Source: Bacteroidales bacterium
Lineage (GTDB): Bacteria > Bacteroidota > Bacteroidia > Bacteroidales > UBA12077
Direction: 5' to 3'
DNA: 41,880 bases
NCBI GenBank assembly: GCA_030668615.1
Contig: DAOUTQ010000008.1
Location: 1 to 41,880 of the forward strand
Part shown: one piece after another, positions 1-41,880 of the stretch
Layout of the letters: each line of letters opens with the position of its first letter
How positions within the stretch are numbered: position 1 is the stretch's first letter
The notes under the pieces: model-generated
Database searches by the model: none
Seen by the model: only the letters and a program-made list of their open reading frames with translations
What the model was told of the DNA's origin: nothing
Position numbers and translations under genes: made by a program

Positions 1-1
1 A

Positions 2-184
2 ATGAAATTAAGTTGGTCAAGAGAAGAAGTTGATACAAAATTACATGGAATCATGTGTAGTATTCATGAAGCATGTGTTAAGTATGGAAAAGATGCAGAT
101 GGACATGTTGATTATGTAAAAGGAGCAAATATTGCAGGTTTCTTAAAAGTAGCAAATGCAATGTTAGATCAAGGAGTTATTTAA
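2..184 (+). CDS. gdhA: NADP-type glutamate dehydrogenase, C-terminal fragment
   Basis: This is the last 60 residues of a gene that begins outside the window. The closing segment GANIAGFLKVANAMLDQGVI matches the conserved C-terminal helix of hexameric glutamate dehydrogenases, which interconvert 2-oxoglutarate plus ammonia and glutamate in the cytoplasm. The frame is open to the window edge, so the ATG at base 2 is an internal Met, not the start. A strong intrinsic terminator follows about 40 bases after the stop, so the gene probably ends its transcription unit. Cofactor preference (NADP or NAD) is inferred from similarity to the E. coli-type enzyme and cannot be verified from this fragment. 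Confidence 0.85.
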   Translation: MKLSWSREEVDTKLHGIMCSIHEACVKYGKDADGHVDYVKGANIAGFLKVANAMLDQGVI

Positions 185-225
185 TTTATATATAACTTAG
201 AGTTTTTAGTTTGTAGTTTATGGTT

Positions 226-256
226 AAGGGAGCACATTATGTGCTCCCTTTTTTAT
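226..256 (+). terminator. Intrinsic terminator after gdhA
   Basis: A perfect 10-bp stem (AAGGGAGCAC / GTGCTCCCTT) with a 5-base loop ATTAT is followed directly by a run of T. This is a textbook rho-independent terminator. Confidence 0.9.
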
Positions 257-359
257 GTCTAATTGTCATATCTATAATAAATACATTTAAAATATGAACA
301 AATTGACAGATGTATATAGGTTGGTATATTAATTGAAGGTTATTTACAAAATTAAAATT

Positions 360-596
360 ATGAAAGAATTTGTAACAAAACATAAGTTTGGACTGTTATT
401 AATAATACCGGGAATTATTGCTGGCTTTTTATACTGGAAGTATGTAGGTTGTGCAAGTGGCACATGCGCGATTACATCAAACTGGCATACTATGGTTGGA
501 TTTGGTGCTCTTATTGGGTATTTTATTGGTGATAGTATTGATGACGTAATAAAAAAGCGTAAATCGAAAGAAGAGAATGATCATCAAAAAGATTAA
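360..596 (+). CDS. DUF6132 family small membrane protein
   Basis: A 78-residue protein with two hydrophobic segments (about residues 7-26 and 43-60), the first followed by a short cysteine-bearing loop, CASGTCAIT, and then a charged Lys/Glu tail. This matches the DUF6132 family of Bacteroidota inner-membrane proteins; its function is unknown. I start it at the ATG at 360 rather than the in-frame TTG at 333, because MKEFVTKHKFG gives a normal N terminus. The next gene, 42 bases on, encodes an exported thioredoxin. The two cysteines in the loop make a redox or metal-relay partnership thinkable, but that is inference. Confidence 0.7.
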   Translation: MKEFVTKHKFGLLLIIPGIIAGFLYWKYVGCASGTCAITSNWHTMVGFGALIGYFIGDSIDDVIKKRKSKEENDHQKD

Positions 597-638
597 CACG
601 AAAAAGTATTTATTTAAAAATCTATAAATTCAAAAAAA

Positions 639-1145
639 ATGAAAAGAGTATTATTAATAGCGTTAATTGCTTCTGTAGGTTTTACCCAGGCATGTCAGGG
701 AAATGCAAGTGCCTCAGAAGAGAACAAAAAAGAATTATCTGAAGCTAAAACAGAAAAGGTAAAAACAGAGAAAGCAACTATTACTTTAAACAAAGAAGAA
801 TTCAAGAAGAAAGTACTGAATTATGAGGTAAATAAAACTTGGAAATATGAAGGTGATTTACCAAGTATAGTTGATTTTTACGCAGACTGGTGTGGACCAT
901 GTAAAATTGCCGCTCCAATACTTGAAGAAATTGCCCAAGAATACAAAGGAAAAATACATGTATATAAAGTAGATACACAAAAAGATCCTGAACTTGCGCA
1001 AATGTTTGGTGTGCAAGGAATACCTGCATTTTTATACATCCCAATGGAAGGGCAACCAACTATGAATTCTGGAATTGGAAGAACAAAAGAAGAAACTAAA
1101 GCAATGTTTAGAAAAGCAATTGAAGATATTTTATTAAAAGAATAA
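639..1145 (+). CDS. Exported thioredoxin-fold protein
   Basis: 168 residues. An N-terminal signal sequence ends in FTQAC (Cys19), a weak lipobox, so it is either a lipoprotein or a periplasmic protein. A charged, Lys/Glu-rich linker (about 25-50) precedes a thioredoxin fold with the active site WCGPC (Cys85 and Cys88) and the cis-proline segment GIPAF. It should catalyse thiol-disulfide exchange in the periplasm. The active site is identical to cytosolic thioredoxin, so a reducing role fed by a membrane electron donor is more likely than DsbA-like oxidation. It probably forms a unit with the DUF6132 gene upstream. The fold is certain; the partner is not. Confidence 0.85.
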   Translation: MKRVLLIALIASVGFTQACQGNASASEENKKELSEAKTEKVKTEKATITLNKEEFKKKVLNYEVNKTWKYEGDLPSIVDFYADWCGPCKIAAPILEEIAQEYKGKIHVYKVDTQKDPELAQMFGVQGIPAFLYIPMEGQPTMNSGIGRTKEETKAMFRKAIEDILLKE

Positions 1146-1174
1146 TTGTTTCATTTAGTTAAATGTTACTTTTT

Positions 1175-1211
1175 AAAAGCTGTTTCCTATTTAGGAGCAG
1201 CTTTTATTTTC
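1175..1211. terminator. Bidirectional terminator between convergent genes
   Basis: AAAAGCTG pairs with CAGCTTTT around an inner, partly paired TTCCTA/TAGGAG segment. There are A's on the left and T's on the right. It lies between the convergent thioredoxin and hldD genes and can serve both. Confidence 0.7.
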
Positions 1212-1227
1212 TCATTAGTAGTGTTTT

Positions 1228-2193
1228 TTAGTTGTATTTATTACCAATCAAGTAGTTTTTAACATAATCCAAAACACCATCTTCTAAATCCGTAAAAGGT
1301 TTGTCATAACCTATCGATCGAAGTTTACTCATGTTAGCTTCAGTAAAATATTGGTATTTATCACGGATATCAACAGGAGTATCAATAAAACCTATATTTT
1401 CAGTAATATCCATTCCTTTAAAAGTATTCTTTGTTAAATCAAGAAAGGTTCTTCCTTTTCCGGTTCCAATATTATAAAGACCAGAATCTTTTCTATGATT
1501 CATTAAAAAGAACATAATGTCACTCAAATCCTTAACATAAACAAAGTCACGAGTCTGACCACCGTCTGTAAAATCGGGATTATGAGATTTAAACAGATTC
1601 ATTTTTTCGGTTTTCTTAATCTGATTAAATGCGTGTAGAACAACCGAAGCCATTCGACCTTTATGATATTCATTCGGACCATAAACATTAAAGAATTTCA
1701 ATCCTGCCCAGAAATAAGGTTTCTTTTCCTGCGCTAAAGCCCATTTATCAAAATCGTTTTTCGATTCTCCGTATAAGTTCAAGGGTTTTAACTTCTCAAC
1801 AATTTCATGATTATCTTTGTATCCAAATTCTCCAAGACCATATGTTGCTGCAGATGAAGCATAAACAAGAGGTAAACCATATTTTACACATTTTTCCCAA
1901 ACCGCTTTTGAATAGTTAAGATTCAGAACATCATAAATTTCTTTAGGAAATCCTGTAGTTGCCGATCTGGCTCCCATATGAAAAACGAACTGTACAAAAC
2001 GTTGGTTTTCTTCTAACCAATCAATAAAATCATCGCGATGAATTTTGTGAGAAAAGATCTTGCCTTCAAGATTTTTATTTTTTTCAGGATGAGAAAAGTC
2101 ATCAACAACAACTATATCCTTAAATCCTTCACTATTGAGTTTGCTAACTAAATTACTGCCAATAAATCCTGCTGCTCCGGTAACTATAATCAT
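1228..2193 (-). CDS. hldD: ADP-glyceromanno-heptose 6-epimerase
   Basis: 321 residues, the usual family length. It converts ADP-D-glycero-D-manno-heptose to the L-glycero form for the lipopolysaccharide inner core. Visible signatures are the Rossmann NAD(P) loop TGAAGFIGSN at residues 5-14, the SAATYG segment, a YGESK catalytic Tyr-x-x-x-Lys, and the hallmark FFNVYGPNEYHKGRMASVV, which separates HldD from GalE-type epimerases. It is the last gene of a probable mqnB-mqnD-hldD operon, 27 bases after mqnD. The link between menaquinone and LPS genes is probably only positional. Symbol rfaD is a synonym. Confidence 0.92.
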   Translation of the reverse strand: MIIVTGAAGFIGSNLVSKLNSEGFKDIVVVDDFSHPEKNKNLEGKIFSHKIHRDDFIDWLEENQRFVQFVFHMGARSATTGFPKEIYDVLNLNYSKAVWEKCVKYGLPLVYASSAATYGLGEFGYKDNHEIVEKLKPLNLYGESKNDFDKWALAQEKKPYFWAGLKFFNVYGPNEYHKGRMASVVLHAFNQIKKTEKMNLFKSHNPDFTDGGQTRDFVYVKDLSDIMFFLMNHRKDSGLYNIGTGKGRTFLDLTKNTFKGMDITENIGFIDTPVDIRDKYQYFTEANMSKLRSIGYDKPFTDLEDGVLDYVKNYLIGNKYN

Positions 2194-2220
2194 AACTGTT
2201 TTGTTGTTTAATAACGTGTG

Positions 2221-3054
2221 CTAAGTTAAGAAAATTTGCGTATTCATTTCAGGTAAAACACCTAAAGATATTGCCTTGTCATATAATATCTCAATTGCTT
2301 TTTTCCCATCTTCACCTAAATCAATTGTAAAGTTATTTACATATAACTTAATATGTTTATACATTACATCTTCATCCATTTCCTGTGCGTATTGTTTAAT
2401 ATATGGATAAGCCGATTTAGGATTTTCAAAAGCAAATTCAACACTTCGTTTTAAAACTCTGTTTATTTTTAACTGAAGATCGTGTTCTAATTTCCTGTTT
2501 ACAGCAATTCCCCCCAAAGGAATAGGAAGTCCTGTTTCTTTTTCCCAATATTCTCCAAGATCAATAATTTTCTTCAATCCTTTTTTTTCGTACGTAAATC
2601 TGTTTTCGTGTATAATTAATCCAGCATCAACTTCCTTATCAAGAATTGCATCCTCAATATCTGAAAAAAGATATTCTTTCTTATTTTTTGCTTCGGGGAA
2701 TGCTATGCTCAGTAATAAATTTGCTGTGGTATTTAAACCTGGAATGGCAATTTTAACATCATTTAATTCATCAGGATAAATCTTTTGTTTACTTATAAGT
2801 AAAGGTCCATTTTTATATCCCAAAGCACTTCCTGAATCTAATAAAAGGTAGTTGTTCGCAATCTTTGAGTATGCATGGTAACTTATTTTGGTAACATCCA
2901 ACTCATTGTTTAAAGCTTTGGTATTTAACTCTTCCACGTCAGCTAAAACAACATCAAAATCAAGATCTTCAGTATCTATTTTGTGATGAACCAAAGCATC
3001 AAAAATAAAAGTATCGTTTGGGCAGGTAGAAAAACCTAATGATATTTTTTGCAT
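2221..3054 (-). CDS. mqnD: 1,4-dihydroxy-6-naphthoate synthase
   Basis: 277 residues. This futalosine-pathway enzyme converts cyclic dehypoxanthinyl futalosine to 1,4-dihydroxy-6-naphthoate on the way to menaquinone. The N terminus LGFSTCPNDTFIFDALVH is the characteristic MqnD start in the periplasmic-binding-protein-like fold, which distinguishes it from MqnA. It follows mqnB by only 3 bases, so the two are cotranscribed. mqnA, mqnC and mqnE are not in the window and must lie elsewhere. Confidence 0.9.
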   Translation of the reverse strand: MQKISLGFSTCPNDTFIFDALVHHKIDTEDLDFDVVLADVEELNTKALNNELDVTKISYHAYSKIANNYLLLDSGSALGYKNGPLLISKQKIYPDELNDVKIAIPGLNTTANLLLSIAFPEAKNKKEYLFSDIEDAILDKEVDAGLIIHENRFTYEKKGLKKIIDLGEYWEKETGLPIPLGGIAVNRKLEHDLQLKINRVLKRSVEFAFENPKSAYPYIKQYAQEMDEDVMYKHIKLYVNNFTIDLGEDGKKAIEILYDKAISLGVLPEMNTQIFLT

Positions 3055-3057
3055 AAT

Positions 3058-3744
3058 TTAGGTCCCCTCGTTTTTCTTAATAACATCAATTATTTCAAAA
3101 AGTTTTTCATTAAGATTGCTTATTGCTAAAGGAATATCCCAGTTTGCATTATTTCTTTCCTCTACATAATTAGAAATAGATCTTATTTGCATGAATTTAA
3201 CACCCTCATTTAAACAAACATAAAAAAATGCAGCACCTTCCATAGTCTCAATATCAGCTTTAAATTTACTCTTGAATAATTCAATACTGGACTTGTTTCC
3301 ATGAGTTGTATTTACAGTTATGCCTGAAACATTTTTAAGTTTCAGATTTAATTTAGTTGGATTAAGGAGTTTGCTATCAGTAAAAGGTATTTGATCTTTC
3401 TCAATAAATCCTTTTTCGAAAAGAGTGAAAAACTCATTTTTATCTTCAATTCCAAGATCTGCAAGCTCATCCGATTTAACATTTACTACATCACCTATAT
3501 TCAAATCTGGTGTGAAACTACCAGCAATACCAACATTTATTATAAAATCGTATTTTTTAATAGATAATTTTTTTGTTAATGCATAAGTTGTTAAAGTACT
3601 TCCAATTCCTGTAACCAGAAAATCAACACTAAAATTTTTATTTCCTGAGTATTTCATAACGCATGCCGTTGATGTTTTGATCTTTAGTCTGTTTTTTAAA
3701 GGAAGTATTTCTTTTTCTGTTGCAGAAACAATTAATATCTTCAT
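3058..3744 (-). CDS. mqnB: Futalosine hydrolase
   Basis: 228 residues of the nucleoside phosphorylase/hydrolase fold (MTA/SAH nucleosidase superfamily). It cleaves hypoxanthine from futalosine. The segments NVGIAGSF and ETMEGAAFFYV (the Glu-Met-Glu substrate-binding signature) are visible, as is the N terminus ILIVSATEKE. Pairing with mqnD supports futalosine hydrolase over a generic nucleosidase. It is the first gene of the operon, with a -7 box about 24 bases before the start. Confidence 0.88.
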   Translation of the reverse strand: MKILIVSATEKEILPLKNRLKIKTSTACVMKYSGNKNFSVDFLVTGIGSTLTTYALTKKLSIKKYDFIINVGIAGSFTPDLNIGDVVNVKSDELADLGIEDKNEFFTLFEKGFIEKDQIPFTDSKLLNPTKLNLKLKNVSGITVNTTHGNKSSIELFKSKFKADIETMEGAAFFYVCLNEGVKFMQIRSISNYVEERNNANWDIPLAISNLNEKLFEIIDVIKKNEGT

Positions 3745-3767
3745 GTTTATTAGTATTTTTGTTAACT

Positions 3768-3775
3768 CAAAGATA
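3768..3775 (-). promoter_or_regulatory. Putative -7 box for mqnB operon
   Basis: On the minus strand this reads TATCTTTG, a match to the Bacteroidota consensus TAnnTTTG, about 24 bases before the mqnB start codon. No convincing -33 TTG element is visible. Confidence 0.5.
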
Positions 3776-3829
3776 TTATTTTTATATCAGATTTGTTGTT
3801 AATTTATAAATACAAAAGCAGATTCAAAC

Positions 3830-4243
3830 ATGGTTTACGTAACCCGAAGAGAGCGTTTTAGTGCCGCACATCGATTATTCAGAGAAGAGTGGAGTGATGA
3901 TAAAAACTTGGAGATATTCGATAAGTGTTCATACCCAAACTGGCACGGACATAATTACGTACTTTATGTTACAGTTAAAGGTGAGCTAAACTCTGAGACA
4001 GGTTTTGTTGTTAATATAAAACGTCTGAGTAAAATTATTAAAGAAAAAGTAATTGTTAAACTGGATCATAGAAATCTAAACTTAGATGTTGATTTTTTAA
4101 AAGGGAAGATGGCTTCCACTGAGAATTTAGCAATAGGTATTTGGGAACAACTTGAGCCTACTATTAGTGCTTTAGGTATTCAGTTACATCGTATTAAAAT
4201 TAAAGAAACAGAAAATAATTACGTAGAATATTTTGGAAATTAA
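3830..4243 (+). CDS. 6-pyruvoyl-tetrahydropterin synthase/QueD family protein
   Basis: 137 residues of the PTPS fold. The zinc histidines are in SAAHR (N-terminal) and HGH; the putative catalytic Cys lies in CSYPNWHGHNY. The Cys-to-HGH spacing, CX5HGH, is that of eukaryotic-type PTPS rather than the CX3HGH of QueD. The conserved C-terminal Glu is present (KIKETENNYVEY). It acts on 7,8-dihydroneopterin triphosphate, the product of FolE, whose gene starts 6 bases later, so the two act in sequence. Whether the product is 6-pyruvoyl-tetrahydropterin (biopterin-type) or 6-carboxy-tetrahydropterin (queuosine) cannot be settled from sequence; the spacing leans to the former. Confidence 0.85.
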   Translation: MVYVTRRERFSAAHRLFREEWSDDKNLEIFDKCSYPNWHGHNYVLYVTVKGELNSETGFVVNIKRLSKIIKEKVIVKLDHRNLNLDVDFLKGKMASTENLAIGIWEQLEPTISALGIQLHRIKIKETENNYVEYFGN

Positions 4244-4249
4244 ATAATT

Positions 4250-4888
4250 ATGGAAATAATAAATAACGGGGTTAAAACATTTGATGATATTGGATATGCA
4301 AGAATTGACAGATGGGATGATGAAAAAACAGCCAAGTTAGCTGTGCATTACAAAGCAATTCTTGAATTAATAGGTGAGAATCCTGAAAGAGAAGGTTTGT
4401 TAGATACTCCAGATCGAGTGGCTAAAGCAATTCAGTTTTTAACTAAAGGGTATGGAATTGAGCCAAAAGACATATTAAAATCTGCTATTTTTAAGGAAGA
4501 TTATAAGCAAATGGTTATTGTTAAGGATATTGAAATATATTCAATGTGCGAGCATCATATGATTCCATTCTACGGGAAAGCTCATGTTGCTTATATACCA
4601 AACCAACATATTACAGGATTAAGCAAAATAGCTCATGTTGTTGAGGCTTATGCAAGAAGACTGCAGGTTCAAGAGCGACTAACTATGCAGATACGTGATT
4701 GCTTACAGGATGCTTTAGATCCGATGGGAGTAGCTGTAGTTATTGAAGCTTCACATATGTGTATGCAAATGCGAGGTGTTCAAAAGCAAAACTCTGTAAC
4801 AACAACTTCAGCATTTACTGGAATCTTTTTACGTGATACTAAAACGCGCGAAGAATTTATCCATTTAATTGGATCAAGACTTCATTAA
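4250..4888 (+). CDS. folE: GTP cyclohydrolase I
   Basis: 212 residues, typical length. It converts GTP to 7,8-dihydroneopterin triphosphate, the entry step for folate and pterin cofactors. The zinc-binding CEHHMIPF, the [20 protein letters not shown] block and the [11 protein letters not shown] block are all present, so the enzyme should be active. It is the second gene of a two-gene unit with the PTPS homologue. No hairpin is evident downstream. Confidence 0.95.
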
Positions 4889-5102
4889 AAAGCATTTACA
4901 ATATAATATAAAATACCATTTCGATTTATTTTTGACTCGTAATATCAATTCTTCATCAAAATGTCGTATTTAAAATCTAATTTAATGTTTAGAATTGTTC
5001 CCCGAAATTCGAGATGTAAACAAATGCCGTTACATATTCAATTCATATTTATTTTTACAAATATGACATATTGAATAGTAAACGGTATAAATGATATTTT
5101 CT

Positions 5103-5110
5103 TATTTTTG
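5103..5110 (+). promoter_or_regulatory. Putative -7 box for fabD
   Basis: TATTTTTG matches TAnnTTTG 45 bases before the fabD start. A TTG at 5071 is too far upstream (29 bases) for the usual -33 spacing. The rest of the 4889-5154 spacer is AT-rich with no other structure that I can name. Confidence 0.4.
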
Positions 5111-5154
5111 ACCGCTGTAATTGATGAAATATATATTAATCAAAACATAAAAAT

Positions 5155-6027
5155 ATGAAAGCATACGTATTCCCTGGTCAGGGAGCACAATTTGTAGGAA
5201 TGGGTAAAGATCTTTATGATAATTTTCCTGTTGCCAAAGAATTATTTGAAAAAGCAAATGAAATTTTAGGTTTTAGAATTACTGATTTAATGTTTGAAGG
5301 TACTGAAGAAGATTTAAGACAAACAAAAGTTACTCAGCCTGCTATTTTTTTACATTCAGTTATTTTAGCTAAAACTACCGAAGGCTTTAAGCCTGAAATG
5401 GTTGCAGGTCATTCATTGGGAGAGTTCTCAGCTTTAGTTGCAAACGGAGCATTATCTTTTGAAGATGGATTAACTTTAGTATACAAGCGTGCTATGGCAA
5501 TGCAGAAAGCATGTGAAATTGAACAATCGACTATGGCAGCAATTATCGGTTTAGAAGATAATGTTGTTGAAGATATTTGCACAGGCATTGACGATGTTGT
5601 TGTTCCTGCAAACTATAACTGTCCAGGGCAATTGGTTATCTCAGGTTCAATGAAAGGAATTGAAGTTGCTTGTGAAAAAATGAAAGAAGCAGGCGCTAAA
5701 CGTGCTTTACCATTAAAAGTTGGTGGTGCTTTCCATTCTCCATTAATGGAGCCTGCAAGAGTTGAGTTAGCCGAAGCTATTAATTCTGCTAATTTTTCAA
5801 ATCCTATTTGCCCTGTTTATCAGAATGTTGATGCAAAGCCTTATACTGATGCAGCTCAAATTAAAGAAAATTTAATTAAGCAATTAACTTCGCCAGTAAA
5901 ATGGACATACATTATGCAAAATATGATTGCTGATGGAATGAGCTCTTATACTGAAGTTGGACCAGGAGCTGTTTTACAAGGATTACTTAAGAAAGTAGAC
6001 AGGCAAATTCCTACTCAAAGCGCATAG
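5155..6027 (+). CDS. fabD: Malonyl-CoA:ACP transacylase
   Basis: 290 residues. It loads malonyl groups onto acyl carrier protein for fatty-acid elongation in the cytoplasm. Visible are the N-terminal FPGQGAQFVGMG, the nucleophile elbow GHSLGEF (Ser87), the substrate-carboxylate site in QPAIF, and the catalytic His in GAFHSPLM. Length and motifs are canonical. It stands alone, without other fab genes, and is followed by hairpin-forming repeat DNA that separates it from the convergent OsmC-like gene. Confidence 0.95.
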   Translation: MKAYVFPGQGAQFVGMGKDLYDNFPVAKELFEKANEILGFRITDLMFEGTEEDLRQTKVTQPAIFLHSVILAKTTEGFKPEMVAGHSLGEFSALVANGALSFEDGLTLVYKRAMAMQKACEIEQSTMAAIIGLEDNVVEDICTGIDDVVVPANYNCPGQLVISGSMKGIEVACEKMKEAGAKRALPLKVGGAFHSPLMEPARVELAEAINSANFSNPICPVYQNVDAKPYTDAAQIKENLIKQLTSPVKWTYIMQNMIADGMSSYTEVGPGAVLQGLLKKVDRQIPTQSA

Positions 6028-6039
6028 GTTGTAGATTGT

Positions 6040-6090
6040 AATGTCATACTTCGATATCGTTCAGTATGATAATGGAAAGAATATTGAAAA
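6040..6090. repeat. Dispersed repeat, copy 1 (left hairpin)
   Basis: TCATACT and AGTATGA form a hairpin around TTCGATATCGTT. The element belongs to the TGTCAT...ATGACA family found in six other intergenic spaces here. The neighbouring terminator hairpin at 6091-6135 contains an inverted version of the same core (ATCGAAGTAT). Confidence 0.6.
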
Positions 6091-6135
6091 AAGTTGTCAT
6101 GCTGAGTTTATCGAAGTATAGACAACTTTTTTTAT
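6091..6135. terminator. Repeat-derived bidirectional terminator
   Basis: AAGTTGTC pairs with GACAACTT. The stem continues inward as ATGCT/AGTAT with one bulged A, and a T run follows. It lies between convergent fabD and the OsmC-like gene and appears to have been recruited from the dispersed repeat family. Confidence 0.7.
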
Positions 6136-6549
6136 TTAAAATTTCAAAGAAATATTTTGTTTTGTCTCATCATGAAGACTTAACGGAACAGGTGAGACTT
6201 TTACCAGACTTTGTAAGATTTTCTTTTGTTTATCGTTTAAATCACACATTGAAAAATCATATTCAATTTTTACTTCGGCTACTCTGCGAGGGTTTTCCGA
6301 CATAATTTTCCATGTTTTTGCTGTTGCACCATCAATGCTAAAACCACTTTCTTTAGCCTTGATTCCCATTATCGTAAAAATACAACTTGCTAATGATGTA
6401 GCTAAAAGATCTGTTGGTGAAAATGTTTCTCCTTTACCCTTATTATCTGTAGGAGCATCTGTAATTAGCTTATTCCCAGATTGAACATGTACTGCTTCTG
6501 TTCTTAACTGGCCTGTATATGTAGTATGAATTGTTTCTATAGTTTTCAT
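6136..6549 (-). CDS. OsmC-family protein lacking the second redox Cys
   Basis: 137 residues. The family signature GETFSPTDLLATSLASCIFT supplies the first conserved Cys. In classical OsmC/Ohr peroxidases the second Cys sits in a CPV/CPY segment near the C terminus; here the same place reads SPVPLSLH, with Ser for Cys. The two-cysteine hydroperoxide reductase mechanism is therefore not available in its usual form. Another Cys (FSMCDL) exists, but not at the canonical position. The gene is monocistronic and ends in the repeat-derived terminator. Family membership is firm; the substrate is unknown. Confidence 0.85.
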   Translation of the reverse strand: MKTIETIHTTYTGQLRTEAVHVQSGNKLITDAPTDNKGKGETFSPTDLLATSLASCIFTIMGIKAKESGFSIDGATAKTWKIMSENPRRVAEVKIEYDFSMCDLNDKQKKILQSLVKVSPVPLSLHDETKQNISLKF

Positions 6550-6598
6550 AAATTAATAATTGTTGTCTAATATTTTAACATAACCAAATTCATCTTTT

Positions 6599-7126
6599 TC
6601 AATAAAATTCTTTTGGAAATTCTGTTACACCACTTACACCTTTCAAGCCATCTCTAACTAATTCAACCACCATACAATTTTTTTCGGGTGCATCAAATGA
6701 TAGTTTTATTCTATATTTACTTGTTAGCTCGTACCCAAACTTTGGATAATAATTTTCATGACCTACTAAAACAACAGATTTATATCCTAATTCTTTTGCT
6801 TTTAAGTGTGCTTTTTCTATTAGTTTGCCTCCAATTCCTTTGTTTTGGAATTCAGGTAAAACAGAAACCGGTGCAAGTACCAAAGAATCAAAACTTTGTT
6901 TTTCATTTGCAATTTTAATCTTAGTTAGCATAATATGCCCAACAATTCCACCATCAGATTCTGCAACCAACGATAATTCCGGGATAAAAGTACTTGATTT
7001 TCTTAATCTCTCAACAAGATATTGCTCATCGTGGTTGCTAATTTCTAATAAAGCAAAAGCTTGTTTTGTTAAATCAAATACTTTCTGATGATCAGAATTA
7101 TTTTCCTGGCGAATTTTAATATCCAT
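6599..7126 (-). CDS. GNAT-family N-acetyltransferase
   Basis: 175 residues. The acetyl-CoA site is recognisable as VLPEFQNKGIGGKLIEKAH (a variant of the Q/RxxGxG/A motif), followed by LVGHENYYPKFGYE, which is typical of the YhbS-like GNAT subgroup. It should acetylate a small molecule or protein amine; the substrate cannot be predicted. It has its own -7 box about 40 bases upstream and stands apart from its neighbours. Confidence 0.85.
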   Translation of the reverse strand: MDIKIRQENNSDHQKVFDLTKQAFALLEISNHDEQYLVERLRKSSTFIPELSLVAESDGGIVGHIMLTKIKIANEKQSFDSLVLAPVSVLPEFQNKGIGGKLIEKAHLKAKELGYKSVVLVGHENYYPKFGYELTSKYRIKLSFDAPEKNCMVVELVRDGLKGVSGVTEFPKEFY

Positions 7127-7166
7127 TATAACAAGAAATTTGTTTAGCCAATTTATACAGCTTTAA

Positions 7167-7174
7167 CAAATATA
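7167..7174 (-). promoter_or_regulatory. Putative -7 box for GNAT gene
   Basis: Minus strand TATATTTG, matching TAnnTTTG, about 41 bases before the start codon at 7126. Confidence 0.4.
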
Positions 7175-7217
7175 TAAAAATAAAGTTTTTGAAAAATAGA
7201 AAATCTGAATGGCTTAT

Positions 7218-7454
7218 CTAAGAATGTCCACAACTTGCACAACCTGAGCTAACATTTTCAAGCCTGTCAATGTCTCTACGACACTTAATTTCTTCGTGCT
7301 TGGCGCATTTCAATCCTAACTTGCGCATGTCTTTATTTCCTCCGATTGAACTTTGAGGAAATTTTTTGTTTTTGCGGAAGAAAACGTTAAATCCCATAGC
7401 CAAAATAGCTATTGATAATATACCTAATACTAAAAGAAGTAATTCTATAAACAT
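7218..7454 (-). CDS. Small Cys-rich membrane-anchored protein
   Basis: 78 residues. One N-terminal hydrophobic helix (about 2-26) is followed by a basic soluble tail with four cysteines: one in LKCAKH, one in IKCRR and two in GCASCGHS. It vaguely resembles NqrM-type small proteins (one helix plus a Cys cluster) needed for assembly of the Na+-translocating quinone reductase, but the match is too weak to name it. It is monocistronic, with a -7 box about 33 bases upstream. The Cys tail suggests metal or Fe-S handling at the membrane surface; that is inference. Confidence 0.6.
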   Translation of the reverse strand: MFIELLLLVLGILSIAILAMGFNVFFRKNKKFPQSSIGGNKDMRKLGLKCAKHEEIKCRRDIDRLENVSSGCASCGHS

Positions 7455-7486
7455 TAATTAATCTTTGTTGTTATACTTTTCGAATG

Positions 7487-7494
7487 CAAAGATA
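7487..7494 (-). promoter_or_regulatory. Putative -7 box for small membrane protein
   Basis: Minus strand TATCTTTG followed by C, a good match to TAnnTTTG, 33 bases before the start codon at 7454. Confidence 0.5.
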
Positions 7495-7593
7495 GATATT
7501 TAAATCTTTATTTAGCTATATAGATCTTTACATTCTGGGATGATTATAGTAAATAATAAACTTTAAAAGTTTAAAGATAAACAGTAATATATT

Positions 7594-10035
7594 ATGGCAA
7601 CAAAAACACAGGAAAAAAAAGATACAATAAATAAACAAAAAACAGTATTTGATAAAAATGAGGTTTTAAATGATTACAAATTAGCATATTTAAGTCGCCA
7701 GATTAGTTTACTGGGGCGTAAAGAAGTACTAACAGGTAAAGCTAAGTTTGGGATTTTTGGTGATGGAAAAGAAATTACTCAGATTGCAATGGCTAAAAAT
7801 TACCAAAATGGTGATTGGCGTTCAGGATATTACCGCGATCAGACTTTTATGATGGCAGCCGGATTATTCACTGCAGAAGAGTTTTTCGCACAATTATACG
7901 GAGAAACAGATGTTAAATTAAACCCTGGAAATGGAGGCAGATCATTTAATAATCATTTTGCTACACGAAGTTTAAATCCTGATGGAACATGGCGGGATTT
8001 AATGAAGCAAAAAAATTCATCAGCGGATATTTCTCCAACTGCAGGACAAATGGCTCGTTGGGTTGGATTAGGCTATGCTTCAAAATTATTCAGAAATATT
8101 AAGGAATTACATCAGTTTTCAGATTTGTCGGATAAAGGTAACGAAGTAGCTTTTGGAACAATTGGTGATGCAAGTACATCGGAAGGTCAGTTTTGGGAAT
8201 CAATTAATGCTGTTGGGGTTTTACAGGTTCCTGCTGTTATAACTGTTTACGATGATGGTTATGGTATATCTGTTCCAAAAAAATATCAAACAACAAAAGC
8301 AAGTATTTCTGAAGTATTAAAAGGTTTTGAGAGAACGAAAGATAAACCAGGTATTGTTATTTTAAAGGCTAAAGGTTGGGATTATCCTGAATTATTAAAA
8401 ATCTTTAAAGAAGGTGTTGATATTGCTCGTAAAGAACATGTTCCTGTGCTATTTCATATCGATGAAATTACTCAGCCACAAGGACACTCAACATCAGGTT
8501 CGCACGAGCGTTATAAATCGGAAGAAAGATTAAAATTTGAAGATGAGTTCGATGGAATAAAAAAAATGCGCGAATGGATTCTGAAAGAAAAATTGGCCAC
8601 AAATAAAGAATTGGAAAATGTTGAGGTTGAAGCACAAAATGAAGCGAAGCATGCTAAGAAAGTGGCTTGGAAAAAATTTAAAGATCCTGTAAAAATAGAA
8701 AGAGACAATTTGGTTGATATAATCGATAATCGATCATGCATGTGTAAAAGGGAAGGTTATGATAAGGTTGGTGCTTTTACTAACGATCTTAAAAAGATAA
8801 TTGAGCCAATTCGTAAAGATAATTTTAGTACAGCCAAGAAAATATTACGTCATGTTTGTACCGATTGTAACATAAGAGGAAAACTTCAAAAGGATCTTTC
8901 CTCGTGGCTGGACGAAAACTATGACGATAATTACGAAAGATATAATACTTCATTACATAACGAAAGCAAAAAATCTGCATTAAATGTGCAGGAAGTAAAA
9001 CCAATAATTAAGCCAGATTCTCCTGAAGTGGCAGGACGTGAAATATTACGTGATAATTATGATTATCTCTTTAATAAATATCCGAAGTTAGTAACATTTG
9101 GTGAAGATGCCGGACATATTGGTGGAGTAAATCAATCATACGAAGGTTTACAAAAAAAATATGGTGAACTTAGAATTACGGATACAGGAATTAGAGAACA
9201 AACTATTTTAGGACAGGGAATAGGTCTTGCATTAAGAGGTTTAAGACCAATAGCTGAAATACAGTACTTTGATTATCTTCTTTATGCTTTACAGGGAATG
9301 AGTGATGATTTAGCAACAACGCATTACAGAACTGCTGGCGGACAGGTTGCACCAGTAATAATTAGTACACGTGGTCATAGATTAGAAGGAATATGGCATT
9401 CGGGATCACCGCTCAGTATGGTAATAAATTCTATTCGAGGAATTTATGTTTGTGTGCCTCGAAATATGACTCAGGCTGCAGGTTTTTACAACACATTACT
9501 TGAAGGTGAAGACCCAGCATTGGTTATTGAACCTTTAAATGGATATCGATTAAGAGAGAAACGCCCTGAAAATATTGGCGAATATAAAATTCCATTGGGT
9601 GTTCCTGAAATTTTGAACGAAGGAACAGACGTAACATTGGTAACTTATGGTTCATGTGTTCGAATTGCACAGGATGCAGTTGAGCAATTAAAAGAATTTG
9701 ATATTTCTGTGGAATTAATAGATGTTCAAACTCTGCTTCCTTTTGATAAAAAACATATGATTGCAGAGTCAATTAAAAAAACAAACAGGGTTGTATTTTT
9801 TGATGAAGACGTACCTGGAGGAGCAACTGCATTTATGTTGCAAAAAGTTTTAGAAGATCAAAGTGCTTATTATCACTTAGATTCTGAGCCAAGAACAATA
9901 ACTGCAAAAGATCACCGTCCTGCTTATACCAGTGATGGAGATTATTTTTCTAATCCTAATGCCGAAGATGTTTTCGAAGCTATTTATTCCATGATGAATG
10001 AATCAGATTCTAAAAAACATCCCGAACTTTATTAA
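7594..10035 (+). CDS. Fused alpha/beta E1 of a 2-oxoacid dehydrogenase
   Basis: 813 residues with E1-alpha (about 25-330) and E1-beta (about 475-810) in one chain. The thiamine diphosphate motif of the alpha part is GDASTSEGQFWESINAV (191-207), with DDGYGIS after it. The beta part shows FGEDAGHIGGV and RITDTGIREQTILGQGIG. Such enzymes decarboxylate a 2-oxoacid and hand the acyl group to lipoyl E2; the substrate (pyruvate, branched-chain or other) is not determinable, and no E2 or E3 gene is in the window. The linker between the halves carries four cysteines (382, 384, 422, 425), which is unusual for this family. It is monocistronic with a terminator directly after. Confidence 0.88.
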   Translation: MATKTQEKKDTINKQKTVFDKNEVLNDYKLAYLSRQISLLGRKEVLTGKAKFGIFGDGKEITQIAMAKNYQNGDWRSGYYRDQTFMMAAGLFTAEEFFAQLYGETDVKLNPGNGGRSFNNHFATRSLNPDGTWRDLMKQKNSSADISPTAGQMARWVGLGYASKLFRNIKELHQFSDLSDKGNEVAFGTIGDASTSEGQFWESINAVGVLQVPAVITVYDDGYGISVPKKYQTTKASISEVLKGFERTKDKPGIVILKAKGWDYPELLKIFKEGVDIARKEHVPVLFHIDEITQPQGHSTSGSHERYKSEERLKFEDEFDGIKKMREWILKEKLATNKELENVEVEAQNEAKHAKKVAWKKFKDPVKIERDNLVDIIDNRSCMCKREGYDKVGAFTNDLKKIIEPIRKDNFSTAKKILRHVCTDCNIRGKLQKDLSSWLDENYDDNYERYNTSLHNESKKSALNVQEVKPIIKPDSPEVAGREILRDNYDYLFNKYPKLVTFGEDAGHIGGVNQSYEGLQKKYGELRITDTGIREQTILGQGIGLALRGLRPIAEIQYFDYLLYALQGMSDDLATTHYRTAGGQVAPVIISTRGHRLEGIWHSGSPLSMVINSIRGIYVCVPRNMTQAAGFYNTLLEGEDPALVIEPLNGYRLREKRPENIGEYKIPLGVPEILNEGTDVTLVTYGSCVRIAQDAVEQLKEFDISVELIDVQTLLPFDKKHMIAESIKKTNRVVFFDEDVPGGATAFMLQKVLEDQSAYYHLDSEPRTITAKDHRPAYTSDGDYFSNPNAEDVFEAIYSMMNESDSKKHPELY

Positions 10036-10056
10036 TTAAAACCAATATAAACTATT

Positions 10057-10091
10057 AAAGCTGTAATGAGTTTCATTGCAGCTTTTTTTAT
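10057..10091 (+). terminator. Intrinsic terminator after E1 gene
   Basis: A 13-bp stem (AAAGCTGTAATGA with TCATTGCAGCTTT, one G-T pair) and a 3-base loop, followed by a T run. Confidence 0.88.
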
Positions 10092-10119
10092 TTTTAAGTA
10101 AATTGTATAAAAAAATATC

Positions 10120-10356
10120 ATGGCATTTAGTTTATTTAAAAAGAAAAAGAAGAAAAAACAATTACAAGATTTAAATGGAAATCCATTATTTGCTGGAGAT
10201 AAAGTTGATTGTTTAAGATACGAAATGGGAGAAAGTGTTTTGCTTGAAGGAGAAAACGGGTTTGAATACGAATCGATTAAAACAGGACAGAAAATAAGCT
10301 TTGCAAAGATGATTGATGCAGCTACCTCTTTTCAAAAAGTGAGGAAATTGGATTAA
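10120..10356 (+). CDS. Small lysine-rich hypothetical protein
   Basis: 78 residues, unrecognised. It begins MAFSLFKKKKKKK, a strongly basic leader, followed by a compact part with DLNGNPLFAGDKVDCLRYEMGE that reads like a small beta-barrel or SH3-like domain (alternating hydrophobics and a Gly-Asp turn). No signal peptide or membrane segment. It starts just after the E1 terminator and is followed by a dispersed repeat, so it is probably its own unit. Confidence 0.55.
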   Translation: MAFSLFKKKKKKKQLQDLNGNPLFAGDKVDCLRYEMGESVLLEGENGFEYESIKTGQKISFAKMIDAATSFQKVRKLD

Positions 10357-10384
10357 TTTTTTAATTAAAAGCTTGAAAACTCTC

Positions 10385-10470
10385 AATTGTCATCCCCAAC
10401 TTGATTGGGGATCTATTATTTAACAAATAATATTAATAAATAGATTCCAATTTTGACGGAAATGACATTG
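10385..10470. repeat. Dispersed repeat, copy 2
   Basis: The ends CAATTGTCAT and ATGACATTG are imperfect inverted repeats. Inside are CCCCAACTTGATTGGGG and an AT-rich centre with ATCTATT and AATAGAT, which can also pair. The whole element can fold into one long hairpin in the yidD upstream spacer. Confidence 0.65.
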
Positions 10471-10489
10471 TTTACATTGTGTCAAAACC

Positions 10490-10518
10490 TTGTTTATAAT
10501 AGAATTAATTTACCTTTG
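10490..10518 (+). promoter_or_regulatory. yidD promoter, apparently leaderless
   Basis: TTG at 10490-10492, an 18-base spacer, then TACCTTTG (TAnnTTTG) at 10511-10518. The start codon is at 10524, only 5 bases after the -7 box, so transcription would begin at or next to the ATG. Confidence 0.5.
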
Positions 10519-10523
10519 CAGCA

Positions 10524-10820
10524 ATGAAAAAAGTGCTGCTAATACTAAAAAAACTAATTGGATATATCTTCCTTATCCCAGTATATTTCTACAAATTGGG
10601 AATTTCTCCGTTTACTCCTGCATCTTGCAGGCATACACCAACTTGTTCAGAATATTTTATTGAGGCTGTAAAAGTTCATGGTCCTTTCAAAGGTAGTTGG
10701 ATGGGATTAAAACGACTTTCAAAATGTCATCCTTGGGGTACACACGGATACGATCCTGTTCCTAAAGTTTCTGTTAAGGAATATAAGCCAAAGAAAAATA
10801 AAAGAGCCATTATCATTTGA
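10524..10820 (+). CDS. yidD: Membrane protein insertion efficiency factor YidD
   Basis: 98 residues. The conserved block runs YKLGISPFTPASCRHTPTCS, then YFIEAV, GSWMGLKRLSKCHPWGTHGYDPVP, with the three family cysteines. YidD is a small amphipathic inner-membrane-associated protein that helps insertion of membrane proteins with YidC/Sec. It is usually next to rnpA and yidC; here it stands alone. The basic tail (KPKKNKRAIII) is longer than in E. coli, and its final codons form the left arm of the terminator hairpin. Confidence 0.93.
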   Translation: MKKVLLILKKLIGYIFLIPVYFYKLGISPFTPASCRHTPTCSEYFIEAVKVHGPFKGSWMGLKRLSKCHPWGTHGYDPVPKVSVKEYKPKKNKRAIII

Positions 10821-10836
10821 TAATGGCTCTTTTGTA
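10801..10836. terminator. Terminator overlapping the yidD stop codon
   Basis: A perfect 15-bp inverted repeat (10801-10815 with 10818-10832) starts inside the last five yidD codons and contains the TGA. A/T runs on both sides let it work in both directions, for yidD and for the convergent mobA. Confidence 0.85.
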
Positions 10837-10846
10837 TTAAAGTTTT

Positions 10847-11470
10847 TTAATAAAAGTGCGTTTCAGAATATAGCTCCATACAAGATAAATCTTGGGGAGT
10901 ATTAATATTGATAAAAGCTTTGCGATATTCTTCAAGATCGTCCAGATTGTGATATCTTACGTTTAAATCTTTAATAAAATTTTCAATAGAATATTTATTA
11001 GCTCCATTTAAAAAATTATTTAGATTTTCGAAAATATTTTTATTGTAAATAGCATGCAGAGGCTCTTTAAAATCTTTAATTCTGGGAATTGCTGCATCAC
11101 ATTTTCTTTTGTTATAAAATTCAATGTGTTTTTTTACAATTCCACTTGAAATACAAGGCATATCGCTTGCAAAAACAAATACTGCATCATTCTTTGCAAC
11201 TTTCAGAGCTGCGTGTATTCCACCTAAAGGTCCGACGTTTTTTATTTCATCAGGTACCAAGGTATAGTGCTTATATCCTTTAAATTCTTCAGGAGTATTT
11301 GTTACAATAATAATATCATCAAAAAGCTCATGTAAAATTTTTATTGTACGTGCAATTATACGTACACCGCTAATTTGAATGTTAGCTTTTGTTTTTCCGT
11401 TGAATCTTTTATTTGCGCCTCCCGCAAGAATTACTGCTGATACTTTGTTATGTTCCTTAAATGATTCCAT
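10847..11470 (-). CDS. mobA: Molybdenum cofactor guanylyltransferase
   Basis: 207 residues. It transfers GMP from GTP to molybdopterin, giving the MGD form used by DMSO-reductase-family enzymes. The nucleotidyltransferase signature LAGGANKRFNGKTK is near the N terminus (about 15-28), followed by GPLGGIHAAL and the metal-binding DMPCIS segment. Length is usual. Together with the moa, moe, mog and wtp genes in this window it shows an active Mo/W-bisPGD metabolism. It ends at the shared terminator with yidD. Confidence 0.9.
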   Translation of the reverse strand: MESFKEHNKVSAVILAGGANKRFNGKTKANIQISGVRIIARTIKILHELFDDIIIVTNTPEEFKGYKHYTLVPDEIKNVGPLGGIHAALKVAKNDAVFVFASDMPCISSGIVKKHIEFYNKRKCDAAIPRIKDFKEPLHAIYNKNIFENLNNFLNGANKYSIENFIKDLNVRYHNLDDLEEYRKAFININTPQDLSCMELYSETHFY

Positions 11471-11759
11471 AACTTTTGTTTTCGTTAAACAATTTAGAAT
11501 TTGTATCGCATTTTGCGAAAATGTAAGTAATAAGGTTAGGTCCTTACTTAATTTAAATTAAGCAATCAAATATATGAAAAATATAAACGCTTGAGCCTTG
11601 TTGCTTTCTTGCTAAATACCAACGGTTGAAAGTTTTTGTATTTCAATTATTTATCTATAAAAATTATTGTTAATTTAGAAAGAATTTAAATTAAAAGCGG
11701 CGAATTTAGTACTTTAGAAATTAATATGTGGCAATAATTAAAGCCTGTATTGTTGATAG
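11471..11759. other. AT-rich spacer upstream of mobA
   Basis: 289 bases with no gene. The only element I can name is minus-strand TATATTTG at 11567-11574, a possible mobA -7 box. I see no Moco-riboswitch-like helices, repeat-family element or ORF with coding character. Confidence 0.5.
11567..11574 (-). promoter_or_regulatory. Putative -7 box for mobA
   Basis: Minus strand TATATTTG about 97 bases before the mobA start; the distance is longer than for other genes here, so support is weak. Confidence 0.3.
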
Positions 11760-12314
11760 TTACACACCAATATCTTCAGCTATTTCTTTCATTGCATTGA
11801 GAGCAATTTCAGTAAAATCGTTTAAAGAAAGACCTATTTTCTCACATTCCATTATATTTTCTCTACTTACTGAAGCAGCAAAGGCGCTTTGTTTCATGCG
11901 TTTAGTTACCGATTTAGTTTTCACATCTTTTATTTTCTTGTCTGGATAAACTAAGGCTGTTGCATATATGAGTCCTGTTATTGTTTCTCCAGCTGCAAGT
12001 GCATGTTGAAACTCTGTTTTTCTTTCGAGTCCTGTTGCTTCTTCATTGTGCATTTTAATTGCATCAACAACTTCTGCATCAATTCCTTCATCAAGTAGAA
12101 GGTCTACTGCAACTAAGCCATGTTTTTTAGGATCGGCATTTGTAATCTCAGAATCGATATCGTGAAGCAAACCGGCAAGTCCCCACTTCTCCACATCGCG
12201 ATCCAGCTTTTTTGCCAGTGCTCTCATTACTGCTTCGGATGAATAGCAATGATAGCGCATTTTCTCACTCCGCACATACTTCTTTAATAAGCTTAAAGCT
12301 TCATCTCTGTTCAT
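11760..12314 (-). CDS. HDIG-domain hydrolase
   Basis: 184 residues of the HD superfamily. The metal-binding pattern is visible: His in RYHCYSSEAVM, His-Asp in GLLHDIDSE, and a later His in IKMHNEEA and QHALAAGE. Such small HDIG proteins are usually metal-dependent phosphohydrolases of nucleotides; the substrate is unknown. It lies immediately downstream of the MOSC-MogA gene (51 bases) but has its own potential -7 box overlapping that gap, so it may be independent. No role in molybdenum metabolism is proven by the position alone. Confidence 0.8.
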   Translation of the reverse strand: MNRDEALSLLKKYVRSEKMRYHCYSSEAVMRALAKKLDRDVEKWGLAGLLHDIDSEITNADPKKHGLVAVDLLLDEGIDAEVVDAIKMHNEEATGLERKTEFQHALAAGETITGLIYATALVYPDKKIKDVKTKSVTKRMKQSAFAASVSRENIMECEKIGLSLNDFTEIALNAMKEIAEDIGV

Positions 12315-12355
12315 AGTTACTCAATGGTTAGGTTTGGGTAATAAATTAGATGTTT

Positions 12356-12363
12356 CAAATATA
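12356..12363 (-). promoter_or_regulatory. Putative -7 box for HDIG gene
   Basis: Minus strand TATATTTG, 42 bases before the start codon at 12314 and right after the stop of the upstream gene. Confidence 0.4.
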
Positions 12364-12364
12364 A

Positions 12365-13282
12365 TTAATGTGCATCAATTCCATGCAACATATATATTAA
12401 ATGTTGTAATGTTTTTAAAATTTCTGTCATATACTCCTGAACAGCTTTTACACTTCCAGGTAATGTATAAACAAGACTTTTATCCATAACACCTGCTACA
12501 CCACGGCTTAATAAAGCATTTGGTTTTTCCTGACCATATTTCATTCGAATCATTTCCATTATTCCTGGAATATCCTTATCTAACATTGGTAGTACTGTTT
12601 CAACTGTAATATCACGCGGGCCGATACCTGTTCCTCCTGTAGTTATTACTATATCTACATTCTGTTCTTTTGCACTTGTAAGTATTTCTGTTAGTTTTTC
12701 AGCATTATCAGGAATAATCTCATTATCAATTTTATATTTTACATCTAACTTTTTTAGATAAGAATCTAAAAGCTTAAGAATTTTCGGGCCACTTCTATCT
12801 TCATACTCTCCAGAGCTTGCTCTGTCACTTAGAGTAACTATTAATGCTTTATAAATTTTAGGGATATATTCAATTTTATCTCCTGGCTTAATTGTACCCT
12901 CTTTCTTTACCCTACAGAATATACCAACGCGTGGCATTACATAATTTCCTAACTCGCGAAATTGATCATGAAAGGGTTTACCAACCTGAGTAACTTCTAA
13001 TACTGCATCTCCAATTTTTAACTTATCTAAAGTATTAAAATCTATATCTTGCAAGCCTTCAGAAGTGATATTTTCAGCAAATTCGCCAAATTCAGCATCT
13101 CTGGCATCAGTAAGCTTTTTAAATCTATTAATGTGTGATACATCTATAATACTTATCTGACGAATAGTTCCTGCATGAACATCGCCAATAATTCCTTTTG
13201 AATCCAAATTTAATTTTTCAACAACCTTTTTTGATCCACGTTCTGCCGACAGACTTACTGATAATACTTTTGCTTCGTTCAT
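12365..13282 (-). CDS. MOSC domain-MogA molybdopterin adenylyltransferase fusion
   Basis: 305 residues. Residues about 1-142 are a MOSC domain (DVHAGTIRQISI, FGEFAENITSEG, VMPRVGIFCRV); residues about 145-305 are MogA/MoaB-like, with VTLSDRASSGEYEDRSGP and TTGGTGIGPRDITVE, the molybdopterin-binding signature. MogA adenylylates molybdopterin before MoeA inserts the metal. MOSC domains bind or sulfurate cofactors through a conserved Cys; here the equivalent position reads KPFH, so the Cys of the neighbouring MOSC protein (KKCH) is lost. It is 8 bases downstream of that stand-alone MOSC gene and clearly in its operon. Confidence 0.88.
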   Translation of the reverse strand: MNEAKVLSVSLSAERGSKKVVEKLNLDSKGIIGDVHAGTIRQISIIDVSHINRFKKLTDARDAEFGEFAENITSEGLQDIDFNTLDKLKIGDAVLEVTQVGKPFHDQFRELGNYVMPRVGIFCRVKKEGTIKPGDKIEYIPKIYKALIVTLSDRASSGEYEDRSGPKILKLLDSYLKKLDVKYKIDNEIIPDNAEKLTEILTSAKEQNVDIVITTGGTGIGPRDITVETVLPMLDKDIPGIMEMIRMKYGQEKPNALLSRGVAGVMDKSLVYTLPGSVKAVQEYMTEILKTLQHLIYMLHGIDAH

Positions 13283-13290
13283 TTTATTAT

Positions 13291-13737
13291 TTATTCTTGT
13301 GATGTATAAATTATTTCATCACCGGGTTTAATAGTTCCTGTTTTAACTACTTTGGCAAATATTCCTTCTTTTGGCATCACACATTTCCCAACCTGACTAA
13401 AAATAGCACAACCATCACCATGACATTTTTTACCGATCTGAGTGACTTCCATCTCAACATTACCAATATTAAGTTTATCACCGGGTTTCATTGTGTACAA
13501 TGTAATACCTTCTGTTGTTATGTTTTCAGCAAATTCGCCAAATCCCAGTTTTCTGCCAAGCACTTCTTCAAACTTTTCAATACTCTCCTTTGCCAACAAA
13601 CTAACCTGACGATGCCAATCTCCTGCATGTGCATCATTCTCCACACCCTGCTCAGTTATAACAATCTCTTTTACTGGATCTTTAATCTCACCCTTTTTCT
13701 CCGATATATTAACCGAAAGTACTTTTACTTTATCCAT
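13291..13737 (-). CDS. Stand-alone MOSC-domain protein
   Basis: 148 residues, a single MOSC domain closely similar to the first half of the next gene (ENDAHAGDWHRQVSLL, LGFGEFAENITTEG, MPKEGIFAKVVKTGTIKPGD). It keeps the cysteines KKCHGDGC and GKCVMP. The family is associated with Moco binding, carrier or sulfur-transfer roles. As first gene of the MOSC/MOSC-MogA unit it has a -7 box about 24 bases upstream. It probably arose together with its fused neighbour by duplication. Confidence 0.85.
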   Translation of the reverse strand: MDKVKVLSVNISEKKGEIKDPVKEIVITEQGVENDAHAGDWHRQVSLLAKESIEKFEEVLGRKLGFGEFAENITTEGITLYTMKPGDKLNIGNVEMEVTQIGKKCHGDGCAIFSQVGKCVMPKEGIFAKVVKTGTIKPGDEIIYTSQE

Positions 13738-13760
13738 AAATTATCCTTTTTCAATAGCCA

Positions 13761-13768
13761 CAAAATTA
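13761..13768 (-). promoter_or_regulatory. Putative -7 box for MOSC operon
   Basis: Minus strand TAATTTTG, 24 bases before the MOSC start codon. Confidence 0.45.
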
Positions 13769-13825
13769 ATAAAAACTAAGCGTTAAACATTAAATTTTAA
13801 TATATGTTTAACCATTGAAAAAAAG

Positions 13826-13833
13826 TATTTTTG
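13826..13833 (+). promoter_or_regulatory. Putative -7 box for four-module protein
   Basis: TATTTTTG followed by C, only 7 bases before the ATG at 13841. If used, the transcript would be almost leaderless. It is divergent to the MOSC promoter. Confidence 0.4.
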
Positions 13834-13840
13834 CATTGGT

Positions 13841-14764
13841 ATGAAGAATGAGAATCAATATAAGTTTACAGAAGGCGAAGTTCATGAATTTAAGATAACC
13901 GGATATACTGAAATCCCGGGAACTGATGAATCCTTTTTTATAATGGAAAATCAATTTGGCGGTAAACATCTTTTAAAATCAATTCATTATAAACACTATA
14001 ATTTAAAAGTTAATCAACAATTAAAGTGTAAAATTGATAAAATTAATTGTAGCGGAAAGATTTATCTTGAACCTGAAAATCCTATATACAAAGAAGGCGA
14101 AATATATAATTTTGAGCTTATTCAAGTAATTAATAAAATAAATTCTGTTGGAGAAAAAGAAAAAGCTGCGGTTGTAAAAGATAAGTTTGGAGAAGAAATT
14201 ATTTGCTCATTGCCTAAAGAATGTAAATTATCGAGTAACATTAAAAATATTCAATGTAAAGTTTTAAGAATTAAGAAAGGTGAGCTATATATTGCAATAC
14301 ATGATAAAGACAAAAATGAAAGTGTATTAAAAATTGGAGAAAATTATTGGTTTACTGTGATTGAAATAAAACCACTTGAGAATAAAATTGAGCATTATAT
14401 CCTTAAAGACGAAAATGAAAATTTATATTCTTTAAAAAAGGATATGTATGAGCATTATGGATTTACAATCGGACAAAAAGTAGAATGTACAGTTACAAAA
14501 TTTCATACTGATAGTCATTTAAAAATCGAACCAGCACATCCACACTATAAAGTTGGTGAAAGCTATTCATTTGAATATATAGAAACTAAAAGGGAATTAG
14601 ATCCTTTGGGCAAAGAGGAGCATGTGGTAATTGTCAAAGACATTTTTGGAGTAGAAACAAAAGTTCGTTCTCGCGATATTGATTCTGATCAGAAATTTAG
14701 AAATACCATTCGATGTAAAGTAGAAGGAATTAGAAAGGGGAAAGCAATTTTAAGTATAGTCTAA
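13841..14764 (+). CDS. Unknown protein of four alternating beta-rich modules
   Basis: 307 residues, function not recognised. It consists of four modules of about 72 residues in an A-B-A-B order. A modules (about 8-80 and 162-236) share a Gly-Glu start, YxLKxxxYxxYGFxIGQxVxC and an exit of the type LEPENPIY or IEPAHPHY. B modules (about 83-154 and 237-307) share KxGExYxFE, VVKDxFGxE and IxCKVxxIxKGxxxxxI. The alternating hydrophobic strands and Gly turns look like OB or S1-type barrels, which suggests nucleic-acid binding, but no family could be named. It has no signal peptide, so is cytoplasmic. The last codons coincide with a 23-nt direct repeat. Confidence 0.75.
   Translation: MKNENQYKFTEGEVHEFKITGYTEIPGTDESFFIMENQFGGKHLLKSIHYKHYNLKVNQQLKCKIDKINCSGKIYLEPENPIYKEGEIYNFELIQVINKINSVGEKEKAAVVKDKFGEEIICSLPKECKLSSNIKNIQCKVLRIKKGELYIAIHDKDKNESVLKIGENYWFTVIEIKPLENKIEHYILKDENENLYSLKKDMYEHYGFTIGQKVECTVTKFHTDSHLKIEPAHPHYKVGESYSFEYIETKRELDPLGKEEHVVIVKDIFGVETKVRSRDIDSDQKFRNTIRCKVEGIRKGKAILSIV
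14733..14755 (+). repeat. 23-nt direct repeat, left copy
   Basis: Begins GAAAGGGGAAAG and ends TTTTAAGT. It covers the final codons of the four-module gene and is identical to 15263-15285. Confidence 0.9.
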
Positions 14765-14818
14765 GATTATTCATGCAACCATTTAGGAGAATTAAGCATC
14801 TTTGAATAAAGAATGCTT

Positions 14819-15241
14819 ATGAAAACTTTTAAATTAATTTGTTCAACATTTCTGATTTGTTTTGCATTTTCTGCATGTGAAAAAGATAATAATATTATCA
14901 ATTATCAAGATGTAATTGTAAGTCTAAATGAGTATAATACTGCACCTAACGATCTACTAACAATTAATTCTGTTGAAATAAAAGAAAATAGTCTGATAAT
15001 CAATTTTAGTGCAAGCGGATGTAGTGGTGACACTTGGGAAATTAAGTTGATTGATTCCGGCTATATTATGGAATCTAATCCACCACAAAGAAACTTAAGA
15101 TTGTCTTTAAAAAATGTTGAATTATGCCAAGCTTATATTACAAAAGAACTAAGCTTTAATATTCGTGATTTACAAGTAGATGGGAATAAAGTTTATCTTA
15201 ATATTACAAATTCTGGAGATCAAATTCTGTATGAATATTAA
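14819..15241 (+). CDS. Small putative lipoprotein
   Basis: About 140 residues. The signal peptide MKTFKLICSTFLICFAFSAC carries a clear lipobox (FSAC), so it is exported and lipid-anchored. The mature part is beta-rich with a small Cys set (GCSGDTW, ELCQAY) and no recognised domain. I prefer the ATG at 14819, which gives a standard MK start, over the one at 14813. The gene lies exactly between two copies of a 23-nt direct repeat, which suggests it entered this spot by a recombination or duplication event. Confidence 0.65.
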   Translation: MKTFKLICSTFLICFAFSACEKDNNIINYQDVIVSLNEYNTAPNDLLTINSVEIKENSLIINFSASGCSGDTWEIKLIDSGYIMESNPPQRNLRLSLKNVELCQAYITKELSFNIRDLQVDGNKVYLNITNSGDQILYEY

Positions 15242-15262
15242 TTTCAAAATGTATATAATTTG

Positions 15263-15285
15263 GAAAGGGGAAAGCAATTTTAAGT
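15263..15285 (+). repeat. 23-nt direct repeat, right copy
   Basis: Identical to 14733-14755 but in non-coding DNA just after the lipoprotein gene and before the dispersed repeat at 15297. Confidence 0.9.
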
Positions 15286-15296
15286 TTAATATAAGT

Positions 15297-15371
15297 TGTC
15301 ATTCCTGACGAAACGAAGTGAAGATCAGGAATCTCATAAAAAAAGATTCCGGCACTATGGCCGGAATGACA
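15297..15371. repeat. Dispersed repeat, copy 3
   Basis: The termini TGTCATTCC and GGAATGACA form a perfect 9-base inverted repeat. Inside are two hairpins (ATTCCTGA with TCAGGAAT; CCGGCACTATGGCCGG). Its right end touches the moaC stop codon, so it may serve as the 3' end of the moe-moa transcript. Confidence 0.8.
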
Positions 15372-15824
15372 TTATATATCAGTTTTGGTTTTTTCAACTA
15401 ATTTAACTTCATCAATATTCATATCTTTATCAACTGCTTTACACATATCGTAAACGGTAAGCAATGCTACAGTAACTGCAGTTAAAGCTTCCATTTCAAT
15501 TCCTGTTTTTCCAATACAACGAGCTTCTGAGTTAACACGAACACCTGTCTCGTCAATTGTAGCTTTTACGTCTAATTTTGTAATTTGTAATGGATGGCAT
15601 AAAGGAATTAATTCGCTGGTTCTTTTTCCACCTTGAATTCCTGCAACTTCAGAGATTGTAAGTACATCACCTTTTTTCATGAAGTTATCCTGAATTAATT
15701 GAATAGTTTCTGGCTTTAAAGTAATATGACCTACAGCTTTTGCAACACGCTTTTGATCATCTTTTGCTCCAACATCAACCATGTTGGCTTTACCTTTTTC
15801 ATCTACGTGACTTAACTTTTCCAT
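15372..15824 (-). CDS. moaC: Cyclic pyranopterin monophosphate synthase
   Basis: 150 residues. It converts 3',8-cyclo-dihydro-GTP, the MoaA product, to cyclic pyranopterin monophosphate. Conserved blocks SHVDEKGKANMVDVG, ELIPLCHPL, and GKTGIEMEALTAVTVALLTVYDMCKA with the catalytic Lys and Asp regions are intact. It is the last of a moeA-moaA-moaC operon, 58 bases after moaA. moaD, moaE and moeB are not in the window. Confidence 0.95.
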   Translation of the reverse strand: MEKLSHVDEKGKANMVDVGAKDDQKRVAKAVGHITLKPETIQLIQDNFMKKGDVLTISEVAGIQGGKRTSELIPLCHPLQITKLDVKATIDETGVRVNSEARCIGKTGIEMEALTAVTVALLTVYDMCKAVDKDMNIDEVKLVEKTKTDI

Positions 15825-15882
15825 AATTCGATTATTTACGAGTGAATTTCTAAAAGCAAATAGCTAAAAGCCAAAAGCGAGA

Positions 15883-16683
15883 TTATCCCCCAATATTATA
15901 AAACTTACTTGTATGATTTTCATGTCCACTTAGTGGCTTATTCTTAATAGCTGCATTAATTGCATTTTCAGCACCCAAATCCCTTACATTGTAAGCTAAA
16001 TCACTAAATAAGCATGGTTTAATCATTCCGTTTGCTGTTAATCGTATTCGATTACACGTACCGCAATCTCCGCCAGAACCTCCCTGAACAACAGAAAATT
16101 CTCCCGTTTCCAAATCCATTTCCTTTATATATCGGATCTGTAGATCGTTAGTTTCACAATATTTAGCTACTTCAACAGCATGAGGTTCTAAACTATTGTT
16201 TTGAATAACACAATTTATTTTAATTGGATTTAGTCCTGCTTTTTTTGCAGCTTGAATTCCATCAAATACTTTTTGGATGTCGCCTACACGAGTAACTCCC
16301 TTGTATTTCTCAGGATCAACTGTATCAAGACTGATATTCACCCTTTGTAAACCTGCTTTAGCTAAATCATCAGCATATTTATCAAGGAAAATACCATTTG
16401 TGGTCATTGCAAGATCCTTAATTCCATCAATGCAGGAAATCATTGAAATTAAATCAACAATTCCATTTCGAACCAATGGTTCTCCACCAGTAATGCGCAC
16501 TTTATCGACACCTTTACTAACTGCTGTTTTTGTAAAATCAACAATCTCGTCAAAATTTAGGATTTCTTCATGTTTTAATAACGGAACTCCATTTTCAGGC
16601 ATGCAGTATACGCAACGTAAATTACATCTATCAGTAACAGAAATTCTTAAATAATTTATTTTTCGATTAAATTTGTCGAACAT
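15883..16683 (-). CDS. moaA: GTP 3',8-cyclase, short form
   Basis: 266 residues, against about 330 for E. coli MoaA. The radical-SAM cluster is intact in CNLRCVYC (near residue 19), as are RITGGEPL and the C-terminal auxiliary cluster CGTCNRIRL...KPC, and the chain ends in the catalytically important Gly-Gly (YNIGG). What is missing is most of the linker between the half-barrel (RYIKEMD) and the second cluster, roughly 50-60 residues. All catalytic features remain, so I read it as a compact functional enzyme. Its first 17 bases overlap the end of moeA, implying coupled translation. Confidence 0.88.
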   Translation of the reverse strand: MFDKFNRKINYLRISVTDRCNLRCVYCMPENGVPLLKHEEILNFDEIVDFTKTAVSKGVDKVRITGGEPLVRNGIVDLISMISCIDGIKDLAMTTNGIFLDKYADDLAKAGLQRVNISLDTVDPEKYKGVTRVGDIQKVFDGIQAAKKAGLNPIKINCVIQNNSLEPHAVEVAKYCETNDLQIRYIKEMDLETGEFSVVQGGSGGDCGTCNRIRLTANGMIKPCLFSDLAYNVRDLGAENAINAAIKNKPLSGHENHTSKFYNIGG

Positions 16684-17839
16684 CCACCAATTCTCCTTTT
16701 TTAATTAATTCTTCACCTATTTCTATTGAAATAACTCCCTGAGCTAAAGTTAATGCATGTACATGTGCAGATCCGTGATAATCAACAGAAAAAACTTCGC
16801 CATTTTTTATTACAATAGGATGATATGCTTTTCTATCAGTTGTTCTTCTTTTAAAATCTTCTCCCATTGGTAATTTAATTTCAGTTGGAGTTTCATCACC
16901 GCGCATCATATTAATAATTAAAGGTTTTACCAATAATTCAAATTGCATAAAAGATGAAACAGGGTTTCCTGGAAGTCCGTAACAAATTTTTTCTTCTGAC
17001 ACTCCAAATGTTGTTGGTTTACCTGGTTTAACCGCAATAGAATCAAACAAAATTTCTATTCCCGCTTTTTTCATCACATCAGGAACAAAGTCAAAGGCTC
17101 CCATTGACACTCCACCGGTTAAAAGAACAATATCATTTTCTTTCAAGCCTTTACTTAACTTCTCAAATGTATCTTCTGGTGTATCATCGGCAATACCAAT
17201 ATAATTTGGGATTGCTCCGGCAGCTTTAACTTGCCCTATTAACTGATAAGCATTACTATTTCGAATTTGCGAAACAGATGGTTTATTGTCTGGTTCAACC
17301 AATTCGTCACCAGTTGAAATTATTCCAACTTTAGGCTGTTTTCCTACCAAAACATTTGTATAACCAACCGATGCACAAACAGCTATATGTCCAGGTTTTA
17401 TTTTTATACCTTTCTTTAAAACAAGTTGCCCAAGTTTAACATCTTCACCCTTGTAACTAATATTATCTTTCCCAACTTCAGCAGTAACATTAACAAATTT
17501 ATTATCTGTTTCTTCGGTAGATTCTACTTTAACAACAAAATTAGCTCCTTTGGGAATAGGTGCGCCAGTCATTATTTTGGCACACTGATTTTCGCCAATT
17601 TCTTTTTCAGGTGTTTTACCAGCTGGAATTACTTCAATAATCTCAAGTTTATTATGCACATCTTTTTTTCGGCAAGCATAACCATCCATAGCAGATTTAT
17701 CGAATGGCGGCATTTCAATATCAGAATTTACATCTTCGGCTAATATACGCCCTAAAGATTCTGTAAAGTATACCTTCTCAGTTTCTAACTGGATGGAGTT
17801 TTGTTGTACAATCTTATATGCTTCTTCTATAGTAATCAT
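16667..17839 (-). CDS. moeA: Molybdopterin molybdenumtransferase
   Basis: 390 residues, normal length. MoeA inserts molybdate (or tungstate) into adenylylated molybdopterin. Motifs include PPFDKSAMDGYA near the N terminus, STGDEL, LLTGGVSMGAFDFVPD, KPGKPTTFG and the GLPGNPVSS loop. First gene of moeA-moaA-moaC, with a potential -7 box 15-22 bases before the start. The organism makes MogA as a fusion nearby, so the complete metal-insertion pair is encoded in this window. Confidence 0.95.
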   Translation of the reverse strand: MITIEEAYKIVQQNSIQLETEKVYFTESLGRILAEDVNSDIEMPPFDKSAMDGYACRKKDVHNKLEIIEVIPAGKTPEKEIGENQCAKIMTGAPIPKGANFVVKVESTEETDNKFVNVTAEVGKDNISYKGEDVKLGQLVLKKGIKIKPGHIAVCASVGYTNVLVGKQPKVGIISTGDELVEPDNKPSVSQIRNSNAYQLIGQVKAAGAIPNYIGIADDTPEDTFEKLSKGLKENDIVLLTGGVSMGAFDFVPDVMKKAGIEILFDSIAVKPGKPTTFGVSEEKICYGLPGNPVSSFMQFELLVKPLIINMMRGDETPTEIKLPMGEDFKRRTTDRKAYHPIVIKNGEVFSVDYHGSAHVHALTLAQGVISIEIGEELIKKGELVDVRQI

Positions 17840-17853
17840 CTAAATTTTTTGAG

Positions 17854-17861
17854 CAAAATTA
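17854..17861 (-). promoter_or_regulatory. Putative -7 box for moeA operon
   Basis: Minus strand TAATTTTG followed by C, 15 bases before the moeA start codon. Confidence 0.45.
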
Positions 17862-17929
17862 ATATATTACTTCAAATAACATCTATTAATATATAAATGT
17901 TTCAATATGTAACGAAACTTTATTTTAAG

Positions 17930-17990
17930 TGTCATCTTGAGCCTGTCGAAAGATGAACACAATCACACTTCGACAAGCTCAGTGTGACAA
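17930..17990. repeat. Dispersed repeat, copy 4 (two-hairpin form)
   Basis: Two hairpins in opposite orientation: TCATCTT...AAGATGA and TCACACT...AGTGTGA. Their loops, GAGCCTGTCGA and TCGACAAGCTC, are themselves nearly complementary, so the element can fold as one long or two short stems. It sits between the HD gene stop and the moeA start. Confidence 0.85.
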
Positions 17991-18002
17991 TTCTTTATTA
18001 AT

Positions 18003-18803
18003 TTATTTTATTATAATCAATTCGATATGTTGTTTGAAATAATCACTCACGATTTGTTTAATCTGATTTACCTTTTGATTTTCAGGTAAAGTATTAAGAA
18101 TTTTGTCGAGATATTTCATTTTATAAAGTCGCTGAATAGAGTAATCGAAATTCAAATCGAATAACCAAGCTATTTGTAATAGTTTAAAGTCATTTAATGT
18201 TTTCATCGATTCTTTTAAAACAACCTTTTTATTAATGATTGCTTCAAAAATTTCTTCGCTAATTTCATCATTATCTGGCAATTCTAACTCCAAAGTTTTA
18301 TTCTCGTTTTGTTCCTTAACCATATAGTATTCAGTAATTAGTCGCCAAATATCTAATTTGTCCGCATCGCGAATTAATTTTGAAAAGAAAACAATTTTTT
18401 CATTTTTATCAGGAATGATTTCAGCTCTACTATGATTTATTATAGATTTAAAAATGATCTCCTGAGTATCTGTAGATAAGTCTTTAAGAATATTGTTTTC
18501 TTTTAAAACTTCAACCGCTAACTCTGAATGATTTTGTGACTTTGAATCTGAAAAGGTCTGATATTTTACATATTGCCTAAATCTACCTACATCGTGAAAT
18601 AATCCAATTGTTTCTGCTAATAATATATCTTCATCTTTTAACTTGAGATTTGATGCTAAATCAAGCGTTTCCTTGCTAACCAACCTGCAATGATTAGCCT
18701 TTATCTCAATATTCTCAGCTAAGTCTGGAAATTGTTTTATAAATTGGTTAACATAATTATCAAACCACGATACATATTTATTTACTAATTCAGATGTAAT
18801 CAT
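18003..18803 (-). CDS. HD-domain phosphohydrolase-like protein
   Basis: 266 residues. HD motif GLFHDVGRFRQY, a helper His in INHSRAE, and the distal Asp in IRDADKLDIWR show an intact metal site. This subfamily of HD proteins is of unknown substrate. Its ATG overlaps the stop of the ModE-type gene by four bases (ATGA), so the two are translationally coupled. The pairing of a transcription regulator with a phosphohydrolase is the interesting part; any second-messenger role is inference. Confidence 0.82.
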   Translation of the reverse strand: MITSELVNKYVSWFDNYVNQFIKQFPDLAENIEIKANHCRLVSKETLDLASNLKLKDEDILLAETIGLFHDVGRFRQYVKYQTFSDSKSQNHSELAVEVLKENNILKDLSTDTQEIIFKSIINHSRAEIIPDKNEKIVFFSKLIRDADKLDIWRLITEYYMVKEQNENKTLELELPDNDEISEEIFEAIINKKVVLKESMKTLNDFKLLQIAWLFDLNFDYSIQRLYKMKYLDKILNTLPENQKVNQIKQIVSDYFKQHIELIIIK

Positions 18804-19177
18804 TTATTAACTTTATTGAAAAACTTTTTGGTTATTTGATAAATTGCATCATCAAATTCGACCAATAATTCTTTATATGCTTCTATCAATTCTTTTCCTT
18901 CAGGAGTTAAAACAGAATTTCCCCCATGTTGCCCGCCGCGATGCTTATCTGTTAAACAAAAGCCAAGCTTTTCTTCTGCATCTTTAATCATTCCCCAGGC
19001 TTTTCTATAGCTTATTCCCATTTTATCGGCAGCAGCTTTTAGCGATCCCAGCTGATCGATATAATCTATTAATTCGAACTTACCATTTCCTAAAATACTT
19101 TCTCCATCATCATGTTCTAACCACACTTTGAATTTTAAGAAAATATCGTAATACCTTGAACCTTTTGGACCTGCCAT
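18800..19177 (-). CDS. ModE-type winged-helix regulator without molbindin domain
   Basis: 125 residues. The ModE/LysR-type helix-turn-helix is seen in GSLKAAADKMGISYRKAWGM, followed by IKDAEEKLGF and the wing GGQHGGNSVLTPEGKELIEAY. E. coli ModE has in addition two C-terminal molybdate-binding (MOP/TOBE) domains, which are absent here, leaving only a short helix. It probably regulates molybdate or tungstate functions, but how it would sense the metal is open. Its own promoter carries a palindrome shared with the wtp operon. Confidence 0.85.
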   Translation of the reverse strand: MAGPKGSRYYDIFLKFKVWLEHDDGESILGNGKFELIDYIDQLGSLKAAADKMGISYRKAWGMIKDAEEKLGFCLTDKHRGGQHGGNSVLTPEGKELIEAYKELLVEFDDAIYQITKKFFNKVNK

Positions 19178-19194
19178 AACTGTTAAAATTTATT

Positions 19195-19217
19195 CATTAT
19201 GCAAATATAAACATATC
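19195..19217 (-). promoter_or_regulatory. ModE-gene promoter with shared palindrome
   Basis: On the minus strand GATATG, 10 bases, then CATAAT, with the -7 box TATATTTG (19202-19209) inside the spacer. A 21-base stretch starting CGATATGTTTAT and ending TTTGCATA is identical to the wtp promoter except for one base. The start codon is 18 bases downstream. Confidence 0.6.
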
Positions 19218-19278
19218 GGTATCAAATAAAAAAATACAACGAACAATTACAGTTCATTGTATTCTTTAAATGTATCAA

Positions 19279-19367
19279 GTCATTCTGAGTGTAACGAAGA
19301 ATCTAATGCAAATATTAAAGAGATTCTTCACTTCCTGCCTGCTGCAGGCAGGCGTTTAGAATGATAA
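19279..19367. repeat. Dispersed repeat, copy 5
   Basis: Starts GTCATTCTGAG and ends TAGAATGATAAT, with AAGAATCT and AGATTCTT as inner inverted arms and a perfect 8-bp hairpin CCTGCCTG/CAGGCAGG at 19334-19352. It fills the space between the ppnP stop and the ModE-gene promoter. Confidence 0.75.
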
Positions 19368-19404
19368 TTGCTATTTTTTTAGCAATCTTGTTTTATCTTT
19401 GCAA

Positions 19405-19686
19405 TTACTTATACAAACAACGATACGAAGTATCGCCTTCAACTTTTACTTTGAATTTAACGTCTTTCTCAACTCTGAAAGTTTCGAATTCTTTGTAATC
19501 TTTCCATTCTGTTTCGCCAGGTTGTTGAACAGTCATTACACCTGAAGTAACTGTCATAAATTCAATAGTAGAAGTTCCGAATTCATATTCACCTTCAGCC
19601 ATAACACCAATTGTAGTTGCACCTTCAGTAGCTTCAAAAGCAATCGATTTTACTTTACCGTCGAAATATTCGTTTGTTTTAAACAT
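19405..19686 (-). CDS. ppnP: Pyrimidine/purine nucleoside phosphorylase
   Basis: 93 residues, the full length of the YaiE/PpnP cupin family. Recognisable blocks: YFDGKVKSIAFE at the N terminus, GVMAEGEYEFGTSTIEFMTVTSG, and FRVEKDVKFKVKVEG with YRCLY at the end. It phosphorolyses several nucleosides to base and ribose 1-phosphate. A -7 box lies about 27 bases upstream. Not obviously related to its neighbours. Confidence 0.9.
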   Translation of the reverse strand: MFKTNEYFDGKVKSIAFEATEGATTIGVMAEGEYEFGTSTIEFMTVTSGVMTVQQPGETEWKDYKEFETFRVEKDVKFKVKVEGDTSYRCLYK

Positions 19687-19712
19687 AGCGTATTGTTTTT
19701 ATTATTTGTTCA

Positions 19713-19720
19713 CAAAAATA
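19713..19720 (-). promoter_or_regulatory. Putative -7 box for ppnP
   Basis: Minus strand TATTTTTG, 27 bases before the start codon. The rest of 19687-19949 is AT-rich; I could not identify a convincing promoter for the caspase array on the plus strand. Confidence 0.45.
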
Positions 19721-19949
19721 TAGATTTCGATTTTGATTAACATGATAAAACTTTTGTTTTCACAATTCAACCTTAAACATATTTCTTAAAGTCTCATGTA
19801 TTATTCACTCAAATCATTGACTTTCAAATCGTTTTTTTGTATTTTGTAAAATTGTTAAAGAAAATGTAAACTATATAATTTCTCTCATTTGTTCTTTTTG
19901 CTACGAACAATAAAAAGATATTTGAACTAAATAACCTTAATAATCAAAT

Positions 19950-22178
19950 ATGAGAAAGTTATTTATTGTTATGACAGTAATGCTATTCTGCATTTCTGCA
20001 AATTCGCAGGAACGCCGTCTGGCACTTATTGTCGGTAATGGTAATTATCCAACAAGTACTCTTTCCAACCCTGAAAATGATGCAAAATCTATGGAAAAGT
20101 CACTTAAAGCTCTTGGGTTTAAAGTAATCAGACATGAAAACCTGACACAAAAAAAGTTGACTCAGGCCATTGATGATTTTGGGAACAAGCTGAAGCACTA
20201 TGATGTTGGACTCTTTTTTTATGCAGGACATGGTATTCAGGCAAAAGGTTTTAACTATTTAATTCCTGTGGATGCAGTTTTAAAGGCAGAAGCAGATGTA
20301 GAATACAACTGTGTACGTGCCGATAGAATTTTTGGAAAAATGGAAGAAGCACAAAATGACATCAATATTATTATACTTGATGCTTGCCGTGACAACCCGT
20401 TTGAACGAAGCTGGACCAGGGCTGCAAGAGGACGTGGTTTAACATTTATGGATGCACCCGGTGGATCAATTATTGCATATGCAACAGCACCAGGCAAAAC
20501 AGCCTCAGACGGATACGGGGAAAACAGTCCATACACTTCTGCCCTGATTCAATGTATGGAAATTCCAAACATTAAAATTGAAGATTTTTTTAAGAAAGTA
20601 AGATCTCAGGTTCGGGAACAAACAAAAGATCAACAAACTCCATGGGAATCAACATCATTGGAAGGTGATTTTTATTTCTATATCGATGCAAACCAAACTG
20701 TACAGGAAACTCAACATACGGATGCTACTCAGCTTGTTGATAACAACGTTAAGGAATTAAAGAGGACCGCTGCTCCTGAAATTAAATCAATGGCGATTCT
20801 TCCTTTTGCAAATTATTCCGGTGATGAAACTCAGGCATATCTTGCCTTAGGTATGCAGGATGCTTTAATTAGCGAGATTGGGCAACTTGGAACAATAAGA
20901 GTCATATCAAAAACATCTACATTAAGTTATACAAATACTCAAAAAACAATACAAGAAATTGCTTACGAATTAAATGTTGATGCTATTATGGAAGCTTCAA
21001 TAATGACATTACAAGACAATATCAGGCTTCACCTTAAACTCTACAGTGCTTATCCCGAAGAAAAGCAACTATGGTCTCAAACCTTTGATTCTGACATGAG
21101 TAATATTTTTAATCTTTACAACGATGTTATTAAAACCGTTGCGACTGAAATTCAGCTCACTTTATCACCTGAGCAAGAAACTCAACTTAATAAAACGAGA
21201 CAAGTTAATCCTGAAGCCTATGATGCATACATGAAGGGCAGGTATTACTGGGAACAAGTTACACCTGATGGCCTCCGGAAGGCACTGGAGTATTTCAATA
21301 TCTCATTGGAAAATGATCCTGATTTTGCTCCAGCTTATGCAGGAATTGCTGAGGTCTGGCAAGTCAGGATGCAAGTAGGTTTTGCGTCACCATCCATTGC
21401 CATTCCCAAGATTTATCAAAACATTAACAAAGCCCTGGAATTGGACCCGAATTCTGCCGATTCACATCATGCTAATGCCATGTTAGCTGTATTTACAGAA
21501 TGGAATTGGGAAAAAAGTGAGAGGGAGTTTTTAAAGGTTCTGGAAATCAATCCCAATCATGCGTTATGCCGGGTAGTGTATGCACAATTATTGACGTGCC
21601 TAAGGAGAACTGACGAGGCCTATGAACAGGGTAAATTGTCACAGGAACTGGATCCCTTAAATCCACTTGTCCAGGGGTTATTTCTTGCAGTTTTATTTGA
21701 TAGAGGAGATTATGACGAAGTTCTATCCTTAACTAAAAAAAACCCGAATTCCCTATTTTCTATATTTTATAGGGAAGCTTCATATTATGTTCAAGGCGAT
21801 TATCAAAATTCTTTCGAGGCATTGATACCATTATTCCAATTCATCGGACTGGATAAAGAAACTATAATTGATATCCAAAAAACATATGAGGAAAAAGGTT
21901 ATAAAGCTGCTGTCGAAAATGCTGTCAATGCACTGGAAGAGAAAGCTCAGAATAGCTATGTTTCGCCATTTGATTTAATAACGATTTATCGTAGTGAATT
22001 AAATAAACCCGAAAAAACTCTTGAACTTTTAGAGAAAGCTTTTGAAACTCGTGATCCAAGTATGCCATCTATTTCCACAAATATGTACCCTACTATTGAT
22101 TACGTAAGGGATAATCCCAGGTTTATTGAGCTTCTGAAGAAAATGAACCTTCCTTTAAACAAAAATGATAGGAAATAA
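19950..22178 (+). CDS. Exported caspase-TolB-like-TPR protein, copy 1
   Basis: 742 residues. Signal peptide (1-20, cleavage near ANSQ-E). Caspase-like peptidase C14 domain about 21-245 with the dyad His94 in FYAGHG and Cys146 in LDACRDNPF. A short variable linker leads to a TolB/FlgO-like domain (about 277-405), MAILPFANYSGDETQ to SQTFDSDMSNIF, as often seen ahead of TPRs in adenylate-cyclase relatives. About 415-742 is a TPR array, ending with NPRFIELLKKMNLPL. Both catalytic residues are intact. The signal peptide puts it in the periplasm, unlike cytosolic anti-phage caspases. It heads a pair with copy 2 (22-base gap). Substrate unknown. Confidence 0.85.
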   Translation: MRKLFIVMTVMLFCISANSQERRLALIVGNGNYPTSTLSNPENDAKSMEKSLKALGFKVIRHENLTQKKLTQAIDDFGNKLKHYDVGLFFYAGHGIQAKGFNYLIPVDAVLKAEADVEYNCVRADRIFGKMEEAQNDINIIILDACRDNPFERSWTRAARGRGLTFMDAPGGSIIAYATAPGKTASDGYGENSPYTSALIQCMEIPNIKIEDFFKKVRSQVREQTKDQQTPWESTSLEGDFYFYIDANQTVQETQHTDATQLVDNNVKELKRTAAPEIKSMAILPFANYSGDETQAYLALGMQDALISEIGQLGTIRVISKTSTLSYTNTQKTIQEIAYELNVDAIMEASIMTLQDNIRLHLKLYSAYPEEKQLWSQTFDSDMSNIFNLYNDVIKTVATEIQLTLSPEQETQLNKTRQVNPEAYDAYMKGRYYWEQVTPDGLRKALEYFNISLENDPDFAPAYAGIAEVWQVRMQVGFASPSIAIPKIYQNINKALELDPNSADSHHANAMLAVFTEWNWEKSEREFLKVLEINPNHALCRVVYAQLLTCLRRTDEAYEQGKLSQELDPLNPLVQGLFLAVLFDRGDYDEVLSLTKKNPNSLFSIFYREASYYVQGDYQNSFEALIPLFQFIGLDKETIIDIQKTYEEKGYKAAVENAVNALEEKAQNSYVSPFDLITIYRSELNKPEKTLELLEKAFETRDPSMPSISTNMYPTIDYVRDNPRFIELLKKMNLPLNKNDRK

Positions 22179-22200
22179 AATAATTTAAAAAAATCCAAAA

Positions 22201-24398
22201 ATGAAAAAACTAATTATTGTAATAACGGTATTGTTTTTCTGCATTTCTGCTATTGGGCAAGAACGTCGTCTTGCGTTAGTTATTGGTAATGGAAATTACC
22301 CGACGAGTACTCTTAGAAATCCTGAAAATGATGCAAGATCGATGGAAGTAGCACTTAAAGCTATTGGGTTTGAGGTGATAAAACACGAGAACCTTAAACA
22401 AAAGGAGCTGGCCCGGGCTATTGATGATTTCGGGAACAGGTTAACCAACTATGATGTAGGTTTGTTTCATTATGCTGGACATGGGGTTCAGTCGAAAGGT
22501 TTTAATTATTTAATTCCTGTGGATGCAGTTTTGAATACAGAATCAGACGTTGAATATAACTGTGTCAGAGCCGACAGGGTTTTAGGAAAGATGGAGGATG
22601 CAAAAAACAGTATAAACATTATAATTCTGGATGCCTGCCGTGATAACCCATATGAGCGTAGCTGGACGAGGGCCGCCAGAGGAAGGGGCCTTGCAACTAT
22701 AACAGCACCGGTAGGTTCTGTAGTTGTATATGCTACATCACCCGGGAGTACAGCTTCTGATGGACATGGAAAAAATGGACTATTTACCTCCGGATTGTTA
22801 ACATATATGAATGAACCGGGGATTACAGCTATTCAGATGTTCCAGAAAGTAACAGCTTATGTTCTGAAAAACTCAAATAATACGCAGTTGCCATGGGTAT
22901 CAACCTCGCTTACCGGAGATTTCTATCTTGCTCCGGGTTCCGGACATTCAGATAATGCAATGAACATTGATAATACGGATGATAATGTTTTAAATATTGA
23001 TAATACTGCAAGCAGATCAGATACCGAGACTTCAATAGCAGTGCTGCCATTCACTAATCTTACCGGAAATGCTGAAAAAGATTATCTCGTTAAGGGTCAG
23101 AATGATGCTCTGTATACTGAATTATGCAAAATAGGACAGGTTAAGCCTCTTCGTGTAGTAGGCGGACGTACAGCTGCTGCCTTAAGCAATGATCGAATGT
23201 CAATTCCTGATATTGCAAAACAAATAAATGTTGAATACCTGGTGGAGGCATCTGTTTATAACTTTGACGACTCTATAATGCTTCAGGTAAAATTGATCCA
23301 GGCTTATCCGGAGGAGAAACCTATTTTCGCAACAACTTATACAAGTGATATTCGTAATATTTTTAAATTGCATAGCAATATTGCCGGACAGATAGCTCAA
23401 AAAATTAACATGGGGCTTACTCCTGAAAATCTGGTCAAACTTCCCACATCAAGAGAGGTTGGTAATCCCGAATCATACAAGGCTTATCTCCGTGGTATGT
23501 ATAATTTGCATCAGCTTACTCCAGACGGAATAGAAAAGGGATTGGAATATCTTCACGAGGCTATCAGAATTGATCCTGCGGATGCTTTTGCATATGCCGG
23601 ACTTGCACTCGGATATCTTGAAATTGCACATGGATTCTTTGACCCTGGTGGCTCATAAAAAAAGCTGAGGCAGCCGCATGGCAGGCACTTAAACTTGATA
23701 CTACAATATCTGAGGTTTATACAGCCCTGGCTGAATTACATATGTATTCACTCTGGGAATTTGATAAAGGTGAGAAGTATTTTAAAAAGGCACTTGAGTT
23801 AAATCCAAATTCAGACCAGGCACATTATCATTATTCATGGGCTCTTTTTCTTCTAGGAAGGATGGATGAAGCCATTGTTGAGCATGAACTTGCACAGAAG
23901 TATGATCCTTTCAATCCTCACATTACTGCATTTTTTGGATTATTATATTGTTATGCTGGCAGGTATGAAGATGCAATACGGGAAGCTGAAAAATCATTTG
24001 AAATGATAAAGGATTATCCTCTCGGTTATTGGACTCTGGGCGAGACATATTTGGCGATGGGCAAGGAAGATGAGGCGATAGAAGCACATAAGAAAATGGC
24101 AGAAATAGCCCCTCCGTTAAGTTGGATGCTTGGTTATACCTATGCTGTTACAGGTCATATTGAGGAAGCAGAAAAAATTCTGAATGAACTGGAAAAAGCT
24201 GAGCTCTCCAGTTGGAACGCTATAGGACGTGCAGTGATACATGGAGCATTAGGCAATATGGATGAAGCATACAAATGGGTGGACTACGAACCACATCATG
24301 CATGGATAGCATGGATTACTTGCATGCCGATGTTTAAACCACTACATGATGCTCCACAGTATGAAGAATTTGTACAACAGCTTAATATTCCTAAATAG
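22201..24398 (+). pseudogene. Caspase-TolB-like-TPR protein, copy 2, frameshifted
   Basis: Same architecture as copy 1 (signal peptide; His94; Cys146 in LDACRDNPY; TolB-like domain; TPRs), but the frame stops at 23658 after FFDPGGS. The TPR reading continues at once in another frame (WLIKKAEAAAW...), open from 23643 to 24398. Adding one base near 23643-23655 restores a protein of about 732 residues, matching its neighbours. This copy is the most divergent (for example GLFHYAGHG, and LATITAPVGSVV where others have LTFMDAP) and looks richer in G+C. Either a true pseudogene, an assembly error, or a truncated protein that keeps protease and TolB-like domains. A terminator follows at 24474. Confidence 0.8.
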
Positions 24399-24473
24399 TT
24401 GTTATTAAATGAGGCAAAGAAGAATATTTGTATCATGATTCATTTTGTAAGAACCATTCTAATCATATATTAC

Positions 24474-24497
24474 AGCCCCGTTTTCGGGGCTTTTTTA
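24474..24497 (+). terminator. Intrinsic terminator within the caspase array
   Basis: A perfect 7-bp stem AGCCCCG/CGGGGCT with a TTTT loop, followed by a T run. It divides the array into two transcription pairs (copies 1-2 and 3-4). Confidence 0.9.
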
Positions 24498-24625
24498 TTT
24501 ACTTAGTTTTCCACAAACAGTACAATAACAATGTGTTCTATTGACATCCCTTCACAATTGTTGTAACTTGGGCTATAATTATTTAAACAAAAAATATAGT
24601 CACAGAAGTTTTAAAACTGTATGGT

Positions 24626-26839
24626 ATGAAAAAGTTAATTATTGTAATAACGGTATTGTTTTTCTGCATTTCTGCTGGTTCGCAGGAACGCCGTCTGGCA
24701 CTTGTTATCGGGAATGGTAATTATACCAGTAGTACTCTTTCCAATCCTGAAAATGATGCAAAAGCTTTGGAGAAATCACTTAAAACTCTTGGATTTAATG
24801 TAGTTAAATACGAAAATTTAACACAGAAACAGTTGACTCAGGCCATTGATGACTTTGGTAATAAACTAAAGAATTTTGATGTTGGATTATTCTTTTATGC
24901 TGGACATGGAATTCAGTCAAAAGGTTTTAATTATCTAATTCCGGTTGATGCCGTTTTAAAATCAGAATCAGATATTGAATATAATTGTGTAAGAGCCGAC
25001 AGAATTTTCGGTAAAATGGATGATGCACAAAATGATATTAATATTATTATACTTGATGCATGTCGGGATAATCCTTTCGAAAGAAGCTGGACCAGAGCAG
25101 CTACGGGGCAAGGCTTAACATTTATGGATGCTCCGAGAGGTTCTATTATTGCTTATGCAACATCACCTGGGAAAACAGCTTCGGATGGTTATGCAGAAAA
25201 TAGCCCTTACACTTCAGCCTTGATTACGTGTATGGAAATTCCAAACATCAAAATAGAAGACTTCTTTAAAAAAGTAAGATCTCAGGTCCGGGAACAAACA
25301 AAAGATCAGCAAATTCCATGGGAATCAACTTCATTGGAAGGTGACTTTTATTTTCAACACGATGAAGATTATGTTCAAAAAGAGACTAAAAGCAATGATG
25401 CAAAACAAACAGATGATATTATTGATAGCGAAAGTAGAACAAGCGCTGTTCCTGAAATAAAATCTATGGTAATTTTACCTTTTGCCAATTATTCAGGAGA
25501 TGAAAGTCAGGCTTATCTTGGGATGGGATTACAGGATGCTCTAATTTCTGAAATTGGTCAGCTTGGAACCGTCAGAGTTATTTCAAAAACATCAACTTTA
25601 AGCTATGCTAATACACAAAAAACGATACAAGAAATTGCTTATGAATTAAATGTGGATGCTATTATGGAAGCATCTATTATAACTATACAAGACAATATCA
25701 GACTACATCTTAAATTATATAAGGCTTACCCTGAAGAAAAGCAAATATGGTCGAAGACCTTTGATTCGGATATGAGTAATATTTTTAATCTCTATAGTGA
25801 AGTAGTTAAGGAAATTGCAAAAGAGATACAATTGACTCTTTCACCACAACTAAAATCTAAACTTGCTAAAAACAGACAGGTCAATCCTAAAGCATATGAT
25901 GCTTATATGAATGGTGTCTTTTACTTTTATCAGTTCACTCCCGACGCTTTTGAAAAGGCTCTTGAGTATTTCAATCTTGCAATAGAGCACGATCCTGAGT
26001 GGGGGCCTGCATATGGAGGCATTGCATTATTCTGGATAGGACTTCGGCAATTTGGACTTGCTCCTTCAACCGAAACAATACCAAATATCTATAAATACCT
26101 TGATAAACTGAATGAATTTGAGCCAGGTTCTGCCAATACACATTATATAAATGGTTTGGTAGCTGTATGGACAGGATTTGATTGGGAAAAGGGTGAAAAA
26201 GAGTTTTTAAAAGCACTGGAGCTAAATCCCAACGATGCATACGCAATGATATATTATGCACATTTATTGATGTGTTTAAAAAGAAATGACGAAGCTTTAT
26301 TAATGGGTCAAAAGGCATTGGAATTAGATCCTCTTAATATAGCTATTCAAACATTACATTCGGTTGTTTTATATTGTGCAAATAAAAATGACCAGGCAAT
26401 TACCCTGGCTGAAAAAATTTTGAAAGTTGTACCAGATAATAGCTTGGCGATATCAATACTTTCCATAACACATTATCATAAAAAGGAATACAAAAAAAGC
26501 ATTGATTATTTGACTAGATATTTCCATATTGAAGAGGCTTATAAATTTTTGATATTAAGCACTGTCGATGAAAAAGGATATATTGCTGCGTACGAAATGT
26601 TAATTTCTAAAATAATAGAAATGACTGGTGATAGTTATCCGATGGATTTAGGGCAATTATACCAGATGATAAATAATTACTCTAAGGCAATATACTGGTA
26701 TGAGAAAGCATATGAAGATCATGATGCAAATATCCCTTATCTTGGAACAAGATTATGTTCTATTGGTCAACTAACAGTTGAACCAGGTTATATTGAGTTA
26801 ATGCAAATGCTGAAATTACCTTTAGGTGAATTTGAATAG
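24626..26839 (+). CDS. Exported caspase-TolB-like-TPR protein, copy 3
   Basis: 737 residues: signal peptide MKKLIIVITVLFFCISAGSQ, C14 domain with His94 and Cys146, TolB-like domain (about 273-400, MVILPFANYSGDESQ), then TPRs ending YIELMQMLKLPLGEFE. Caspase and TolB-like parts are nearly identical to copies 1 and 4, while the TPR part is its own. The 5' end is a mosaic: the first 50 bases match copy 2, the next 25 match copy 1, the body is closest to copy 4. It follows the terminator and begins the second pair; I could not find a consensus promoter in the 24498-24625 spacer. Confidence 0.85.
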   Translation: MKKLIIVITVLFFCISAGSQERRLALVIGNGNYTSSTLSNPENDAKALEKSLKTLGFNVVKYENLTQKQLTQAIDDFGNKLKNFDVGLFFYAGHGIQSKGFNYLIPVDAVLKSESDIEYNCVRADRIFGKMDDAQNDINIIILDACRDNPFERSWTRAATGQGLTFMDAPRGSIIAYATSPGKTASDGYAENSPYTSALITCMEIPNIKIEDFFKKVRSQVREQTKDQQIPWESTSLEGDFYFQHDEDYVQKETKSNDAKQTDDIIDSESRTSAVPEIKSMVILPFANYSGDESQAYLGMGLQDALISEIGQLGTVRVISKTSTLSYANTQKTIQEIAYELNVDAIMEASIITIQDNIRLHLKLYKAYPEEKQIWSKTFDSDMSNIFNLYSEVVKEIAKEIQLTLSPQLKSKLAKNRQVNPKAYDAYMNGVFYFYQFTPDAFEKALEYFNLAIEHDPEWGPAYGGIALFWIGLRQFGLAPSTETIPNIYKYLDKLNEFEPGSANTHYINGLVAVWTGFDWEKGEKEFLKALELNPNDAYAMIYYAHLLMCLKRNDEALLMGQKALELDPLNIAIQTLHSVVLYCANKNDQAITLAEKILKVVPDNSLAISILSITHYHKKEYKKSIDYLTRYFHIEEAYKFLILSTVDEKGYIAAYEMLISKIIEMTGDSYPMDLGQLYQMINNYSKAIYWYEKAYEDHDANIPYLGTRLCSIGQLTVEPGYIELMQMLKLPLGEFE

Positions 26840-26877
26840 TAGCTTGATTTTTAAAATATTAACGAAAAAAGCAAGAA

Positions 26878-29094
26878 ATGAAAAAAATAATTATTGTATT
26901 AGCAGCAATACTTTTATGCTTTTTCTCTTATTCGCAGGAAAAGCGATTGGCTCTTGTTATTGGAAATGGTAATTATACCAACAGCATTCTTTCTAACCCC
27001 GAAAATGATGCAAATGCTTTGGAAAAATCACTTAAAGCTCTTGGATTTAATGTAGTTAAATACGAAAATTTAACACAGAAACGGTTGACTCAAGCCATTG
27101 ATGACTTTGGAAATAAACTAAAGAATTATGATGTTGGATTATTCTTTTATGCAGGACATGGAATTCAGTCAAAAGGTTTTAATTATCTAATTCCGGTTGA
27201 TGCCGTTTTAAAAACGGAAGCAGATGTTGAATACAACTGTGTTCGTGCCGACAGAATTTTTGGAAAAATGGAAGAAGCGCAAAATGATATTAATATTATT
27301 ATACTTGATGCATGTCGGGATAATCCTTTCGAACGAAGCTGGAGCAGAGCTGCAACAGGAAAAGGTTTAACATTTATGGATGCACCACGTGGTTCTATAA
27401 TTGCTTATGCTACTGCACCGGGCAAAACTGCTTCGGATGGATATGCAGAAAATAGCCCTTATACTTCAGCCTTGATTACATGTATGGAAATTCCAAACAT
27501 CAAAATAGAAGACTTCTTTAAAAAAGTAAGATCTCTGGTTCGGGAACAAACAAAAGATCAGCAAACTCCGTGGGAATCAACTTCATTGGAAGGAGATTTT
27601 TATTTTTATCATGATGAAAACTATGTCTTAAAAGAAACTGAACGCAATGATGTAAAGCAGACAGTTGACAATAGTGATAATGAAAATAAAAGAACTGCTG
27701 CTCCTGAAATAAAGTCTTTGGCTATTTTGCCTTTCGCCAATTATAGTGGTGATGAAACTCAAAATTATCTTGCCTTAGGCATGCAGGATGCATTAATATC
27801 CGAAATTGGTCAGTTGGGTTCAATAAGAGTAATTTCAAAAACATCTACCCTAAGTTATGCAGGTACTCAAAAGACAATACAAGAAATTGCATACGAATTG
27901 AATGTAGATGCTGTAATGGAAGCTTCTATGATAACAATACAAGATAATATTAGGCTACATCTTAAATTATATAATGCTTACCCAGAAGAAAAACAAATTT
28001 GGTCTCAAACTTTTGATTCTGATATAAGTAATATTTTTAATCTTTATAATGAGGTTATTAAAACAGTTGCAAGTGAAATACAAATTACTTTATCACCAGA
28101 TCAACAATCTCAACTATCTAAAATAAGGCAAGTAAATCCTGAAGCCTATAAGGCATATCTTAAAGGGAAATCTCACCTATTTTCCCTAACACGTGAGAGT
28201 ATGGAAGCAGCTCTGGACTATTTTCAAAATGCAGCAGAAATTGATCCTGAATATGCTCCTGCATATGCAGGTATGGCAGGTGTTTGGGGAGTTTTAAAGC
28301 AAATGGATTATGTCTCACCTGATGTAGCAAATCCAAAAATGAAAGAATATATGTCCAAAGCACTGGAACTTGATAGTCATAACGCAGATGTATATTTTTA
28401 TGATGCTTTAGTGAAAGTATGGACAGACTTTGACTGGGAAGGAGCCGAAAAATCCTTTAAGAACTGTCTTGAAATAAATCCAAATTATTCCGAAGCCTGG
28501 GCCTATTATTCACATTTCTTAATGTGCTTAAAAAGACCAGATGAAATGAGGGAAACTATGAAACGAGCAAGAGAACTAGACCCTCATAATATTATAATTC
28601 AAATATTGGAAGGTGTGGAACTTATGGTAGAATCAAAATACGATTTAAGCATAAACAAAATGAGTCAACTTCAAATGATAATGCCAAATAATCCATTACT
28701 CATGGTCATACTTTTGCAGTGTTACGCAGAAACAGGTAAACATGACTTAGCAATCAATGAATTAAAGAAGATCCTCAATCAAGTAACCGATGAAACGGTA
28801 CTTAAAACATTAGATAAAGAATATAGCAAATTGGGTTTCAAAAAAGCCTTGAATGCCACAGCTGATGTTTTGGTGGAGAGTTCAGGTTTTGTCTCCGCTC
28901 AACATGTCGCCACAATATATGGATATGCTGGCAACGTCGATAAAATGCTGGACTGGCTGGAAAAAATGTATATCAGAGGAGATCCAGATTTACCCTACAT
29001 CGGAGTATTACCCTTTTTTAGACAATATCATGACGAACCGCGTTACATTGAAATAGTGCAACGAATGAAATTACCATTAGGTGAATTAGAATAA
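26878..29094 (+). CDS. Exported caspase-TolB-like-TPR protein, copy 4
   Basis: 738 residues: signal peptide MKKIIIVLAAILLCFFSYSQ, C14 domain with His94 and Cys146, TolB-like domain (about 275-402), then TPR repeats with NPNYSEAWAYYSHFLMCLKR and the closing EPRYIEIVQRMKLPLGELE. It lies 38 bases after copy 3 and is probably cotranscribed. Within the protease region it shares long runs of identical bases with copy 3 (for example around 24800-24960 against 27052-27212), a sign of recent duplication or gene conversion. Catalytic residues are intact; the target is unknown. Confidence 0.85.
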   Translation: MKKIIIVLAAILLCFFSYSQEKRLALVIGNGNYTNSILSNPENDANALEKSLKALGFNVVKYENLTQKRLTQAIDDFGNKLKNYDVGLFFYAGHGIQSKGFNYLIPVDAVLKTEADVEYNCVRADRIFGKMEEAQNDINIIILDACRDNPFERSWSRAATGKGLTFMDAPRGSIIAYATAPGKTASDGYAENSPYTSALITCMEIPNIKIEDFFKKVRSLVREQTKDQQTPWESTSLEGDFYFYHDENYVLKETERNDVKQTVDNSDNENKRTAAPEIKSLAILPFANYSGDETQNYLALGMQDALISEIGQLGSIRVISKTSTLSYAGTQKTIQEIAYELNVDAVMEASMITIQDNIRLHLKLYNAYPEEKQIWSQTFDSDISNIFNLYNEVIKTVASEIQITLSPDQQSQLSKIRQVNPEAYKAYLKGKSHLFSLTRESMEAALDYFQNAAEIDPEYAPAYAGMAGVWGVLKQMDYVSPDVANPKMKEYMSKALELDSHNADVYFYDALVKVWTDFDWEGAEKSFKNCLEINPNYSEAWAYYSHFLMCLKRPDEMRETMKRARELDPHNIIIQILEGVELMVESKYDLSINKMSQLQMIMPNNPLLMVILLQCYAETGKHDLAINELKKILNQVTDETVLKTLDKEYSKLGFKKALNATADVLVESSGFVSAQHVATIYGYAGNVDKMLDWLEKMYIRGDPDLPYIGVLPFFRQYHDEPRYIEIVQRMKLPLGELE

Positions 29095-29197
29095 AATGTT
29101 ATCTTCAAACTTTATTAATAACTAAAACTAAAACGTAGCAATCTCACGACAAATTGATTGAATTCAAGCGAATTATGTTAAGGTGCATTTAAAAAAC

Positions 29198-30220
29198 ATG
29201 GGACATATTTATGTATGTATAACTGTTGACTGGGAAGGCGAAGAATTAAGTAAAATAAATGACCTTATTAAAATTCGTAAGCAAATTGGCAATGAAATTC
29301 CATTCACTCATTTTATATGCCCAAATTACTTTGTATCAAATTTCAATAATGAATTCATCGTTAATAAAATAAAGAGCGCTATTACTCCTTACGATGAAGT
29401 TGGTTTACACATCCATTGCTATAAAGGATTGATTAATAATGTTCCAGGTGTAGAATTTAGGAAAGAGCAAAATTATCATAATGTACCTGGTTGGTTCGAG
29501 GAAAAAATAGTAAAAAAAATAATACCATCATATCGACGTAATGTTTCAGGACGAGGTGTTCCGTTATCTGTATATTCAAAAGGTGAAATAGAAAAAATAA
29601 TTACCGTTTGCAAAGAACTTTTAACTCAACATCTGCAACTTGATGAAGTTAATGGTTTTAGGGCAGGTGGTTGGATTGCAAACGATACAGTACTTGAAGT
29701 TGTCGAAAAATTGAATTTTGTATATGACAGTTCAGCTGTAGCACCATCAATCTTTTCACATGGCTTTAGCAAAAATAATACAGGGAATAAAATTGATAAT
29801 CGTGGTGATAGTAATGGCATTTTTACCGAACATCTATTAAAGCTATGGGGGTTTAATATGCAACCAGAAGGTTTTCTGAAAAACATTAATATACTTCATT
29901 ATAATAATCAGGAAGCTATTCAAATACATTCACAACCATTCAGGTTTAATAAAATAATTGAAATTCCAAATAATTGCGCCTTAACGGAATTTTGTTCGGC
30001 ACAAAAAACCGTTTTGCCGTTAATAAAAAAATATCTGCAAAGCTTAGAGCAAAACCCTAACGAATCATTTGTTATTGTTTATGGATGCCATCAGGAAGGT
30101 GATATTCAATTTAAAAACGATCTTCTAAAATTCTTTTTTGAGCTATCAAGATTAGATACTTCGCTAATTAAGTTTGTTCGAATGGATGAAGTTATAAAAC
30201 AACTAAATATTCCGAAATAG
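29198..30220 (+). CDS. NodB-like polysaccharide deacetylase homologue
   Basis: About 340 residues from the ATG at 29198 (a GTG lies 15 bases upstream). The NodB-type motifs are recognisable: the general-base Asp in TVDWEGE (Asp11), the metal histidines in GLHIHCY (His71, His73), and RAGGW (155-159). Such enzymes remove acetyl groups from sugar polymers, usually outside the cytoplasm, but no signal peptide is evident here, so a soluble or precursor substrate is possible. It follows the caspase array after 103 bases with no terminator between, so cotranscription cannot be excluded. Specificity unknown. Confidence 0.7.
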   Translation: MGHIYVCITVDWEGEELSKINDLIKIRKQIGNEIPFTHFICPNYFVSNFNNEFIVNKIKSAITPYDEVGLHIHCYKGLINNVPGVEFRKEQNYHNVPGWFEEKIVKKIIPSYRRNVSGRGVPLSVYSKGEIEKIITVCKELLTQHLQLDEVNGFRAGGWIANDTVLEVVEKLNFVYDSSAVAPSIFSHGFSKNNTGNKIDNRGDSNGIFTEHLLKLWGFNMQPEGFLKNINILHYNNQEAIQIHSQPFRFNKIIEIPNNCALTEFCSAQKTVLPLIKKYLQSLEQNPNESFVIVYGCHQEGDIQFKNDLLKFFFELSRLDTSLIKFVRMDEVIKQLNIPK

Positions 30221-30548
30221 TTTTCTCTTGAATAAGAGAAAGGAGTGCCATCCTCAATAAATATACAACAAGCAGAGCTATCGTACTGCATTTTAAGAGT
30301 TTATGACATAGTTAAGCATGTAAAAATTTTGATCCTGCTATGCCATATCTATCGACAGCCTGCTTTACATTGAATTAGTGCAGTGAATGAATTTTAATAT
30401 GTATTTTGTATTCCCGCTATTAGAATGCATATTAACAATGACTTACATTAATAATTGTTGTTTTTAGTTTTTATTTTAAACATCGCAAATACTTTTTTGT
30501 TATTTACATGAAGTGTTATTTAGAATGTTTCTAAACATGACAAAAGTC

Positions 30549-30581
30549 TTGTTTTTTATTAACACGACATGCATATATTTG
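30549..30581 (+). promoter_or_regulatory. Probable pruA promoter with palindrome-like core
   Basis: TTG at 30549-30551, 22 bases, then TATATTTG at 30574-30581. The surrounding GACATG-N10-CATAAC resembles the palindrome at the ModE-gene promoter (20 of 24 positions). It lies 153 bases before the gene. Confidence 0.5.
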
Positions 30582-30608
30582 CATAACGCTTTTTAAGGCA
30601 AAAATAAT

Positions 30609-30682
30609 GTCATCCTGTCCCGATAACTATAGGGATATCGAAGGAAGAACACATACCACACTTCGACGAGCTCAGTGTGACA
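30609..30682. repeat. Dispersed repeat, copy 6
   Basis: Ends TGTCATCC and AGTGTGACA. Contains CCCGATAACTATAGGG as a nested hairpin and the right-hand hairpin TCAGTGTGA shared with copy 4. It lies between the pruA promoter and start codon, so would be part of the mRNA leader. Confidence 0.75.
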
Positions 30683-30734
30683 ATTAGTTGAATTATAAAA
30701 AAAATAATGTTTAACAGATAAAATTTAATTTAAA

Positions 30735-32363
30735 ATGCAAAAGAGTTTATACTTCGCACCTCCGGCTAAAAATGAACCGGTATTAACTTACAAAAAAGAT
30801 TCTCCTGAACGCGAGAAACTGGTAAAGGCAATAGAATGGTCAAGATCACATGTTGTTGATGTTCCCATGATTATTGACGGAAAAGAAGTTCGTTCTGAAA
30901 AGAAAATAGAAATGCATCCACCTCATGATCATCAACATGTTTTAGGTCATTACCATCGTGGAGAAGAAAGTCATGTAAAAGATGCCATTGACGCTGCATT
31001 GAAAGCTCGTGAAAAATGGTCTGCAATGTCGTGGAAACAGCGTGCATCAATCTTTTTAAAAGCGGCAGGAATGATTGCTGGTCCATATCGCGCCAGAATA
31101 AATGCAGCAACTATGTTAGGACAATCAAAATCTGTACATCAAGCGGAGATTGATGCTGCCTGTGAGTTATCCGATTTTCTAAGATTTAATGTTCAGTATA
31201 TGACAGAAATATACAATGAGCAACCTGAATCGGATGAGCTAATTTGGAATCGTACTGAACAACGTGCTTTGGAGGGGTTCGTTTTTGCTTTAACGCCTTT
31301 TAATTTTACCGCTATTGCAGGAAATTTACCTTCAGCACCTGCAATGATGGGTAATACTATAGTTTGGAAACCATCGAACACGCAAATTTATTCGGCTCGA
31401 ATTATCATGGAGATTTTCATGGAAGCAGGATTGCCGGATGGAGTCATTAACCTTGTTTATGTTTCTGGTCCGGCTGCCGGTAAAGTTATTTTTTCTCATC
31501 CTGATTTTGCAGGCATTCACTTCACAGGATCAACAGCTGTATTCCAAAATATTTGGAAAGAGATTGGGAATAATATTATGAATTATAAATCGTATCCACG
31601 AATTGTAGGTGAAACAGGTGGCAAAAACTTTGTTTTAGTTCACGAGACAGCAAACGCAGTGCAGGTTGCGACAGCTCTTACCCGTGGTGCTTTTGAGTTT
31701 CAAGGGCAAAAGTGTTCTGCGGCTTCACGTGCCTATATTCCAAGCAATTTGTGGGATGAAATACTTTGCGAAATTAAATGCGATATGAATACCATGAAAA
31801 TGGGAACTGTTGAAGATTTTTCAAATTTTGTAAATGCAGTTATTGATGAAGCATCTTTCGACAAACTCTCTGGTTATATTGAACGTGCAAAACAAGATAA
31901 GGATGTAGAAATTATTCATGGTGGAAATTACGATAAATCGAAAGGATATTTTATTGAGCCAACTATAATTCTTACTAAAAATCCTCAGTATGTGACCATG
32001 GAAGAAGAACTATTCGGACCTGTATTGACAATTTATGTTTACGATCACACCAAATTTGAAGAAACTGTTGAGCTGGTTGATAAAACATCTATTTATGCCT
32101 TAACAGGATCGATATTCTCAAAAGATCGATATGTAATTGAAAGTACAATGAAAAAGCTTGAACATGCTGCAGGCAACTTTTACATTAATGATAAGCCAAC
32201 CGGTGCAGTTGTAAATCAGCAACCTTTTGGTGGCGCACGTGGATCAGGAACAAACGATAAAGCAGGCTCGAAACTTAATTTATTACGTTGGGTTAGTCCT
32301 CGAACAATAAAAGAATGTTTTGTTCCACCAATAAGTTACAAGTATCCGTTTATGGAAGAATAA
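30735..32363 (+). CDS. pruA: L-glutamate gamma-semialdehyde dehydrogenase
   Basis: 542 residues, the length of monofunctional P5C dehydrogenases. It oxidises glutamate semialdehyde to glutamate with NAD+ in proline catabolism. Visible: TPFNFTAIAGNLPSAP, the catalytic Glu in GETGGKNFV, and the nucleophile Cys327 in GQKCSAASR; the C-terminal block FGGARGSGTNDKAG is also diagnostic. A proline dehydrogenase gene is not nearby. The promoter lies far upstream with a dispersed repeat in the leader. Another copy of the repeat follows the gene. Confidence 0.95.
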   Translation: MQKSLYFAPPAKNEPVLTYKKDSPEREKLVKAIEWSRSHVVDVPMIIDGKEVRSEKKIEMHPPHDHQHVLGHYHRGEESHVKDAIDAALKAREKWSAMSWKQRASIFLKAAGMIAGPYRARINAATMLGQSKSVHQAEIDAACELSDFLRFNVQYMTEIYNEQPESDELIWNRTEQRALEGFVFALTPFNFTAIAGNLPSAPAMMGNTIVWKPSNTQIYSARIIMEIFMEAGLPDGVINLVYVSGPAAGKVIFSHPDFAGIHFTGSTAVFQNIWKEIGNNIMNYKSYPRIVGETGGKNFVLVHETANAVQVATALTRGAFEFQGQKCSAASRAYIPSNLWDEILCEIKCDMNTMKMGTVEDFSNFVNAVIDEASFDKLSGYIERAKQDKDVEIIHGGNYDKSKGYFIEPTIILTKNPQYVTMEEELFGPVLTIYVYDHTKFEETVELVDKTSIYALTGSIFSKDRYVIESTMKKLEHAAGNFYINDKPTGAVVNQQPFGGARGSGTNDKAGSKLNLLRWVSPRTIKECFVPPISYKYPFMEE

Positions 32364-32373
32364 ATAATCAAAA

Positions 32374-32481
32374 TGTTATTCCCGCGCAGGCGGGAATCTC
32401 ATTTCGAACCATAAAAAACTCCGGTCCCGATAGTTATCGGGATGCCCGGAACTATCTCATGACCGTATGGAGTAATGACAA
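32374..32481. repeat. Dispersed repeat, copy 7
   Basis: Ends TGTTATTCC and GGAGTAATGACA. Internal hairpins CCCGCGCAGGCGGG and TCCCGATAGTTATCGGGA; the latter also occurs in variant form in copy 6. It separates pruA from the wtp promoter and could act as pruA terminator. Confidence 0.75.
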
Positions 32482-32538
32482 TAATAACATCAAAACACAA
32501 GCATTTTTTAATAAAATCTTAAAAGATTTCTTTTTCTT

Positions 32539-32564
32539 AACGATATGTTTATTTTTGCATATCC
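32539..32564 (+). promoter_or_regulatory. wtp operon promoter with perfect palindrome
   Basis: GATATG (32542-32547), ten bases, CATATC (32558-32563): perfect inverted 6-mers. The spacer contains the -7 box TATTTTTG (32550-32557), so a dimeric repressor bound here would block polymerase. It is nearly identical to the ModE-gene promoter. The wtpA start is 30 bases downstream. Confidence 0.65.
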
Positions 32565-32593
32565 TTAATTAAACATTAAACAATAAAACAAAA

Positions 32594-33556
32594 ATGAAAC
32601 GAATAATATTAATTTTAAACATTATTATTGCAGCTCTAATAATTGTAAGCTGTACAAATAAAACCCAAGAGAAAAACAACAAGTTAATTATTTTTCATGC
32701 AGGGAGCCTTTCTGTTCCATTAAAACAAATGAAAGATGAGTTTGTAAAAACAAATCCTGATGTTGAAATCTTATTAGAATCAGCCGGAAGCGTAAAATGT
32801 GCACGTAAAATCACAGATCTTAATAAAGAATGTGATATTATGGCTTCTGCAGATTATACAATTATTGATGAAATGCTAATTCCAAATCACTCGAGTTGGA
32901 ACATTAAATTTGCCAGTAACGAGATGGCCATTGTATATCACGATGAATCGAAATATTCAGATGAAATTAATGCAGAAAACTGGCACGAGATTTTACTCAA
33001 AGAAGATGTATTTTATGGAAGAGCTGATCCAAATTCTGATCCTTGTGGATATCGAGCTGTATTAACTTCACAATTATCTGAACAATATTATAATTTAAAT
33101 GGATTTGCCGATAATATCATTAATAAAGATCAGGAATACATCCGCCCCAAAGAAGTTGATTTATTGGCTTTGTTAGAATCAAATACAATTGATTATCTAT
33201 TCTTATACCGCTCTGTTGCTCAGCAGCATGGATTAAAATATATTATTCTTCCTGATTCAGTTAATTTAAAGAATCCTGGATTGAGAGAATTTTATAAAGA
33301 GGCTAAAGTAGATATCGTTGGGAAAGAACCTGGTACAACTATTATGAAAATAGGTCAACCTATGGTTTATGGTATTACCATTTTAGATAAAGCTCCTAAT
33401 AAAGAGCTAGCATTAAAATTTGTTGATTTTATTTTATCAAAAGAAAATGGGTTAAGAATAATGGAAGAAAATGGTCAACCATCAATGGTTCCTTCATATT
33501 CTGAAACTTACAATTCAATACCAGAGCAACTAAAACAATTCGCAAATACAAAATAG
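32594..33556 (+). CDS. wtpA: Tungstate/molybdate-binding lipoprotein
   Basis: 320 residues. A lipoprotein signal ends at IIVSC (Cys20). The WtpA family is recognised from LIIFHAGSLSVP, the SASADYTIID-like ASADYTIID, and GRADPNSDPCGYRAVLT, which form the oxyanion site. WtpA-type binders hold tungstate or molybdate very tightly in octahedral coordination, in contrast to ModA. It delivers substrate to the WtpB/WtpC transporter encoded downstream. First gene of a tightly packed four-gene operon under the palindromic promoter. Confidence 0.93.
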   Translation: MKRIILILNIIIAALIIVSCTNKTQEKNNKLIIFHAGSLSVPLKQMKDEFVKTNPDVEILLESAGSVKCARKITDLNKECDIMASADYTIIDEMLIPNHSSWNIKFASNEMAIVYHDESKYSDEINAENWHEILLKEDVFYGRADPNSDPCGYRAVLTSQLSEQYYNLNGFADNIINKDQEYIRPKEVDLLALLESNTIDYLFLYRSVAQQHGLKYIILPDSVNLKNPGLREFYKEAKVDIVGKEPGTTIMKIGQPMVYGITILDKAPNKELALKFVDFILSKENGLRIMEENGQPSMVPSYSETYNSIPEQLKQFANTK

Positions 33557-33565
33557 TTTAATACA

Positions 33566-34810
33566 ATGAAAAAAATACTTTTAGCTACAATACTTACACT
33601 ACTTTTTTTTACTGGAAAAGCACAATTAAAAATTGATGCAGAATACCGACCTCGATTTGAATTCAGAGATGGTTATAGTACATTAAAAATCGAAGATTCT
33701 GATCCTGCATATTTCGTTACTCAGCGTACACGATTAAATTTAAATCATATATTCAATAATGTAGCATCAAGATTATCTATTCAGGATTACCGCATTTGGG
33801 GTGAATCAAAATTAAAAGCAGATGTTCCCGGACTTAGTGTCTTTGAAGCTTATTTTAAGTTGAAACTTAATGAATACTGGGATGTTACAGCTGGTCGTCA
33901 ATCCTTCAATATTGATAACAAACGATTATTTTCAGGAGCAAACTGGAACCAGATTAGTTCATCACACGATGGTGTTACTTTAGATTTCAATAAAGAATCG
34001 TTGAATTTTAAAATGCTTACAGCATTTAACCAGGCGAAAGTTTCGAACTTTGGAACTGATTACTCTGATCAAATCAGTAATTATAAATTTTTAAATGTAA
34101 TATGGCTTGAAAAGAAATTTGATCATTTATCAATTGCAAATATTACAATTACTGATGGCTACCAAAAAGAAGGAACTATGAATACCGATTACTATAGATT
34201 AACATCAGGCGGTGTTGTTAAGTATTATAAGTCTGTTAGCAACATTGAAGTACGCGGATTTTATCAATTCGGGAAAAATAAAAAAGGTCAGGATGTAAGT
34301 TCATATTTTGTAAATTTTATTTATGGTCATAACTTCACAGAAAAGTTAAATGTTACAGCTGGTATAGAATATATGTCGGGTAACGACTTAACAGACACCT
34401 TAAATTTGGACGATAATGCATTTGATATTTTGTATGGTACCAAACATGCTTATAATGGTATTATGGATTATTTTAGTACTCCAAGTACTACTAAAAATGC
34501 AGGTTTAGTAGATGGATACGTAAAATTTAACTTGTCAAAAATAAAAAGCTGGAAATTATCGGCACATTATCATTATTTTGCACTGTCTAATAATTATGTT
34601 TACAAAGGCGAAAAACAAGATAAATTTTTAGCAAACGAAATTGATTTTATTGCTACCTGGAAAATGAATGATGTAATTAATATGCAGTTTGGATATGCGA
34701 CATTGTTTGGTGGAAAAACACTTGAATACATTAAAGGTGTTGAGGGAGATGGAATGCAACATTATTTTTATACAATGATTACAGTAAAACCAACATTCTT
34801 TAAGAATTAG
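33566..34810 (+). CDS. Outer-membrane beta-barrel (alginate-export-like porin)
   Basis: 414 residues. Signal peptide to about residue 19 (FTGKAQ). The body is a chain of amphipathic beta strands with Tyr/Phe/Asn-rich turns and ends TVKPTFFKN, with a Phe close to the C terminus as in outer-membrane barrels. EYRPRFEFRDGY, RTRLNLNH and GRQSFNIDNKRLFSG are typical of the alginate-export domain family of porins. It lies 9 bases after wtpA and 2 before wtpB, inside the uptake operon. I infer a dedicated outer-membrane channel for tungstate/molybdate; alginate export would make no sense here. Confidence 0.8.
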   Translation: MKKILLATILTLLFFTGKAQLKIDAEYRPRFEFRDGYSTLKIEDSDPAYFVTQRTRLNLNHIFNNVASRLSIQDYRIWGESKLKADVPGLSVFEAYFKLKLNEYWDVTAGRQSFNIDNKRLFSGANWNQISSSHDGVTLDFNKESLNFKMLTAFNQAKVSNFGTDYSDQISNYKFLNVIWLEKKFDHLSIANITITDGYQKEGTMNTDYYRLTSGGVVKYYKSVSNIEVRGFYQFGKNKKGQDVSSYFVNFIYGHNFTEKLNVTAGIEYMSGNDLTDTLNLDDNAFDILYGTKHAYNGIMDYFSTPSTTKNAGLVDGYVKFNLSKIKSWKLSAHYHYFALSNNYVYKGEKQDKFLANEIDFIATWKMNDVINMQFGYATLFGGKTLEYIKGVEGDGMQHYFYTMITVKPTFFKN

Positions 34811-34812
34811 TA

Positions 34813-35598
34813 ATGAATAACCGAAGCACACCAATAATATTTATATTTCTTGGGGGGCTTATATTACTTTTTGTAATAGCTCCGCTGGCTAGTATGTTTT
34901 TAGCAACTACGCCAAATCAAATTTTTGAGACAACTCAAGATCAGGAAGTTATTGATAGTATTTGGTTAACTCTTCGGGTTTCTTTTTTATCTACATTATT
35001 CTTTGCAATTGGAGCTATTCCTCTTGCCTATTATTTAGCAAGAACAAAATTCAAACTTAAAAAACTTGTTAATGGAATTGTTGATTTACCAATAGTAATT
35101 CCACACTCTGCGGCAGGGATAGCAATATTAGGATTTATTTCGCGCGATTCAGTTATAGGAAAAGCGGCATCGTCGGTAGGATTAAATTTTGTTGGGCATC
35201 CAGTGGGAATAGCAATGGCAATGGCTTTTGTTAGTATTCCTTTTTTAATTAACGCTGCTCGTGATGGATTTGAAAATGTCCCTATAAAACTTGAAAAAAC
35301 AGCTTTAAATTTGGGAGCTTCACCTGTTCGTGTGTTTTTTACAATATCCTTACCATTAGCCTGGAAAAATATTTTATCAGGATTAATAATGATGTTTGCA
35401 CGTGGATTAAGCGAATTTGGAGCAGTTGTAATAGTAGCTTATCATCCGATGATAACTCCTGTAATGATTTACGAGCGGTTCGGTTCCTTTGGATTAAAAT
35501 ACGCACGACCTGTATCAGTAGTATTTATATTAGTTTGTTTGGTATTTTTTATTCTGTTAAGAACTTTATCAAAAGAAAAAGATTCAACGAATGCTTAA
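34813..35598 (+). CDS. wtpB: Tungstate/molybdate ABC transporter permease
   Basis: 261 residues with about six hydrophobic segments. The EAA loop that contacts the ATPase is visible as EKTALNLGASPVRVFFTISLP. Conserved DLPIVIPHSAAGIAILGF and FARGLSEFGAV match the WtpB/ModB family. It overlaps wtpC by 8 bases and follows the porin gene by 2, so expression is coupled. It forms the inner-membrane channel that receives oxyanion from WtpA. Confidence 0.93.
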   Translation: MNNRSTPIIFIFLGGLILLFVIAPLASMFLATTPNQIFETTQDQEVIDSIWLTLRVSFLSTLFFAIGAIPLAYYLARTKFKLKKLVNGIVDLPIVIPHSAAGIAILGFISRDSVIGKAASSVGLNFVGHPVGIAMAMAFVSIPFLINAARDGFENVPIKLEKTALNLGASPVRVFFTISLPLAWKNILSGLIMMFARGLSEFGAVVIVAYHPMITPVMIYERFGSFGLKYARPVSVVFILVCLVFFILLRTLSKEKDSTNA

Positions 35599-36628
35599 AC
35601 TAAAAAACATATCAATTAAGCTAGGAGATTTTCAACTCAGTAATATAAATCTTGAGTTGGAAAAAGGAGATTATTATGTTCTTTTAGGCAAATCTGGAGT
35701 TGGGAAAACTGTTCTGCTTGAAATAATTGCAGGTTTAATAAAACCAAATTCAGGTCGGGTAATATTAAATAATGAAGATATTACAAACAATAAAATCCAA
35801 AATCGTAAGGTGGGAATTGTTTTTCAGGACTATTCAGTATTTCCGCACTTAACAGTTGAACAAAATATCGCATATCCACTTAAGGGTAAGAAGCTTAATA
35901 ACAAAAAGAGAGAAGAACTTATTGCTAAATATGCCGAATTAGCCGAAATTTCTCATTTATTAAATAGAAATACTCAAAATCTTTCGGGCGGAGAACTACA
36001 GCGTGTTGCTTTAGCTAGAATGTTGGTTTCAAAACCCGATTGTATATTACTTGATGAACCTTTGGCATCTCTTGATGTGCAGTTAAAAGGTGGTTTACGT
36101 AATCTACTTCGACAAATTAACCAAAGCGGAGTTACTATCTTACATGTAACACATGATTATGAAGAAGCTATAGCCCTTTCAAACAAGGTAGCTGTTGTGC
36201 ACGAAGGTGAAATTATCCAAAAAGGATTAACAAAGGAAGTCTTTAAAAAGCCAGCCAATGAATTTGTCGCGAATTTTACTGGTATTAAGAATTTTTTCAT
36301 TGCAGATTTTGATACAAATAAGGCTAAAATAAATGGTTCTCTTGAAATTAAAGTTTCGAATCAGGAGAATTTAGAGAAAGGGAAAATAATTATTCGTGGC
36401 GAGGAAATAATTCTATCAAACAAAAAAATCGAATCCAGCGCTACGAATAATTTTAAAGGAAAAATAAAGCAAATAATTCCTTATCTTACAAATCAAGAAG
36501 TTATTGTTGATATTGGTATAGAGCTTTCAGTTGTAATTTCTGAAGAATCATTACAAAAATTTAATTTTAAAGAAGGCTCAGAAGCTTGGGTATCGTTTAA
36601 ATCTACTGCGATAAAGATTATTCCATAA
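35591..36628 (+). CDS. wtpC: Tungstate/molybdate ABC transporter ATPase
   Basis: 345 residues. Walker A GKSGVGKT, Q-loop VFQDYSVFPH, signature LSGGELQRVALARM, Walker B CILLDEPLASLD and H-loop HVTHDYEEA are all complete. The last 90 or so residues (about 255-345) form a TOBE-type regulatory tail, which in ModC relatives can bind the oxyanion and inhibit transport when it is abundant. Last gene of the operon; I see no terminator hairpin in the 137 bases that follow. Confidence 0.93.
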   Translation: MLKLKNISIKLGDFQLSNINLELEKGDYYVLLGKSGVGKTVLLEIIAGLIKPNSGRVILNNEDITNNKIQNRKVGIVFQDYSVFPHLTVEQNIAYPLKGKKLNNKKREELIAKYAELAEISHLLNRNTQNLSGGELQRVALARMLVSKPDCILLDEPLASLDVQLKGGLRNLLRQINQSGVTILHVTHDYEEAIALSNKVAVVHEGEIIQKGLTKEVFKKPANEFVANFTGIKNFFIADFDTNKAKINGSLEIKVSNQENLEKGKIIIRGEEIILSNKKIESSATNNFKGKIKQIIPYLTNQEVIVDIGIELSVVISEESLQKFNFKEGSEAWVSFKSTAIKIIP

Positions 36629-36765
36629 TTTATTAAAAGTTCCACTTTAGTTGCATTCTTTTTTAAACGTCTATGGCATTAAATCGGAGCCGCATACGAA
36701 ATTAAAGTTTCCCAATTGGTTTAAGTTGAATTAAGGTGTAACTTGCGTTCATTATTATTAGTGCT

Positions 36766-36999
36766 ATGCATAAAATTGTATTTCAAAACCCTGAGGGGAA
36801 ACCAAATCCTGGAATGGAGCAGGCATATAATTCCATTATTTCTGCAAGTATATCTGAACTTAAGTGTCAGACTCACGATAAAAGTGTTGAATTTGAACTT
36901 ATTTTTGAAGCACCCAATACATATCATGTGCAAGTTACAGCATGCTGCGACGAGTTTAAAGCTTTAATTGATGATAAAGTGGCTCAGATGTTGAGTTAG
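36766..36999 (+). CDS. Small hypothetical protein with Cys pair
   Basis: 77 residues, unrecognised. MHKIVFQNPEGKPNPGMEQAY opens the chain, a Cys occurs in LKCQTHDK, and two adjacent cysteines follow in VTACCDEF. Hydrophobic-charged alternation suggests a small alpha/beta fold with a cytoplasmic location. The three Cys positions could hold a metal; this is guesswork. It is separate from the wtp operon by 137 bases with no clear promoter and from the next gene by 67 bases. Confidence 0.55.
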   Translation: MHKIVFQNPEGKPNPGMEQAYNSIISASISELKCQTHDKSVEFELIFEAPNTYHVQVTACCDEFKALIDDKVAQMLS

Positions 37000-37034
37000 T
37001 ATTTTACAAAGGCTTATCATTCTTAAAAGATTAT

Positions 37035-37042
37035 TAACTTTG
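37035..37042 (+). promoter_or_regulatory. Putative -7 box for methyltransferase gene
   Basis: TAACTTTG followed by C, 25 bases before the ATG at 37067. Its position argues against the in-frame TTG at 37040 as the start. Confidence 0.5.
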
Positions 37043-37066
37043 CATTTCAAATTCAGAACAATTGAT

Positions 37067-37735
37067 ATGAATACAAAATGCTCTTGCTGCTCTTCCATAG
37101 AAAAATCAACAAAAAATGATTTAACATCTCACTGGAATAAAACCTACAATAGAGAGATACAAAAATTGGGATGGTACGAAGATAATCCTGAACAATCTTT
37201 AAAACTGATTGAAAAATGCAAGCTGAATAAAGATGCATCTATATTAAATGTTGGCTCTGGAGCAAGTACACTTATCGATGAATTGGTAAAATTGGATTAC
37301 AAAAATATTATTGCAAACGATTTAAGTTCCAATGCACTTGATAAACTTAAAGAAAGATTAGGAAACGATAGTAGTAAAATAAAATGGATTGTTGATGATT
37401 TAACTCAATCTACTGAGCTGAACAATTTGGTTGAAATTGATTTATGGCACGACAGAGCTGTATTGCACTTTTTTAATGAACCAGAAGAGCAGAATTGTTA
37501 TTTTGACTTAGTTCGAAAGCTGGTTAAGAAAAATGGATATGTAATTATTGCTTCATTTAATCTGGATGGAGCAGAAAAATGCAGTGGACTGTATGTTTTC
37601 AGATATAATAAAGAAATGATTCAGAAAAGATTAGGAAGCGATTTTGAGTTAATTGAAGCTTTTGATCACACATACACTATGCCATCGGGCGATACGCGCG
37701 AATATGCTTACACTCTATTCCAAAGAAAAAACTAA
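37067..37735 (+). CDS. Class I SAM-dependent methyltransferase
   Basis: About 222 residues from the ATG at 37067. The N-terminal tail MNTKCSCCSS carries a Cys-x-Cys-Cys cluster. The Rossmann methyltransferase core follows: SILNVGSGASTLID (SAM loop), IIANDLSSNAL (acidic end of strand 2), DLWHDRAVLHFF and KNGYVIIASFNLDGAEKCSG. It resembles small-molecule (thiopurine or tellurite-like) methyltransferases in order and length, but the substrate is not clear. The Cys cluster might bind a metal or metalloid. It is 2 bases upstream of the DUF1456 gene and cotranscribed with it. Confidence 0.82.
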   Translation: MNTKCSCCSSIEKSTKNDLTSHWNKTYNREIQKLGWYEDNPEQSLKLIEKCKLNKDASILNVGSGASTLIDELVKLDYKNIIANDLSSNALDKLKERLGNDSSKIKWIVDDLTQSTELNNLVEIDLWHDRAVLHFFNEPEEQNCYFDLVRKLVKKNGYVIIASFNLDGAEKCSGLYVFRYNKEMIQKRLGSDFELIEAFDHTYTMPSGDTREYAYTLFQRKN

Positions 37736-37737
37736 TT

Positions 37738-38202
37738 ATGGAAAACAGCGATATACTGCGTAAAATACGCTACACTTTTGATCTTGGTGATGATAAAATG
37801 ATTGTAATATTCGGACTTGCCGGATTAGAAGTTACACGTGCCGAAGTTAGCGAATGGCTAAAAAAAGAGGATGATCCTGATTATAAAGGAATTTTAGATT
37901 TCCAGTTGGCTACTTTCTTGAATGGATTTATTATTCATAGGCGAGGAAAAAAAGAAGGACCGCAGCCTGTTAATGAAAAACGTACTAATAATAATATCAT
38001 TTTTAGAAAATTAAAGATTGCTTTAAATCTTAAGGATGATGATATTCTGGAGATTTTTAAGTTAGTTGATATGCGTATAAGCAGAGGTGAACTTAGTTCT
38101 TTTTTTAGAAAACCAACACAGGATAAATACCGACCTTGTAAGGATCAGTTTTTGCGTAATTTCCTTCATGGTATGCAGTTAAAATACCGAGAGACAAAAT
38201 AA
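37738..38202 (+). CDS. DUF1456 (YehS-like) protein
   Basis: 154 residues made of two similar halves: IRYTFDLGDDKMIVIFGLAGLEVTRAEVSEWL and LKIALNLKDDDILEIFKLVDMRISRGELSSFFRK, each a DUF1456 repeat. The family is widespread in bacteria, cytoplasmic and of unknown function. It follows the methyltransferase by 2 bases. Confidence 0.88.
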   Translation: MENSDILRKIRYTFDLGDDKMIVIFGLAGLEVTRAEVSEWLKKEDDPDYKGILDFQLATFLNGFIIHRRGKKEGPQPVNEKRTNNNIIFRKLKIALNLKDDDILEIFKLVDMRISRGELSSFFRKPTQDKYRPCKDQFLRNFLHGMQLKYRETK

Positions 38203-38321
38203 AACTTTTAAAATAATGTTATAGTTAGAGTGGTTTTGAAAATAATGATGCATTAAAGCAACCATTGCTTCCAAAATACGATCTAATATAAAAATACATT
38301 AACCCTCTAATTTTAATTCCC

Positions 38322-38903
38322 ATGATAAAAAAAGTTCTTTTTATTTTAGCCTCTTTTTTCCTGTTTCAACTGATGTTCTCTTGTATTTTTTGCCATTGCA
38401 ACGATCCCGAAACGTACGAGATTAATTACAGTTCTGTTGAAGCTACACCATATAATACATCAGGTTTTACCGATGTAGTAGTTGAAGATACAGTATATAG
38501 AAATGCATTTGGTCTTGGGGTTTATATGATTTCTGATTTAGTGCTGAGCCATGAAAATTCGTCTTATGCTGTTTTAGGATTTAGCACTCTTATGGCTTGC
38601 AGTTGTGAAGACGATACGTACCTTTATCCTGATCCGATAAGCCATGTTAAGATTTTAGTTACTGATTCAGAAACAGAAATAATAACAGACGTAACAAATC
38701 TTTTTGGAATGCCTGTTGATAACAACGAATATGTGAGCTTAGAGCAATTTTTTAGAGAAAGAGCAGAGTGGCATGACGGATTTCAGTTTCAACTTGTAGA
38801 TTTTGAAACGATTCCTAGTTCAGCGATATTTACGGTTCAAGCTTATTTAGAATCAGGAATCATGTTTTCGGAAGAAACTAAACAAATAAATTTTAAAGAT
38901 TAA
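38322..38903 (+). CDS. Putative lipoprotein, DUF5034-like
   Basis: 193 residues. Signal sequence MIKKVLFILASFFLFQLMFSC has a lipobox (MFSC), so it is lipid-anchored. More Cys follow directly (IFCHC) and at MACSCEDD. The mature part is beta-rich and acidic and resembles the Bacteroidota DUF5034 lipoproteins, though I hold that assignment loosely. Monocistronic; no function known. Confidence 0.65.
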   Translation: MIKKVLFILASFFLFQLMFSCIFCHCNDPETYEINYSSVEATPYNTSGFTDVVVEDTVYRNAFGLGVYMISDLVLSHENSSYAVLGFSTLMACSCEDDTYLYPDPISHVKILVTDSETEIITDVTNLFGMPVDNNEYVSLEQFFRERAEWHDGFQFQLVDFETIPSSAIFTVQAYLESGIMFSEETKQINFKD

Positions 38904-38952
38904 CATTGCTGATAATCTAAAAAATAAGACAAAAGTTATTGAATAGATTTCT

Positions 38953-39921
38953 ATGGTTAAAAAAAAGAAAGAACATCCGAAAGTTAAATTAGCATTGCAT
39001 AAACGAAATAAACATCGTGAGCGATACGATTTTAAGCAGTTAACTGAAAGTTGTCTTGAACTTGCACAATTTGTAAAGTTGAATAATTACGGTGATGAAT
39101 CTATAGATTTTTCTAACTCGACAGCAGTGAAAATGCTGAATAAAGCATTGCTAAAGCATTTTTACGATATTGAAAACTGGGATATTCCTGAAAATTATTT
39201 ATGTCCTCCTATTCCGGGAAGAGCCGATTATATTCATCATATTTCGGATGTGTTATGTGCAAGTAACTATGGAAAATTCCCCAAAGGTGAAAATGTAACG
39301 TGCCTTGATATAGGAACAGGAGCAAACTGTGTTTATCCGTTAATTGGGCAGAAAGAATATGGCTGGAGTTTTATCGGAACTGATATTGATACTGTAGCCA
39401 TTGAAAACGGAAACAAAATATTAGAACACAATCCTTCGTTGAAAGGGAAAATTGACTTGAGATTTCAAAACAATTCAAAAGATTTTTTTTACGGAATTCT
39501 GAAGAAAGACGAGCAAATTGATTTAACAGTTTGTAATCCGCCGTTTCATGCTTCTTTGGCTGAAGCACAAGCCGTAAATATTCGCAAAGTAAGTAACTTA
39601 AAGCAAAAGAAAGTTGATAAACCAGCACTTAATTTTGGAGGACAAAATAATGAGTTATGGTGTGAAGGTGGCGAGGAAAGATTTGTTCGTGAAATGATTC
39701 GCGAAAGCAAAAAGTTTGCTGATTCTTGTTTTTGGTTTTCAAGTTTGATCTCAAAACAAGCAAATCTGAAATTGGTTTATGCAGCACTTGAGAAAGTCGA
39801 AGCTGTGGAGGTGAAAACTATTCCAATGGGGCAGGGGAATAAAATTAGTCGCATACTTGTGTGGACATTCCTTAGCAAAGAACAACAACAAAACTGGCGA
39901 AATTCTCGTTGGAAAGATTAA
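38953..39921 (+). CDS. rlmF: 23S rRNA (adenine1618-N6)-methyltransferase
   Basis: 322 residues. RlmF methylates A1618 of 23S rRNA. The family opening LHKRNKHRERYDF, the SAM loop CLDIGTGANCVYPLIG, TDID, and the catalytic N6-adenine motif NPPF (TVCNPPFHAS) are all intact, followed by GGQNNELWCEGGEERFV, also typical. Monocistronic. Confidence 0.93.
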   Translation: MVKKKKEHPKVKLALHKRNKHRERYDFKQLTESCLELAQFVKLNNYGDESIDFSNSTAVKMLNKALLKHFYDIENWDIPENYLCPPIPGRADYIHHISDVLCASNYGKFPKGENVTCLDIGTGANCVYPLIGQKEYGWSFIGTDIDTVAIENGNKILEHNPSLKGKIDLRFQNNSKDFFYGILKKDEQIDLTVCNPPFHASLAEAQAVNIRKVSNLKQKKVDKPALNFGGQNNELWCEGGEERFVREMIRESKKFADSCFWFSSLISKQANLKLVYAALEKVEAVEVKTIPMGQGNKISRILVWTFLSKEQQQNWRNSRWKD

Positions 39922-40062
39922 AAACTAATACTTCAAAGTAGAGCAAGCATAATTCTTATTTCTGTTCTTCAGAATCTTCTATTACAAACTTTGTATTGTC
40001 TGATTAATATTGATACTTTTAACAAGCTGTTTTTGACAGATTGGCAGTAAAATGTTATCCTA

Positions 40063-41880
40063 ATGAAAGAAAGCTTCCTATTTATACTTCTTATTTTTCT
40101 AAGCTTTAATATTTTTAGTCAACATTCAAACCCAGATACATTAACAGCAACATATTACGAAAATCAAATAAAGCTCGATGGTAAATTAAATGAAGCTTGC
40201 TGGTCGCAAGCAATTGCAATTGAAAACTTTACTCAAAGAGAACAAAACGAAGGAGAACCTGCGACAGAAAAAACACGTGTTGCTGTTGTATACAATACAA
40301 ATGAAATTTATTTCGGTATTTGGTGTTACGATAGCGAACCCGATAAAATTTCAGCTCAACAAATGGCTCGTGATTTTAATTGGGGAAGCGACGACAATGT
40401 TGAGATTATGTTAAGCACTTTTAACGACAACAGAAATGGATATTTGTTTGCTACAAATCCGAATGGAGCCATGACCGATGTTTGGGTAGCCGATGAAGGT
40501 AAAGATTGGAATAAAGACTGGAATGGAGTTTGGGATGTTGCTGTAGATATTAACGAGCAAGGTTGGTTTATAGAAATGGTAATTCCATATAGCACACTGA
40601 AATTTACCAAAGACAGCGCTCAGGTTTGGGGGATTAATTTCGAGAGAAATATCCGAAGAAAAAAAGAACAACTTTTATGGCAAGGATGGTCGCGATTATA
40701 CGATGTTGAAAGAATATCGCAAGGTGGTAAGCTAAATGGAATCAATAATATAAAACAAGGAACAAAAGTTGAGATTAATCCATACATTCTTGGAGGATTT
40801 GAATTTATCAATGGAGAAACCGAAAACACAGGTAAAATTGGTGGCGAAGTAAATATTGATATTACACCTACACTAAAACTAAACTTTTCGGCTAACACCG
40901 ATTTTGCTCAAGTTGAGTCGGATAGAAAACAAATTAACCTTTCCAGATTTTCCTTATACTATCCTGAAAAAAGACAGTTTTTTCTGGAAGGGAAGAATTA
41001 TTACGACATGAATGTTGGTAATAATCGATTATTTTATAGTCGAAGAATAGGAATAGACCAGGATACAGAAGTGCCAATAATTGGTGGAGTAAGGTTTTTC
41101 GGAAAGCTTAACAAAACCAACATTGGTGTTATGTCGATACAAACCAACGCAAAAGATAGTATTCCAACTACGAATTATTCTGTTATTAATATTAAGCAAG
41201 ATATATTTAAACAATCGACAGTAGGAGTTATTGCTACTCAAAAATACTCCGACAAAGGTTATAACAGGGTTTACGGAACCAATTTTACATACTCTACATC
41301 AGAGTTATTCGGAGAAAAAAATCTGATTGTAGGTGGAACCGTTGCATTTTCTGAAACCAATGTTTTTGGCGATAATGAAAACCTAAATAAAAGCAACCTT
41401 TCGTACGATCTATTTTTACATTATCCGAACGATATAACAGAATTTGATGCTGGTTTTACTACTGTTCAGAAAGAATTCAATCCGGAAATGGGTTTCGCTA
41501 ATCGTACAGATTATCAAATGTTGTATACAGAATTACAGTTTAATCCACGCTTTGAAAAATTGCCTTTTTTCAGAAATATGATTTTTAAACCTATCGACAT
41601 AAATTATTATATAAATGATCAGACCAAGGATCTTGAAACAATTGCATATGAATGGCGTCCTTTTGGATTTGTTTCAAAGAGTGGTGAATTTATGGAATTA
41701 AATATCATGCATCTTTATGATAATCCTACGGAAGATTTTGAATTAATCGATAGTATATTTATTCCAGCTGGAAGTTATTGGGATCATCGTTTCGAAATTC
41801 AGTTTAATTCATTTAGAGGAAGAAAAATAGCAGCTCAATCTAAAATCAATATAGGTGAATTTTATACAGGCCATAGGCAA
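40063..41880 (+). CDS. DUF5916 outer-membrane protein, 5' part
   Basis: Open from the ATG at 40063 to the window end (606 codons, no stop), so the C terminus is missing. A signal peptide (about 1-20, NIFSQ) is followed by a CBM9-like domain (about 28-210: IKLDGKLNEACW, IYFGIWCYDSEPDKI, WGSDDNVEIMLSTF, NGVWDV) and then the DUF5916 beta-barrel with FAQVESDRKQINLSRFSLYYPEKRQFFLEG. Such proteins are abundant in Bacteroidota and lie in the outer membrane; function is unknown, with carbohydrate binding suggested by the N-terminal domain. Confidence 0.88.
   Translation, partial: MKESFLFILLIFLSFNIFSQHSNPDTLTATYYENQIKLDGKLNEACWSQAIAIENFTQREQNEGEPATEKTRVAVVYNTNEIYFGIWCYDSEPDKISAQQMARDFNWGSDDNVEIMLSTFNDNRNGYLFATNPNGAMTDVWVADEGKDWNKDWNGVWDVAVDINEQGWFIEMVIPYSTLKFTKDSAQVWGINFERNIRRKKEQLLWQGWSRLYDVERISQGGKLNGINNIKQGTKVEINPYILGGFEFINGETENTGKIGGEVNIDITPTLKLNFSANTDFAQVESDRKQINLSRFSLYYPEKRQFFLEGKNYYDMNVGNNRLFYSRRIGIDQDTEVPIIGGVRFFGKLNKTNIGVMSIQTNAKDSIPTTNYSVINIKQDIFKQSTVGVIATQKYSDKGYNRVYGTNFTYSTSELFGEKNLIVGGTVAFSETNVFGDNENLNKSNLSYDLFLHYPNDITEFDAGFTTVQKEFNPEMGFANRTDYQMLYTELQFNPRFEKLPFFRNMIFKPIDINYYINDQTKDLETIAYEWRPFGFVSKSGEFMELNIMHLYDNPTEDFELIDSIFIPAGSYWDHRFEIQFNSFRGRKIAAQSKINIGEFYTGHRQ

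Follow-up and report, generated by a model that had tools for sequence, protein, structure and literature searches.

A tandem array of four genes in a Bacteroidales genome encodes proteins in which a signal-peptide-like start is followed by a caspase head, predicted to be of the paracaspase type, and by a TolB-TPR part that is predicted to have the fold of the periplasmic sensor domain of CadC. Within the samples surveyed this fusion was found only in one genus, and its heads and tails have been exchanged by recombination. Our preferred reading, which we hold at somewhat less than an even chance, is that the array supplies soluble periplasmic sensor-proteases with one output placed on several inputs.

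Organization of the array

The window, the whole stretch of 41,880 nucleotides that was analysed, is one entire contig (C14) of a draft assembly of 239 contigs and 3.3 Mb. Four consecutive genes on the forward strand (19950–29094), reported in a preliminary description of this DNA, were borne out with the following coordinates.

19950–22178, + strand: gene 1, with a signal-peptide-like start (residues 1–20), C14 domain (22–242), linker (~247–274), TolB-like domain (~277–405) and TPR
20229–20231, + strand: codon of catalytic His94 of gene 1, a residue invariant in 17 heads
20385–20387, + strand: codon of catalytic Cys146 of gene 1, a residue invariant in 17 heads
20763–20765, + strand: codon of Arg272 of gene 1, a putative autocleavage site in the disordered linker
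22201–24398, + strand: gene 2, second subfamily, frameshifted (ORFs 22201–23658 and 23742–24398)
24626–26839, + strand: gene 3, architecture as gene 1
26878–29094, + strand: gene 4, architecture as gene 1

All four genes had been taken as whole, which holds for genes 1, 3 and 4; gene 2 is read as two ORFs that lie in separate frames, and a stop occurs at ~23656 beside seven consecutive A. A congener has an intact relative of gene 2 (locus L010 of genome G012), and the frameshift (window 23640–23760) may be genuine or may stem from the assembly. The earlier picture of near-identical heads with different tails likewise applies to genes 1, 3 and 4, which share 87–92% identity in the C14 domain, 83–88% in the TolB domain and 32–36% in the tails, but not to gene 2, which is only 66–68% (C14) and 38–40% (TolB) identical to the other three. 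TPR families matched every tail in profile searches, as expected from that description, and one output head wired to different input tails is supported as a build of the proteins. Two further C14 proteins are encoded in the genome, with layouts unlike the array.

Export of the proteins is probable, presumably through the Sec pathway. A basic start, a hydrophobic core, a small residue at position −1 and Gln at +1 were recognized by eye in all eight family members; the signal peptides proposed at the outset therefore stand as signal-peptide-like starts, and export as probable. That export would be out of the ordinary for a bacterial caspase, as the description implied, was not supported. Asplund-Samuelsson et al. 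(2012, PMC3501461) give 46 possible cases, single-domain prokaryotic metacaspases preceded by a lone N-terminal helix, possibly a signal peptide. Several Bacteroidales C14 homologues with heads 50–61% identical also begin, by eye, with signal-peptide-like sequences. Heads of this level of identity are common in Bacteroidales, where their partners were read by eye as MORN-, WG-, FGE-sulfatase-, TonB- and TPR-like.

The caspase head

A profile search placed Peptidase_C14 at residues 22–242 in all four genes (E 6e-42 to 2e-44), with scores of 144–152 bits against a curated cut-off of 21.4, and both His94 (AGHG) and Cys146 (DACR) of the first description are present in four of the four. No DNA-binding family matched the N-terminus, which is made up of the signal-peptide-like sequence and C14. 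The best solved relative of the head is MALT1, which comes from animals, carries death and Ig domains and has no sensor tail of the array kind. This was the outcome both by sequence (E 1.4e-24) and by the fold of the predicted head model (Z 26.8, rmsd 3.0, 213 residues), so that the head, as modelled, has a fold of the paracaspase type with MALT1 as its nearest match; the caspase fold is intact in the model.

In MALT1, the P1-Arg of the substrate is held by three acidic S1 residues, D365, D462 and E500 (PMC4626109). The HMMER alignment matched these to D44, D144 and D187 of gene 1, which are invariant in 17 heads, and on the strength of these counterparts cleavage after Arg/Lys is predicted. 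The catalytic pair and the S1 acids are kept in all four genes, and judged by sequence the proteases are probably catalytically competent.

The TolB-TPR part

The TolB/FlgO-like domain of the preliminary description found no match in Pfam and a weak one in NCBIfam (HilA/CadC middle region), and became firm by structure. When the TolB domain alone was compared with solved structures, only a marginal TolB match was obtained (E 0.15). The isolated TolB-TPR model (pLDDT 91.6), on the other hand, aligned with the periplasmic domain of CadC (3ly8) at Z 22.3 over 301 of 323 residues, the next family following five lower at Z 17, and CadC also ranked first in Foldseek (E 3e-8). According to this model, the TolB-TPR part is the CadC periplasmic sensor fold and not a generic TPR array. 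As the periplasmic domain is the signal input domain of CadC (PMC3096576), we infer that the TolB-TPR tail senses a signal, likeness of fold alone being no proof of it.

CadC and the other ToxR-like one-component regulators carry an N-terminal DNA-binding domain and a transmembrane helix, both of which the array proteins lack. CadC acts through a DNA-binding domain that lies across the membrane in the cytoplasm, whereas the output of the array is a protease, probably on the side of the sensor. The module was also seen, by eye, behind Ser/Thr kinase, adenylate cyclase, AraC, TIR and membrane-anchor heads, and behind an OmpR-type head in a Caballeronia protein that has no evident transmembrane segment. 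The kinase, cyclase, AraC, OmpR and TIR proteins thus share the sensor module with the array but bear other output heads, mostly cytoplasmic by kind. A single hydrophobic helix between head and module, recognized by eye in the kinase and AraC relatives, would put the module in the periplasm; its occurrence where no transmembrane segment is evident indicates that it is not always periplasmic.

Further forms of the module occur at three loci. A TIR-like domain is fused to it at L039 (814–2922), and one protein at L072 (1–2900) apparently has a cyclase-like domain as well as a Ser/Thr kinase ahead of it. On a Bacteroidia contig (L030, 1–3428), two consecutive membrane-anchored TolB-TPR-type genes occur without a caspase, the tail of the first being 62% identical to the tail of gene 4.

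TPR arrays usually bind proteins, and the tail could instead be a substrate-recruiting arm by which each paralogue brings a different client to the same head. We consider this possible, if rather unlikely. It fits the strong matches of the tail to solved TPR proteins, the strong divergence of the tails between paralogues whose heads do not diverge, and the conservation of the gene-4-type tail across species (dN/dS ~0.05–0.11). The CadC match, however, takes in the TolB part along with the first TPRs and outranks generic TPR proteins, and the module also occurs with heads for which a substrate arm would have no use, those of AraC-type regulators among them.

Distribution of the fusion

Within the family, for which 25 genomes were compared, full-length relatives were confined to the same genus. 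Sampling of 393 genomes from the order and 395 from the phylum revealed no further full-length fusion; with two candidates scored in each genome, rare fusions elsewhere may have been missed. The named relatives are metagenome-assembled Bacteroidales genomes, and the other carriers of a whole gene have one copy each. Plasmid records contained each module apart and never both together; phage records matched neither module. Two sets of candidates were rejected as fusions: a Bacteroidota match over residues 20–335 (L067), which is a caspase without the TolB domain, and matches on Leisingera plasmids, which are exported-type caspases without the sensor.

Prokaryotic metacaspases and orthocaspases (PMC3501461; PMC6426788) share the His-Cys pair of the C14 p20 domain with the array proteins, often have TPR, which is among the commonest metacaspase partners (Asplund-Samuelsson et al. 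2012, PMC3501461), and sometimes a possible signal peptide, but neither a TolB-like or CadC-type sensor nor a tail-swapped array appears in the text searched. Both modules are known, and possibly exported caspases as well as caspase-TPR fusions have already been reported (PMC3501461). The fusion of a caspase with a CadC-type sensor looks new as a combination. In the open-access literature searched, no description of it or of a tail-swapping array was found, which agrees with the first impression of an undescribed layout, absence there not being proof.

Recombination and constraint

Single-copy genes of other genomes have tails that share 84–85% identity with the tail of gene 4. L027 combines a gene-1-like head with a gene-4-like tail, and L029 is mosaic inside its tail. 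The head tree rejected the group of L027 and gene 4 (p 6e-5) and that of L027, gene 4 and L028 (p 8e-8), the latter being supported 100/100 by the tail tree. This significant conflict shows that heads and tails were exchanged by recombination. A deletion between the near-identical heads of an array would yield a chimera like L027.

Compared with relatives, genes 1 and 4 show strong constraint on their heads (dN/dS ~0.03–0.09). In the comparison of the gene 1 and L029 tails, dN/dS was 0.4–0.5, partly because of the mosaic in L029.

Insertion site and proposed transcription units

The array lies among housekeeping genes, namely PpnP, molybdopterin genes and an aldehyde dehydrogenase. PpnP and the aldehyde dehydrogenase adjoin in eight congeners, with no copy of the genes between them, and one gene-2-type copy occupies this site in G012. 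In G018, a head fragment and a tail remnant were found at the contig ends of the site. The following features were located around the genes.

19678–19760: PpnP-side copy of a ~85-bp flank that is also in the empty site
19817–19846, + strand: candidate Bacteroidota-type promoter of gene 1 (TTG, ~20 bases, TAnnTTTG-like), with a similar site in G018
24474–24491, + strand: terminator-like hairpin with a T run in the gene 2–gene 3 interval, also conserved in L027 and L029
24541–24571, + strand: candidate promoter of gene 3
29183–30220, + strand: 345-aa ORF with GTG start, family without assignment, inside the insert and outside the proposed system
30475–30611: aldehyde-dehydrogenase-side copy of the ~85-bp flank

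Each flank of the insert matched the same ~85 bp of the empty site above shuffles; compared directly with one another in the window, the two copies did not score above shuffles (58 vs 75). The 345-aa ORF had no match in Pfam, NCBIfam or PADLOC and is absent from the empty sites.

Over ~215 bp 5′ of gene 3, 82% identity (203 aligned bases) was found with the upstream region of the single-copy gene of L027. That gene occupies another site, close to what we read as a dipeptidyl peptidase III gene. Upstream of gene 1 the sequence matches G018 and G012 and not L027. Since the two upstream regions match different loci, the array is, as read from them, a composite of two loci. The promoter-like and terminator-like sites split it into two putative transcription units, genes 1-2 and genes 3-4. 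The dipeptidyl-peptidase-III-like site of this genome itself (L092, G000:C90, 1583–4407) has no caspase, and also lacks the 717-aa gene present there in L027 and L029.

Adjoining the aldehyde dehydrogenase in G018 is only a short gene-4-type tail remnant, next to another gene (L094, 4685–5396), which suggests decay of an array. Together with the frameshift in gene 2, the single copies in the other whole-gene carriers and the eight congeners without any copy at the site, this remnant could point to a neutral, short-lived tandem duplication, in which the array has no special role and only one or two copies work. That reading is improbable, given the strong constraint on the heads of genes 1 and 4 and the retention of catalytic pair and S1 acids in all four genes.

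Many bacterial caspases serve as effectors in conflict systems, but a periplasmic self-killing or anti-phage effector is quite improbable here: the TIR head on a related sensor and a caspase match in PADLOC are in its favour, yet the match is partial, weak (E 1e-9 to 3e-11) and without partner genes, no described defence system was matched in full, the neighbours are housekeeping genes and phage records gave no match. PADLOC matches to viperin and Cas3 near the array were rejected as off-target, the neighbours being MoaA-like and HD-domain proteins.

Proposed mode of action

As sensor-proteases, the array proteins would be exported by the Sec route and their signal peptide removed. The C-terminal TolB-TPR part would then bind a signal or partner, differing from one paralogue to another, and binding would pair or free the N-terminal paracaspase head. 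The head is predicted from its S1 pocket to cleave periplasmic or outer-membrane targets after Arg/Lys. The array as a whole would thus present one output to several inputs from two transcription units, and would have grown and changed by homologous recombination between the near-identical heads, swapping tails to some presumable benefit.

More doubtfully, the array may represent a one-component sensor-protease in a general sense, with proteolysis driven by a CadC-type sensor on the sensor's side of the membrane and with sensors swapped by recombination among tandem copies whose heads stay constant. If true, the CadC/ToxR type of sensor would extend from gene control to regulated periplasmic proteolysis, and one cut could come under new signals through sensor exchange. 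Bacterial paracaspases may in that way work outside the cytoplasm. The natural swaps of sensors on one protease head allow sensing by the TolB-TPR part to be tested.

In the whole-protein AlphaFold2 model confidence was limited (pTM 0.65), and no interface between head and sensor is claimed for that reason. The linker was predicted with a pLDDT of 31–35. Conceivably, the head may free itself by cutting this disordered linker at an Arg that is nearly conserved and immediately precedes the sensor. Of eight sequences, seven have the Arg at position 272 and gene 3 has it at 271; it is common mostly to close relatives.
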